A DNA stretch of 64,000 nucleotides, from assembly GCA_963576735.1 (NCBI GenBank), contig OY755175.1:9316401-9380400 (forward strand), given 5' to 3'. Positions within the stretch are counted from its first letter, which is position 1. Every line of letters begins with the position of its first letter. The translations under genes and the position numbers were made by a program. Of this stretch, positions 1 to 64,000 are shown in pieces. The notes under the pieces were generated by a model that had not been told where the DNA came from, ran no database searches, and was given only the letters and a program-made list of their open reading frames with translations. This DNA comes from Bedellia somnulentella. Taxonomy: Eukaryota; Arthropoda; Insecta; Lepidoptera; Bedelliidae.

Positions 1-2160
1 ACCCGTCACTAGATTGTATTAAATAAATAAGAAGCGAGGGAAACGTACCCATCACTAGATTATATTAAATAAATAAGTAGCGAAGGAAACGTACCAGTCA
101 CTACATTGAATAAAATAAATGAGAAGCGAGGGAAACGTACCCATCACTAGAATATATTAAATAAATAAGTAGCGAAGGAAACGTACCAGTCACTACATTG
201 TATAAAATAAATGAGAAGCGAGGGAAACGTACCCATCACTAGATTATATTAAATAAGTAGCGAAGGAAACGTACCAGTCACTACATTGTATAAAATAAAT
301 GAGAAGTGAGGGAAACGTACCCATCACTAGATTATATTAAATAAATAAGTAGCGAAGGAAACGTACCAGTCACTACATTGTATAAAATAAATGAGAAGCG
401 AGGGAAACGTACCCATCACTAGATTATATTAAATAAATAAGTAGCGAAGGAAACGTACCAGTCACTACATTGTATAAAATAAATGAGAAGCGAGGGAAAC
501 GTACCCATCACTAGAATATATTAAATAAATAAGTAGCGAAGGAAACGTACCAGTCACTACATTGTATAAAATAAATGAGAAGCGAGGGAAACGTACCCAT
601 CACTAGATTATATTAAATAAATAAGTAGCGAAGGAAACGTACCAGTCACTACATTGTATAAAATAAATGAGAAGCGAGGGAAACTTACCCATCACTAGAT
701 TATATTAAATAAATAAGTAGCGAAGGAAACGTACCAGTCACTACATTGTATAAAATAAATGAGAAGCGAGGGAAACGTACCCATCACTAGATTATATTAA
801 ATAAATAAGTAGCGAAGGAAACGTACCAGTCACTACATTGTATAAAATAAATGAGAAGCGAGGGAAACGTACCCATCACTAGATTATATTAAATAAATAA
901 GTAGCGAAGGAAACGTACCAGTCACTACATTGTATAAAATAAATGAGAAGCGAGGGAAACGTACCCATCACTAGATTATATTAAATAAATAAGTAGCGAA
1001 GGAAACGTACCAGTCACTACATTGTATAAAATAAATGAGAAGCGAGGGAAACGTACCCATCACTAGAATATATTAAATAAATAAGTAGCGAAGGAAACGT
1101 ACCAGTCACTACATTGTATAAAATAAATGAGAAGCGAGGGAAACGTACCCATCACTAGATTATATTAAATAAATAAGTAGCGAAGGAAACGTACCAGTCA
1201 CTACATTGTATAAAATAAATGAGAAGCGAGGGAAACGTACCCATCACTAGAATATATTAAATAAATAAGTAGCGAAGGAAACGTACCAGTAACTACATTG
1301 TATAAAATAAATGAGAAGCGAGGGAAACGTACCCATCACTAGATTATATTAAATAAATAAGTAGCGAAGGAAACGTACCAGTCACTACATTGTATAAAAT
1401 AAATGAGAAGCGAGGGAAACGTACCCATCACTAGATTATATTAAATAAATAAGTAGCGAAGGAAACGTACCAGTCACTACATTGTATAAAATAAATGAGA
1501 AGCGAGGGAAACGTACCCATCACTAGATTATATTAAATAAATAAGTAGCGAAGGAAACGTACCAGTCACTACATAGTATAAAATAAATGAGAAGCGAGGG
1601 AAACGTACCCATCACTAGAATATATTAAATAAATAAGTAGCGAAGGAAACGTACCAGTCACTACATTGTATAAAATAAATGAGAAGCGAGGGAAACGTAC
1701 CCATCACTAGAATATATTAAATAAATAAGTAGCGAAGGAAACGTACCAGTCACTACATTGTATAAAATAAATGAGAAGCGAGGGAAACGTACCCATCACT
1801 AGATTATATTAAATAAATAAGTAGCGAAGGAAACGTACCAGTCACTACATTGTATAAAATAAATGAGAAGCGAGGGAAACTTACCCATCACTAGATTATA
1901 TTAAATAAATAAGTAGCGAAGGAAACGTACCAGTCACTACATTGTATAAAATAAATGAGAAGCGAGGGAAACGTACCCATCACTAGATTATATTAAATAA
2001 ATAAGTAGCGAAGGAAACGTACCAGTCACTACATTGTATAAAATAAATGAGAAGCGAGGGAAACGTACCCATCACTAGATTACATTAAATAAATAAGTAG
2101 CGAAGGAAACGTACCAGTCACTACATTGCATTAAATAAATAGGTAGCGAGAGAAACTTAC
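1..2160. repeat. Satellite array: alternating 46-bp monomers, 92-bp dimer
   Basis: The block is a continuous tandem array that enters from the left window edge. Two related 46-bp monomers alternate. One begins GAGAAGCGAGGGAAACGTAC and the other AAGTAGCGAAGGAAACGTAC, and both end in ATAAAT. The core GGAAACGTACC and a CACTA motif are shared. About 23 dimers are present. Sparse variants mark individual units: GAAT for GATT after CACTA, AAACTTAC for AAACGTAC near 682 and 1878, and a 4-bp deletion near 254. The last monomers (2080-2160) are more diverged, as expected at an array edge. No coding potential is visible. Confidence 0.97.
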
Positions 2161-4420
2161 CTTTCAAATGGTTTCTCGCCACCCACTTTTTATTATTATT
2201 ATTATTATTTTTTTTATATTATAATTCTTCTATTATGTTCCCCTATATTTATGAAGCTGCTTTATTAGTTAAGAGAGAAATCTATAATTATACATCTGCT
2301 CCCCTAAGATTTCACTCTGAATGTCTGCAAAATCTCAATAAAGACAAACTATATGTACCTCATTATCATTATTAATTAGCCTCAAGCAGCAAAACTATTT
2401 TTATTATGGCTTGTAGAATTTATAATGCAAATTCTATAAATATAAAATTGTTATGTTTTAATAAATTTAAAAAAAATAAAAGAAATGCTTGAATGGCTAT
2501 TAGGATATTGTTTTTATTATATTTTATTTGAATATGGTTTTAGCTGTGAGATTGACATTTTAAACTTAGGGCGACATGTAATTAGTTAAGTCATTCTTTA
2601 TTTTTGTCTTTATTATAATTTAAAATCATATTCCTATATTAATAAAATGTAAAGACTTATGTTGTAAGCTTGGAAGAACAAAATGTGTAGGGAACAATAA
2701 CTTATATGCTGTAACCACCTTGTAACCCACATTTACAGCGAATAAATGACTACATTGATTAATAATTCACTTAGTATTAATATATTCAATGCATAAGAAA
2801 TAGAAGAATTCCAAATTTGAATTGTAGTCTAAAAATGTGTAAAATTAAAGTGGTATTATTCATATATATTACTGATATACTCCTTTAATCTTATAATCAC
2901 AATTAATTGCATCTTCATCCATCAATGCATTTAACCAAAATAAATATGGTGGATAAAGAATTTGAAATTGTTTCAAATAAGAACAAAAGTTTAATCACTT
3001 ATTTGATTTGTGTTGTTAACAAATACGTAGTGTACTTATAATTTAATTTGTCATAGTGACGCCACAATTTAAACAGAAGTTCTTAAGTCAACTCATCGTT
3101 ACTTTAGTGATCAGCTTAACCCACTCATACGTCTACTATTTACAGAGACGATACTGGAAAGTTACTACAGCTGATTGCTCCAAAACTAACAGGGAGTGCC
3201 CTAGCCAAGCACTTCGGAACCATTCCGTACGCAGCTTTACAATATTACGCTCAAATATTGGTTTCTTAGAAACAATGACTATTCTATAAACATTAAAATA
3301 CTTTGTTCGAGCATCGATTTGCTATATTATAAATCATAAAATGTTAAATGGCGTCACTACAACAATGTGGAAAAGAAAAATAAATGAATAACCAAAAAGC
3401 AATGTACCTACATACTTGAATGGACGTGAATATATCACCGCTTCTGAAGTTTGAAGAAAAACGACTATTGATGATGATGATTACTATATATTATACTATT
3501 CAATGTACATTACATTATTTGATGCCTTGATCACAAGTCACTCTCCCGCGCATCCAAACTAGGAATCCCGCCTTCATCTTTTTCTCATCTTGACATTGAC
3601 ATAAATTGCAGTGTCACGGCACACTGTCGGTGTTGCCAATTCATAAAAATATGACATGTTGTTGTGAATGTAGAATCTTACGAATATACTAAAATAAAAT
3701 AATGAATCTCAGGCTTAATATGTTTCTAGCATAAGAATCTTTTTTATTACTTGCCCTTTCGAGTTTATTTTATATGTGCTTTGCTTTACTATGAGAAACA
3801 TAGAAATATTTAGCATGGGAAAAATGTACAAAAAATTTAAAACGTACACTTTCTCTGCACACCTTTGTAATACAGTCATGCTAGATACTGTGAAAGTACG
3901 ATCCAAATATAACTTCATAGTAACACAGTGCACTTTGGTAAGAACAAGGTTCTATTTTTATATGTTTGGAAAACTAGTGCTAAACTTGTCGGTAAATTCT
4001 GTTAAATAATAGCTATTTTGACTGAATCGGCCTTGACACATTAGTCATGCTTTGATGGACGAGTATTGTATGTTGCCGTGAGTTTGACGTGACCTTTACG
4101 TGTATCCCTATTTTTGGCCAGCTTTGCTCAATTAAAGAGGAAAATTGATCAACATATGAAAAGCATTTGACTTGTTAGTACCGCAATAGGATACTGCTTT
4201 TTATTGTTCAATTTCAAGACCGCGCTTTTTGGCCCAATTATGCGAATCGTCTAATTTCTATGGAAATAAATTCATTAATAAAAATGACGGCATTTGGAGA
4301 GGCACAAGAAACAAAATTTAATCACACTCGGAAAACGATATTATTTCATTTCAATCTAAATAGACAATGAAATAAAATGCTTTAGAGCGAACAAACGAAA
4401 ATTTTCACCACGGCCTAAAT
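2161..4420. other. AT-rich unique DNA without a recognisable gene
   Basis: A (TTA)n run at 2189-2207 directly follows the satellite edge. The rest is AT-rich. Short open frames (for example 3056-3289 and 3776-4009) show no recognisable domain or coding signature and are probably chance. No RNA gene or transposon terminus was recognised. Confidence 0.6.
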
Positions 4421-4430
4421 TGGCCACTTT

Positions 4431-4868
4431 ATGGTTTTCATAGGCCTCGGCCATAGTTGTCCACTTCTACTGTTGAAAATTAGTGTTGTGAGTCTAACAG
4501 CTTATAATGGAGATTACTCACTTTTTGAAAGTTACATATCAAATCGGACTCAGCTTGTTAAAATTGGTGAATACAAAAGTGAACCGATGACTATCACGTA
4601 CGGCATACCGCAGGGAAGCATACTGGGTTCTACATTATTTAAAATATATTATATAAATGAACTATGCAACTTGCAAATACCAAATTGCAAATTTTTTTCG
4701 TATGCTGACGATACAGCTCTAGTAATGTCTGGATCATCATATCAGCAACTAAAATTACACACTGAGAAGGCACTTTCTATCGTTACAGAGCCTTTTCGAT
4801 ATTACAGTAGTGGCTCAAAAGAAAGTCGCATTATGTTTTCTATTTCCATTTTTTTTTATGCTCTATAA
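4431..4868 (+). pseudogene. LINE reverse-transcriptase fragment (palm domain)
   Basis: The 145-codon frame holds the middle of a non-LTR reverse transcriptase. A segment like the region after motif A (FESYISNRTQLVKIG, from about residue 31) is followed by motif B (GIPQGSILG, about residues 58-66) and motif C (SYADDTALV, about residues 89-97). The two catalytic aspartates of motif C are present. Motif A and its aspartate, the endonuclease domain and the thumb are absent. The pattern fits the Jockey/CR1 group of LINEs. The first about 25 residues match nothing I recognise and may be degraded palm sequence. The fragment is a dead, doubly truncated copy. Confidence 0.8.
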
Positions 4869-5041
4869 TATTTTTTGTATTTTTTTGTGCCTTATGAAAT
4901 GGCGAATTCTTTCTTCCTTGATAGTAAATAGAAATAGCAGACGGATTAGGCTTAGTGTACAGGGAGTCATTTTAATTTTATTTAACTCCATTTAATAATA
5001 TCAATACATTTAGTCTGCCATGTCCTTACCTAAACTAAACT

Positions 5042-5120
5042 CAACTCAACGTTTACGCCATAAATCCCCTAAAGGGTGGCTGAGGTATTACGTCTGAACA
5101 TGTCATTTTTCTCAAATGGT
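5042..5120 (-). repeat. SINE B 3'-end fragment
   Basis: On the minus strand this resembles the 3' end of the SINE B family: a CCCC-loop-GGGG block and a GGCGTAAAC-like motif, here altered. It is degenerate, so the assignment rests on the order of these blocks and on similarity to the copies at 29.6 and 57.5 kb. Confidence 0.5.
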
Positions 5121-5373
5121 GGTCAGAGTAATGTAAGAGTAGAATCCCAACCACCCTGGAACTAACCTTGAAAGAGATATTCAAATTCAAATTCAAATTC
5201 ATTTATTTGCTATATAGAACATGGTACATTTGATGATACAACTTAATAATTTAGTCTCACATGTCTAACCTTTGTAGGTATGCAAATTATTTTGACACAA
5301 TTAAATCACAATTAAGTTTTTATACAAACAGTTTAAATTAACAATAATAATATGTCATGAGCAGTCTATAATA

Positions 5374-5514
5374 AAAATTAATTAAAATGTTACTTAATCC
5401 TAATCAAAATAATAATAATGAAAATTAATTAAAATGTCACTTAATCCTAATCAAAATAATAATAATGAAAATTAATTTAAATGTCACTTAATCCTAATTT
5501 AAATAATAACAACC
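5374..5514. repeat. 47-bp tandem repeat, three units, in LINE 3' UTR
   Basis: Units start at 5374, 5421 and 5468 with exact 47-bp spacing. Each begins AAAATTAATT and carries CACTTAATCCTAAT (TTACTTAATCC in the first). The third unit is the most diverged. Confidence 0.9.
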
Positions 5515-5573
5515 AATCTGAGCGTTTAACTTTTTAAATGTCAGGAATGTCACATTTCCTATTTTATTTAATA

Positions 5574-6336
5574 CTAGTGGATCGGCCCCGCTTCGCACGG
5601 GTAGCGTAGTTATAAAAATATTGGAGGTTTCTTCAATCACTGCTCAAGCGTTATGAAATTAGCGCCTTTATTACAACTTACAGCTCTCATGTCTGAATAT
5701 AGTGTTACTTTGTGGTTTTGTAAGCGCTTTTATGATCGGTTCAGATCAATAGCTCCGAAATTAAGCTAATTTTTAGGTTTTAATTGATGCAACGACTGGC
5801 GCCATCTAGTACGTAATATGTAAATTACTAAGGATTTGGTTTTGATCGCGTGCGACTATTATGTTGGGACTATTAATTTTGGTGTTTCTATACCGATTTC
5901 TATGATTCTTTTTTTATTGAGTAGGTAATAATGTTAACTTTTGAAATAAGGGTGATTGAGAGTATTATAAACGTAAGAGAAAACAAATATAATCATAATG
6001 CGCCGAACTGCTAAGCTATCAGGAGTTACACGTGTTGTTGTGAGTCAACCATAAAAGATAGACATATACTGTTGCGGAATATTTTTTAGATAATTTTATG
6101 TAGTATATTTCCGTTATACGTGATTTCTATGTAACTTTGACCATTAAGGCTGCACACGCGACGGAAGCTTAAAAAATGGAGTAACTTCTCCCGTTTTCCC
6201 AAAATTTCCCAAAATTCCCCTTCACTATTCTGCTGGAAAGTATACAAAAACCTGCCCAGGAGTATGAAGAATAATTGTACCAAGTTTCGTTAAAATCCGT
6301 CGAGTAGTTTTTGTTTCCATAAGGAACATACAAACC

Positions 6337-6386
<50 letters not shown>

Positions 6387-6505
6387 AATTTTACTGATTG
6401 CATTTTTGGCATCAGTATCGATCCCTAATCACCCCCTGATAGTTATTTTGAAAATATATTCCATGTACAGAATTGACCTCTCTACAGATTTATTATAAGT
6501 ATAGA
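5574..6505 (-). mobile_element. Non-autonomous Helitron, family 1
   Basis: On the minus strand the element begins TCTATACTTATAATAAATC (from 6505) and ends CCGATCCACTAG (at 5574), with A before and T after. These are the Helitron rules: TC...CTRR inserted between A and T. A GC hairpin (CCCGTGCGAAGCGGG type) lies just before the 3' end. An internal (GACA)n microsatellite occupies 6338-6383. The 932-bp element has no replication-helicase gene. It sits inside the 3' UTR of the flanking LINE. Close relatives lie at 20329-23121 and 27073-27993. Confidence 0.9.
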
Positions 6506-6507
6506 TG

Positions 6508-8226
6508 TCAGCCATTATTATTATAACTATAAAATTCGTTTAAATTATAAAAACAGTTTTGAACCAACCACTCTTTTAGGTGTTTTTTGAAAAGGGTAAT
6601 TGGCTTACCTTTTATACATTCAGGAATGTTGTTAAAAATGTGTGGCATCATTACACTGCAAGATTTCCCTCGTAGGGCCGTCGATGACGCTGGGATTTTT
6701 ATGTTATTTGGAAACTTGTTATGGAGCCTGCTACCTTCGTTGTACATCTTTTCAAATAACAATGAATTTTGTTTTACAAAAACACAAATTTCATAAATGT
6801 AAATACTTGCAAGTGTTAATAGTTTCAGTTCTACAAAATAAGACCTACATGACTCACGAGGCTCCAGTCCAATAATAGTTCTTTTACACCTTTTCTGTAG
6901 AATGAACAAAGTTTGGACATCTGTCGAGTGACCCCACACAACTATGCCATACCTTAACGCCGATTCCACATAACCATGATAAGCAAGTATTGCTGTTTGC
7001 CGGTTGACGGTTGTGGCAAGCCTATATAGGACATATACAAATTTGTTTATTTTTCCAAATACTTTTTCAACATGGTGTTTCCAATTCATTTGACAATCTA
7101 GTTGGATACCTAAAAAATTAATACAATTGACTTCTTTTACAGATTGTTCTCTATATTTTATATTTATTAAAGTCCCGGGCTTCACTCTATTGTAAAATTG
7201 CATATAACATGTCTTGTCTACATTAAAACTAAGATTATTTGCGGTCATCCATTGAATAATTAAAGTTAAGGTGTTATCTATGTCAATTTGAAAATTAATG
7301 TCATTTTTAAAACTTATAACTACAGAGATGTCATCAGCAAACAAAGTGCATGAGTGCTTGGTCACATTCGGGAGGTCATTAATATATAAAAGAAAAAGTA
7401 AAGGAGCCAAGACACTTCCCTGAGGCAAACCTACAGGGTTTTTTTCAACTTCAGACTTATATGAAATGATTTCCGAATATTCATTGCCCTGTAAGATCTC
7501 AACGTATTGACACCTGTTTTCTAAGAAGGATTTAATTAATTCCGATGCTGGGCCGCGTATACCATATTTTTCACACTTATAAAGCAATATATTATGTGCA
7601 ACATTTTCAAATGCCTTTTTCATTTCGAAGAATATAGCTACAGTTGGAATCTTCTCGTCAACATTTCTACTTACTATATCAACTAACTGAACACAGGCCG
7701 ATGTTGTATTCTTTCCTCTCTGAAAAGCATGTTGCTCCGGTCTTAAAATACTATATTTTATTAAAAATGCATACAATCTATTATATATTAACTTTTCAAC
7801 TATTTTCGACAAAATAGAAACTAACGTTATAGGTCTGTATTTACTTATATCCTCCCTATTGTCTTTTTTGAATAGTGGTTTAACAACCGACAGTTTCAAA
7901 CAACTAGGAAATACTCCTTTTTGAAAACATCTGTTCGCTAAATTTTCAATAATAATTGATAAACATTCCGAGCATTCCTTTATTATCCTAGTATTTATCT
8001 CGTCATACCCTGTCGCGTTTGTATTTTTTAATCCTTGTATGCATTTTTTCACTTCGCAGACATCGCACGGTTTTAGAAAAATGGTTGTGAGTTGAGATTC
8101 TAGTCGACTAGCCATTGTACAGCCACCGTTCGTGCTAGAATTTCCCAAAACTGATTGAATAAAATATTTATTGAATTCTGAGGCTATTTCTTTTGGTTCG
8201 TTTATTATGCGTTTATTATACGTTTA
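6508..8226 (-). pseudogene. Reverse-transcriptase ORF of a Jockey/CR1-group LINE
   Basis: The frame is open from 8226 to the stop near 6508. Translation from 8148 gives 546 residues, but no convincing ATG is present there, so the 5' part is missing. The order of domains is: a linker typical of these ORF2 proteins (KYRPITLVSILSKIVEKLI, about residues 102-120), motif A region (AIFFEMKKAFENV, about 168-180), motif B (GLPQGSVLAPLLF, about 236-248), motif C (LFADDISVV, about 268-276), then thumb and C-terminal region. In motif A the catalytic aspartate position of the usual F-x-D pattern is glutamate. With the missing endonuclease this indicates an inactive copy, although the frame has stayed open over about 1.7 kb. 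Best placed in the Jockey/CR1 group; clade is uncertain. Confidence 0.88.
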
Positions 8227-8242
8227 TTATACGTTTATTATG
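8198..8242. repeat. Short tandem repeat (CGTTTATTATA)n
   Basis: Four near-perfect copies of an 11-bp unit lie at the 5' truncation point of the LINE reading frame. Confidence 0.85.
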
Positions 8243-8471
8243 AGTGTAAGTCACACCGTTGAACCACAAAGCCATTTATTAAAATGAAAATAGAGCTATT
8301 TACTCATGAAAATACAAGTAATTTTGTTTTAAATTGTTAGACTGTGGTTTAGTAAAAAAGCGAATACAGCAAGGTCCAAACCGTCATCACCCTCATACAT
8401 GCAGGAATCAAGATTATACTCGTTACACTAACATAGATATAATCGACATAATATCTAAATCCACGTTATAT

Positions 8472-9097
8472 ATGTCGCAGCCAACTGGACAAATCAGCCA
8501 GCTGACAAAGCAGCTAGCCGCTTAATTAAACGCCGGCTCCTAGTTAAAAGGCTAGCCCGCTAGTAAAATGAATTGTCGTCACCGAACGTCCAATCACCCG
8601 GCTGGTTGAATGGTGATCCCGTTGGTTTGGGCTGACGTTACATTATTTTTCTGTTAAAATTTGTAGGATAACTGTTTAAAAAAGTTTGAAATTATGGAAA
8701 TTTCAATAAATAATTTAATACATAGTTAAAATTAATACATAAGAGAACTTTATATTTTTATATTCATGTTCATTATTAATAAGTCGGTACCTGTTTGTAC
8801 TTTTAGTTACTGTGCCAAAGCTTTGTGCTTGTGCCATTTAATTGTTAATATTGTATAAAATGAATATAATTAAAGTATTGCCGACATAAGAAGTACCTAC
8901 GAAAAAATATTTTAGTGATAGTCACCCTAGATAACCAGACGGCCTGTGCAGACGGCGATATAACGTTCAGCCAAGTGGTTGGACGTTGTGTTCAACTAAA
9001 TGGCTGACTGAAGTTTAGCCCTTTACTAGGAGCCGGCGTTTAATTAAGCGGCTAGCTGCTTTGTCAGCTGGCTGATTTAACCAGTTGGCTGCGACAT
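8472..9097. mobile_element. Non-autonomous transposon with ~85-bp terminal inverted repeats
   Basis: The left arm begins ATGTCGCAGCCAACTGG and the right arm ends CCAGTTGGCTGCGACAT. Inverted similarity continues inward for about 85 bp, through AGCCAGCTGACAAAGCAGCT, TTAATTAAACGCCGGCTCCT and GGCTAGCC. The arms repeat a CAGCCAnCTG/CAGCTAGCCG motif several times. Flanks are TATA/ATAT-rich, so a short AT target duplication is possible but ambiguous. The 626-bp body has no ORF related to a transposase. Superfamily cannot be assigned by eye. Confidence 0.88.
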
Positions 9098-9109
9098 ATA
9101 TATATTGAG

Positions 9110-10420
9110 ACTAAAACTGAGCGGAGCAGAGCAAGGTGTTGTCAAATATATTATAAAACAATCTCGATTTATAAGCTTTTCAATGTTATTCTTGATCTAA
9201 TACTCAATGTCTTGTTGTAAAGAATTTATAAATACAGTAAAAAAAGCGTTGTGATAAGCTCATAAATCTGACGACGTTTTGTGAAATGGCGGACTCTCAC
9301 TGACCAAAATCTTGCAGTGGCAAATCTCTAGTGCTTTAGACCAAATTTCGCTGACTAATCTACTATATCATGGAAAAAGCCCATTTTAAAATATATTGGC
9401 AAGGAATTTCGTTAATAATTAAAAACAATTTAACGTCATGAGGTATTAAGTATATATAACAATCTTATCTAGTCAAATTGAGTCAATAAATAATATATTT
9501 TTGAACATAAAAGAATCGCCTTTAACCATTTAACAGAAACCAAATTTTTTATACAAAATTCTTTAAACAACAGAGTAGTCCATATACGCATTACGTTTTT
9601 TTTTTTTGAAATAGCTGTTTAACCACGCAACCAAACCCGATAAAATTTAATGAGACTTTCTTGGTAGCATATCCAACCGAACAATTTTAGAAATCGCGTA
9701 ACAAGATAAAAAAAAACAATAGAATTGAGGTCTTCCTTATTCGAAGTCGGCGATTTTATTTTCAATTTTGATTTCGTTTTAGTTTTATATCCCTAGTATG
9801 AAGCTATTTCCATTTTCTCGTGCTGTTTTTAGTATCTTATTTGACACTAATTTCTACCATAAGCCAAATTGGATTCGGAAATGTTAGAGAGAAAATTTTG
9901 GAAAAGCTCCATAAAGCGGGGTCAAGTCTAGCAACGGACTAACGAACAGAACGACTCGAGTCGATTCATCGAGCACTATTCGGAACTTTATATTAGGATA
10001 TTTTGCTCTTCACACGCTTTGTATTGTTAGTATGATAAAACACAGGAGGAAAATTATTTAATCTGCTTAATGACCATATTTATAGATTTAGTTTAAGGTG
10101 CCGTTAGTCCAGCGAACAGAGTTTTTGAAACATTATAACGCGTATGTTTATAACAATATGGTTTTGAAAAAAATACATCAAAATCTTGAGGCTTTTCTGC
10201 TGTGAAATTGGCGATTCGAAACATGATTAATACATTTTCGCTCGATAGAAAAAAATCGCCATCATACCTCTAATTACACTCTTTAAATTGGTTTTATATT
10301 TTGTTTATTTTACCTACTTACATATAACTTGCATCATAATTTGAGCATTTGTATTTCTAATAATAATTGGCGATTAGTTTTTCAATAAAACAAATATTTT
10401 AAAAACATCGATATTCGCAG
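9110..10420. other. AT-rich unique DNA, no recognised gene
   Basis: No convincing ORF, RNA gene or transposon terminus was seen. There are long A/T runs (for example 9599-9608). Confidence 0.5.
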
Positions 10421-10424
10421 TCCT

Positions 10425-10620
10425 ACTCGTGCCCGAGCGCCGCCCGCCCGCCGCCCGCTCAGTGCTCGGCGAGCTGCTTTAGGGGATGGACCTATGTCGC
10501 GCGCGCCTTGTGTTACCGATCTTACAATTTACGCGCGTGCAGCGCCGTTAGTGTGGGAGTGACCTATCTGTATACGATGCGCGTCAATGTAGGCGTGAGA
10601 GTGACCGTGCGTACGGTTAG
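10425..10620. other. CpG-rich island in AT-rich surroundings
   Basis: GC- and CpG-rich DNA (GCCGCCCGCCCGCC at about 10440, GTCGCGCGCGCC at about 10496, several GCGCG steps) contrasts sharply with its flanks. No ORF or splice structure was recognised. It could be a promoter-proximal region of an unseen gene or an edge of an old repeat. Confidence 0.4.
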
Positions 10621-10780
10621 CATTAGCAAATATAAAAGAATTCATTCAATTCATAGATTGCACTCATTTTTATATTTTATTGTTTAATTTATTAGAAATG
10701 GGAAAAAGAACAAAACCGTTAAAATAACTTCTAATTTCAATTAATAATATAAAATAGTTACAGGTGTAAACTGAAAATTA

Positions 10781-11022
10781 TATACATACATTTACTCACG
10801 GCTATAAATCCCTTAACGGGATAGCCAGAGCTTTGGAATGAGAAAGTTCTCAGCCACTTTTGGAAGTTGATTTGGGAAAAGATGGTAATAATATATGATT
10901 TCGGTGACGGTTCTCCAACCACATCGCCCAAAAATCACTTAAAAAGCCCCTATACCCTTAGTCGCCTCTTACGATCACGGGTAGAAATGGGGTAGTGTTA
11001 TTCTAAGCCGACACGACACGGC
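10781..11022 (-). repeat. SINE A copy
   Basis: On the minus strand it runs from the head (GCCGTGTCGTGTCGGCTTAG type) through CACCGAAATC-type and TGGCTGAGAAC-type body blocks to the tail TACCCCGTTAAGGGATTTAT, GCCGTGAGTAAATGTATG. The order matches the other family A copies at 22.3, 33.1, 37.9, 40.8 and 56.8 kb. No pol III tRNA boxes are obvious. Confidence 0.85.
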
Positions 11023-11147
11023 AAAAGTTATGAAATTATCACTGTAATAATTTTGTATAAACTGACAGGGGTAGACAGATCTATCGTATCATTACATTTA
11101 TATTGTAAACGGCCATGGTAGAAACTATTTTTGAAATTGATAACCTA

Positions 11148-11309
11148 GGGTAAGCAATACAGTTTTCGTCACCCTGACTGTTATAACCACTCGTAAATAT
11201 TTTAGAAAGAAAATGTAAATAATCATAAACAAATGTCCGAACCCATACCATAGAAAATATTAGCGAGTGGTTAAAACTGTCGAGTTGACAATAACTGTAT
11301 TGCTTACCC
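11148..11309. mobile_element. 162-bp MITE with TA target duplication
   Basis: The left end GGGTAAGCAATACAG and right end CTGTATTGCTTACCC are perfect inverted repeats. Weaker inverted similarity extends inward to CCACTCG/CGAGTGG, about 55 bp in all. A TA dinucleotide flanks both ends (11146-11147 and 11310-11311), as in Tc1/mariner-type insertions. There is no coding content. Confidence 0.88.
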
Positions 11310-11329
11310 TACTGTATGTTTTTAAAACG

Positions 11330-11420
11330 CGCGCATGCGGCGTCGCGTCGTTGAGACGGCCGCTCGATCGGCGCGCAGGCGCTTCCCCGCGCCCGCGGGG
11401 GCCGTACCCCTTGAGATGAT
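11330..11420. other. Second CpG-rich block
   Basis: This is a run of CGCG- and GGCCG-type sequence (GCGGCGTCGCGTCG near 11338, CCCGCGCCCGCGGGGGCC near 11385). No ORF was assigned. Its composition resembles the island at 10.4-10.6 kb. Confidence 0.35.
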
Positions 11421-11784
11421 ATTTTTCGCTAAACCAACGGCGCCTTAAGGGGTCGGCTTAGATAAGCACTAAACCATTTCGTCTCATCATCTCAACTCAT
11501 CACCTCTCATCCCTCATTTTAGAATTTATCAAGCACCGGCTATCTCTTTTTTACATACATACATATACTCACGTTCCCTTTTTTATATTTTTAATATTGG
11601 TTACAGATTTACTAGTTATGTATAGTTTAATGCTACTAGTCACTAATGCTATGACCATAATGTGTCATTTTTGGTCACCCGGAGTTAAGAGTACCAATGT
11701 GCGAGAAGGAAGGTATCGCTGCTGTAACACTACATTGTGTAATGATGGGTTATAAATAACTCATTAAATCTTTAAAAAGGGTAT

Positions 11785-11960
11785 ACGTGCTTCGGAGGGC
11801 ACGTTAAGCCGTCGGTCCCGGCTACTATCACGGTAGTAGTCGTTAGTCTGTCTGCCAACCCGCAATTGGCCAGCGTGGTGGACTATGGCCATATCGCCCT
11901 ATGTAGGGTAGGTTCGAGTCCCTTGGTAGGGACATATATGGGCTGTGAGTGAGGATGCAA
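11785..11960 (+). repeat. tRNA-like SINE or LINE-tail repeat
   Basis: The block opens GTGCTTCGGAGGGCACGTTA and GCCGTCGGTCCCGG. Further on are a box-A-like TGGCCAGCGTGGTGG and a box-B-like GGTTCGAGTCCC. The spacing fits a tRNA-derived pol III promoter, but no cloverleaf is evident. It is a dispersed repeat of uncertain family. Confidence 0.5.
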
Positions 11961-12006
11961 TATATTGTCAGTATTTAAAACCATTTTTCATTTCAAGTTT
12001 TTATAT

Positions 12007-12057
12007 TTTACACTTATATTAAATAACTTTATGTTATTTAATATAAGTGTAAAAAAG
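12007..12057. repeat. Near-perfect 22-bp-arm hairpin
   Basis: The arms TTTACACTTATATTAAATAA and TTATTTAATATAAGTGTAAA are separated by a few bases (CTTTATG). This is a strong palindrome in otherwise unique DNA. Confidence 0.85.
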
Positions 12058-12099
12058 TGTATATAAATGTTATGCCCGATATATATTTTAATGTTCTGC

Positions 12100-13240
12100 A
12101 TTGTGATACGTACCGATGAACATAATGGTGTTAGAACCCTTCTTGCGCAAGTCCTACTAGCACTGTATAGTCCTCAACTCCACCATAGGTTAATAAATTG
12201 CTGGTTAATAACAAACAAATTCTGGTTTTTTTCATATTTTGATTGTAATAAACACGATTAGGAAGAAATAAATAAAAATATATTATTGCTCCCGTTCAAT
12301 CTAATTCATTTTTATGGAGACACCTTTTTACAATTTATGTATAGTTGTTTGAATTCCCTCGTGTGATATCGTTCCCTGCATAAGTATTACAATGAAAGTA
12401 ACAAGTATGTAAATTGAGTCAAATTCAATCTGTGTGCTAATTTTGTTCTAATTTCTCAGAAGCGTTTCTGCGTGAGTATACTTTGAAAACATAACCTTAT
12501 AATTACTTAGTATTAGAACGTTTTCGCTTTTTCCTAAATCACAGGCTTAGCCTTTTGAGGAACCCCTGTGTAATTGTTTTCATATCAAACTCAAAACATG
12601 TGTGTCAAAGAATGAAATCAGATAATAGTATTATTCCATTTCATCTTAACTATGTTGCAGCTTATTGTTATTATTTCTTTGTGTCCCAATAAAGTTTTTT
12701 TTCTTAAAACTTATTCTGTGTATAATATGTCTTTATATATATTTATGTAATAGCTTGTTTCTGTATACTAAACTGATTCTTATATTCTTAAACCGATAAA
12801 TAGTTCATTTCATGCGTGGTAGGTTATACGAGTAGTTTGTTATCCAACGTGATCAAAACACTGGGCACTCGTAAGGCTTTCGCCAAATGAGAGCACATGG
12901 CGTTACACAGAAGGATTTATTTAACTTTATTTTGTAACGTTATGTTAACTGTTAGTTTTAAGACCGTGATTAATTCTGTTTATAATTTTTCTAGCATGTT
13001 GAATACGTTGTTTTGGTCTGTTTTTAATATATTGTTTGTGTCAGCAAGCGAAGAATAAGGTATTTTCTTCCTTTCTTTCTTCTCTTTTAGTGTAATAATA
13101 TAACTGTACTATAAGGGCACGTCCGCATTTAGCTGTACTTACTAGATGAAGTTAAAAACAACTATTATGCGATATGTTTTGGGAAATGTCACAGAAAAAA
13201 GAGCCGGAATGGTCATAAGTGCAATAGTTTATGTGTTATA
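12100..13240. other. AT-rich unique DNA
   Basis: An AATAAAGTTTTTTTT block at about 12689-12704 looks like the 3' end of an old retroposed sequence. No ORF with a recognisable domain was seen. Confidence 0.45.
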
Positions 13241-13540
13241 ACGCAGCTGTCACTCAAAGGACAGCGTGCCATCTTTCGTAGGTTTATGGCTCTTTACAGT
13301 CATTGTCTTATTTCACATAATTCATTTTAAAAATGGTAAATCAAATTTTACAAAAGTCAGTAAGTTAAATATAACAAAATATATTAATTCTTAATATCTC
13401 GTTCTTCCAAAGACTAAAGACATAGTATTTTCAAGTCACACAAGATTTCATAATACGTAATATTTATCGTTGATTTAAATATTTACTATTAATTTAACAT
13501 AAGATACTAATAAATACCGAAAATAAAAATCTCGACACCA

Positions 13541-13605
13541 GCGGGGAACGTACCCACGACCTTTGGGTATACGACCCCCTCGCTCTGCCAATTGAGCTTC
13601 TTCTT
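13541..13605 (-). repeat. tRNA-derived SINE head (family C)
   Basis: The minus strand reads AGCTCAATTGGCAGAGCG, a clear box A. It is followed at tRNA spacing by a mutated box B and then GTGTCGAGATTTTT. Related heads are at 31857 (minus, partial) and 37014 (plus). Confidence 0.65.
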
Positions 13606-13699
13606 TCCTTTGTTTCTTTTACACTTTTTAAGTAGTAAATTTTTTCTTATTCATGAACAAAACATTCTAATTAGCATAAGACATTTAAGAGAATTCTCA

Positions 13700-13742
13700 G
13701 ACGTTCTCGCCGTACATCCCCAAAGGGATTGGCATAGGTACT
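13700..13742 (-). repeat. SINE B 3' fragment
   Basis: The minus strand shows GCCAATCCCTTTGGGGATGT followed by a GGCGAGAACG motif, which is the SINE B tail block. The body is missing. Confidence 0.6.
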
Positions 13743-14576
13743 TGCTTCTAAATATCACGGGACATTGTCACAGACACAGCGCGTCATCTTACCGTAGATT
13801 TATGACTCATTACCGTCTTTGTCTTATTTTAGATAATTCATTAAAAAAATGGTAAATCAGATGTTGCAGTAAATCACATCATGCATTAGACAAATTAAAG
13901 TCATCATTAATTTACATGTAATGCAAGTTGGTAATGTTATTGCATAATTACTTGTAACATTTAGAACATCATAGAACGGCATCTCACTGGAAAAGGCTCC
14001 TTAAAATTAGAAATTTATACAAATACACATTAGACACATTATTTCATCACATCGATCAGCATGATTACATTTTCCACTACAAAGCCTTTTTGCCTCAATT
14101 CCCACCAAATCTGTGACCAACAACGTTACCTTCTTATTGCCACTCAAATCCTAAAGATTACACTCAAACAGATAGCATTACTTTATCTTCCTTTTATTGT
14201 TAAAAGGAAGAAATATATTTTTCTATACAAAATCAAGGTTGTGCTTAATTTTAATTAAAACAGCCACAATCTTCTGTTCATGGAATCATTTTCTAAACAT
14301 CACAAAACGTAATTGGTTTACGGTTTCAAGCTACTGTTAAAAAACACAGTCTTTTCCAAATATTTGAAATCTAAACCATTGTAACGATGTCCGTGAAATA
14401 TAACTTTTTATTCTTCTTTAATTACAACGCTGATTACTTGCTATTATTGCTAAATGATCTCTTTTAATTTTTTAGTAAGAAAGTAATAACGATTGTATAT
14501 GCCAAGACAGCTAAGAAAGGATAAGTTATATACATAGGTTAAAATACTACCTTTATGTTTTTTTTTTATTTTAATC

Positions 14577-14808
14577 ATACATACACACATTAATATACTC
14601 ACGGCTATAAGTCCCAAAAAGCGGTAGCCAGAGTTTTAGAGCTACCATACTCCTCAGCGACATTAGGATGTTGATAGGTAATTAGATGGTAGAAATAAAG
14701 TATCGTTGGTTGGATCCAACCGCATCGCCCAAAAACCATATAAAAAGCCCCATATTTCGCCTGTTACGACACCCGTGGGAAGAAAGGGTAGTGATGTTCT
14801 ACACGGCA
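14577..14808 (-). repeat. SINE A copy
   Basis: Minus-strand family A copy from a GCCGTGTAGAACATC head to a GGGACTTATAGCCGTGAG tail and a TATG-like end. Slightly degenerate. Confidence 0.8.
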
Positions 14809-15044
14809 AAAATAAAACAATTTGTTTAAATTACACTGTAAAGATATTTTTATTCATCTTCTGAAAACGAATTGAAACAAATATATCTGCAAGATTTCTT
14901 TCTTCGGGCCAATATGCAAATATCATCTAATATCAGAAACTTTAGATTGAATTTTCAATGCTACAGGCTAAAGATTAAAATGGTTAAGGTGGCCAAGTAT
15001 TGCTCCGCGTGGCTTATGAAAGGTTCCGTAGATGGATTATATAC

Positions 15045-15190
15045 GTATATTCATATACTCATGTCTATATATCCAGGAACAGGGATAGCTAGAGCTTCAG
15101 AATTAGACATTCTTCAGTCACTTTTTGAAAGTTAGTTGAGCAGGTAGAATAAAATATTAATTAAGTATCGTTGGTGATGGTCTCTACAGC
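15045..15190 (-). repeat. Degenerate SINE A copy
   Basis: The tail half of family A is readable on the minus strand (CTATCCCTG, GGATATATAGACATGAGT), followed by body sequence with the ACCATCACCAACGATACTT block. The head is lost. Confidence 0.6.
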
Positions 15191-15443
15191 ACCCAGCGTC
15201 TCCAGTCAAAATCTCAGAGACATCTAATCATCTCTAACAACTCCCGCGGGAACAATTGGGTTAATTCTATTTTAACCCAACAATTCCCAGCAACATATGG
15301 ATGAGGGATGAAAATTAAAAACAAAATAAAGAATCAAGAGTCCCCACTTAGGCTTTTATTTGGTTATAATTTTAAAAATAATTATATTATTAACATCATA
15401 CTCTTCTAACTGATCACTACTCAATCTCTATAATCGAGCCGGA

Positions 15444-15554
15444 GGTCTAGCAAGAGCGTTATTTTATCTTTATTAACGATACTTTGTAAGTGAGAAAGAG
15501 AGGCTGTTTTATACCACGCGGTATCTAGTTAAAGGGTCGCTCTTGCTGGCCATG
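15444..15554 (-). repeat. Short palindromic repeat (MITE family M3), copy 1
   Basis: The ends GCAAGAGCG and CGCTCTTGC form an inverted repeat about 105 bp apart. The interior, read on the minus strand, aligns with 18042-18165 and 23166-23285 (blocks CACGCnnTAACTAG, CTTACnTAGTATCGT, ATAAAATAnCGCTC). Confidence 0.65.
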
Positions 15555-15559
15555 CTGGA

Positions 15560-16400
15560 CTTTTACTGTTTAAAACGAAACTATAACTTGTCCATCACTC
15601 TTCTAAGTTCTTGTGAAATATATTCGTGTCGCTCTCACCAAATTAATTACGTGTCTTTTACTGTAATAATTATACACAACCAACAACAACTGTCGAATAT
15701 ACCTATATAAAAAATCCGCCGCTTCTATAAGGATTATTTTTTTGCACATCGCTGCGAAACCCTAAAGACTGCCATACAAATGTTATTTCAGTGAATATAT
15801 TACTGGCTTACGATTTCAAAAGTTCATGAGTTATATCTATCTTACTTAGAAGACATCTTATATGAACAGCCGTTATCCGACTGTTATACTTGGATATTCA
15901 TTAATGATTAGAGATACGAGAAGTAGTGAAATTCTATATGATGAATTCTAGTTGTTTTATCGAATGCTTCCACTTTACATACATTGCGATTGATTAGGGT
16001 AAAGTCTACATCCAAGTGCTTAGTGAATAAATTATTGAGGTGGTAGCCTAGCCTTGATAATCGCTTACATAAGTAGTCTAGATTACATGCCCTATATACT
16101 CGTAATCCCTGTTTGGCAAGACATATATTAAACCTCACGCTTTGCCTAACTTAAGATGGGAAACCAAACAAGTATGATATCTTTGCCTTGCTATGTTTTT
16201 TATCTATTCTTTATTGTAGGGTTTAACGTGATCTTTCAGTTTACTTACATACTTACTTGCACTATTAGCTACTATTGTGGTAAGCGGATACCATTAGCCA
16301 CTTGGTGAGATCTCTGAATTTATGATCATCTGAATGAAACACACATTTTCGCTGAATCGATAAAGGCTACGTCCCTCAAAAGAAAAGAACTTAAAACTTT
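15560..16400. other. AT-rich DNA without a recognised gene
   Basis: A 76-codon minus-strand frame (16138-15908) is the longest open stretch. It shows no domain I recognise and I do not call it a gene. Confidence 0.4.
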
Positions 16401-16404
16401 TAAA

Positions 16405-16560
16405 GGTATGTTCAAATTCAATTATTTTCTTTATTGCATTCACATATCAACGTAATATAAAGTAAATAAATGGAAACATGACCGTGTACTCTGCAAGGGC
16501 GTAGCAAACCTTATTATTACTAAATCTACTAACGTAAATTACCAATACAAATAATTGAAA
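16405..16560 (-). repeat. Probable LINE 3' end
   Basis: The minus-strand sequence ends in a GAATTTGAA-type tail (16410-16425) preceded by AATAAAGAAAAT. This is the same kind of 3' terminus as the LINE at 5.2 kb. No ORF remains, so the assignment is tentative. Confidence 0.4.
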
Positions 16561-16678
16561 TCTAATAAAAACTATATATAATAATAGTATAATTTTAATT
16601 CCTATTAATCAAATTATACTATACACTAGTCAATATGATCCGAAGATAAAATTGAAATATATTAAAACTACTAGTAAA

Positions 16679-16698
16679 TTCGTTCGTTCGTTCGTTTC
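16679..16698. repeat. (TTCG)n microsatellite
   Basis: About four copies of CGTT in tandem. Confidence 0.8.
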
Positions 16699-16699
16699 T

Positions 16700-17575
16700 T
16701 CTATTACTTATGTAAGAAAGACTTGCACTTGTCAAAGGACTTGTATTATGATTATGAATCTATAATCTTGAAGGCTCTTCTATGAATTTATCCCTTCCGG
16801 GTGTTGACATAATCTTCCCTGTAATAAGGTGCTTCTGGATTTTATGACATTATCCCTCGATTTTTTTATCTTTGATTGAAACTCCTTCACTGCTCACCAA
16901 TGTCCCCGAATAATTTGATGTTACCTAAAAAAATAAACATACGCTTACATCACACGCCTAACTTACATTTATTCAATTGTGAGTAGGCACAATAAATCTT
17001 TACTTGCTTACTTAGCCAAAAATACAAATATTAGTGTGTATAGGTTTTTCAACCGGATAGTTATGTTTTCCTCTATAGTTTGAAAGTAAATAAGGAATTA
17101 CAAACTGCAAAGCCTAGATTTTTCCTTTTTGTAGTGTTTCTATTTGAATTTGAAAAATATTCAGATCATTCTATCATCTCCGAACGCTTTTCCACACAGC
17201 TTTTGAGGGACCATTCCGTGCATCAAATATTATTTCTGTGCCTCCTCAACTGAAAGTAAACCACAAGAGACCTGTATTTCGGCAACAATATTCTCTACTA
17301 GCAATAAGACTACAGGAACGGAATACAACCTCTCTGAACTATTCCCGTACCCAAATTCTCCGTTTTATTAAACTGGGTAAAAACTATTCGCCAATTCTAA
17401 ATAATATAACATTTGTTTTCTCACAAAGCCTTGTAGTTGTTCAGTTTGATTTGTTGATAAACGTCAGTGAGCAGATAGATATTTTCACACTGTACAATTC
17501 ATCGACATTTCCAATTAACTAAAATTGTACTATTTATAAATTAAGATTCCTCTTAAGAAAACTTTTATTTTAAAT
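16700..17575. other. AT-rich DNA; one 94-codon ORF of unknown nature
   Basis: A plus-strand frame at 17238-17522 is open for 94 codons. It has no recognisable motif, signal peptide or relation to the nearby elements. Its start codon is not ATG. I regard it as probable chance. Confidence 0.3.
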
Positions 17576-17576
17576 C

Positions 17577-17646
17577 ATACACACGTATATTCAGCGCCAT
17601 AAATCCCAAAAAGGGGTAGCCAGAACTTTAGAGTTTTGGAGCTTTT
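17577..17646 (-). repeat. SINE A 3' fragment
   Basis: The minus strand reads CTGGCTACCCCTTTTTGGGA, then ATTTATGGCGCTGAATATAC. This is the conserved tail of family A. The rest of the element is absent. Confidence 0.7.
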
Positions 17647-18041
17647 TTTAAATCAATTTGTTGAAACTTTATTCAAGACCAGTAAAATTGCTAAAGAAAG
17701 AAGGTTCCTACTTTGCAAGAAGCTAGCTAATTCTGTTTGTTAGATAACTACCAATTAGCTTACGAATTCCATTTGTAGAATGATTTACGTACCTAGTCTC
17801 ATCATTATCAAAAAACTGTGGAAAATTTTGAATTGATATAATTGTGAGTACGAATGCAATTACCTTGACAGACTAGATAGATAGATACAGCCATACTCAT
17901 CACATTAATTGGTATTTAGCATTTTCGCAGTAGCACAGATTGCACTCTAATTAATATGCATATATGCGGACAGGCTCTCTAATTCCATAATGCGTAAATC
18001 GGTTTCAATTTACTTTAACGCAACCACACGAGCCGTGTTTA

Positions 18042-18165
18042 AACTAGTTATTGCGTGGGATAAAGCAGCCATCTTTTACGCACTTACTTAGTATCGTATA
18101 CTGCCATCTCATTCTAACTGTTATCGTGTCGATAAAATAGCGCTCGTGCTTGCTCTTCAGAGCTT
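18042..18165 (+). repeat. Short dispersed repeat (family M3), copy 2
   Basis: Collinear with 23166-23285: shared blocks CTTACTTAGTATCGTATACT, CATCTCATTCTAAC and ATAAAATAGCGCTCGTGCT. Both lack a clean right inverted repeat. Confidence 0.75.
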
Positions 18166-18769
18166 AACGCCGGTAGCACGCCTCCCCCGCGATTATCTAT
18201 TACTGCTGTAGTTATGCTATTATTTGTCACGGGTAAGAGAAAGTCTTTAGTAAAATACCTCCAACAACCTTCAACGGTCTAAGCAGCGCTCTTACCAGTA
18301 CTATAAAATTTGATATTTCTCTACCAAATTCAATAATCGAAAAGAAAAAAATTAACACTTCGCCCTATACTGAAAAAGATCTGGTTTTCTTATCGGGTAC
18401 TACACCACACATTCAGTATGTATGAATGAATCTGGCCTAGATAGTATAGTTCAATGGATGACACCATTTGTTAAGAGACAAAGTCACGGCTCCTTAGTAT
18501 GCACGTACATACGATGAATATCAATAAAGTGTTAAAGTATTGTAATTCAAATCATAAGAGTGTTTCGAAAGTAATATAGGTCAGCAAAAATTTTTTTTAT
18601 TCACCCTGCTAGTAAGAATAACAATGGTAAGAATTACTCGTATTAAATTATTTTTCTCCATGTTTGTCAAATCCGAGTAAACACTACCTATATTTAAGCT
18701 GAATCACCAATTTATATTTTTAAAAAACCTGTAACTAAAATAAAACAATACATTTTTAGGGTCCCACCT

Positions 18770-19500
18770 AGCGTTGAAAAAAGCGAGAAATTTTTCCGTT
18801 TTTTTCAAATTCCTTCGTTTTTATGCAAGTTTAATTCGAAAGTTTCAAGAAAAATAAAAAATATTTTTTTCTTGTTTTTTATCTATAAAACGGAAAAAAA
18901 CCGAAAAATATGAAAAAAACGGAAACATATTGTTGTTTTTTTAGTAGGATGTTTTTATTATTAGTTTGAGGGTAGATAAAACTATTTTTTATTGTTGTAA
19001 TGCGCTCATTCCGGTCAGTCAGACAGACCACACTCAGTTCGTGCAATCGTTCCGTCCGTCTGCGGCCTCTGAAAGAAACTGGTCTATATTTGGTCGAACG
19101 CATACGAGAGATAGAAATCGACTACTTCCAGAAAGAGTTGATAAGCTTGTATACGTTCGATCAAATTTACATTTAATGCAATACTGATTCTTCTGAAAGC
19201 GAAAGAGAGTATGTATCTGATTACTGAGCTAAAGTAAGGCCAATTTAAAGTAATAATAATCCGAACTCTTTACTGATTTTAATTTGGCAGAATGATAATT
19301 TTTCATACGTTTTTTTCAATAGTGTTTTTTTTTGTTTTTTTCATATTCGAAAAAAACGGCAAAACTTTCAATAAAACTGTTTTTTTCCCAAGAGTTTTTT
19401 ATTATAAATTTCAGTGTAACAAACGAATAAAACGGTAAAAAACGATAAATCGTTTCTTTCGACAGAAAAAACAATTTGTTTCTTTCGGAATTTTCATCGC
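18770..19500. repeat. Low-complexity CGTTTTTT/AAAAAACGG tracts flanking the hAT relic
   Basis: Homopolymer runs broken by CG (for example AAACGGAAAAAAACCG near 18892, AAAAAAACGGCAAAAC near 19353) recur on both sides of the hAT fragment. The middle (18966-19187) is of normal complexity. Confidence 0.6.
18966..19187 (+). pseudogene. hAT transposase C-terminal (dimerisation) fragment
   Basis: Within this open frame, residues about 28-72 resemble the hATC dimerisation domain of hAT transposases: PSAASERNWSIFG, then THTRDRNRLLPERVDKLVYV and SNLHLMQY. The order (a serine/alanine run, E-R-x-W-S, R-N-R-L, E-R-x-x-K-L-V-Y, N-L) is the family signature. The catalytic core is absent and flanking DNA is low-complexity (repeated CGTTTTTT/AAAAAACGG). 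It is a decayed relic. A host gene derived from hAT is less likely because of the in-frame truncations. Confidence 0.75.
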
Positions 19501-19703
19501 TAGTCCCACCAAAGGATCGCAACAATAAGAACTCATTTGAATAGTATAATATAGTAGGTAGTTACTGGTCGGCTTATGTCCTAACTATATAACGAATGCT
19601 TATCTGAAAATATATGAATTTACCCATGACTTTTAATAATATTTATTATCGCACTAGTTAAAAAGTAGATAAACTCAAACAAACTTTGAAAATTAAAATA
19701 AAA

Positions 19704-20093
19704 CTAGTGGGTTACCCTGGCGCGACTACGTCGCGTCCAATAGAATCAGTTTATTTTGAAATTTCCCGACCAATCACAGCGCAGCTCTTTTGAATTTCTA
19801 GTGAATTTTTCTGATTGGCCGGTTTGAAAAAATTCCGACCAATCGCAGCGCATCTCTGATCGACTAAAGTTTGCGCACGCTTATGACACTCAAGCAAAGT
19901 CTATGGGCCAAAATCGAAACTTTGAAATTCTGTAACAATTAACTTAATAATCCAGTTACATCAGATGTTTGAGTTTTGTGCACACCACGGCCGCGAACTG
20001 TACAAAACGATACCTGAACCAAATTTCTAGCTTAACTCATCGCGTCACAGGCTTCCGGGCAAGAAAGAGGCTTACAGAAATAATATATAAAGA
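19704..20093 (-). mobile_element. Short Helitron, family 2 (390 bp)
   Basis: On the minus strand the element starts TCTTTATATATTATTTCTG (from 20093, preceded by A) and ends AGGGTAACCCACTAG (at 19704, followed by T). A GC-rich palindrome, CGCGACGTAGTCGCG, lies just before the 3' end. These are Helitron terminal features. There is no coding content. Related in internal sequence to 30617-31074 and 46785-48585. Confidence 0.82.
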
Positions 20094-20228
20094 TAAATTA
20101 TATACATCATTAGAATAATTAAAATAACAAAGTGAAACTTCAAGTAGCATAAGTAAAGTTCCAAACGTATAGTTGAGGCAATTCGTCCGCATGTCGTCGG
20201 AACTAACTAACTATAAGAGACGTCGCAG

Positions 20229-20251
20229 CCGCCGCCGCCGCCGCCGCCGGG
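20229..20251. repeat. (GCC)n microsatellite
   Basis: About seven tandem GCC units in AT-rich DNA between two Helitrons. Confidence 0.9.
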
Positions 20252-20447
20252 CCGAGTTCTGCCATTATGTCAAAGTTGGGATTGAAAATGTAGACTTAGA
20301 TTTCGTAGTACCTATTTAGGGTTGTATATCTATACTTATAATAAATCTGTAGAGAGGTCAATTCTGTACATGAAATATATTTTCAAAATAACTATCAGGT
20401 GATGATTAGGGATCGATACTGATGCCAAAAATGCAATCAGTAAAATT

Positions 20448-20449
<2 letters not shown>

Positions 20450-20517
<68 letters not shown>

Positions 20518-20518
20518 G
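20450..20518. repeat. (TGTC)n microsatellite inside Helitron family 1
   Basis: About 16 tandem TGTC units. The equivalent runs in the sister copies are shorter (27197-27230; 6338-6383). Confidence 0.95.
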
Positions 20519-21794
20519 GTTTGTATGTTCCTTATGGAAACAAAAACTACTCGACGGATTTTAACGAAACTTGGTACAATTATTCTTCATACTCCTGCAC
20601 AGGTTTTTGTATACTTTCCAGCAGAGTAGTAAAGGGGAATTTTGGGAAATCTTGGAAAAACGGGACAAGTTACTCCATTTTTTAAACTTCCGTCGCGTGT
20701 GCAGCCTTAATGGTTAAAGTTACATAAAATGTATGTATGGAGGAAAAAATCTTCATAAAATTTTCTAAAAAAAAATGTTCAACAGCATATGTCTATCTTT
20801 TATGGTTGACTCACAATATCACGTGTAACTCCTGATAGCTTAATAGTTCGGAGTATTCTGATTATATTTGTTTACTCTTACGTTTATAATACTCTCACTC
20901 ATCCCTAATTTAAAAAAGGTAACATTATTACCTATTCAATAAAAAAATTATCATAGAAATCAGTAGAGAAACAGCGAAATTACACATGAAATAAGCCATC
21001 GCGCCTGTGACCAAAACCAAATAATTACTAATTTACATATTAAATACTAGATGGCGCCAGTAGTTGTAGTTGTTATAGTACTTCATTGCGTTTTACTCAA
21101 CTCAACTTCAACTCATTCTAAAAATTAGTTTATGTTCGAAAATACTAAACCGCTCATATGAGCGCTTTCACAGAAATCACAAAGCTACACTCAGGGGCTG
21201 GAAATAAAAACTTCCCTCCATCCTCACTTTGTAGTTTTTAACAGCGCAAACCTCATACAAAAGCGCGCTGTGATTTGCATATTCACCAATAGATGGCACT
21301 GTCGGTAATTGCTACATCGCGGTATGATTTCTTCTTTATTAGAGTATATAAACCAAAAAATTCTTCGTGTGTCATTGTGTCAAGGTGTATCATGGCATGG
21401 ATCATGTTAACATTATGTTATTGTTGTCATGATGAACGTACGTACGTACGATACAACAGATTAGGTAAGTATTGTATGTAGAAGTTTATGGTATTAGAAC
21501 TTCGATCGGGTGATTCCTTCGAAGTTCGAACCGATATGGCGTTAATTAAAATTGGCGAAATCCAGCAAGACGTAGCGTTGTATATCTCACTCTTTTTAAT
21601 GAGTATTGAGTGAGAGCCTCATTTTACTTCATGAGGTAGCCCTCATTTGAGGCGAGGTAAAGAGAATGAAATATACTCTATTAACGGGTCAACAGTGAGG
21701 CACGCGTAATGTTGCCGCTTTGCACTGAATGAGGGAAAATGAGTTCTAAGTTCTAATGTTTTATACTTGGTATTTTTTTAATTTATAAACTTAA

Positions 21795-22220
21795 GGGCAT
21801 CCCCGCATTTTGCAGCTATTCCGCTCGCTCTTACGTCAAATTTACTGAGAGTGACAGGGACGGAAAAAACGCGCGCGCAGGATAAATGTAGTTTATTTAG
21901 TTTTATTGTATAACTATAATGTTTAAATGAAAAGTTAAACATCAAAGTTACAGATGTTAAAGCTACGCGTATGTAGACACATGAGTTCACATGTATGTTA
22001 TGCCAGTGGAGCCTATACGGTTTTTATGAAAACAAAGCATGTTCCAATTCAATTTTTTTCATCATATTTTTCAGCAATTTATTAAAATGTTAAACATCAA
22101 ATTTTAACACCATGAACTAATCACCAACATATATTTTATTCATGTCATATCAATATCATCAAATCAGACTTTATAGAACTTCCAAACAATCAATATCAAC
22201 CTATTTTTCCGGGGACGCCC
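21795..22220. mobile_element. 426-bp MITE with TTAA target duplication
   Basis: The ends GGGCATCCCCG and CGGGGACGCCC are inverted repeats with one mismatch. Both sides carry TTAA (21791-21794 and 22221-22224), as left by piggyBac- and Kolobok-type transposases. The interior has no transposase. It lies inside the insertion in Helitron family 1. Confidence 0.85.
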
Positions 22221-22326
22221 TTAATTAAATTATTCAAAATTTGTAAATTGAAACAAACTTTCTATAACTGCTTTATTAGTTTTTTTACTCACTTCGGCCC
22301 ATTAATATCATTAAGCTATTCTACTT

Positions 22327-22646
22327 TGCCGTGTAGTGCCGGCTTTGCCGTGTAGTGCCGACTTAGATTGCCGTGTAGTGCCGGCTTAGATTGCCGTGTA
22401 GTGCCGGCTTAGAATGTCGCTACCCCTTTCTACCCACGGGTGTCGTAAGAGGTGACTAAGGGTATGGGGCCTTTAGTGGTTTTTGGGCGATGCGGTTGGA
22501 AACCCATCACCAACTATACTACATTTCTGCCATCTACTCCCCTATCAATATCCAAATGTGGCTGAGGAGATTCTAGCTCTGCAGCTCTGGCTACCCCGTT
22601 TTGGGATTTATGGCCGTGAGTATATGTATGTATGTATGTAAGCTAA
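22327..22646 (+). repeat. SINE A copy with fourfold repeated head
   Basis: The head TTGCCGTGTAGTGCCGGCTT occurs four times in tandem at 22327-22415 (20-26-bp spacing, some ending CTTAGA) before a single complete body. The body runs ATGTCGCTACCCC, GTCGTAAGAGGTGACTAAGG, TTTTTGGGCGATGCGGTTGG and AAATGTGGCTGAGGAG. It ends in the tail TACCCCGTTTTGGGATTTAT, GGCCGTGAGTATATG and (TATG)n. This is the best family A copy in the window. Confidence 0.9.
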
Positions 22647-23165
22647 TCTAAGGTAAAATTAAATGGGTAGTATTTGTAAGAAAACGCTAAAATAAACTGA
22701 CTAATCATTCCATCAAACTGACCCGACTCCTTCAACCGCGACACGAGTATAATGTATGTATGGACTCAACATTTAAATAGTCGGTAACTCACTCACTCAC
22801 TTTGGTCTATTCGAGTGCTGCCTCGACTCGCGCCTCGAAAAAGTGAGGAGCTACGTGAGGTGGTTTATATTTCAAATACGAGAACTCCCTCATTTTCTTG
22901 CGACGAGTAACTCAAACGAGGTACCTCACGAGTGAGGGGTTATCACTAAGCAAGAAGGCTCTCTATTTCCAGTGTATTTCTTTACTCTATGGCTACACTA
23001 TTCAGGAGTGCTCTAAGTAGTAATCATTGCGCTAAATTTCACAAATCTTGAGCAGTGTTTGAAGAAACCTCAGATATTAATAAAACAACGCTACCCGTGC
23101 GAAGCTGGGCCGATCCACTAGTTTTTTAAATATAATCTGGTATCAAGATTCTTTGAATATACCTT

Positions 23166-23285
23166 TTAACTAGATATCGCGTGACATAAAACAGCTATCT
23201 CTTACGTACTTACTTAGTATCGTATACTGTCATCTCATTCTAACCGATATCTTGACAATAAAATAGCGCTCGTGCTAGTTCTCCA
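23166..23285 (+). repeat. Short dispersed repeat (family M3), copy 3
   Basis: Collinear with 18042-18165 (CTTACTTAGTATCGTATACT, TAAAATAGCGCTCGTGCT). Confidence 0.75.
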
Positions 23286-23734
23286 ATATCATATAAGTTG
23301 ATAACTTACTGCGCACGTAAATGCCTTTTCTTTTGAATCAATAGTATCCTTAAAAAAGTGAATCCCTAAGTAAGCTTGTTAAATCGTAACGAAGTGAAAT
23401 AAATTCATTTTTACATGTTTCTGCTGATTCTGATTGATTTCTAAATTGAATCATATCGATGCGACAGCCCTACAAAGCGAGACAAATTGTCAAGTCCGTC
23501 TGCCAGCACGTTTGCATAGATTTTGTAATAAAGACTCGTTTACGATATAAATATACCGCTGTTTTTTGCAATGTTTGTACAGAAATGCTCGTATTTTGCT
23601 TTTCTGATACCAAAGCTGTTCCTATGAACTATACCGAATCGTAGGTTTATGTTAGGGTAGGGATTATTGGATAGATAAGAATAATATAAATATCTTACAA
23701 TGAAATTATATGTTAACAATTAATTAATGAGCAA

Positions 23735-24015
23735 CCGTTTATTAACCGTGACAAGGTCAATGGATAGGAACTTACGTCAGCCATGCAGACAGGGGTGGGT
23801 TCAAACCCCAAGTCGGGCCTAAAAAATATTTGTGGTAAATTTATCATGGTTATTAACGATAATTTCTTCACGATGTTTTTCCTCACCGTTACCAACTTTG
23901 CTAAATTGGTGTAGAATTTGCTACACCAATTTAGCAAATTCCGGAGCGAGGATTTGAACTCACGTCTCCAGCTCTCGATGCGGTTGTGTTTCCACTGAGC
24001 TATCAAGATTGTTTC
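23735..24015. repeat. Inverted pair of SINE B pieces
   Basis: A plus-strand tRNA-like head (box B GGGTTCAAACCCC at about 23789) is followed by body sequence. A minus-strand SINE piece then ends at a second head (minus-strand box A GATAGCTCAGTGGAAAC, box B GAGTTCAAATCC at about 23950). A palindrome at the junction (23902-23940, TTTGCTAAATTGGTGTA and its complement) marks the fold-back point. Confidence 0.7.
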
Positions 24016-24038
24016 ATTATTAGACATTAAATACATAC

Positions 24039-24080
24039 AACACTTGGGTAATGCTATTCTAAGCCGACACTACACAGCAA
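24039..24080 (-). repeat. SINE A head fragment
   Basis: The minus strand shows GCTGTGTAGTGTCGGCTTAG followed by AATAGCATTACCC, the first 40 bp of family A. Confidence 0.65.
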
Positions 24081-24626
24081 AAGACATTGAGCTTGCTAAA
24101 TATATACCCGCAAGAACCCATCAATAAATAAATAATAGTATGTTTAGAGTCGTTAAACAAACATACTCGAGTGGAACTAAATTAATTTGGTTCACTTGTT
24201 GACCATATCACAGCTACAATGAACATTATTTCCTTCACATTAATTGATTTTATACACAATTTCCATTACTTTTTCAGTGGAGTGAATATAATTGGGTATG
24301 TAATCAATTCGTTTAGCCTTTATGATTGGGAACCTGATTAAAATTCTATTCTAACTCAAATGGATGTTTGAGAGCAGATGATAAATTAAAATTGCATATC
24401 GTATTTTTGTTTTCTTTGAGGCAGAGTAAGTCCTTCTCATAAGTTCTAAGTCATCACCAAGAACATTTATTTTACAATCTTTTTCCCACTTAGGTAACAT
24501 CCAAAAGTGGCTAAGAAATTTGGTATTCCGAAGTTTTATATCTAGTATATGTTTGTTAGTTAACCATTAAGGAAAACAAAAAAATCGAAAATTGCAATAA
24601 AACAATTTGAAACAACACATGTTAAA

Positions 24627-24962
24627 AACCGTGATAGCTCAATGGGTAGGACACCGGTTATCGTGCAAACGACTAGTGTTCAAATCCCGGGTCGGGCCTA
24701 CGCCAATTTGTCTTTTCTAAATACATATGTGTGGTTCATTTACCATGGTCAACCCCACATGGCTGAGTTGTGCTTAGTCATGTGACAGTACAAAAACGGC
24801 TATAGACCTTCCCCCTATCACGTGAGTACACTGTCCAAGCAAAACATGGGTACTTTGAATACCAGGTGACAAAGTCACGATATGTTCAGAAGTATTAGTA
24901 CCCCTGCCAACCTGTTCGGGGATATTGGGCGTGAACGTTTATGTTATGTTATGTTTGATTTT
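24627..24962 (+). repeat. SINE B, near full length
   Basis: The tRNA-like head has box A GATAGCTCAATGGGTAGGAC and box B GTGTTCAAATCCCGG at tRNA spacing. The body includes CACATGGCTGAGTTGTGCTT and ACGTGAGTACACTGTCCAAG-like blocks. The tail is CCTGTTCGGGGATATT, GGGCGTGAACG and (TTATG)n. A pol III-transcribed SINE is the natural reading. Confidence 0.88.
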
Positions 24963-24969
24963 GTCCAGT

Positions 24970-25185
24970 TTCGCTCCAAATTTCGGCATGCGAAGCATTT
25001 ATAACCACCTAGTTTTATATAACTTTCTAGGGTCCCGGCTGAAATCAGCATGCATTAGAGCTGAAACTCTAGTGTACTCGTACATATGCTGAGTCGGCGC
25101 CTATTTGGCTCTCATTATATGAAATTTGTTCGATTAATATTATTTTCATGTTATATCACTATGAGGGACTAAATAAAGTTTTTTT
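24970..25185 (+). repeat. Retroelement 3' end with polyadenylation signal
   Basis: GGGTCCCGGCTGAAATCAGC and GCTGAGTCGGCGCC precede an AATAAAG signal at 25172-25178 and a T-run on this strand. It resembles the 3' UTR of a retroelement, but no ORF remains. Confidence 0.35.
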
Positions 25186-25691
25186 TTACTTTTCTGTTAC
25201 TTTACTTTATAAAATGAGATGCGACTCATTATAAGCATGCATTACCTTTATTTCAATAATAAAAGTTATAAAATTAATCACATGGTGTTATATAGTCCGC
25301 TCTGTTCTTATACTGGACTCTAAACTATATTGCAAATGTTAAAATATTAAGTTGAGTAATATAATAATAAGTAATAATATAATATTAAGTTCGTAAAATT
25401 AAGTGTTACTGCAGTAGTTAACCCCTCTTTCACCCGCACTAATCTTAGAATAATGGACAGTCGTGATTATTACCGCGATATTTTTACCGAACCAATATAA
25501 TAGCGGTGAGGGCGAGCCTATCGACGTTTTCTATAAATATACCGGAATTTGGTTTCCTCCTTGTTAGTCGCACCATTATCCACTTTAATTAATGAGCTAC
25601 ATATACTTGACTTAGAAAGTCACATTAACGTAGGTTTGATTCCAGATCGGTTTGGAACCCATGCCGCTTTGCATTTGCCTACCAAGATGAT

Positions 25692-25941
25692 TTACATACA
25701 TGCATACGTATACTCAAGGCCCTAAATCCTAAAAAAAAGGTAGTCAGAGCTGTAGAGATAGAATTTCTTCGCCACATTTGGAAGTTGATAGGGGAGAAGA
25801 TGGTAGAAATAAATTATCGTTGGTGATCGGCCTCTAACCGCTTCGCCTAAAAACCACTAAAAAAAACACCATACCCTTAGTTCAGCCTCTTACGATACCA
25901 GTAAGTAAAAAGGGGTAGTGACATTCAAAAGACGGCAAGAT
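25692..25941 (-). repeat. SINE A copy
   Basis: The minus strand carries a degenerate head, the GCGGTTAGAGGCCGATCACC-type block, CAAATGTGGCGAAG, the tail GGATTTAGGGCCTTGAGTAT and a TATG-like end. The usual CCCC/GGG stem is decayed (ACCTTTTTTTTAGGAT). Confidence 0.75.
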
Positions 25942-26611
25942 GATGTCTGTGCTAAATTCGGCCAAGTTTTAAAACTGTGTTACAAAATAATATCTATGAA
26001 CTCAAATTTGTTAAATCATAGTTCTTCACTCGATGCTTCTATTAATTAAACTTATGTGTAGTTTGAAATCTTGTAACTTCAATTAGAGTAACAAACATCG
26101 TGTTATGAAACTAGGGCTTAGTTTATTTGTGTTACATAGGTGTAGACTTGAGCGAACCTAGTGAGAGTATGAAACGCAAGTTAAATAAGTAACTAAACAA
26201 ATTTTGAGAGATAAAGACTTTAAACTTAATCAGTGCGAAGATGAGTTTAAAATCATCATTATGTGTGCTCGAAATAGTTGGTCGTATGGAAGTAATTTTG
26301 ATATTTATTAAGTTTTCTAGCTTATATCGTCAAAAATGGCTCATTTTAAATCAAGTTCAGTGAAAACAAAACAAAGGAAACAAATTAACAAACGAAATAA
26401 ATTAATGGCCTTAACTTGAGCAAGTCACGTGTTTATATAATGGAATTGTGAGGAAAAATTTTAATATTGTGTCATTAAGAGCGAGCGCTTCTTTTTGGAG
26501 CGTAATCGTAAGAAACATACTTCTACTAACTTCATTAAAGTATTAATTAGATTTTAAGTAAAAAGAAATAATAACTTCAAAACTATTTATAAACTACAAT
26601 ATTAAACTTCT

Positions 26612-26690
26612 AAATGTGGCTGAGGAGTTTCTAGCTCTGGCTATCCGTTTTTGGGATTTATAGCCGTGAGTATACGTATGTATGCATGTA
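26612..26690 (+). repeat. SINE A 3' fragment
   Basis: AAATGTGGCTGAGGAGTTTC, then CGTTTTTGGGATTTATAGCC, GTGAGTATACG and TATG units. Only the last about 80 bp of the family are present. Confidence 0.75.
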
Positions 26691-27072
26691 AATCATCTTG
26701 GTACGCAAATGCAAAGCGGCATGGGTTCAAAACGATCTGGAATATACCTACGTTAATGTATTAATGTTCTATGGGTGTTGCATAGTGTATAAAAGTTGGA
26801 TACAATTTCAAATTAAGCATTAAAGGTATTATTTTAAATATTGTTTTTACACAAAGCTGGTCTATCCATCATCAGATTCTGACCGTACAATGCCATCCAT
26901 TCTACATCCACTATACAAGAGAAAAACATCCTTCATTTATTGCAGTCCTAAATACAGAAATTAAAGCATGAACGCAATGTTTAGGCATACATTTAAATAA
27001 GAAATTTTGTTCTTTCCTACTCCAAAAGATATTGTTATGAAAAAAACGATCGCAAATATGTAAAAGAAATAA

Positions 27073-27191
27073 TCTATACTTATAATAAATCTGTAGAGAG
27101 GTTAATTCTGTACATGGAATATATTTTCAAAATAACTATCAGGGGGTGATTAGTGATCGATACTGATGCCAAAAATGCAATCAGTAAAATT

Positions 27192-27229
<38 letters not shown>

Positions 27230-27993
27230 GGTTTGTATGTTCCTTATGGAAACAAAAACTACTCGACGGATTTAGACGAAACTTGGTACAATTATTCTTC
27301 ATACTCCTGGGCAGGTTTTTGTATACTTTCCAGCAGAATAGTAAAGAGGAATTTTGGGAAATTTTGGGAAAACGGGAGAAGTTACTCCATTTTTTAAGCT
27401 TCCGTCGCGTGTGCAGCCTTAATAGTCAAAGTTACATAGAAATCACGTATGACGGAAATATTCTACATAAAATTATCTAAAAAATATTCCGCAACAGTAT
27501 ATGTCTATCTTTTATGGTTGACTCACAACAACACGTGTAACTCCTGATAGCTTAGCAGTTCGGCGCATTCTGATTATATTTGTTTTCTCTTACGTTTATA
27601 ATACTCTCAATCACCCTTATTTCAAAAGTTAACATTATTACCTACTCAATAAAAAAAGAATCATAGAAATCGGTATAGAAACACCAAAATTAATAGTCCC
27701 AACATAATAGTCGCACGCGATCAAAACCAAATCCTTAGTAATTTACATATTACATACTAGATGGCGCCAGTAGTTGCATCAATTAAAACCAAAAAATTAG
27801 CTTAATTTCGGAGATATTGATCTGAACCGATCATAAAAGCGCTTTCAAAATCACAAAGTAACACTATATTCAGACATGAGTGCTGTAAGTTGTAATAAAG
27901 ACGCTAATTTCATAACGCTTGAGCAGTGATTGAAGAAACCTCCAACATTTTTTTAAACTACGCTACCCGTGCGAAGCGGGGCCGATCCACTAG
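27073..27993 (+). mobile_element. Helitron family 1, intact non-autonomous copy (921 bp)
   Basis: It begins TCTATACTTATAATAAATC after A and ends CGGGGCCGATCCACTAG before T, with the 3' hairpin CCCGTGCGAAGCGGG. A (TGTC)n run is at 27197-27230. Sequence is collinear with 5574-6505 over its full length. An open frame over the microsatellite (27166-27480) is a by-product of the repeat, not a gene. Confidence 0.92.
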
Positions 27994-28308
27994 TATATAC
28001 TATATGTATATATTAACAATATTTTGGTAAGAAAAAACACTAGTCGACAAGTAAACAATTTCAGGATACAAGCGGGAGACCTACACTACCTTTGCAATAA
28101 TAAGTGTCGGGCTGAAGTCGGTCTGACAGGATATGGGCGGTCGTGGCACCTTGGAATTTAGCTAGGCTGTTTAAGTAATGGACTACATATTTGTATACAA
28201 TTACTCGTAAATGTGAAACTAGTGAAACACTACTACTTAAACTATTAACTTAATTATGCTAATGTAAACAGAAACCTCTTTTGGGAATTTTTCAAGACTC
28301 CAGACTCC

Positions 28309-28812
28309 AACGTTCACGCCAAATATCCCCGAAGGGGTTGGTAGAGGTACTAATACTCCTGAGCATCACGTGACACAGTCACCTGGTGTTCTGAGTACCC
28401 ACGTTTTGCTTGGAAAGTGTACTCACTCGATGGGGGGCAGGCCCGTTTTTTACGAATACACTGTCACATCACGTGATTAAGTACAACTTAGCCATGTGGG
28501 TTTCCTCACGATGTTTTCCCTAACCGTTAATAACCATGATAAATTAACCATACATATGTCTTTAGAATTGTCTCGGCGATAGGCCTGCCCCCCATCACGT
28601 GAGTACACTGTCTAAGCAAAACGTGGGTACCTTCTCTGGACACTAGATGGCGCTGCCATGTGAGTTCAGAAGTATTGGTACCTCTGCCAACCCCTTCGGG
28701 GATAAACGGCATGAACGTTTATGTTATGTTATGTTATGTCTTTAGAAAAGACAAATTGGTGTAGGCCCGTCCCCGGATTAGAATACTAGTCGTTTGCACG
28801 ATAAGCGGTGTT
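28309..28812 (-). repeat. SINE B copy interrupted by another SINE B
   Basis: On the minus strand the head and box B (28800-28770) are separated from the body and tail (28554-28309) by a younger plus-strand SINE B. The tail block CCAACCCCTTCGGGGATATT and GGCGTGAACG is intact at 28311-28345. Confidence 0.85.
28568..28734 (+). repeat. 5'-truncated SINE B nested in a SINE B
   Basis: The insert starts in mid-body (CGGCGATAGGCCTGCCCC) and ends CCAACCCCTTCGGGGATAAA, GGCATGAACG and (TTATG)n. The host sequence TATGTCTTTAGAA is duplicated exactly at 28555-28567 and 28735-28747, a 13-bp target duplication. That is direct evidence of target-primed insertion. Confidence 0.92.
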
Positions 28813-29481
28813 ATGTCACGTTGTGACGCGTTTGGCAATTTCGTATGATCAAAATATCAAATTTATTAAGCTACTCGCACATGGTCTATGTTTTTCCTTA
28901 CTTTGGAATCTTACCATTTTTCAAAAGTTTTCTCAAACACAATTATTTCTTATGTTAATTTCAATATGTGGTTTTTAGAACAACATAAAGACTGGAAGCT
29001 AGAAGCCACTTAGGATCATAAATCTTTTCTTTTTTACCTGAAAAGGAATGTTTCTTGAATACAACTTACACATCTTAGCAGAGCACAAGTTTTTACCATT
29101 TTATTCTATTACCTGAAAACCTTTTTAGGGCGAAAGTGATAAGAAAAAGTTTTTCTGAAAAGAATATAATATTCTAGTTACGCTAAGTGTCTCCAGTTTA
29201 AGAACGGTACGTAAATATTTACTAACGCCAAAAGTGATTCAGTTTGGAACGACACAACATTTTGCTATTTTTAACACGCTTATATTAGCTTTACCTGTAT
29301 GTATGTATGTATGTAACCGACTACTTTAAACTCGATTTTGACCCACTTTAAACAGACCGATTTTATTCAAAATTTGTACACTTATCGAGAATCAGAGACA
29401 ATATAATAATTTCATAGGTTCATCCCATTATCCTGATTAGTGTCGCCAGATTTAAATAATTTCAAATGATCAGTACTAAAG

Positions 29482-30131
29482 AGTTAAAAATAAACGTAGT
29501 TTAAAAAACTAAAAAAACACGCCTATGAAGCACATTTAACAAAAAAACATAACATAATATAAACGTTCACACCGAATATCCCCGAAGGGGTTGGCAGAGG
29601 TACTAATACTTCTGAACTCACATGGCAAGCGCCATCTAGTTTCCAGAGAAGGTACCCACGTTTTGCTTAGATAGTGTACTCACGTGATAGGGGGCAGGCC
29701 TATCGCCGTTTTGTACGAATACACTGTCACATGACTAAGTACAACTCAGCCATGTGGGTTTCCTCACGATGTTTTCCCTCACCGTTAACATACATGATAA
29801 ATTAACCACGCATATGTCTTTAGAAAAGACAAATTGGTGTAGGCCCGACCCGGGATTTGAACACTAGTCGCTTGCACGAGAACCGGTGCGGTGTTCTACC
29901 CATTGAGCTATCACGTCGTCTTTAACAAAAAAAATATAAATAATTTCCAATATAAGATGAAAATCATGTAAAAGTGTGGGGCGCTCTGTGCCATATTTTT
30001 TCGTCTTTCGAGCAACCCACGTTTTTTCATGATTTTCACCTTATATTAAAAATATATTATTTTTTTTGTTAAATGTGCTACATAAGCGTGTTTTTCAGTT
30101 TTTTAAACTACATTTTTATCTTTGTATTTTT
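29482..30131. mobile_element. Foldback/MITE-like palindrome broken by a SINE B
   Basis: The left arm (29482-29547, continued at 29934-29985) carries GTAGTTTAAAAAACT, CACATTTAACAAAAAAA and ATGAAAATCATG. The right arm (30015-30131) carries the complements in reverse order. A 0.37-kb SINE B is inserted in the left arm. Without it the element would be about 265 bp with arms of more than 100 bp. Confidence 0.8.
29548..29920 (-). repeat. SINE B, full length, with 13-bp target duplication
   Basis: On the minus strand: box A GATAGCTCAATGGGTAGAAC, box B GTGTTCAAATCCCGG, body, tail CCAACCCCTTCGGGGATATT, GGTGTGAACG and TTATG-like units. TTTAACAAAAAAA flanks both sides (29535-29547 and 29921-29933). Confidence 0.92.
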
Positions 30132-30234
30132 ACACTGATAATATAATTATAAAAAATATATTAAGCATAAGCGCATTAATTTAGGTAGTTCAGTGGGAAA
30201 GACCTAATGTCAAAAAAAACCAAGTGCACGTCGA

Positions 30235-30440
30235 CCCTTAAAAGCCCCAATACCGTTAGTCGCCTCTTACGTCTTAGGTATTGGGGCTTTTAAGGGATTT
30301 TTGATTGATGCGGTTGGAGAGCCATTACCTTTATTTTTACTATCTTTTCCCTAATCAAATTGCCAAAAGTGGCTGAAGAATTTTTAATTCCTTAGCTCTG
30401 GCTACCCTTTCTTGGGATTTATAGCCGTGAGTATTGTACG
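30235..30440 (+). repeat. SINE A pieces in inverted arrangement
   Basis: A minus-strand piece (30235-30270) abuts a plus-strand piece (30277-30440). The plus piece runs from GGTATTGGGGCTTTTAAGGG through CAAAAGTGGCTGAAG to TACCCTTTCTTGGGATTTAT, AGCCGTGAGTA. The junction forms a perfect 20-bp inverted repeat (30235-30254 with 30277-30296). Confidence 0.82.
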
Positions 30441-30616
30441 TATGTATCGATCTAATAATTTAAAACGTAGCATTAATAGACGGAAAATAAATAACTGTGA
30501 CATACGGACAAACAGACATGATGAAAGTAATAGGGTTTCGTTCCGAATTCCTAAAAAAGAACTCTGTGCCTTTTTTAAGTTATAAAGACTAAGAATGGTA
30601 GGTTTTTAATTACAAA

Positions 30617-31074
30617 TAGCTTTTTGCCCGAGACTACATCCGCGTGGACAACATTTTTTGCATCCGGTTTATCCAAGATACCAAAACACTATGTTAACTT
30701 CTGTTTTTATATATTTATTTTCTCGTGGGCGCTGAATAGATAAAAAGAACATTGAGGCTTTTTATGTGATTAGTATAGTAACGCAATAGTAATTAAAATC
30801 GTCGGCAGATTGAAAATTGCTCGCGAGCGAATCAATTCAATCTCGTGACTGACACATTTGCGCGCGCTTTTACTCCAGCAAAGTGTATGGGCCAATTTTG
30901 ACAATTTATAAATCGCTTACAATTTAACGAATACAGTTATGGAAAATGTATGAATTTTTGGTAAAACTTCAGATGGAGACCTTCAAATTGATACCCGAAA
31001 AAATTTTCTAGCTCTTAGCATCGCGACACAGACTGTTTCACAAAATCCACCCTCTCTCGTTTAATATATGAGGA
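30617..31074 (-). mobile_element. Helitron family 2 copy
   Basis: On the minus strand it begins TCCTCATATATTAAACGAG (from 31074, after A) and runs into the same 3' part as the 46.8-48.6-kb copy (GGATGCAAAAAATGT, GTCCACGCGGATGTAGTC). Its 3' end reads GCTATTT instead of CTAGT, so the terminus is mutated or slightly deleted. Confidence 0.75.
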
Positions 31075-31854
31075 TTAGGTAAAACATGATGAGAAAATTT
31101 AAATGAACATGTTTATATTTAGTCTTGTGACAGCGGATCATAAGTTCTGCAGGCTTGTTGGTTTTAAATCGAAACAAAAAACTGGCAATTTTCATAAATG
31201 TAGAACATGTTAGCAATGTCCATATTCCTTGTTCAGGCATTAATCATGCTGTAAGCACACAAAAATTAGGATCATAAATCTTATACGAGTATTGTAACCG
31301 TAGTAGTAGTAGTATTATAAATATTATAAACGCGACAACCCTAATCCTTCTAGTACCATATTAAGGTGACAAATTACAAGAAGACATTTTTGTTTTAATT
31401 TCTTTGCGAAAATATATTTAGCTTCTTTTATTAGTACTTAGAAACAAGTTAGGAACACAGGTTTAACTTCTAAGTAACCTCTTAAACCGGGGAAGCATCA
31501 ATTATAAAAGAAATCAGTTATAAAGGCTTACCACCACACCATATCTTGTCTCAGATAGTTTTGTTAAACCATGTATAGACTTATATTTTGTTATAATTAT
31601 TTTTTATTTTATTTTCTTTGTGAATTTTTAATGTTGTTTTAGTTTAAATGATAGTTTTATGTTTTTTCCTTTATACATTAGTTTATATTTGGGCTGTTTT
31701 GTATTTTAGTTAAGCCCTGAGGCAATGAATTAATATCTTTCTTTCTATCTTTAAGTGCGAGTCTGTCCGGCGCACTAAAGGTTAATTACCCTACCCTTAA
31801 ATAAACACAGTAAAAACATGCATTTTTAAAATTAAAATAAAAGAAAGAAAAATT

Positions 31855-31882
31855 TCGACACCAACGGGGATTGAACCATTCT
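31855..31882 (-). repeat. Family C SINE fragment
   Basis: The minus strand shows GGTTCAATCCCCGTTGGTGT, a box B plus the block that follows the head in the copy at 13.5 kb. Short and truncated. Confidence 0.5.
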
Positions 31883-32641
31883 GATTATGCATTTTTAAAG
31901 TGAATTAAATAATAAATAATTAATTAATAACTATTCTATGGATTTTTGAAACGCTAAATACATGCTCTTTTAATTATAGCCTACAATAATCTTTACTTAT
32001 TACAAAGAAGACAGATTTAATTTTTTTATTGTTTGTCTGTAATGACCCATCTATACCAATATTATAAAGAGGAAAGGTTTGATTTTTTGTTTGTTTGTTT
32101 GTTTGTTTGTTTGAATTGAATAGGCTCCAAAACTACTGGACGGATTTGAAAAATTTTTTCACTGTTTTGATGCTACACTATTTTTGAGTGACATAGGCTA
32201 TATTTTATTTTCAAAAAAATTAGGGATCCTTATGTAAACTTCAAAAATGTAACCCAAGGTGTTAAAGAAATACCAAAAAAAATCCTTACATCGCGTGCGC
32301 TGCAAAAACTATTGACAATAGAATAAAATTATGTAGTACAATTTTATAGAACACATCATTATCTAAATTAAATGCCTCGACAGCATGTCTCTAACTATTA
32401 TAGTTATCTCACAACAAGCGTCATTATATAATTTTTTTTAAAAATTAAATTAAAATCCTGCTTTAGAAAAGGCTCTTTATTTGTACCTATCTAATCCTTA
32501 AAAAAAAACGTCTATATTATTTCAGACTACTTTAATACCCTTATATTACTTTTTGAATTATTCGATTCGAACATTCCATTCGAAAGTTATCTCGAATTAA
32601 AAAAATAGATAAAACTCCGCTCGATTAGCTATGCATAGTAA

Positions 32642-33022
32642 GTTGTTGCAGGCGTCACGAAGGGGTACGGGAGGCTGCTTATCAAAGAGTTAAAGCAAAA
32701 TTTAATTGTAGCGACTATTATCACTGGCCCAGCAGCCGGTCAATTAGCTCATATACCGAGGATACCGATGATCCCAACTGATCTGCCAATTCCATTTAAA
32801 CGGCTACAATTTCCTGTTAAAACATCTTTTGCTTTAACAATTAATAAGTCCCAAGGCCAAACCTTCAAATTAGTAGGGATTGACCTGCGAAAGAATTGTT
32901 TTACTCACGGTCAACTGTACGTTGGCCTGTCGCGGGTGGGAGCTCCTGAACATCAATTTATTTTGCTGCCCCAAAATACAACAACGTCAAATATTGTTTA
33001 CAGGGAAGCTCTAACTCTATAA
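32642..33022 (+). pseudogene. Helitron Rep/helicase, C-terminal fragment (Pif1-like)
   Basis: The frame is open for about 127 codons after a stop at 32639-32641. It shows the end of the Pif1-family helicase domain of Helitron proteins: GRLLIKELKQNLIVATIITG, then HIPRIPMIPTDLPIPFKRLQ, the motif FALTINKSQGQTF, and GQLYVGLSRVGAPEH close to the C-terminus. In the full protein this unwinds DNA during rolling-circle transposition. The HUH nuclease and the N-terminal helicase motifs are missing, so it is non-functional. The first ATG (32768) is internal to the domain. The stop at 33020-33022 is probably the natural end, since the family usually stops soon after this motif. Confidence 0.92.
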
Positions 33023-33107
33023 ATTGAATGGCTTTTGATGTAATTACTCATTATGAAAAATAAAAAAAATAAAAAAATATATCTAAATATAAATATAACA
33101 AAATATA

Positions 33108-33347
33108 ACATACATACATACATATACTCACGGCTATAAATCCCTAGAAGGGGTAGCCAGAGCTAAGGATTCAGAAATTTCTCAGCCAATTTTGGAAGTT
33201 GTGTGGGGAAAAGATGGTGAAATAAAGGTTGTTGGTGATGGGTCTCCAACCGCATCGTCCAAAAATCTCTCAAAAGCCCCAAAACCGTTAGTTGCCTCTT
33301 ACGGAAGAAATGGGGTAGTGCTATTCTAAGCCGACACTACACAGCAA
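33108..33347 (-). repeat. SINE A nested in a Helitron
   Basis: On the minus strand: head GCTGTGTAGTGTCGGCTTAG, body GATGCGGTTGGAGACCCATC and CAAAATTGGCTGAGAAA, tail TACCCCTTCTAGGGATTTAT, AGCCGTGAGTATATGTATG. Nearly full length. Confidence 0.88.
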
Positions 33348-33539
33348 AAAAAAATAACATAGCTTAAAACTTAAAAAAAATTTATTAAAATAATAATACA
33401 TGTAATAAAATAAAAAACAAAATGTTAATGATAATTTATGCCCGAGCGAAGCCGGGACGGGCTGCTAGTATTTTATAAAAAGAAAAAAAAAAAAAAACTG
33501 AACTGAACTTTGATAAAAGGAACCTTACATTTCAAAAAT

Positions 33540-33574
33540 TACACTCTCCGAGCGAAGCTGGGGCGGTTGACTAG
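33540..33574 (+). mobile_element. Isolated Helitron 3' terminus
   Basis: CGAGCGAAGCTGGGGCGG then TTGACTAG, followed by T, has the hairpin-plus-CTAG form of a Helitron 3' end. No matching 5' TC terminus was found. The 32.05-33.47-kb Helitron may have inserted into this older element. Confidence 0.6.
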
Positions 33575-33989
33575 TCAATATATGTACGTATGTAGTTCAT
33601 ATAATATAAGAGTTTATTTTGTACGCGTAATTTGTTACAGTACTCGGCTCCGTTAGAAATACCGCAGGTGTTGGTCATATATCATTGCTATACCTTTCCA
33701 AACTCACATCAATTTTGCCCTGACTTGGGTCACTCGATATCCCCAAAATCCTAATTACATTATTTATCACCTTTGTTTATATTAATTATCTTACTTGGGT
33801 TAATTTATTTTTCATCATACCGGCTTAGAAAAACACTAGTTCGTCTTTTCTCGCGGGTTTACTTTCCCCGTACAAAACTCGCGATCGAGGGCTTTAACTA
33901 TACAAATGTAAAACGGCTCAGATTAAGTACAAAAAAATATGTAACAAAGATATTTTTCGTGTCAAATGTCTTAAGATTCAAAATTGTAA

Positions 33990-34205
33990 GATTGACGTCT
34001 TATATCCCTGAAGGCGTGGCAGAGGTACACATAGTTATAAAAAAACATGTGACATTATTGTTAGTTGGTATTCAGAATAACCACGTTTTGCTTGGACAGT
34101 GTACTCGTGCGATAAGAGGCAGGCCTATTTCCGTTTTGCACGAATAGACTGTCAAACGACTAAGTACAACCACAGATAATGGTACAACTTAGCCAAATTT
34201 TGATA
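33990..34205 (-). repeat. Degenerate SINE B
   Basis: The minus strand shows body blocks (ATAGGCCTGCCTC, CACTGTCCAAGCAAAACG, GGTTATTCTGAATACCA) and a decayed tail (GCCACGCCTTCAGGGATAT). The head is lost. Confidence 0.7.
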
Positions 34206-34544
34206 AACAAATGTTTTTCACCATATAACTTGATAACCGATGCATAGGTATGTTTAACAACGTAGTTCATTACATTTACACAAATAAATATTTTGCGGCT
34301 TTTAACAAAACAAGTCTTGCGAACATCCCACAATACGCTAAATACGCCTACCCCTTAAAAGCCTTAGATAAATTGCCTTTGTCAACTGGCTGAGTTAAGT
34401 TCGCAATGATATATGATAAATGAGTTTCACTCACATCATTACTTATGAAAGGAGCCTGCGAAGATGTTTTCGGATATTCCGTTTTCCTGTCGATGTTTTA
34501 TTGTGTTTCCTCTTTTCGATATAACGTACTCAATACCTATTGTA

Positions 34545-34775
34545 AACGGTGAGAGAAAACAATGTGAGGAAACCCATATGGCTGAGTTGTACTTAGTAAT
34601 GTGACAGTGTATTCATACAAAACGGCGATAGGCCTGGCCCATATATCGTGAGTACATTGTCCAAGCAAAACGAGAGTACTCTATACACCAGGTGACAATG
34701 TCACGTGGTGTCCAGAACCACCTCTGTGTACCCCTTCGGGGATATACAGCGTGAACGTTTTAGTTTGAGTTACCA
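34545..34775 (+). repeat. SINE B, 5'-truncated
   Basis: It begins in the body (GTGAGGAAACCCATATGGCT), continues ACGGCGATAGGCCTG, AGTACATTGTCCAAGCAAAA, and ends ACCCCTTCGGGGATATACAG, CGTGAACG. There is no TTATG array. Confidence 0.8.
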
Positions 34776-34779
34776 ATAC

Positions 34780-37005
34780 CACATTTACTAATCGCTAGAT
34801 TGGTTTCATTTTTAGCACCGACATTAGATTTCGGCAATGAACACTTTTTAGTGTAATGTAGTGCTAGAGTTACGCTATAAATAAAGCTTGGAAGTGTCAT
34901 GGACACGCTGATGAAATAAAAGAATATCCCTATAACGCTTCGGTAGAAGTCATAGAGTAGAGTTTTTTTAAAGATGTATCAACTACCTACATGTCCATTA
35001 TCAATGTAACGACATAAAGCATAAGCATTATTACTGTTTAATTAAGATGTGATGTAAAATCAAATAAAAAGGTTCCAATTTTTGGCTGAATCATTTTGAA
35101 AACTTTGTTATTTTTTCCCTGTTAGAGCATCAAGCTGGCAGCTTTGATTCAATTTAATTTAATATGAGAAATCCAATTTTATCTTGATGTTTTAAATAAT
35201 TGGGTCATAACTTTATTAATCTTCTCAGTTTCGTGTAGATTATGTGTTATGTCGGCATAGATAAGAACTCCGTGGATCACATACGTAGCTCATTAATGCG
35301 TGCTAGCTCAAAAAGCGACAAAGGATTTACAGGACCCTTGAATTGTAAATTTTGCAACCTTTAGTTAGTGACCTTTTCTGTCGCCATCTACATTATTCAA
35401 AAACATATTTTTTAACGTTATTACAAGTCTTTGACGTGAAATGAGTATTTTAGTATTTATTACGGGTTTAAGTGCTAGTAAGTATTGGCTTAGAATAGTA
35501 GCATTAGTACTTCACGATAAAATTATGATTGCTTTTTTCAAGATACTTTTGAATGGATTTTTTAGCTGGAAGCATAGACGCAGTAAACTCCAGACCATTT
35601 ATTAGGGAAGAACACATTCATGTCATTTGAATGAAGTTTGAATGTTTACGTGTGATTGAGATCTAAATATTATATTTTTTAGATAACTTAACGGTGAAAA
35701 GTGAGTTTATATGCTGATAAGGCCACGATTAGTCTTGACATCCTCTGACTAAACGGTTAAGCATTTTGAAACTAGTTTTACTTATCCATATTCCCAACAT
35801 AATTGCTCCAACTGTCAATCCATGGTTGATTTTTTTAATTTTTGTGACATTTCTGTTTTCATATAGCATACCAGTTCGGTGTGCTTGGGCTCAAATATTT
35901 ATTTAGTTACTTCTTACTCTTTAATTGCTATTTTCATATTCTACTCTACTTCATCAAAAAACCTTTCCTTCCTAAACGCCGCGCGTCCCTTCTATTTCAA
36001 CGACAATTAATTGTTTGAAGTGCAGCGTTTAAAATAAAAGTCAATAATACAACACGTGCCTCCAATTCTTTATCAGTCACGGCGAGAGGTCAAGTGTACC
36101 ATTGTACCATGCAGGTAGAACTTGCTGCATTCTCTCAGCGCAGTAACACTTTCCATATCTACAACTGCATCGTTTCTAGCCCATTATTGAATTCCGAACT
36201 TCACCGCATTCCAATGGAGTCTTTCACTTTAGTTCCAAGATAGTTTTATCGTATAAGCTCATTAACTTACTAACGCTTTACGCAGCTTTGTAAGCTGATG
36301 TGTGGAAGAGTTGTTTAGTTTCGGGACTTCTCAAGAGAGGGAACTTTGTCTTCGTGATTTATATATCGAATTGCATTACAAATTGAAAGGTACGTTTTTA
36401 AATACTTAGATATTTTAAAGGTAGAATTCCAAACAGAATGAGACAGAGCTCCAGAATAAATAATTTCGTTGCTATTTTGGAAGTTGAGCAGAGAAATTAT
36501 AAAATAAAAGAAAACAGGTGGAAACAAAATGTTAACTTTGTATGAAATCAGATGTTGTATATCATATCAGAATAAGAAATATTTTTAATATAAAATTTTA
36601 GAAGTTATTTATGCATTAACTTCTGTTTGCATAATAATTAAAAATCTTAATTAACATCATTCATCATAGGAAAGTGAAGCTATTTTAGAAAGAAACATTT
36701 TTAGAACGGTATTGAATTTTTCATTAATTAACATTTAATTCAATTTCGAGAGCTTCTTTTTCGATAAACGAGGACTCAATATGGCTCTGTTTTAATATAT
36801 TTTTTTACCAAATTGATAATTAAGCTGACACTCACACGATCTTTTTAAGTTTCTACCTTTCTAAATTAAGTTTAAGGAACGTATAATTTGAATGTTTTTG
36901 ACATGAAAACCTCATGTGGGGATTATTATCGGAGGTAGGGAACGCAAACACTACTTAAAAAGTGTAGAACAAACAAAGGATACCAGAATTTCACACTGAA
37001 AGCCA
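34780..37005. other. AT-rich unique DNA, no recognised gene
   Basis: Short frames only (for example minus 36527-36315, 70 codons, no known motif). I saw no RNA gene, terminal inverted repeat or SINE. Confidence 0.55.
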
Positions 37006-37009
37006 TTGA

Positions 37010-37235
37010 CATTATAGCTTAATTGGCAGAGCGACGTGGGCGTATTCCCGAGGTCGCGAGTTCGAACCCCGCCGCTGTGGAAATTTATCTTTTATTTAAG
37101 GAAAATAATCTAAGAAACCTCTACCTGTGATATCTATATAAATATGTATAATTAAAGCATTTTTGTGTCCAGTTTTCTGTAAGGAGGAGTTTCCCTCTCC
37201 TCTTATTTAATCGTAAAAAGAAAGAAATCATTGTG
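37010..37235 (+). repeat. Family C tRNA-derived SINE
   Basis: Box A TAGCTTAATTGGCAGAGCG and box B GCGAGTTCGAACCCC stand at tRNA spacing. The acceptor stem does not pair and the T stem has a mismatch, so this is a SINE head and not a tRNA gene. A body of about 150 bp follows, ending near an AAAGAAAGAAA tail. Confidence 0.75.
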
Positions 37236-37429
37236 TGTTTTAAATGAAAACACTTTATAAAATAGCGCAACTAATTATAAAAAAAACCTACACCGATTAG
37301 AATCCACAATATTCAGAAGAAACAGAGATCACGTTAATGTCTTCAAGCTTAATTATATAGGCGATGAGCAGTGATTGAATATGCAGAGTATACTTCAGCG
37401 TGTGCCAAGAAAATTCAAAATTATATTCA

Positions 37430-37464
37430 AAAACACAACCACGCGAAGATAGGGCGGACCACTA
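37430..37464 (+). mobile_element. Helitron 3' terminal fragment
   Basis: CCACGCGAAGATAGGGCGGA then CCACTAG before T resembles the family 1 3' end. The upstream block GAGCAGTGATTGAATATG (about 37365) also matches family 1 near its 3' end. The rest is deleted or unrecognisable. Confidence 0.6.
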
Positions 37465-37907
37465 GTTTTAATTAAGTTTTCGAATAAAATGACCGCAACA
37501 TACCAACAAACAGACAGACTGACATTATGTTATTTCTACATGTACTTATATTTTTACTAACTCCTGCTAGAATGTACGAGTACAATTAAATACAAACTCT
37601 ATGCAGCAAAATTACTTAGAGTGAATACAAAAAAATATAGTGACTATCACAAAGCACCATGTTAAGTCACTTATCTGCGTGTTAATTTACCTATCGGTAT
37701 TATATCTGATATAAGCACTCAGAACCTTTTCCGATGACATGGCAAGCTCAGCTCATTATCGGTTTATCTGTGCTATCATACAAATAAAAAACACTATCGG
37801 TTTTGTAGTTGTGGTTTAAAATAACACTAACCCGTTTCTTCCGGTAGTCTGACATAATGTGTTAATAGACTTAATGTGTTAGGGTTATTTAAGTTATTCT
37901 AGGTGAT

Positions 37908-38156
37908 GCCGTGTAGTGCCGGCTTAGAATGTCACTACCACTTTCTACCCCCGAGTGTCGTAGGAGTCGACTAAGGGTTATGGGGCTTTTTAAGTGGTTT
38001 TTGGGCGATGCTGTCGGAGACCCATCACCGATGATACTATATTCCTACCATCTTGTCCCCTATCAACTTCCAAATGTGGCCGAGGAGTTTCTAGCTCTGA
38101 AGCTCTGTCTACCCCGTTTTGGGAATTATGGCCGTGAGTATATGTATGTATGTATT
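37908..38156 (+). repeat. SINE A copy, full length
   Basis: Head GCCGTGTAGTGCCGGCTTAG, body GTTTTTGGGCGATGCTGTCG and CCAAATGTGGCCGAGGAG, tail TACCCCGTTTTGGGAATTAT, GGCCGTGAGTATATG, (TATG)n. The overlapping 112-codon frame is produced by the repeat. Confidence 0.9.
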
Positions 38157-38204
38157 CAGGTGATGTGGCGGAAGACTCTCGTCAACCAATCATTATTTAA
38201 AAAT

Positions 38205-38312
38205 ATTTTGCCGTTCAACTTCCAAAAGCGGTTAAAAATCTTACATGTTCTAATTGTTAAGCACTAGCTACCCCTTTTTGGGATTTATAGGCCTTAGCAT
38301 AAGTATGTATTT
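38205..38312 (+). repeat. SINE A 3' half
   Basis: Starts in the body (TTCAACTTCCAAAAGCGGTT) and ends CTACCCCTTTTTGGGATTTA, TAGGCCTTAGCATAAGTATG. It lies 50 bp after the previous copy in the same orientation. Confidence 0.75.
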
Positions 38313-38319
38313 TTGTAAG

Positions 38320-39810
38320 TCTGTTCAAAGGCTATAACAACACCGCCATCAGAATTCAGCCATTTAAAAAAACTGAGCCATCATATTTCAACATTCATAA
38401 TATAATTCACAGCGCGGAATCATAACTTTATTAACATCTCTTCGTAACAAATTAGAGTTTCTCAAACAATTTAATTTCTGGAACCAAAGAACATTCCTAA
38501 TTAATAGACTAATAAATTAGTAACTCTGTCATTCCACTCATTAATTAGCATTAACAAAACAAAAGCCAACGGCTTTCAGAGCTGATGATTTTATAGTAAC
38601 GAATAGATAGAACGGAGTGAAGTAGTGTTTTGACAAATTGTAGGAGAGAGCTCTACGAGTTCGAGTGTCAGTGTTGCCAAATTAATAAGTAAAAAAAACA
38701 GTACTTGCATTTTGAAATTACGAAGTCAATTGATATTGGCTTTCTTCTACGAAATTCCCATTTAGATTAATGACCTATTTAAGGAGAGTTAGTTTGCATT
38801 CTGATTAGTTTTCCAAGATAAAAATTTTAAGTTCAATAACTTGCAGTATGGACTTAGATTAGCATCCCTATTGCTGTTATGTTATGAAATTAAATAATGT
38901 AGGTTAACAAAAGAGACATTATCTGGCAAAACGCTTTTGGTAACTATGAAAACTTCAGTAATCAAAATCGGTGTTAAATGCGCGACCATGACTTATTACT
39001 ATCTCACCCTGAAAACCCGCACAAATACGGACAAATCTGTGAATATGGCAACACTGTTTATTGTAACGTATTATTCCGCGAATACAAACAGCGTTGCTGG
39101 AAGAAATTGGCAGCGTAATTTCACTCGGAACTTTTCAACAGTACGGAGGAACGTAGTTGTAATTTCTATACAGTCTGCCATTTTGACAAAAACTTTGAGT
39201 TCCATTAACAAAAACATACTTACATTATAGACATACAAAAATACGGCCATTATATTAATAGGAGCCAGAACTTAACAAACAAAGAAAAAGGAACGATAAG
39301 TTTACCAAACATTTCGATACACATTGATAACCATAATGAAAAGATATGGTTATGCTAATTCAAGCCAACAATGTACAGGAAACTAACTTTATATCAAAAT
39401 TTATTCACAAGTAAAACTTTTAATCTATGATAGAAAAGTTTGAACTAAGTACTTATTATGCTTCGTTGCTATATTATGTAGTAAGTATAATAGAAACATG
39501 AATAAAAAAAAGGCTATTTTAGGACTGAGGGAGCACAAAATAAACAAACTTTATACGCGATTGAAATGGCATATTCTTGGCAGTCATTCCATCCTTGTAA
39601 TTGAATATTGGTTAAACGTGCATCGCACACTACATCGTACTCAGTTTGTTCTAACGTACTTGCTACGCAAATATTGTGACGCTGCGAAATAACAGTTTAA
39701 TACACACAATCATACGGGTGTCTAGCTACCTATACACGTGGTTTATTATAATCATGACATTAATTGTAGATTACGTATACTTTCCTACTTGCTTTGGTGA
39801 AAATAAATAA
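38320..39810. other. AT-rich unique DNA
   Basis: Two short frames (38937-39230 and 39498-39692) have no recognisable motif. Nothing else was supported. Confidence 0.5.
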
Positions 39811-39817
39811 TACATGC

Positions 39818-39900
39818 TGTTGCCGTATAGTTCCGACTCTAAAGAGCACTAATACAGTAATTTTGAGGATGTGGTAAGAGGTGACTTAAGGATGTATCAT
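39818..39900 (+). repeat. Decayed SINE A head
   Basis: GTTGCCGTATAGTTCCGACT followed by a GTAAGAGGTGACTTAAGGAT block matches the first 80 bp of family A with many changes. Confidence 0.5.
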
Positions 39901-39974
39901 GATTATTAAGCTAAAACTAACAACTAAAACACGAAAAAGCTTAAAATCTTTCAAATGAAACTCAAGTTTCAAAC

Positions 39975-40068
39975 GTTAATGCCCTTTATCCCCAAACGGG
40001 TGATAGTGACCAATACTTCTGAACATGGTCACGTGGTGTTCAGAGTACTCATGTTCTGCAAATAAGTT
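39975..40068 (-). repeat. SINE B 3' fragment
   Basis: Minus strand: GAGTACTCTGAACACCACGT, GTATTGGTCACTATCACC, CGTTTGGGGATAAAGGGC and ATTAACGTTTG. The tail stem is altered (CCCGTTTGGGG). Confidence 0.65.
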
Positions 40069-40157
40069 CCTTTATTATACCTCTAAATGGCTTGGTTCTG
40101 TATGTTTTTCCTTATGCATGAAATCTTTTTACTGATTAGAGTTTTCAAGATGTACTT

Positions 40158-40502
40158 GAAAACTTGTACGCACCTCTTAATAGAATCTGTCAGGAATTTA
40201 ATGAAATTAATAGAAAAATTCCAAATATTGATATTTTTAATGATTCTTTAAAAACATTCCAGGGAAAAATACTGCATCAATTCAAAATTTAAGTTATCAG
40301 ATATTTATAAATTTATTTTTCATTTTACATTTTAATTTAAATTACTAGGTTTAAGGTTTGTTGTATTTATGATTGTGCAAGTGTTGTGTACGCCTTTAAT
40401 TGGCATACAATATTAGAATAAGACTTTAGTTATATATAATCATATGATTGTGTTAATATGTATGCTGTTGGTGTTCCTTAAATAAATAAATAAATAAATA
40501 AG
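40158..40502 (+). pseudogene. LINE 3' end with last ORF codons
   Basis: An open stretch ending in TAA (40290-40292) encodes ENLYAPLNRICQEFN...NIDIFNDSLKTF, typical of the extreme C-terminus of a LINE ORF2. It is followed by an about 190-bp AT-rich 3' UTR and an (AAAT)n tail at 40480-40502. Everything upstream of the last about 45 codons is missing. The clade was not assigned. Confidence 0.55.
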
Positions 40503-40792
40503 ATGCCCATAAATTGAAGAAAAATATTGAGTCGTGCTTTCCTCAATGTGCATTTTCGTCAGTTATCTGTGTGGTTAATTTATGAAGGTTGTTGACGGTG
40601 ACGAAAACAGCGTGTTGAATCCCATATAGCTTAGTTACCGTTGGTCATTGACAGCATATTCGTACAAAGCTTTGATACACCTAGTAAAAATTACAATGTA
40701 TGATAACCTCATTATGGCTCTTGTTTTATTTTATATTCTATAGAAATTTACTACAGATGTTTATTATCTGAAGCTTGATAAATAATACTAAC

Positions 40793-41022
40793 ACATACTC
40801 ACGGCTATAAATCCCTTAAAGGGTTAGCCAGAGCTAAGGAATTGGAAATTCCTCAGCCACTTTTGGAAAGTTGAGTGGGGTAAATATGGTAAAATAAAGG
40901 ATGTTGGTGATTGGTCTCCAACCGCATCGCCCAAAAATCCCTTCAAAGCCCCAATATCTTACGTACATCCACCGGAAGAAATGGGGTAGTGTTATTCTAA
41001 GCCGACACTACACAGCTACACA
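40793..41022 (-). repeat. SINE A copy
   Basis: Minus-strand head GTGTAGTGTCGGCTTAGAAT, body GGGCGATGCGGTTGGAGACC, tail TAACCCTTTAAGGGATTTAT, AGCCGTGAGTATGTGT. Near full length. Confidence 0.87.
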
Positions 41023-41600
41023 GCTTGATAAATATTTTTTATGCATAAAGGTGCTGCCTGAAAATAACAAACCTAATTGTAACCATTGCAGATTTTTTAT
41101 CAATGGCAGATTGCTCAAAATGAATGTTAAACTTAAACGAATATATATTTGGTGTATACTACGGGGAAATTTAGTTAATATATTTAATGACGGTATCAGC
41201 ATGTAATTTAGTAGTGCAAAGAAAACCATACTTATAATGAGTCCTTAATGCACACCTACCATATGAGTACCCTGGCGAACGTTAATGTACCAACATATTA
41301 CATACAATACATAATACATACAACATATAACTCATTTTGCGCTCGTCGCTATTATATACTATTTCTATAAAGTTTCATACAATGACGTTCAGGATAAGTT
41401 TGGGAATTTTCTTTCTCTGATCGCTGCTTTGTTGTGATTTATATTATGTTAGTATCTGTATTGAATTTTCCAATATAATATGGCGGGTCTTATGTTAGCT
41501 TTAACCTTCTTTTATTATTTCGCTATTGATGTAATGTATCTGTCATAACAATATAAATCTAGATTTACTCGAACAATTTATGTGACTGACGCACCATTTA

Positions 41601-41890
41601 CGCTGTATATCCCCTAAAATATGGCAAAGATATAAATGTTTCAGAGCAACATATGGTGATTTGCTCCCTGGTGCTGATTGGTGGTTAATATAGCTACTTT
41701 TATCTGGATAGTGTTTTCCTATTATACATAGATCGTGGCTTATTGCCGCTTGATGGACAAAAAATATCACATCACTTAGTATAACTCAGTCATCTTGGAT
41801 TTTTCACGATGTTTTTCTTCTCCTTAACAACATGGATCATAAACCACAGATGTGATTTTAGAAAAGACGCAGAGGTGTAGGCTTAATTCA
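41601..41890 (-). repeat. Degenerate SINE B
   Basis: The minus-strand order is retained: a GCCTACACCTCTGCGTCTTT-like post-head block, a GTTAAGGAGAAGAAAAACAT body, and the decayed tail CCATATTTTAGGGGATATAC. Head boxes are lost. Confidence 0.6.
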
Positions 41891-41899
41891 TGAATCTAA

Positions 41900-43430
41900 C
41901 CTACCTATTTAACGACCAAGTTGTTAACAATATAGGCATAGGCATGTCTTTATATTCAAATTTAGTATTTAAATTTTTTAATAAAATCACAGTAGCCCTC
42001 CAGATTACAAATATTTTACACTTATAAATTTTTTGCAAGTTTCAACATTGTCCCACTCAAGTAACTTTTGAGAGTTCTTACAACAACAATCTTGTAACTC
42101 ATCGACACAACCGGGGCCACGAAAGATCTATAATCAGAAAGCATCTTTCTTGTCTTTCTTTTTGTTATATGTGTTCGTAGTTTTGGTTTAGTTACATATC
42201 TTTCATGGCGTATATCAGGTGATCACCTATCGTGATTTGTTAGAGGGCAAGGTTGAAGCCACGTCTTTCAGTTTCACTGTCACACGCACAGATTAAGTAC
42301 ACAGATTTTCGAATTGAGATTTCTCACGAATTCCTTCGCGCCATTTGTGACAGTTCGTGCTATAGATTACCTTATTTTTTTAGATTAACAATGTCTAAGC
42401 GACTAACTAACTCTAACTCAATTCAGGGGGGCGGCAAGTCAGACCCATTTTATCCATAACGGAAAAAAAGTCTTGAAAATAATCATACAATTAACACTAT
42501 GTCACCAAATGTTTTAGTATAATTCTCCACAGATTTATTTTTATTGATGATTGATTTGTTAGTTCTTATAATTAATATTTCAGGAACATATTTCGCATTA
42601 ATTACAAAGACCAATCTTATTTATTGTAAACTAGGGTATTAAAATTTTAGGACGTATATGTTTTATAGGCTACTGAAGGCAATTAAGTTAATTCGTCACT
42701 GCGAAGAATATCTACTTATAAACTAATTTCAGAGACAATATAAATACCTCATGGGAAATATAAGAATACTACGAAAGACTAGCTTGGAAAAGGTAAAGAG
42801 CAAATAAGAATAAATACGAAAAGCAATAATATTTGATTTATTGATTTCCGGCATATCGTTTCCAACATTTTCCTACTAAATAAAAAGTTTCATAGTCAAA
42901 ACATTGGTAGCGACGATAAAAACAAAACGATAAATCCGGCTGACGACGATAAACACAAAGCTCATAAATATTCATGTAAATTTGATTATTACAAAAGACG
43001 CAGTCATTGAGATCATTGAACACTGAGTAGAACATTATGGTAATATATCCAAATTTAGCTCGCCAGTATGGTTCACTAGAGTTTTAACAGAGGTGTGTCA
43101 TTTCCGCCTGTAAGTGTCTTAACCTCAGAACAATAAGGATTATTGTTCTAAGGTCTTAGCTTTCACAAAGTATCCATTGTTGCCGAATATTCATTGTTTT
43201 ACTCTATGTTAAGACTATAAGACCTACCATTTTTAGTATTTTAAATATTAAGAGCCTTTTCAGAGCTAGGACTAAATATGCTTATCGAGAATGTACACTT
43301 TTATTGTCTTTGTACAGCTGCTCTTATTATGATTTACCAAAAAAAATACTCGAGAGAAGCTGATGAACGCAAAGTTTAAAGTATTTTAAAATCGTAATAT
43401 GTAGTACTCGTATCTCAAAAATCCTATAAA
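41900..43430. other. AT-rich unique DNA
   Basis: No supported gene or repeat. Short ORFs at 42253-42459 and minus 43035-42838 have no recognisable motif. Confidence 0.5.
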
Positions 43431-43655
43431 AATTATAAATGTGAAAGTTTAGCTGTTTGGATGTTTGTGTGTTTGAGGCAAAAAGGCTCCTCAAGTACAA
43501 AATTTACATGAATGAAATTTGGCAGAATGCTAGATTATATATAACCCAAATTATAACATAGAATACTTTTTATCGCGAAAAAAATTTACCAATAAAATAT
43601 TCACTCCTGATTGAACTAAGTCAGTTAGAAGTCTGTCGGGGTCAGCTTGTATATA
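43431..43655 (+). repeat. Helitron-like or other dispersed repeat
   Basis: It opens TCCTATAAAAATTATAAATG followed by a GTTTGGATGTTTGTGTGTTT run and a GGAGCC-like element-internal block. The left edge looks like a Helitron 5' end, but no CTAG 3' end was found (the candidate right edge reads GGGGTCAGCTTGTAT). Confidence 0.4.
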
Positions 43656-43665
43656 ATATAATAGA

Positions 43666-43853
43666 AAACAACTATTGATTTTCGGATATTTTAATCGCGT
43701 GTTATTACATTATTTTTAATGCCCGACGTTTCGAATAATTTTCAGTTATCATGGTCACGGGAAGACATGATAACTGAAAAGTTTTCGAAACGTCGGGCAT
43801 TAAAAATAACGTAATAACACGCGATTAAAATATCCGAAAATCAATAGTTGTTT
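43666..43853. mobile_element. Foldback element, deletion derivative
   Basis: Two arms of about 85-90 bp (AAACAACTATTGATTTTCGG, TTTTAATCGCGTGTTATTAC, CCCGACGTTTCGAA, TTTTCAGTTATCATG) face each other around a tiny spacer (GTCACGGGAAGA). The element is therefore one near-perfect hairpin. Outer arms match the element at 58418-58975. About 35 bp beyond the right arm (to about 43889) are also shared with that copy. Confidence 0.9.
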
Positions 43854-43999
43854 CAATTATAATGTGCAATCGTGAAAATCTTAGAAAATACTAGTATATA
43901 ATAGTATATAATATGGTAAATATAGTCTGCGAGACTTGGGCTGGGTACATTTTATGCTGAGTCAAGACCTTTTTGGTATTATTACAGATTGTATTTAAA

Positions 44000-45820
44000 T
44001 GTTAATTACTGTATATAATTTTGTGTATTTTACCAAATAAACATTTTACTTACTTACTTTCTGCCTAGTATTCGTCTATCATGTTCGTTTCCTGAATATT
44101 TAACTTTTTTGTACAACGAGAAAACCATCCTAGCCTTTGTAAATTTACATCACTCACGTGACAACAAAAGCCACAATACATTAGCTTTCCAATCAAGAAG
44201 CTGAAGGGGTAGGAAATTCAGTCACATTAGTTTATATAAGCAACGGCCTATCCATGTCCACCTAACATCTCATTAATACCAACAGATTTATTAAACGAGT
44301 TAGGCATCTCATTAACGAGCAATAATAGTGACTGCATAAAACTACAAAGAAAAGTGTTTATATTTAATTTTATTCAACGTAAAACCACAATAGCAATTTT
44401 ATTCTATTCTAAATCTTATGTCGTCATTGGGCCATATACCTCATGGACTCATAAACCCCAAAAGAGTAAGCTGGAACTTCAGAATTATAGAATTTGGTTA
44501 TACAAGTACCTTAAAATCACTCTGTGTCAGGAAAGGACAAATAGAAAAAAAGAAAGATCGAAAATGATATTTTTGTAAACATATGTAAAATGTATATTTA
44601 ACTTATGACATTAAACTTATAATTTCGAATCACATGGAGGAGTTTAACAACCAAACGAATTCCAAAGATAAATATCTACCCTAAATGAATGCGTTACTTT
44701 CCGTTTACTTTGGATAACCTTTATTTTATATATCTTCAACGAGCAGTAAAGCTTGACTGCCAGGAATCTAAAGTGTTTGAGCTCACACTTTCTCTGATGT
44801 CATATTCTATACAAGAGCTTTTCTAATACTGAAGATAAAAAGACGCGCGTGCCACCCCTTACACTTCAGTCGTGACTCGTGCCCTCGACATCCAGCTTTT
44901 CATGTACAACCCTATTATAATAATATAATAGCGATTTGTCAGCAGGACAACAATCCGTGAATTATAATTTGTGACAAGTATACTATACATTTTTTTATAA
45001 GATTTACAGGCAACTCAAACTGAAACATTTGTTGATTGACTGTTTCAGGATAAAAATAGGCAAAACTCTAAATAAAATAAGAACGAGGACATAACGTACG
45101 GTCATAGTACTCAATTATTTTTTTATCCTAAACTAAGTTATTACTTGCGTTAGTTTCTTACCCAAAATCAAACATCAACTTTTCGTCCTAAGTGGGATTA
45201 TGAGCCTGAACCGAGTTAAGGAGGTTTATAATAAAGCAGTTTAAAAACACTGTAAAGTACAAAAATATATGAAAACATTTGAACTCCAAAATTTTAATTC
45301 CCTGACTATTTACTTACATTATAACAAACAGTTGCCGCGACTGCACACAACAAGATGTGACAGAAGAGATAGTAGTAGCTTTCCCAGAAGACCTCTCATA
45401 CCACATACTAGTACGAATTTAGCTGGAAAACAGAGCTGACCTCATAAATTGTGGTTGCTTTTCTCTGTTTAGAATTAAAGTGGAAGTAGCAAACGGCAAA
45501 CGTATTGCAAGTAATGCTACGTATGTGAACATAGCACAGTAGGCGCCGGATCTAGCGCTAAGGTGGATAAAAATGCTATCTACGTCATCCGACATGATAT
45601 ATTACTTCAAGAATTTTGGCTACTATTGCTAGAATCATAATACTATGCTTTTATGTTTCTTAAGACTCAAAATATGAAGACAATTTTGTTTCACATTGCC
45701 ATGGTCTTACTTCTACCATTAGGGTTTACCTCTTCTTTTATTTTTGAAAATCTCCAGCAGGCCAGTGGTCGAAATTCTTGTATTTTAAAAAAAAGTTGCA
45801 CACTTTTTGATATCATTTCA
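44000..45820. other. AT-rich unique DNA with minor repeat traces
   Basis: A (TTAC)n tail at 44046-44058 after AATAAAC suggests an old retroelement end. A SINE A tail trace is on the minus strand at about 44445-44490 (CAGCTTACTCTTTTGGGGTT). Short ORFs (44354-44578; 45653-45922, partly over a SINE) carry no recognised motif. Confidence 0.4.
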
Positions 45821-45828
45821 TTAATTTG

Positions 45829-46040
45829 CCTTGATAGCCAAGTGGGAACACCATCGCTTCCTTTGCCAGACCAAAGAGCCAGTTCAAATTCACAACTTCT
45901 TATTATAAGGATAGCATCTTGAGAAAACCCACAAGGCTGAGTTTTACTTAGTCATCTGACATTTTCGAACAAAACAGCAATAAGCGCTATTCAGTCCTCT
46001 ATGGACGCACTGTACAAGCAAACGTGCGTATATACCCGTA
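45829..46040 (+). repeat. Old SINE B copy
   Basis: Box A-like GATAGCCAAGTGGGAACACC, box B-like CAGTTCAAATTC, then body blocks ACCCACAAGGCTGAGTTTTA and CACTGTACAAGCAAACGTGC. The 3' tail is missing. Confidence 0.6.
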
Positions 46041-46049
46041 ATTCCATTG

Positions 46050-46780
46050 AAAGTAAAAAAACGCTAGCTCCATACCTGAATATAAATTGTTGGATAGTAC
46101 AATAATTAATCATATGTCCTGCTGCGCATTTGTACCTCAAATAGTTGAGACACACTATGCAACACTCTTTGAAGTGCCTATGTAATTCAAATGAGGTAAA
46201 CAGTTGTCGATTCTACTGTTTCCTCATACCACCATCTGATTTGGTATTCTGGTGGCAGCGGGCTTATCGGTAACATTGAAGTTCAGAATTAGCATTGCGG
46301 GCATGTAGCGATCAATGCCACGTTAAAGTAGGAATTTCACCAAATTTATAGCCTATAAGAATGCCTTTCATTTATTGATTCATATTGAGATCACTCATCA
46401 TACTCACAGTATTTGAGTAGCTATATAATTGACATTGGATTTAAATATCCGTTATCACGTAATTAATGACGCAAATAAAATAAATCTTTGAGATTATCCC
46501 AAAACTAAGTACTTACAATAGTGACTCGTGGTTTAGGTTACTATTTTGACGATATATTTTATTAACATATAATAAATACACATCTGAAATATTACACAAG
46601 ACTAAGGATAAAATATCCATTCAAATAAATGTTGCCCTTAGCGGGAATATCCTGTAACATCTGGATACAGAAGCTAGACGTCGTCATCGTTAAAATTCCA
46701 GAACTGTCATTTGTCACCATTATGTTCTAATTATTGTTGGTTAAATTTAATAACAAATATATACCACGTCATCAAAGTAC
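46050..46780. other. AT-rich unique DNA
   Basis: I saw nothing supportable in this interval. Confidence 0.5.
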
Positions 46781-47536
46781 GTTAATCCTTATATATTAAA
46801 CGAGAGAGGGTGGGTTTTGTGAACCAGCCTGTGTCACGATGCTAAGAGCTAGAAAATTGGTTGAGGTATCAAATTGAAGGTCTCCATCTGAAGTTTTACC
46901 GAAAACTCATAAAGTTTCCATAACTGGATTAGTTAAATTGTTAGCGATTTATAAATTGTCAAAATTGGCCCATAGACTTAGCTTAAGTAAAAGCGTGCGC
47001 AAATGTGTCAGTCACGAGATTGAATTGATTCGCTCGCGAGCAATTTTCAATCTGCCGAAAATTTTAATTACTATTGCGTTACTATAGTGATTTAGTTATG
47101 TTATTAAATACCAAATTGTTCATGAACACTTCGTGCACGCGAGGTATTCCCCACTGACCAACTAATCCGTACAACTAGTTGTACGGTGGGGAATTATTTT
47201 TGAAAATCTTTGGTTAAGGTTAATATATTATTAGAAAAAAAAATACTAAATCGTTCCCCACCGACCAACATTTTTTTTTTTTTGACAGAAACAAGTAAGT
47301 ACATGGTGTTTCATATAGGAATGGGTTTGTACTTGTAAAATTTTCGCCGGTACAAAAACATCAAGAGGTAAAATAACTTAGAATTTTTGAATAAATTTAT
47401 ACCATTTTTTACATTTTAAGTACCAGGGTAGCATAAATATAAATACAGCTTTAATAAAATAAACAAGCTAAACTGGTATATTATTTTGTAGTTTTCACTA
47501 ATTTATAATGCCATTCTTAAACTTGAATTCAAATGT

Positions 47537-47625
47537 TGACGCCATATACCCCCAAAGGAGTTGGCAGAGGTACCAATACTTCGAAACATCATATGACTGC
47601 GCCACCTAGTGTCATCACGTAAAAA
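47537..47625 (-). repeat. SINE B 3' fragment inside the nested transposon
   Basis: The minus strand reads GGTACCTCTGCCAACTCCTT, TGGGGGTATATGGCGTCAAC, the SINE B tail, preceded by a GATGACACTAGGTGGCGC block of the same subfamily as 28640. Confidence 0.75.
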
Positions 47626-47834
47626 AATATTTACATTGACGTTAATACTTTAAATTATCCAGTAAACCAATTTTCAGCCGACCAATTTTTGTACCAGGAA
47701 CCCATATAATATTAGAAAATACAAAATTTTCTTTTTGAGAATGTAATAAAGACTAGAATTGTAAACTTGATTAAACCAAACCATCCGCAACGAAAATTAT
47801 TCTTTCATCGACATATTGTCAGGATCGTACGAAG

Positions 47835-47912
47835 TGGCGATCAATAGTCTCTGCCTACCCCAATGGGAACTAATGGCGTGAGTATATGTATGTATGTATG
47901 TTTCGATATATT
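47835..47912 (+). repeat. RTE LINE 3' terminal fragment
   Basis: AAGTGGCGATCAATAGTCTC, then TGCCTACCCCAATGGGAACT, AATGGCGTGAGTATATG and (TATG)n. This is the last about 75 bp of the RTE element represented at 62.0 kb, here with a TATG tail instead of TGTAA. Confidence 0.8.
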
Positions 47913-48599
47913 ACAATATTTAATATTTTACTAACGATTCATATTAAATATATTTTAGTGATCAAATATAGCCTTTCGAAATGTTCTTTTCATACTTTAT
48001 GAGTTTCTGGAAATAAAAAAACAATAAGTTGAGAGTACTATGCATGGATTTATATCACCCGGTTATGTCACAGAAACGGATAAAAACCGACAACATATTG
48101 TACCAAATTTCTAAGTTTTTTTACCACTTGATGTTTTTATACTGACGAAAATTTTACAACTACTTACCCACCCTTTATAAAGATTAGTTGGTCCGTGGGT
48201 CACTCCCAGTAGTCAAATTTAATTATTCCCCACCGACCAACTATTTAGTTGGCCAGTGGGGAATAGTTTAGTTAGTCGGTTTTGAGCTGTACGGATTTAG
48301 TTGGTTAGTGGGGAATACCCCGTGCACGCATAGAGACCATTTCGACCCGTGTCCCAATTACAGGTAAGCAATAAAAAGCAAAAAAGAAAAATGCACTATC
48401 GAATACGGCAAAGCCCTTGCTAAATTTCCCGCCAACAAATGAGAAAGTTCCAAAGTTTTAATCATATAATAATTTATTTTGAACAGTAATTTATTTCTGT
48501 TTGAGCTTGGAAGCTTTGGTATTTTGGATGTAAACTGGATGCAAAAAATGTAGTCCACGCGAACGTAGTCGCGGGCAAACGCTAGTGTAACGTGAAATT

Positions 48600-48760
48600 A
48601 ACACACCTGGTGGTAGTATCCTCATTTTGGCTTGATATGGTATTCGCATGGTTCGATACAGGTATATAGCCGCCCAACACGAACAAACTAGAATTTTCGA
48701 ACCTACGACTTAAAATTTCAAGCGGCGCTCTTCTAACTGTACCAACAAGGTTGTATCTAA
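48600..48760 (-). repeat. Probable tRNA-derived SINE
   Basis: On the minus strand a box A-like TTGGTACAGTTAGAAGAGCG and a box B-like GTAGGTTCGAAAAT stand at tRNA-like spacing (48760-48690). The body and family are unclear. Confidence 0.45.
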
Positions 48761-48775
48761 TAGATACTTTCGCAA

Positions 48776-48792
48776 TATAATAATAATAATAA
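48776..48792. repeat. (TAA)n target run before Dong copy 1
   Basis: About five to six TAA units lead directly into the 5'-truncated retrotransposon copy. Confidence 0.95.
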
Positions 48793-49148
48793 TCACGGAC
48801 AGGACTATTCTAGCGAATAAGCCTGATATCGTGGTATGGGATCGGTCGCAGTCGAGGGTGTTTCTAGTGGATGTCACTATCCCTCATGACGAGGGTCTCG
48901 TGAAAGCCGACACCGAGAAGCGTCGGAAATATCTCGATCTGGCTCACGAGATCACCGACATGTGGGGTGTGACTTCGACAGAAATAATCCCAATTGTTTT
49001 GTCCGCGAACGGGTTAATTCCAACCAGTCTCGCGACCAACTTGAGGCGGTTGGATTTCTGTGGCGTGTCGGTTCCAGCACAAATGCAGAAAGCGGTGCTG
49101 CTCGATACGGCTCGGATCGTCCGTCGGTTCTTGAACCTGACTCCCTGA
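48792..49148 (+). pseudogene. Dong/R4-like ORF, endonuclease C-terminal fragment (copy 1)
   Basis: The frame reads from the TAA run into TDRTILANKPDIVVWDRS and ends ARIVRRFLNLTP before a TGA. It keeps the endonuclease catalytic pattern P-D-X14-D and the following EKRRKYLDLAHE stretch, but no reverse transcriptase. It matches the end of the 924-residue protein of copy 3 residue for residue as far as I can compare. There is no plausible own start codon or promoter. Confidence 0.92.
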
Positions 49149-49233
49149 CCCCGACCGACTGTGCTCTTGTCGGGGAGTACCGCCTCTCCCATTTAAAATT
49201 TATATTTTCATTTTCGACCATGGGAGAGGCGAG
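48793..49233 (+). mobile_element. Dong/R4-like retrotransposon copy 1 (5'-truncated)
   Basis: Only the last about 0.44 kb are present: the endonuclease C-terminus (48792-49148), then the 3' UTR with two hairpins (CCCCGAC/GTCGGGG at 49149-49175; CGCCTCTCCCAT/ATGGGAGAGGCG at 49181-49231). The usual short segment after the second hairpin (GGAACTAAAAATCATGCC in other copies) is replaced by GAAACAAAAATG, which belongs to the duplicated target described for copy 2. Confidence 0.92.
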
Positions 49234-49266
49234 AAACAAAAATGTTTTCCGAAATAATAATAATAA
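49232..49266. repeat. Left target duplication and (TAA)n before Dong copy 2
   Basis: AACAAAAATGTTTTCCGAAA followed by TAA units occurs here and again at about 51033-51062. The two blocks flank copy 2. A target duplication of about 29 bp is the simplest reading. Confidence 0.85.
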
Positions 49267-50912
49267 CGGATGACCAAATTGATATAAGGCGAGGGATTTT
49301 CCAGGGCGATTGCCTGAGTCCAGTTTGGTTTTGCTTGGCCCTGAATCCTCTAAGTACACTCTTGGAGAATTCGGGGACGGGCTTTCAGTTTCGGAGAGGC
49401 GGACCACGCTTGCCTCATCTCCTTTACATGGATGACCTGAAGCTTTACGCCCCCACGGCTGACAGATTGGCGGAGCTACTGACGATCACTAACGATTTCA
49501 GTGGTTACGTCAAGATGGAGCTCGGGGTCGATAAGTGTGCGGTTATTCATGTTGAGAAGGGGCATGTCGTGCACTCTGATGGTGTCGATGTCGGCACCAA
49601 TCATTTGAGGGCACTCTCCGAGGCTGAAACATACCGGTATCTGGGCATGTCACAAACCATCGGTGTGAAGGTGGCAGACGTGAAACAGGGTGTTTGCGAG
49701 GAGTTTTATGAACGCCTGAAAAGTGTGCTTAATAGCTACTTGTCAGGCGTTAATAAGATCCGAGCCATTAACTCCTGGGTCATGCCTGTACTGATGTACA
49801 CATTTGGCGTGCTCAGATGGACTCAGACCGAACTCGACGCTCTGGACAGACGAGTCCGCACGATGATGACCTCTCATCGAATGCATCATCCGAGGTCGTC
49901 GGTTATGAGATTGTATATCCCGCGGAAGTGTGGTGGTCGAGGCCTCTTGAGTGCCAAAACCATGCACAACCGCGAGATATGCAACCTCAGAAACTATTTC
50001 TTGACGATGACGGATGATAGTATTCGGGGAGAGGTGGTCGCTAGTGATAAAGGACTGACTCCCTTATCGTTGGCCTCACAGGATTGGCGAACCCCGGAGG
50101 TACTTAGCACCTCTGATCGGGACTCCGTATGGAAAGAGAAGGAGCTGCACGGGAGGTTTTACAAGGTACTTCACGAACCTTTCGTGGACCGTAAAGCCTC
50201 CCTGCATTGGCTGCGTTTCGGGGACCTCTTTGGGGAAACCGAAGGTTTTGTCTGTGCAATACAAGACCAGGTTATCAAGACGCGGAACTATCGGAAATAC
50301 ATCCTAAAGGACGGTACCACAGACATCTGTCGAGCATGTGGCCGTCCCGGAGAGTCACTTAGGCATGTTATTTCCGGTTGTTCGGCTCTTGCTAACACTG
50401 AGTACTTGCACAGACACAACCAAGCAGCCAAAATCCTGCATCAGGAGCTCGCTCTGAAATACGGACTCTTGCAACAGAGGCTGCCGTATTACAATTATCT
50501 GCCGGAGCCAATCCTAGAAAACGACCGTGCCAAAATCTATTGGGACCGATCCGTTATCACGGACAGGACTATTCTAGCGAATAAGCCTGATATCGTGGTA
50601 TGGGATCGGTCGCAGTCGAGGGTATTTCTAGTGGATGTCACTATCCCTCATGACGAGGGTCTCGTGAAAGCCGACACCGAGAAGCGTCGGAAATATCTCG
50701 ATCTGGCCCACGAGATCACCGACATGTGGGGTGTGACTTCGACAGAAATAATCCCAATTGTTTTGTCCGCGAACGGGTTAATTCCAACCAGCCTCGCGAC
50801 CAACTTGAGGCGGTTGGATTTCTGTGGCGTGTCGGTTCCAGCACAAATGCAGAAAGCGGTGCTGCTCGATACGGCTCGGATCGTCCGTCGGTTCTTGAAC
50901 CTGACTCCCTGA
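49242..50912 (+). pseudogene. Chimeric ORF: target-derived start fused to Dong/R4-like RT-endonuclease (copy 2)
   Basis: The ATG and the first nine codons (MFSEIIIIT) come from the duplicated target and its TAA repeats, read as ATA. They run in frame into the retrotransposon at the start of motif B (IDIRRGIFQGDCLSP). Motif C (LLYMDDLKLYA), the thumb, the C-X2-C-X8-H-X4-C knuckle and the P-D-X14-D endonuclease follow, and the 556-codon frame ends as in copy 3. Reverse-transcriptase motif A with its aspartate is absent, so polymerase activity is not expected. The endonuclease is complete. Only two residue differences from copy 3 are visible in the shared part (I/V in the motif B lead, Y/S before VKMELG). 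Confidence 0.92.
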
Positions 50913-51034
50913 CCCCGACCGACTGTGCTTTTGTTGGGGAGTACCGCCTCTCCCATTTAAAATTTATATTTTCTTTTTCGGCCATGGGAGAGGCGAGGAA
51001 CTACAAATCATGCCTAAAATAATAATAATAATAA
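49267..51034 (+). mobile_element. Dong/R4-like retrotransposon copy 2 (5'-truncated, about 1.77 kb)
   Basis: It begins within reverse-transcriptase motif B (GGATGACCAAATTGATATAA; the corresponding point in copy 3 is about 52228). It runs through the endonuclease, the stop (50912), the two 3' UTR hairpins, AAATCATGCCTAAAA and a TAA run. It is flanked by a direct duplication of the target. Nucleotide identity to copy 3 is very high; only scattered substitutions are visible. Confidence 0.95.
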
Positions 51035-51082
51035 CAAAAATGTTTTCCGAAATAATAATAATTTATAATAAATATAATAATT
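51019..51082. repeat. TAA-rich spacer with right target duplication
   Basis: TAA units, then ACAAAAATGTTTTCCGAAAT (the duplicated target), further TAA units and ATTTATAATAAATATAATAA lead to copy 3. Confidence 0.9.
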
Positions 51083-53976
51083 TGTCGGCGTCAGGATGCC
51101 GCCAACAAGAGCTGGTGGCTCCCGCCAGGCTGGCAGTACTAGTCCCAGGACTAGAACTAGACCAGCCTGGATGAGGCGGATTGAAAGCCGTATCACAAGG
51201 GCCAGGGTCCTCATCGGCAAACTGACCAGCTTCAGATCAGGCAACAATAGGCCGAGGGTGGTGCGCTTCGTCAGGGAGGCATTCCTTGGTGAGAATGTCT
51301 TTGACAACTCACCGGAGTTTGCCTGCAGACTGGTGGAGCGCATCGATGATCTGAAGCAGAAGATCGCTGCTTGGGGTAAGCGAATTAGGCGATATTCTGA
51401 AAGGGTAAAGAGGTACCAACAGAATCGTCTCTTCATGAGTGACCAGAAGAAGTTCTACAGAACTTTGGAGCGTCCCGATGTGGTTTCGACGGGTCAGCGA
51501 CCGGAAAAAGCCGACGTAGTTGCCTTTTGGCGTGGGCTTTGGTCGCTGCCTGTTGATCACGAAGAGGGCCGATGGTTCGAGGCGGTCGAGGGAGCGTGCG
51601 AGCCCATAGCGCCCATGAACCCCGTCAACATATCCGAGGAGGATGTGGTGGCTGCGATCCGTAAGGCTCCGAACTGGAAAAGTCCGGGGCCGGACGGATT
51701 GCACCATTACTGGTTGAAGGGGTTCACGCGCTGTCACGCTACTCTCGCCCGTCAGTTCCAAAGCGCCCTCGAGAGTAGGACGCTCCCGAACTTCTTAACT
51801 ACTGGGGTCACTCATTTAGCTCCAAAGAGCGATGCTACCGCGGATCCATCACAATACCGTCCCATTACTTGTCTTTGTACAATTTACAAGACCTTCACAT
51901 CCGTGCTGAGCTCCAAGATTACTCAACACATTGTTGATAACAATGTGATCTCTGGAGCTCAGAACGGGTGTAGGGGCGGTAGTCGCGGTAGCAAGGAGCT
52001 GCTCCTCATCGACGCGGTCGTAGGCCAACTGGTCAAACGCAACCGTCGGAACTTCTCCGCTGGCTGGATAGACTACAGGAAAGCGTTCGATTTGGTACCT
52101 CATACATGGCTCATAAGGGTCCTCGAGCTGTACAAAATTGATAGTACAGTTCGACACTTCCTCGGGCAGTGTATGGGGTGCTGGAGAACGATCCTGAGTT
52201 TAGACGGTCAGCGGATGACGGACGCGGATGACCAAATTGATGTAAGGCGAGGGATTTTCCAGGGCGATTGCCTGAGTCCAGTTTGGTTTTGCTTGGCCCT
52301 GAATCCTCTAAGTACACTCTTGGAGAATTCGGGGACGGGCTTTCAGTTTCGGAGAGGCGGACCACGCTTGCCTCATCTCCTTTACATGGATGACCTGAAG
52401 CTTTACGCCCCCACGGCTGACAGATTGGCGGAGCTACTGACGATCACTAACGATTTCAGTGGTTCCGTCAAGATGGAGCTCGGGGTCGATAAGTGTGCGG
52501 TCATCCATGTTGAGAAGGGGCATGTCGTGCACTCTGATGGTGTCGATGTCGGCACCAATCATTTGAGGGCACTCTCCGAGGCTGAAACATACCGGTATCT
52601 GGGCATGTCACAAACCATCGGTGTGAAGGTGGCAGACGTGAAACAGGGTGTTTGCGAGGAGTTTTATGAACGCCTGAAAAGTGTGCTTAATAGCTACTTG
52701 TCAGGCGTTAATAAGATCCGAGCCATTAACTCTTGGGTCATGCCTGTACTGATGTACACATTTGGCGTGCTCAGATGGACTCAGACCGAACTCGACGCTC
52801 TGGACAGACGAGTCCGCACGATGATGACCTCTCATCGAATGCATCATCCGAGGTCGTCGGTTATGAGATTGTATATCCCGCGGAAGTGTGGTGGTCGAGG
52901 CCTCTTGAGTGCCAAAACCATGCACAACCGCGAGATATGCAACCTCAGAAACTATTTTTTGACGATGACGGATGATAGTATTCGGGGAGAGGTGGTCGCT
53001 AGTGATAAAGGACTGACTCCCTTATCGTTGGCCTCACAGGATTGGCGAACCCCGGAGGTACTTAGCACCTCTGATCGGGACTCCGTATGGAAAGAGAAGG
53101 AGCTGCACGGGAGGTTTTACAAGGTACTTCACGAACCTTTCGTGGACCGTAAAGCCTCCCTGCATTGGCTGCGTTTCGGGGACCTCTTTGGGGAAACCGA
53201 AGGTTTTGTCTGTGCAATACAAGACCAGGTTATCAAGACGCGGAACTATCGGAAATACATCCTAAAGGACGGTACCACAGACATCTGTCGAGCATGTGGC
53301 CGTCCCGGAGAGTCACTTAGGCATGTTATTTCCGGTTGTTCGGCTCTTGCTAACACTGAGTACTTGCACAGACACAACCAAGCAGCCAAAATCCTGCATC
53401 AGGAGCTCGCTCTGAAATACGGACTCTTGCAACAGAGGCTGCCGTATTACAATTATCTGCCGGAGCCAATCCTAGAAAACGACCGTGCCAAAATCTATTG
53501 GGACCGATCCGTTATCACGGACAGGACTATTCTAGCGAATAAGCCTGATATCGTGGTATGGGATCGGTCGCAGTCGAGGGTATTTCTAGTGGATGTCACT
53601 ATCCCTCATGACGAGGGTCTCGTGAAAGCCGACACCGAGAAGCGTCGGAAATATCTCGATCTGGCCCACGAGATCACCGACATGTGGGGTGTGACTTCGA
53701 CAGAAATAATCCCAATTGTTTTGTCCGCGAACGGGTTAATTCCAACCAGCCTCGCGACCAACTTGAGGCGGTTGGATTTCTGTGGCGTGTCGGTTCCAGC
53801 ACAGATGCAGAAAGCGGTGCTGCTCGATACGGCTCGGATCGTCCGTCGGTTCTTGAACCTGACTCCCTGACCCCGACCGACTGTGCTCTTGTCGGGGAGT
53901 ACCGCCTCTCCCATTTAAATTTTATATTTTCTTTTTCGGCCATGGGAGAGGCGAGGAACTAAATGTCATACCCAAT
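51083..53976 (+). mobile_element. Dong/R4-like retrotransposon copy 3 (longest copy)
   Basis: The 5' edge abuts TAA-rich DNA at about 51080, and the ORF starts 13 bp later. The 3' UTR (53871-53976) has the conserved double hairpin (CCCCGAC/GTCGGGG and CGCCTCTCCCAT/ATGGGAGAGGCG) and ends in a TAA run. The absence of any 5' UTR and of an N-terminal zinc finger suggests a modest 5' truncation. An unusually short family cannot be excluded. Assignment to the R4 clade, Dong lineage, rests on the restriction-like endonuclease, the single ORF and the TAA target. Confidence 0.92.
51096..53870 (+). CDS. Reverse transcriptase with restriction-like endonuclease, Dong/R4 clade
   Basis: The single ORF of a site-selective non-LTR retrotransposon has 924 residues and is uninterrupted. 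The protein would nick target DNA and prime reverse transcription from the nick in the nucleus. An Arg/Lys/Ser-rich N-terminus (about 1-60) is followed by a linker ending in SPGPDGLHHYW (about 195-205) and YRPITCLCTIYK. Then come motif A GWIDYRKAFD (aspartate about 326), motif B RRGIFQGDCLSP (about 380), motif C YMDD (430-433) and the thumb. A CCHC knuckle follows (C731, C734, H743, C748), then the endonuclease with P817-D818 and D833 (P-D-X14-D) and a downstream lysine-rich helix. All catalytic residues of both activities are present. An ATG at 51096 is the first in frame, with an in-frame TAA 18 bp upstream. The N-terminal zinc finger often found in this group is not visible. Higher GC than the surroundings and near identity to its neighbours indicate recent insertion. 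Confidence 0.93.
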   Translation: MPPTRAGGSRQAGSTSPRTRTRPAWMRRIESRITRARVLIGKLTSFRSGNNRPRVVRFVREAFLGENVFDNSPEFACRLVERIDDLKQKIAAWGKRIRRYSERVKRYQQNRLFMSDQKKFYRTLERPDVVSTGQRPEKADVVAFWRGLWSLPVDHEEGRWFEAVEGACEPIAPMNPVNISEEDVVAAIRKAPNWKSPGPDGLHHYWLKGFTRCHATLARQFQSALESRTLPNFLTTGVTHLAPKSDATADPSQYRPITCLCTIYKTFTSVLSSKITQHIVDNNVISGAQNGCRGGSRGSKELLLIDAVVGQLVKRNRRNFSAGWIDYRKAFDLVPHTWLIRVLELYKIDSTVRHFLGQCMGCWRTILSLDGQRMTDADDQIDVRRGIFQGDCLSPVWFCLALNPLSTLLENSGTGFQFRRGGPRLPHLLYMDDLKLYAPTADRLAELLTITNDFSGSVKMELGVDKCAVIHVEKGHVVHSDGVDVGTNHLRALSEAETYRYLGMSQTIGVKVADVKQGVCEEFYERLKSVLNSYLSGVNKIRAINSWVMPVLMYTFGVLRWTQTELDALDRRVRTMMTSHRMHHPRSSVMRLYIPRKCGGRGLLSAKTMHNREICNLRNYFLTMTDDSIRGEVVASDKGLTPLSLASQDWRTPEVLSTSDRDSVWKEKELHGRFYKVLHEPFVDRKASLHWLRFGDLFGETEGFVCAIQDQVIKTRNYRKYILKDGTTDICRACGRPGESLRHVISGCSALANTEYLHRHNQAAKILHQELALKYGLLQQRLPYYNYLPEPILENDRAKIYWDRSVITDRTILANKPDIVVWDRSQSRVFLVDVTIPHDEGLVKADTEKRRKYLDLAHEITDMWGVTSTEIIPIVLSANGLIPTSLATNLRRLDFCGVSVPAQMQKAVLLDTARIVRRFLNLTP

Positions 53977-53987
53977 AATAATAATAT
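53977..53987. repeat. (TAA)n between Dong copies 3 and 4
   Basis: Three to four TAA units. Confidence 0.9.
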
Positions 53988-54234
53988 GAACGGGTTAATT
54001 CCAACCAGCCTCGCGACCAACTTGAGGCGGTTGGATTTCTGTGGCGTGTCGGTTCCAGCACAAATGCAGAAAGCGGTGCTGCTCGATACGGCTCGGATCG
54101 TCCGTCGGTTCTTGAACCTGACTCCCTGACCCCGACCGACTGTGCTTTTGTTGGGGAGTACCGCCTCTCCCATTTAAAATTTATATTTTCTTTTTCGGCC
54201 ATGGGAGAGGCGAGGAACTAAAAATCATGCCTAA
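53988..54234 (+). mobile_element. Dong/R4-like retrotransposon copy 4 (247 bp)
   Basis: It starts in the last coding exon-equivalent (GAACGGGTTAATTCC), keeps the final about 46 codons to TGA (54126-54128), the double-hairpin 3' UTR and ATCATGCCTAAAA. The first hairpin reads GTTGGGG, as in copy 2, keeping a G-U pair. Confidence 0.93.
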
Positions 54235-54249
54235 AATAATAATATATAT
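54235..54249. repeat. TAA/TATA run between Dong copies 4 and 5
   Basis: AATAATAATATATAT, a TAA run with a short TA extension. Confidence 0.85.
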
Positions 54250-54582
54250 GTCGGAAATATCTCAATCTGGCTCACGAGATCACCGACATGTGGGGTGTGA
54301 CTTCGACAGAAATAATCCCAATTGTTTTGTCCGCGAACGGGTTAATTCCAACCAGCCTCGCGACCAACTTGAGGCGGTTGGATTTCTGTGGCGTGTCGGT
54401 TCCAGCACAAATGCAGAAAGCGGTGCTGCTCGATACGGCTAGGATCGTCCGTCGGTTCTTGAACCTGACTCCCTGACCCCGACCGACTGTGCTCTTGTCG
54501 GGGAATACCGCCTCTCCCATTTAAAATTCTAATTTTCTGTTTCGGCCATGGGAGAGGCGAGGAACTAAAATTCATGCCTAAA
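54250..54582 (+). mobile_element. Dong/R4-like retrotransposon copy 5 (about 333 bp)
   Basis: It begins at GTCGGAAATATCTCAATCTG in the endonuclease region, has the stop at 54476, then the two hairpins and TTCATGCCTAAAA with TAA units to 54591. It carries a few private substitutions (for example GGCTAGGATC, TTCTAATTTTCTG in the loop of hairpin 2), so it appears older or from another source copy. Confidence 0.93.
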
Positions 54583-54591
54583 ATAATAATA

Positions 54592-55785
54592 AAACTCTTT
54601 ATTGCACATTACAAAATAAAAACAACAATTACAAAAAAAGATCGGTATAAAAGCCAAAGTACAACTGGCGGTCTTATCACTAAGAGCGATCTCTTCCAGA
54701 CAACCCATTAATGGAAAGATTTGCTGGATTAAAAAAATTTTCGTTAGATGTCCAATAAATTAAACTGATTTGCTTAAAAACTAAAATTATTCATCAAACT
54801 ATTATCTATCTATTTTAAGTATTACTAAATATTTATTAAGTTCTAATACACTTACAGATACAGATAGTATTCCATAAAATAAATAATATTCAATAAATAC
54901 AATATATATGCAATATATATAAAGATTTTTAAATAAAATACATATATACATTTTACGACATAATATATAATAGAATAAATAAACTTTTGTATGCAACACA
55001 AATAATATTATAATGTTTCGGAGAGGAAGTGTTTTTTACCATTTTCTTGAAAATAGGGAGAGACTTGGCTAATCGCACCTCTACAGGAAGACCGTTCCAT
55101 AGTTGTACAGCCTGGACGGTAAAGGAGGAACTATAAAAATTGGTGGAATGGGAAGGGGTACTCAACAAAAGATTGTGGTAAGAACGCAGATTGAGGTCAT
55201 GTGAAGAGTGAAGGAATTGGAAACGCTCTTTAAGGTAGGAGGGGGTGGCAGGATTAAACAAGATAGAGTACAGGAGAGACAGAGTATGTGCATTCCGGCG
55301 GAGATGAATTGGAAGCCACTGAAGTTTATTGCGATACGCAGAGACATGGTCATATTTACGCAGTCCGAAAATAAACCTAATACATAAGTTTTGTAAGCGC
55401 TCAAGTTTGTTCAGTTGATCTTCAGTTAGATCGAGATAGCAGGTGTCAGCATAATCAAGAATAGGTAGTAGAAAAGATTGGGCTAACGCAGTTTTGGTAG
55501 CAGTAGGGAGAAAGTTACGTAGCCTCCTGAGGGACCCTTCTGACGCAAACAGCCTCCGGCTTACTAATTCCAGTTGCGGTACCCAAGATAAGGTGCTATC
55601 TATCATCACACCAAGGTTTTTTTACAGCAGCGCTGAAAGGAATGGATGTGCCATCAAATAAAACAGGCGGTATTGATTTATAGTCAATCTTGGAAACAAT
55701 TCGTGAGCTACCAACTATAATTATTTGCGTTTTATTCGGATTAACTTTCAATCCATATGCTTCACTCCATTTCAAAATAAGAAAA
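54592..55785 (-). mobile_element. Jockey/CR1-group LINE 3' half
   Basis: On the minus strand a reverse-transcriptase frame (55785-54953) is followed by a 3' UTR that ends TGTGCAATAAAGAG and TTTTATTATTATT. Its 3' tail coincides with the TAA run of Dong copy 5. It is 5'-truncated inside the palm domain. Confidence 0.82.
54953..55785 (-). pseudogene. LINE reverse transcriptase, C-terminal half, frameshifted
   Basis: The 218-codon open part begins at GVMIDSTLSWVPQLE-type sequence just after the palm and contains the thumb/C-terminal region (LPILDYADTCYLDL, LERLQNLCIRFIFGL, LQWLPIHLRRN, VQLWNGLPVEVR). This order is characteristic of the C-terminal part of Jockey/CR1-group ORF2 proteins. Upstream, a second frame (55785-55622) encodes WSEAYGLKVNPNKTQIIIVG, the region just after motif C. 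The two are out of frame at a T-run near 55617-55623. Motifs A-C proper are missing, so the copy is inactive. Confidence 0.85.
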
Positions 55786-55789
55786 TACG

Positions 55790-56795
55790 AATTTCTGATC
55801 GAAGTTATTTTATCAGTCTTTTTATTACCTTTTACATCACGTTTTATTACTTTGTATGATGCATTTTTATTAAATTATTTGAAAAGAAATTATATGAGAA
55901 AAGAATAGAAAGGTAAAATGGTCGGCCTAATTACCACTACCTTACTCAAGTGGGAATAAACGAAGCGGCGTATACACTCATATATATGTTACAGTCATAG
56001 TGATTAAATATATATTATACATAATTAACATTTTGCTCCTTTACATTTATTGTTCTTCTGATAACTGCTCTTTTACAATTTATTTATACAATGATTTTGT
56101 TCAAGCAATACATCCCAAAATGTAATCACTTTATAAAAATAGTACGAATATTACGATAGGAAAATACTAACGCCTATCCTAATTCTAGAATTCTCTTTAA
56201 AAGGCCACTTGTAAATGACGCACATTTTTCTTTGGAGTGGCTTATCTTTCTCTCTCAGCAAGTTGTAACAGTTACCATGCTCTTGAAAATGGGCCTCATT
56301 TTTTATGACTTTCTATACTTTAATAAATGTAGCGCATACATTCGGACATTTATGACTTTTAGGTTTTAAGTCAAATTATATATAATCACGGCTGTTCCAC
56401 CCGTATCACTTAAATTACCCTAGAACCTTCATTCACCTCGTACTATAACCCAAGGGGTAAAAAATATGAAATATTATAATTTACATTTTTAAAAATATTT
56501 GTTCCCACCCCGCCGCAGCGCTCAAACCTATCCTTATTTAACGCGTGATAAAAGTCTTCTTTGGCCCCGGCTGCACTAGCTAAGTGAAATATGGCTTAAC
56601 TCCACTCAGGGTAGGCTCGATGCTATCGAAGAAAACATGTATGAGTTGCGTAGATGATGATGGCACTACTTAATATTTGATATATATCCAGGACTGGGTT
56701 TCAAGGCGAATTAGGACTTTGATGGCTATAAACGATTGGATTTCACCAACTCCGCAAGATTTCTTCGACTCTGACGATTCCTCGTTTTCTACTAT
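55790..56795. other. AT-rich unique DNA
   Basis: Short frames only; no motif recognised. No RNA gene or terminal repeats seen. Confidence 0.5.
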
Positions 56796-56802
56796 ATTAT
56801 AT

Positions 56803-57054
56803 TATACATACATACATACATATACTCACTGCTTTATTTCCCTAGAAGGGGTAACCAGAGCTAAGGAAATATAAATTCCTCAGCCACTTTTGGAAGTTAA
56901 GTGGGGAAAAGATGGTAAAAATAAAGGTTTTTGGTGATGGGTCTCCAACCGCATCGTCCAAAAATCCCATAAAAAGCCCCAATACCCTTAGTCGCCTCTT
57001 ACGACACCCGTGGGTAGAAAGGGGTAGCGACATTTTAAGCCGGCACTACACGGC
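56803..57054 (-). repeat. SINE A copy, full length
   Basis: Minus strand: head GCCGTGTAGTGCCGGCTTAA, CACGGGTGTCGTAAGAGGCG, GATGCGGTTGGAGACCCATC, AAAAGTGGCTGAGGAATTTA, tail TACCCCTTCTAGGGAAATAA and (TATG)n. The open frame on its minus strand is a repeat by-product shared with the copy at 37.9 kb. Confidence 0.9.
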
Positions 57055-57309
57055 AATTATTATATAAAATATATGTTAAAATACCTATAATGGTAATATT
57101 AATTATAAAATTAATTCAGTGAACTGGATAAATTGAGATGGACTTAATGGTAAATGAACACCAATCCCTTATTGCCTTTTAAATAAAAAAAAAATCTATG
57201 ACGCTATGCTGACTAAATCAATCACATGAGAAAGATATAGAAGATACCTGTAGTATAATTACTATATAATTTTCAATATTTTACTAAGTAATTGCTGAGT
57301 CTTATTGGT

Positions 57310-57450
57310 TTAGAATAGCACTAAACATTTTTCTTACAGTGGGTTTCATGAAAGGTGACTTAATTGGGGATTTTAATTGTTTTTTGCCGATACTGGAGAT
57401 CTGTCTGGAAACATCCTTTTGATTTTACTATATTTTCCCTAATCACTGTT
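57310..57450 (+). repeat. Decayed SINE A piece
   Basis: AAAGGTGACTTAATTGGGGA, TTTTTTGCCGATACTGGAGA and TTTTACTATATTTTCCCTAA keep the family A order with heavy divergence. Head and tail are absent. Confidence 0.5.
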
Positions 57451-57494
57451 TTTGTGATTTGTTAACGTGATATACTACATATATATAAACTTCA

Positions 57495-57857
57495 ACCGTG
57501 ATAGCCCAGTGGGTAGAACACTCGGTTATCGTGCAAACGACTAGTGTTCAAATCCCGAGTCGGGCCTACACCAATTTGTCTTTTCTAAAGACATATGTGT
57601 GGTTAATTTATCATGGTTGTTAACGGTGAGGGAAAACATCGTGAGGAAACCCACATGACTGAGTTGTACTTAGTCATGTGACAGTGTATTCGTACAAAAC
57701 GGCGATAGGCCTGCCCCCTATCACGTGAGTACACTGTCCATGCAAAACGTGGGTACTCTGAACACCAGGTGACAAAGTCACGTGATGTTCAGAAGTATTA
57801 GTACCTCTGCCAACCCCTTCGGGGATATTCGGCGTGAACGTTTATGTTATGTTATGT
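57495..57857 (+). repeat. SINE B, full length, best copy
   Basis: Box A GATAGCCCAGTGGGTAGAAC and box B GTGTTCAAATCCCGAG; body GTTAACGGTGAGGGAAAACA, ACATGACTGAGTTGTACTTA and CCCTATCACGTGAGTACACT; tail GCCAACCCCTTCGGGGATAT, TCGGCGTGAACG and (TTATG)n. TATATAAACTTCA is duplicated exactly on both sides (57482-57494 and 57858-57870), so the insertion is recent. Confidence 0.95.
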
Positions 57858-57879
57858 TATATAAACTTCACAGTTTACA

Positions 57880-58410
57880 GTTTTCATGTAAATAATATGT
57901 TGTGCATAACCCGAAGCTGATGGGTCTTTCTGCCCAACTAATAATAACGTGACGTAGGCGTTTTACCTGGGAACTATTTTCCTCGTCATCCCAAATGTAA
58001 TTTATGTAAGGGTTATACTACAAAACATAAAAAACATTCTTACAATTTATCTAGAATTTATTTTATATTAATATGTGTGTGTTTTAATAGTATTAAATAT
58101 AAAGTTTTCTTAAGACCACAATTTTTCAATATGTGACTAAGTTATTACTATTGATCTCATAAAAATGATTTAGCTTTCTATCTGCAAAGTAATTTTTAAT
58201 CATCTTCTAAAGTCTAACGAAACTTTATCGCTTTGTAATAATTTACGATTGAAATTGTAAAGTTCTTTTTTTATATAGTGCGACTATTTATTTAATTGTT
58301 GAATGCGAACAAGTATCAAGCACCGTCAGATCCGCAGTCTTGTAAAATTTACAATATTTTCCCGAGTAGTGGTCTTTAATGTCATAAAAATAAATAATGA
58401 AAAGCTATGA
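57880..58410. other. AT-rich unique DNA
   Basis: Nothing supportable was seen. Confidence 0.5.
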
Positions 58411-58417
58411 TAAAGTT

Positions 58418-58975
58418 AAAACAACTATTGATTTTCGGATATTTTAATCGCGTGTTATTACATTGTTTTTAAAACCCGACGTTTCGAAAACTTTTCAGTT
58501 ATCATGGTCACGGGAAGACTGAGGTGTTGTTTGTCATTATACAGTACTATAAAATTATTAATACTAACTACCTTCAATAAATTTAAGTTACATTTGCGTT
58601 TAATATTTGCTATGTACAAAAAGAACTGAAGTTTGGAAGTATCTTTATTTCAATAGATTCGCGTATCATTCTAGTTATCAATCGATTCTCTTTTGCTAGA
58701 ACTTCAATAGAGATGATGGTTGGCCATTACCACCTTCTTGGAACCCGATTATTAGCGCAACTAAGCTCTTTTTGTACATAGTAAATATTAAACGCAAATG
58801 TAACTTAAATTTTGTGAAGGTAGTTAGTATTAATAAAATTTTATAGTACTGTATAATGACAAACAACACCTCAGTCTTCCCGTGACCATGATAACTGAAA
58901 AGTTTTCGAAACGTCGGGTTTTAAAAACAATGTAATAACACGCGATTAAAATATCCGTAAATCAATAGTTGTTTT
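58418..58975. mobile_element. Large foldback element (558 bp, arms of about 200 bp)
   Basis: The left arm starts AAAACAACTATTGATTTTCG and the right arm ends with its complement. Inverted similarity continues through TTTTAATCGCGTGTTATTAC, CCCGACGTTTCGAAAAC, CATGGTCACGGGAAGACTGA, TTGTCATTATACAGTACTAT and TTACATTTGCGTTTAATATT. The spacer is about 130 bp. There is no ORF. About 35 bp beyond the right arm are shared with the shorter copy at 43.67 kb, so the mobile unit may extend to about 59009. Confidence 0.9.
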
Positions 58976-59009
58976 AATTATAATGTGCAATCGTAAAAAT
59001 CTCAGAAAA

Positions 59010-60190
59010 AGCTATCATAAACATTGATTATAAAATAAAATAGCTTTTTAAAGTGAATTTTATTGGCGCAAGGGTCAAAAGATTATTCTGATATCAATTA
59101 AACTGACTTTATAGTGATATTATCTGTTTAATGCCGGTATCATAAAATGCAAGCAACTAAATGCAATTCATAAAAAACATAATCCATCGTAATGTTTCAG
59201 TAAACAGTGCGAGCAGACTTAGCCATTTATGTTAATATTTCAACTATAGGAAAACTCAACTTTCACGGCATGAAACCCCAAAGAGTAGGCAGAGGTACTT
59301 GTTGTACAACAGAGAGTTGAAGATGGGAAGATAAGCCTTTATATTCTAAATGCATACTATCTAATTACGGTATTGAGTAACTCTTCTAAGTTATGTAGTT
59401 TTAATATGTGAAAATTAAATAACTTACATGTCGGCATTTGGAACTTGAAAATTATCAATCTTAAACCACTCAGTATCATAGCTTAGCTTACTAGCTAAAT
59501 TTTGAGCTACTGCATAGGCATAGCCTTCCATATTATGAAATGAAACTCAATTTATGAAAAGACTGAACAGAATATTTTCCAACATCATACAATAAAAAAT
59601 CCGCTTATTTTGGAGAATTGAAAAATGTACAAGTAAACAAAGGTGTCGCCGCTTTGCAACTTAACAATGACTGATTCTCATTACGTTCAATTTTCGGAGC
59701 TTCAAAGAGAAATATTTTCATTTTCGGGTTTCGCGACATTATCACACATACGTATAATCCTATAAAGATCACCACAGTACACACGATCGACCGCTGCCCG
59801 GACTTAGCAAGGTCAATAAATCCTTGTCTATTCTGTTATCAAATACGATTTTAATTTAGTTTTTCATATTCAATCTAATAACAAATCAACAATCTACTAA
59901 AATATGTTTATCCGCCCTATGTTTAATTAAGTTGAACGCCCACATTGGGCCGTAACACATATATTTAACAAGCTAACCACTGTGTTACTTTGATTAAAAA
60001 AATACGCTCACTACCACACATGTATCGAGGAAGGCGCGGAGCTGTCATTTTGAACGTTTTATTTTCAGTATATTTATGTTATATGCTGGTATTTTAAAAT
60101 AAATAATTTATTATTTCTAGTGATTTTCCATTATATTAATTACGTTAAACTTATCTAGATCCGATAGAAAACATTCTTATAAAGGCGAGG
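59010..60190. other. AT-rich unique DNA with one SINE tail trace
   Basis: At 59265-59303 the minus strand shows CTCTGCCTACTCTTTGGGGT and TTCATGCCGTGAAAGT, the RTE/SINE tail block. Otherwise nothing was recognised. Confidence 0.45.
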
Positions 60191-60194
60191 GTCC

Positions 60195-60355
60195 GAAGTG
60201 AGAAGAATAAAAGAGCATCTCATACAGGCTATAGAATAATTAATGTAAGGGAAGCAAGAGAAGTTTTTCAAGATGGTACTAAGTGGCGATCGATAGTCCA
60301 TGCCTACCCCAATGGGAATAATGGGCGTGAGTATAGGTAAGTAAGTAAGTATTTA
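60195..60355 (+). repeat. RTE LINE 3' end
   Basis: The last codons of the RTE ORF are readable (NVREAREVFQDGTKWRSIVH, then AYPNGN), followed by CCTACCCCAATGGGAATAAT, GGGCGTGAGTATAGG and (TAAG)n. This is a plus-strand, 5'-truncated copy of the same family as 62.0 kb. Confidence 0.8.
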
Positions 60356-60359
60356 AAAA

Positions 60360-61975
60360 ATATAATATAGTTATTATATAAGTCATAAAATCGCGTTTTT
60401 AACAGATGGCAACCCTAATTTGCGGTCGCTTTTTCACAGGCAGCTATGTATTATCATTTATCATTATCATATTAGGAAAAAAAATAGTTTTAATTTCATA
60501 TACGAAATATGCGTGTAACTTATGAACGTATAAAACACTCCAAAATATAACCTACTTACACCTGGCTGCGAGGTAGTTGCGGCCGAATTTGCAACGGCAC
60601 CTATGGATTTTTATATTCTTTATATACACTGCTATGATGGGGATGTTATTATATTTAAAAAACAAGTGAACGAAATTTGTCTCCAAAAAATAATAAACAT
60701 TAATTAAATTAAAATTACTTGCGGCCACTTTTGCCTGGCTGCGTCTTGTCAGTGTATTTTCCTATTCATAAACTTATGTTACAATGTGTGTTTGACTTTG
60801 TACGTTATGAACGTAGAGATTCAGCAGCGGGATCTTATACTATGTGCAAGTAAAGATTTGCACTTATGTTTAAAAAGGCAATCCTGGTTTGTAGCAATCT
60901 GAAACCGAGATGAAATAAACGTAAATATAATAAGACTCTGTGGAAACTCAGCGCGACAATGCCGCTGTCATGTGTTCTTTTGAACCTGGGGCTTAAAGTA
61001 ATGTAGGTACAAGGCAATTTTAAGTTTATAGCATTATTACCAAGCTATTAGCTTTGGTAATAATGTTAATAGCTTGTAATCCGTCATAAAATTGCGTTAA
61101 ATATTGGTAGGGTTCGTTTCAGGATTTGAAGCAGATCGCATAAATCACTTTATTGAACAATTCATAAAATATGCGACAGACAGATTTTACGCCTTGGGTA
61201 GCCCTGACTAAATACACTCGGCAAATAATGGGATAACGGTGTTATCAAAAAAATCTAAATAAAATAGATGTGCAAAACTGTCGTCAGGGTGAAAACATAT
61301 ACCGAGTAATAGATTTTAAGACCAAGCTAACACATTTTTGATAACTACATTTGTGAATAATGAGACTACAGCAATTCAGAATGCAAATTTTCATAAAAGT
61401 GATTCTGATTGGAAAGCGTTTTCAAGATTTTATGTTTTCTAATAAAAATTAACTACTACTACTACTGACTACAACCTGTTTGACCTTCAATTTTATTTCA
61501 AAAGCATACGTTTTTTCAGTTTATTGTTAAATAAGCGAGAATTGTGGCCCTATTTAATTTAATATCGTGTAAATATCCTTTGACGTCGTTTTATTTTCTA
61601 TTCATCAATTACATCGTCGAAAGTAAAAATTCAGAAAACTTATTTAGATCAAAGCTCACTAATTTCTTAATTAAAATGAAAAATATTTAATTTTTGATAC
61701 TGTAAATACCGAATAAATTATAAAAAAAACATTTCATGCTCCTGTCTTGAGACTTTATTTTATTTGATAAATAGTTAAATATACAGACTTTCTTTGTGTC
61801 AAATGTTGTATTACTTTATCACATTTAATTTATGCACATACAATAACTTGCTCAAAAGCAAGAAAACTATATGTTTATAGTACTTTATTAATATACGTAG
61901 GTTGAGACAAATATATTCATGTACTTATGAAAATGAAAAAATAATTTTATATTTATTTTATTTATTTATTTATAG
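60360..61975. other. AT-rich unique DNA
   Basis: A CCTGGCTGCG block occurs at 60562-60571 and again near 60738 with TTGCGGCC nearby; its origin is unknown. A partial inverted repeat (ATTACCAAGC and GCTTTGGTAAT) is at 61037-61063. No gene was supported. Confidence 0.45.
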
Positions 61976-61977
61976 TT

Positions 61978-62982
61978 TAATAACATTACATTACATTACA
62001 TATTCTCACGCCGTTAGTTCCCATTGGGGTAGGCAGAGACTATCGATCGCCACTTTGTACGATCCTGGCAAACTTCTCTGGCTTCGTTTACATCCATCAA
62101 TCTTTTCATACATGCTCTTTTATTCTTCATACTGCGGACACTTGCCTTTTTGAGCACATGTTCTATTTGATCCAAATGTGTCCTCCGAGGTCGTCCTCTA
62201 CTAACATTACCTTCCACATTGGCTCTATATATCTCTTTCACCAATTTACTGTCATCCATCCTCTCTATGTGCCCAAACCATCTCAACATTCCTTTTTCTA
62301 TCTTTCTTACAATATCATCTTTTACACCACACCTTTCACGAATCACATCATTCCTCACACGATCACATAACCTTACATTACACACTTTTCTGAGGGATCT
62401 CATTTCTACTGCATTCACTCTACTTTCATGCTTCTTCTGCCACACCCAACATTCACTGCCATACATAAGCGTAGGAACGAGGACAGCATCATGCACAGCC
62501 ATTCGGGCCTTTGCAGACACCGACTGACTAGACATTAGACTATCCAGTGCTCCATTTACCGCATTACCCTTTTTCACTCTTCTCTCGATATCTTCATCAC
62601 ACTTTCCATCCCTAGTAAACAAACTTCCCAAATATACAAACTCTTTCACTTGTTCCACTTTCTTACCATTAATCTCAATCACGCATTCGGTCATATTCAC
62701 CTCTCTCTCAAAAACCATAGTTTTTGTTTTATCCACATTCACCCTCATTCCCTTTTTCTCAAAAGACGCACATGCAATATTCATCATCTCTTGCAGCTCT
62801 TCCACCGATGATGCAAGTAGCACTTGATCGTCGGCATATAAGAGGCATTTAATGATGAATCCACCCATTCTCAATCCATAATCACTTTCACGCAACTCTG
62901 TTAAACAGTCATCCATGAACAAATTGAAGAGCCACGGGGAAGCTACACAACCCTGTCGGAAGTAGCTACACAACCCTGTAGT
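61978..62982 (-). mobile_element. RTE-clade LINE, 5'-truncated (about 1 kb)
   Basis: On the minus strand the ORF (62982-62014) runs into a very short 3' end: CTACCCCAATGGGAACTAAC, GGCGTGAGAATATG and a (TGTAA)n tail at 61984-62000. A minimal 3' UTR with a short tandem tail is typical of RTE elements. The 5' edge carries a 23-bp tandem duplication (62941-62956 repeated at 62964-62979). Confidence 0.88.
62014..62973 (-). pseudogene. RTE-clade reverse transcriptase, C-terminal 319 codons
   Basis: The frame begins inside motif B (RQGCVASPWLFNLFMDD) and continues with motif C (CLLYADDQVLLA), the region after it (VNVDKTKTMVF), thumb segments (VKEFVYLGSLFTRDG, PTLMYGSECW) and the C-terminal block typical of RTE proteins (MLRWFGHIERMDD, GRPRRTHLDQIE). 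It ends TKWRSIVSAYPNGN. The N-terminal AP-endonuclease and motif A are missing and there is no real start codon. The frame is intact over its length, so the copy is fairly young. In the full element the protein nicks target DNA and reverse-transcribes its own RNA. Its 3' end is shared with SINE families A and B. Confidence 0.92.
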
Positions 62983-62989
62983 TTAATAA

Positions 62990-64000
62990 AACATACATTA
63001 TTGAATTGAAAATTTCATTGACATATGGGAGGCCACACGCTACAGGCTCGTGATTCAAATGTTTATTTTGCGTGACTTTGCCAATTATCCTCTTATTAAT
63101 ACGATGATTAGGAATGAACACTTTTATTGGAAGAACATATCAATCAATTGAAACTAAGTTGTTGAGTGACGGTAAGTAACACCAAATTTTGGATAATATT
63201 AGTTTGAACTTGAATACTTTAAAGCTTTAAAATAGAGCTTTATAGCGCAGAATAATACTGAAATATGACATTGCCATCGTTACGAATAAATGATTAGTTT
63301 TTCAATAAACAACAGATTGGATAGATAAATAAATAAATCTGAGTTTTCACACAAACATAGTTGGCTTTTAGAGCTATATATTGCTAGATTCCCATTATTA
63401 AAGTCAAGCCATTCATTGTGTGTAAAGGTTCAAATGGAGCCTTTTGTTCCAACATGAAACGTTTAGCTAAGATTTATTTCAATTTACCGCTTATCTATGT
63501 AAAAAAAACTCTGAAATCGAAAGAGTCCGGTTTAAACTCAGACACTTGCAATTGCAAAATACCCTTCCGGAGAGTCCCGGGGGGCATTTAAAACTAGTAC
63601 AAATCCGGGGAATTCTGAACAGATGGCAGCTCTAACTGGGGCCATATCCCCCATTATGTGTTAGTCATGTTAGCAAGTTATGGCATTATAAAGAAAATAG
63701 AAATAACTTTTAAGAGTAAACGTTCCACAGAAATACAATTACCCACAGAGAATCTTCTTGGTTACCATATGCATAATTCCTTAAAAAAATATATTTATCA
63801 TTAAATTATATAGTATTTCGGTTCCTGTGAAAGAACTCGCCATGGGCCATTGATCTTATCATTTATATCGATGCCATCGGAGTGGCCTTTGAATCAAAAC
63901 AATAATTAGCAATATCTAAAAATAAATCTAATATATAAAAAAACACCGGTTATAAAGACAATATCACAAAAAAAGAAAATAACAAAAAGTTACAAGTATG
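62990..64000. other. AT-rich unique DNA to the window end
   Basis: No repeat terminus, RNA gene or convincing ORF was seen. Confidence 0.5.

Follow-up and report, generated by a model that had tools for sequence, protein, structure and literature searches.

Non-LTR retrotransposons (LINEs) of the R4/Dong class combine a reverse transcriptase (RT) with a C-terminal CCHC motif and a PD...D restriction-like endonuclease motif. For Dong of Bombyx mori, a member of the R4 lineage, TAA adjoins the element, and its 5′ junction was tested behind seven TAA repeats (PMC3774820, in excerpt). In the 28S genes of Drosophila, tandem R1 arrays are explained by new copies entering a target region regenerated by a prior insertion, the regenerated target being a 14-bp duplication at the R1 5′ end in the rDNA (PMC2718515, in excerpt). 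Utopia-1_NVit, a LINE with a restriction-like endonuclease that targets U2 snRNA genes, is "occasionally inserted in tandem" (PMC4640811, in excerpt). Copies of telomeric LINEs (SART/TRAS, HeT-A/TART/TAHRE and Zepp) pile up at a persisting repeat or chromosome end, head to tail in Drosophila (PMC10088271, in excerpt).

Here we describe an array of LINE copies within TAA repeats in a window of 64,000 nucleotides from the moth Bedellia somnulentella. The element is like Dong in its RT, C-terminal CCHC motif, restriction-like endonuclease motif and adjoining TAA, a likeness in described features. Unlike Dong, for which the excerpt of PMC3774820 mentions no arrays of copies, the element forms an array here. 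As in R1 arrays, same-strand copies are separated by target sequence, here with independent breakpoints, whereas the regenerated target would be the TAA of the 3′ tail. The R1 endonuclease is of a different kind from the restriction-like enzyme. The target is a microsatellite, in contrast to the gene used by Utopia-1_NVit, and the array has other sequence on both sides in the window, unlike the telomeric sites of telomeric LINEs.

Layout of the array

Self-comparison and BLAST agree on five copies of one Dong/R4-like LINE at 48,778-54,592, all on the same strand (Table 1), as an earlier sequence-only reading had claimed (five same-orientation copies within 5.8 kb). Copies 1 to 5 measure about 0.47, 1.77, 2.90, 0.26 and 0.34 kb, near the lengths given in that reading. 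Its claim that each copy has its own 5′ truncation is borne out, with distinct start points in element coordinates in all five (BLAST positions; the start of copy 3 was judged from its frame). The copies are also TAA-bounded as it had described: every copy closes with a run of TAA (9 nt or longer), a further run lies to the left of copy 1, and the spacers ahead of copies 3 and 5 are partly degenerate TAA. TAA/TTA-type runs of at least 9 nt number seven within the array and 15 in the rest of the 64 kb.

A BLAST search with copy 3 (E ≤ 1e-5), too coarse for pieces only a few tens of bases long, detected no copy in the window beyond the array. When the 10-mers of the left flank (48701-48792) were compared with the sequence to the right of 54561, all six rows obtained were TAA-type or AT-rich, and no target-site duplication of the whole array was found. 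The window contains no tRNA genes.

Near-identical copies linked by 10-17 nt of TAA are a hazard for short-read assembly, and reads from dispersed copies could have been misjoined through the TAA runs. We consider such an artefact very improbable, as the window has an N count of 0, the copies vary in sequence and length, and the 30-bp repeat described below forms a coherent junction.

Table 1 Features of the TAA array and its right-hand neighbour (positions within the window)
Feature	Position	Strand	Evidence
TAA run left of copy 1; presumed left-hand remainder of the tract originally targeted	48778..48793	+	
Copy 1: 5′-truncated; ORF end, hairpin-bearing 3′ UTR, variant 3′ terminus and TAA tail	48792..49266	+	BLAST 96.8% to copy 3; 118 codons, no stop
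30-bp direct repeat, left member: 3′-UTR end of copy 1 plus TAA	49235..49264	+	
Copy 2: ORF with later RT and endonuclease parts, 3′ UTR, TAA tail	49267..51034	+	BLAST 99.1% to copy 3; RVT_1 positions 115-203; 547 codons, no stop
30-bp direct repeat, right member: either a truncated sixth copy (18 nt plus TAA) or the copy 2 target-site duplication	51033..51062	+	
Degenerate TAA-like spacer from 30-bp repeat to copy 3	51063..51083	+	sequence
Copy 3 (longest): 924-codon open frame 51096-53870, RT, CCHC and PD...D endonuclease motifs, 3′ UTR, TAA tail	about 51084..53985	+	
3′-UTR hairpin of copy 3: 12-bp stem, 27-nt loop	53903..53953	+	z -3.2 for 53868-53985
Copy 4: 3′ end only	53988..54244	+	matches copy 2 at 231/231 compared bases
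Copy 5 (most divergent): 3′ end only, TAA tail	54250..54592	+	
Other LINE, 3′ part: frame 55609-54953, AATAAA, then TTA units that run into the TAA tract	54593..55609	-	no Pfam match of its own

The element is a Dong/R4-like LINE

The RT of copy 3 matches Pfam RVT_1 (4.2e-24). Among the 10 solved sequences that copy 3 matched, R2 proteins came out best (1.3e-32) and LINE-1 ORF2 was weaker. The CCHC residues (C731, C734, H743 and C748) and the endonuclease motif (P817, D818 and D833) are both present in 22 of the 22 aligned rows that reach these regions (23 rows in all; P0009 ends earlier). In copy 3 and four longer relatives, RVT_1 was the only domain above the Pfam cut-off, accompanied by three weak matches below it, and no apurinic-type endonuclease was found. 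The same 3′-UTR hairpin arms occur in all five copies. Copy 3 is itself 5′-truncated and lacks about 260-280 N-terminal codons; the residues ahead of the matching methionine number 276 in P0009 and 255-276 in P0001-P0003.

None of the best 120 of 1165 matches is named R4, Dong, R2, NeSL, CRE or HERO. Rfam at gathering scores gave no match in the window, HDV-like ribozymes included, but such a ribozyme would sit at the 5′ end, which all five copies have lost. Searches for Dong relatives with their flanks confirmed none in prokaryote genome contigs, where 12 stretches matched a pattern, or in viral contigs, where none did and 21 stretches gave an alignment. Together, the R2-like RT, the CCHC and PD...D motifs and the TAA at the 3′ ends of the copies support the assignment made in the sequence-only reading, that of a Dong/R4-like non-LTR retrotransposon, as far as sequence features can define one.

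The copies probably derive from several source lineages

Copies 2 and 4 show no difference across the 231 bases they share up to the end of the hairpin, and a single difference in the terminal stretch excluded from that count. Identity in the remaining nine pairs is 96.5-99.4% over their shared stretches up to the same point. Synonymous changes account for nine of the 12 variable codons, whereas 26% would be expected (P = 5.3e-4, with sites treated as independent), and the 118, 547, 924, 46 and 74 codons of copies 1 to 5 are free of stop codons. The mostly synonymous differences and open frames suggest that most differences accumulated in functional source lineages prior to insertion. Thus, the copies probably represent four or more source lineages that had diverged before they inserted, a number that we infer from the sequences; part of the divergence may postdate insertion, and the number would then be lower.

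At least four source lineages would speak against local duplication of a single insertion, whether through unequal crossing over or as a segmental duplication. Such an origin could account for the identity of copies 2 and 4 across 231 bases, and consecutive R1 copies in D. melanogaster have been attributed to amplification of one original event (PMC2718515, in excerpt). However, the five 5′ breakpoints are distinct, each lying at TAA or TAA-like sequence, and the mostly synonymous differences most probably predate insertion. With the expected shared breakpoints and flanks absent and synonymous changes in excess, segmental duplication is disfavoured, and we regard local duplication of any kind as hardly credible. 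These observations agree with the earlier claim of repeated insertions as opposed to a segmental duplication with identical 5′ breakpoints.

The same lineages weaken the case for concatenation in one event, in which the RT, during a single target-primed reaction, would leave one RNA and continue on the next, starting at its 3′ end. Template jumping of this kind occurs at a low level in vitro with the R2 protein (PMC10499050, in excerpt) and yields head-to-tail copies on the same strand. Here it would require RNAs of probably four lineages in a single event; copies 2 and 4, of one source, are not adjacent; and the spacers ahead of copy 5 and at 51063-51083 are degenerate TAA in place of clean tails. 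None of these points is decisive, but they make template jumping quite improbable. The label "concatemer" used in the sequence-only reading is therefore misleading, as separate insertions fit the evidence better than a single concatenated product.

A 30-bp direct repeat flanks copy 2

A perfect 30-bp direct repeat, which that reading had missed, flanks copy 2 and consists of the last 18 nt of the 3′ UTR of copy 1 followed by TAA. It may be a target-site duplication, in which case copy 2 landed in the tail of copy 1. Alternatively, and equally possibly, its right member may be a sixth copy cut to 18 nt, and the order of insertion would then be unproven. Under the first of these readings, the first-strand nick would lie in the 3′ UTR of copy 1, 18 bp outside the TAA run, which is a poor fit to a TAA-cutting enzyme. 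The junctions of copies 1, 3, 4 and 5 show no clear target-site duplication, and one lying within pure TAA would be invisible.

The repeat also bears on whether the tails mattered at all, since the insertions could merely have subdivided a long TAA microsatellite to which the tails added no important target. A long original tract would explain most of the junctions equally well. TAA lies on either side of the array, the tract joins the TTA tail of another LINE, and the seven runs total 94 nt, a feasible size for a single original tract. On the other hand, the repeat holds 18 nt of the copy 1 3′ UTR, so that the target of copy 2, if this is a target-site duplication, was the end of copy 1. Moreover, the longest perfect run outside the array in the 64 kb is 20 nt, which would make a tract of about 90 nt unusual for this window. 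On balance, we find it unlikely that a long tract received the insertions with no supply of target from the copies themselves.

Discussion

Sequential insertion of the copies is well supported, and we consider it rather probable that at least five of them entered one TAA tract by target-primed reverse transcription. Each copy's tail likely, though not provably, served as the target of the next. We infer the order of events and the use of tails, as opposed to leftovers of the old tract, as targets. The TAA tract probably started as the TTA tail of the opposite-strand LINE. A Dong/R4-like element would then have inserted on at least five separate occasions, its restriction-like endonuclease, with a presumed preference for TAA, nicking the TAA run. 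The RT, presumably holding the 3′-UTR hairpin, would use an RNA with terminal TAA units as its template, and a premature stop of synthesis at every insertion would produce the five different 5′ truncations. As TAA would be left 3′ of every insertion, the site would remain a target, and copy 2 possibly landed at the tail of copy 1.

The sequence-only reading had seen in this locus an element that targets itself. Self-targeting is plausible, and the only direct evidence for it is the 30-bp repeat around copy 2, whose second reading leaves it unproven; growth of the array, likewise, is extrapolated from one locus. The view that such behaviour is usually discussed only for telomeric or rDNA LINEs was a little too strong, given the published tandem Utopia copies in U2 genes (PMC4640811, in excerpt). 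Arrays built by target regeneration are already known from R1, tandem Utopia and telomeric LINEs, and the microsatellite setting is the new part. Among the listed papers on Dong, microsatellite LINEs and tandem or head-to-tail LINEs, no title or opening of an abstract mentions arrays formed by Dong or by any other LINE of microsatellites, which is not a claim of absence from print.

It is tempting, if tentative, to generalize that the 3′ tail of a LINE can be its own target, each insertion seeding the next. TAA tracts, including the tails of other LINEs, might then grow into arrays of 5′-truncated copies genome-wide, a retrotransposition route to satellite-like DNA. The harmlessness of target-specific LINEs is usually ascribed to a multicopy target that is fixed, for instance rDNA. 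If the 3′ tail is the target, the element would create its own safe harbour anywhere and could form arrays with no need of chromosome ends or rDNA. Any lepidopteran genome would allow a direct count of such cases, and the rule that the tail is the target would give sharp predictions for the junctions.

Array layout and a candidate origin of the TAA tract

Self-comparison and BLAST place five same-strand copies of one Dong/R4-like LINE (c1-c5, numbered left to right) within 48,778-54,592, and BLAST with c3, the longest copy, found no other copy in the whole window (E <= 1e-5). The five 5' start points all differ and every copy ends in TAA units, with a further TAA run left of c1, which bears out the sequence-only reading of same-orientation copies with distinct truncations and TAA ends. 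A directional TAA target would by itself impose a single orientation, so the shared orientation adds no separate evidence. TAA/TTA-type runs number 7 inside the array and 15 outside it in this window, which was chosen for its array; these counts show that other possible TAA targets existed nearby. At the left edge of the window, a 92-bp tandem array is followed by a (TTA)6 run.

Right of c5 lies the putative 3' end of another LINE. Its frame has no Pfam match of its own and 194 related proteins at E <= 0.001; among the 120 listed, the named relatives are lepidopteran and several carry RVT_1. The TTA units after its AATAAA run continuous with the TAA tract, and the simplest start would be that the tract began as the tail of this LINE. 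Such a tail is not peculiar to Dong, as the I element of Drosophila is described as ending in TAA repeats (PMC3747384). Two other frames read by eye like reverse transcriptases of other LINEs, and a dispersed repeat of ~250 bp recurs in the window, its members matching the stretch near 56.8 kb at about 75-84% identity.

Features in and around the array (window positions)
Feature	Position	Strand	5' start in c3 coordinates	Remark
c1	48792-49266	same as c2-c5	53514	
c2	49267-51034	same as other copies	52225	
c3	about 51084-53985	same as other copies	about 51084	
c4	53988-54244	same as other copies	53729	
c5	54250-54592	same as other copies	53644	
Perfect 30-bp direct repeat	49235-49264, 51033-51062			flanks c2
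3' end of another LINE (putative)	frame 55609-54953	opposite		AATAAA, then TTA units
Reverse transcriptase-like frame	6508-8148	-		546 aa
Reverse transcriptase-like frame	62014-62973	-		319 aa
Dispersed ~250-bp repeat	56806-57056, 33108-33347, 22390-22640, 37907-38155	both across family		
Dispersed ~250-bp repeat, more members	10779-11024, 40778-41016, 25693-25925, 14559-14788, and others	both across family		
92-bp tandem array	1-2161			23.5 copies, 97% matches; begins at window edge
(TTA)6 run	2190			no Dong copy by BLAST

Identity of the element

The open frame of c3 spans 924 codons and carries an RVT_1 domain (Pfam); the best solved relatives of its protein are R2 retrotransposon proteins, with LINE-1 ranking behind. 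Of the 1165 relatives in a protein search, 120 were listed, and 22 of these were aligned with c3. The CCHC and PD...D residues, marks of a restriction-like endonuclease, are present in all 22 aligned rows that reach this part (P0009, the relative of highest identity among the matches listed, with 86% over 74% of c3, stops earlier). Also among the matches listed, the named best relatives are often lepidopteran (e.g. Hyposmocoma, Euphydryas, Parnassius), and beetle and other insect names stand lower; a moth or butterfly is accordingly the probable source of the window. Ahead of the methionine matching the start of the c3 frame, P0009 has 276 residues and three further relatives (P0001-P0003) have 255-276, and thus c3 too is 5'-truncated. 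Protein features and TAA ends together fit Dong of the R4 lineage, the putative clade of the element.

In the 3' UTR, a hairpin with a 27-nt loop has the same 12-bp arms in all five copies, and the 3' end of c3 (53868-53985) folds better than 200 of 200 shuffles (z -3.2). The last ~20 nt between hairpin and TAA vary strongly among copies, by eye much more than the remaining 3'-UTR sequence.

Probably several source elements

Over the stretches shared up to the hairpin end, c2 and c4 show no difference in 231 bases (one additional difference lies outside these, in the terminal stretch), and the remaining nine pairs are 96.5-99.4% identical. Nine of the 12 variable codons are synonymous, against about 26% expected for random change with transitions weighted twofold (P = 5.3e-4, treating sites as independent), and no copy contains an in-frame stop codon. 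Given this excess and the stop-free frames, most differences probably date from functional source elements, prior to landing; some may be later. The sources would probably number at least four (c1; c2 and c4; c3; c5). Set against the divergence among them, the copies appear to have landed recently. Mostly synonymous, pre-insertion differences from several sources are the strongest argument against local duplication of one copy, which we disfavour, and they also lower the probability of one concatenated product. The earlier proposal of separate insertions is supported.

The TAA tail as a proposed target

For R1 in Drosophila rDNA, regeneration of the target is reported to give tandem copies; in D. 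melanogaster, the same paper explains the consecutive R1 copies by one event that was then amplified (PMC2718515). Utopia is reported to insert occasionally in tandem in U2 genes (PMC4640811), and LINEs at telomeres are a familiar case (PMC10088271). Here, in contrast, each insertion would regenerate its target as the microsatellite tail of the element itself, a behaviour of which we found no description among the open-licence literature matches listed; it is read from one locus in an assembly.

The 30-bp repeat around c2 consists of 2 nt, 18 nt of the c1 3'-UTR end and 10 nt of TAA. No clear target-site duplication is visible for c1, c3, c4 or c5, as expected inside pure TAA. Two readings of the repeat are about equally likely. 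It may be a sixth copy of c1 type, cut to 18 nt, in which case every nick would stay in TAA and the order of insertions would be unproven. It may equally be the target-site duplication of c2, so that c1 was present first and its tail was used by c2. The first nick would then fall 18 bp outside TAA, and the duplication would show, for this one step, the mechanism suggested by the sequence-only reading, in which the TAA tail of each insertion recreates a target beside itself and the array grows.
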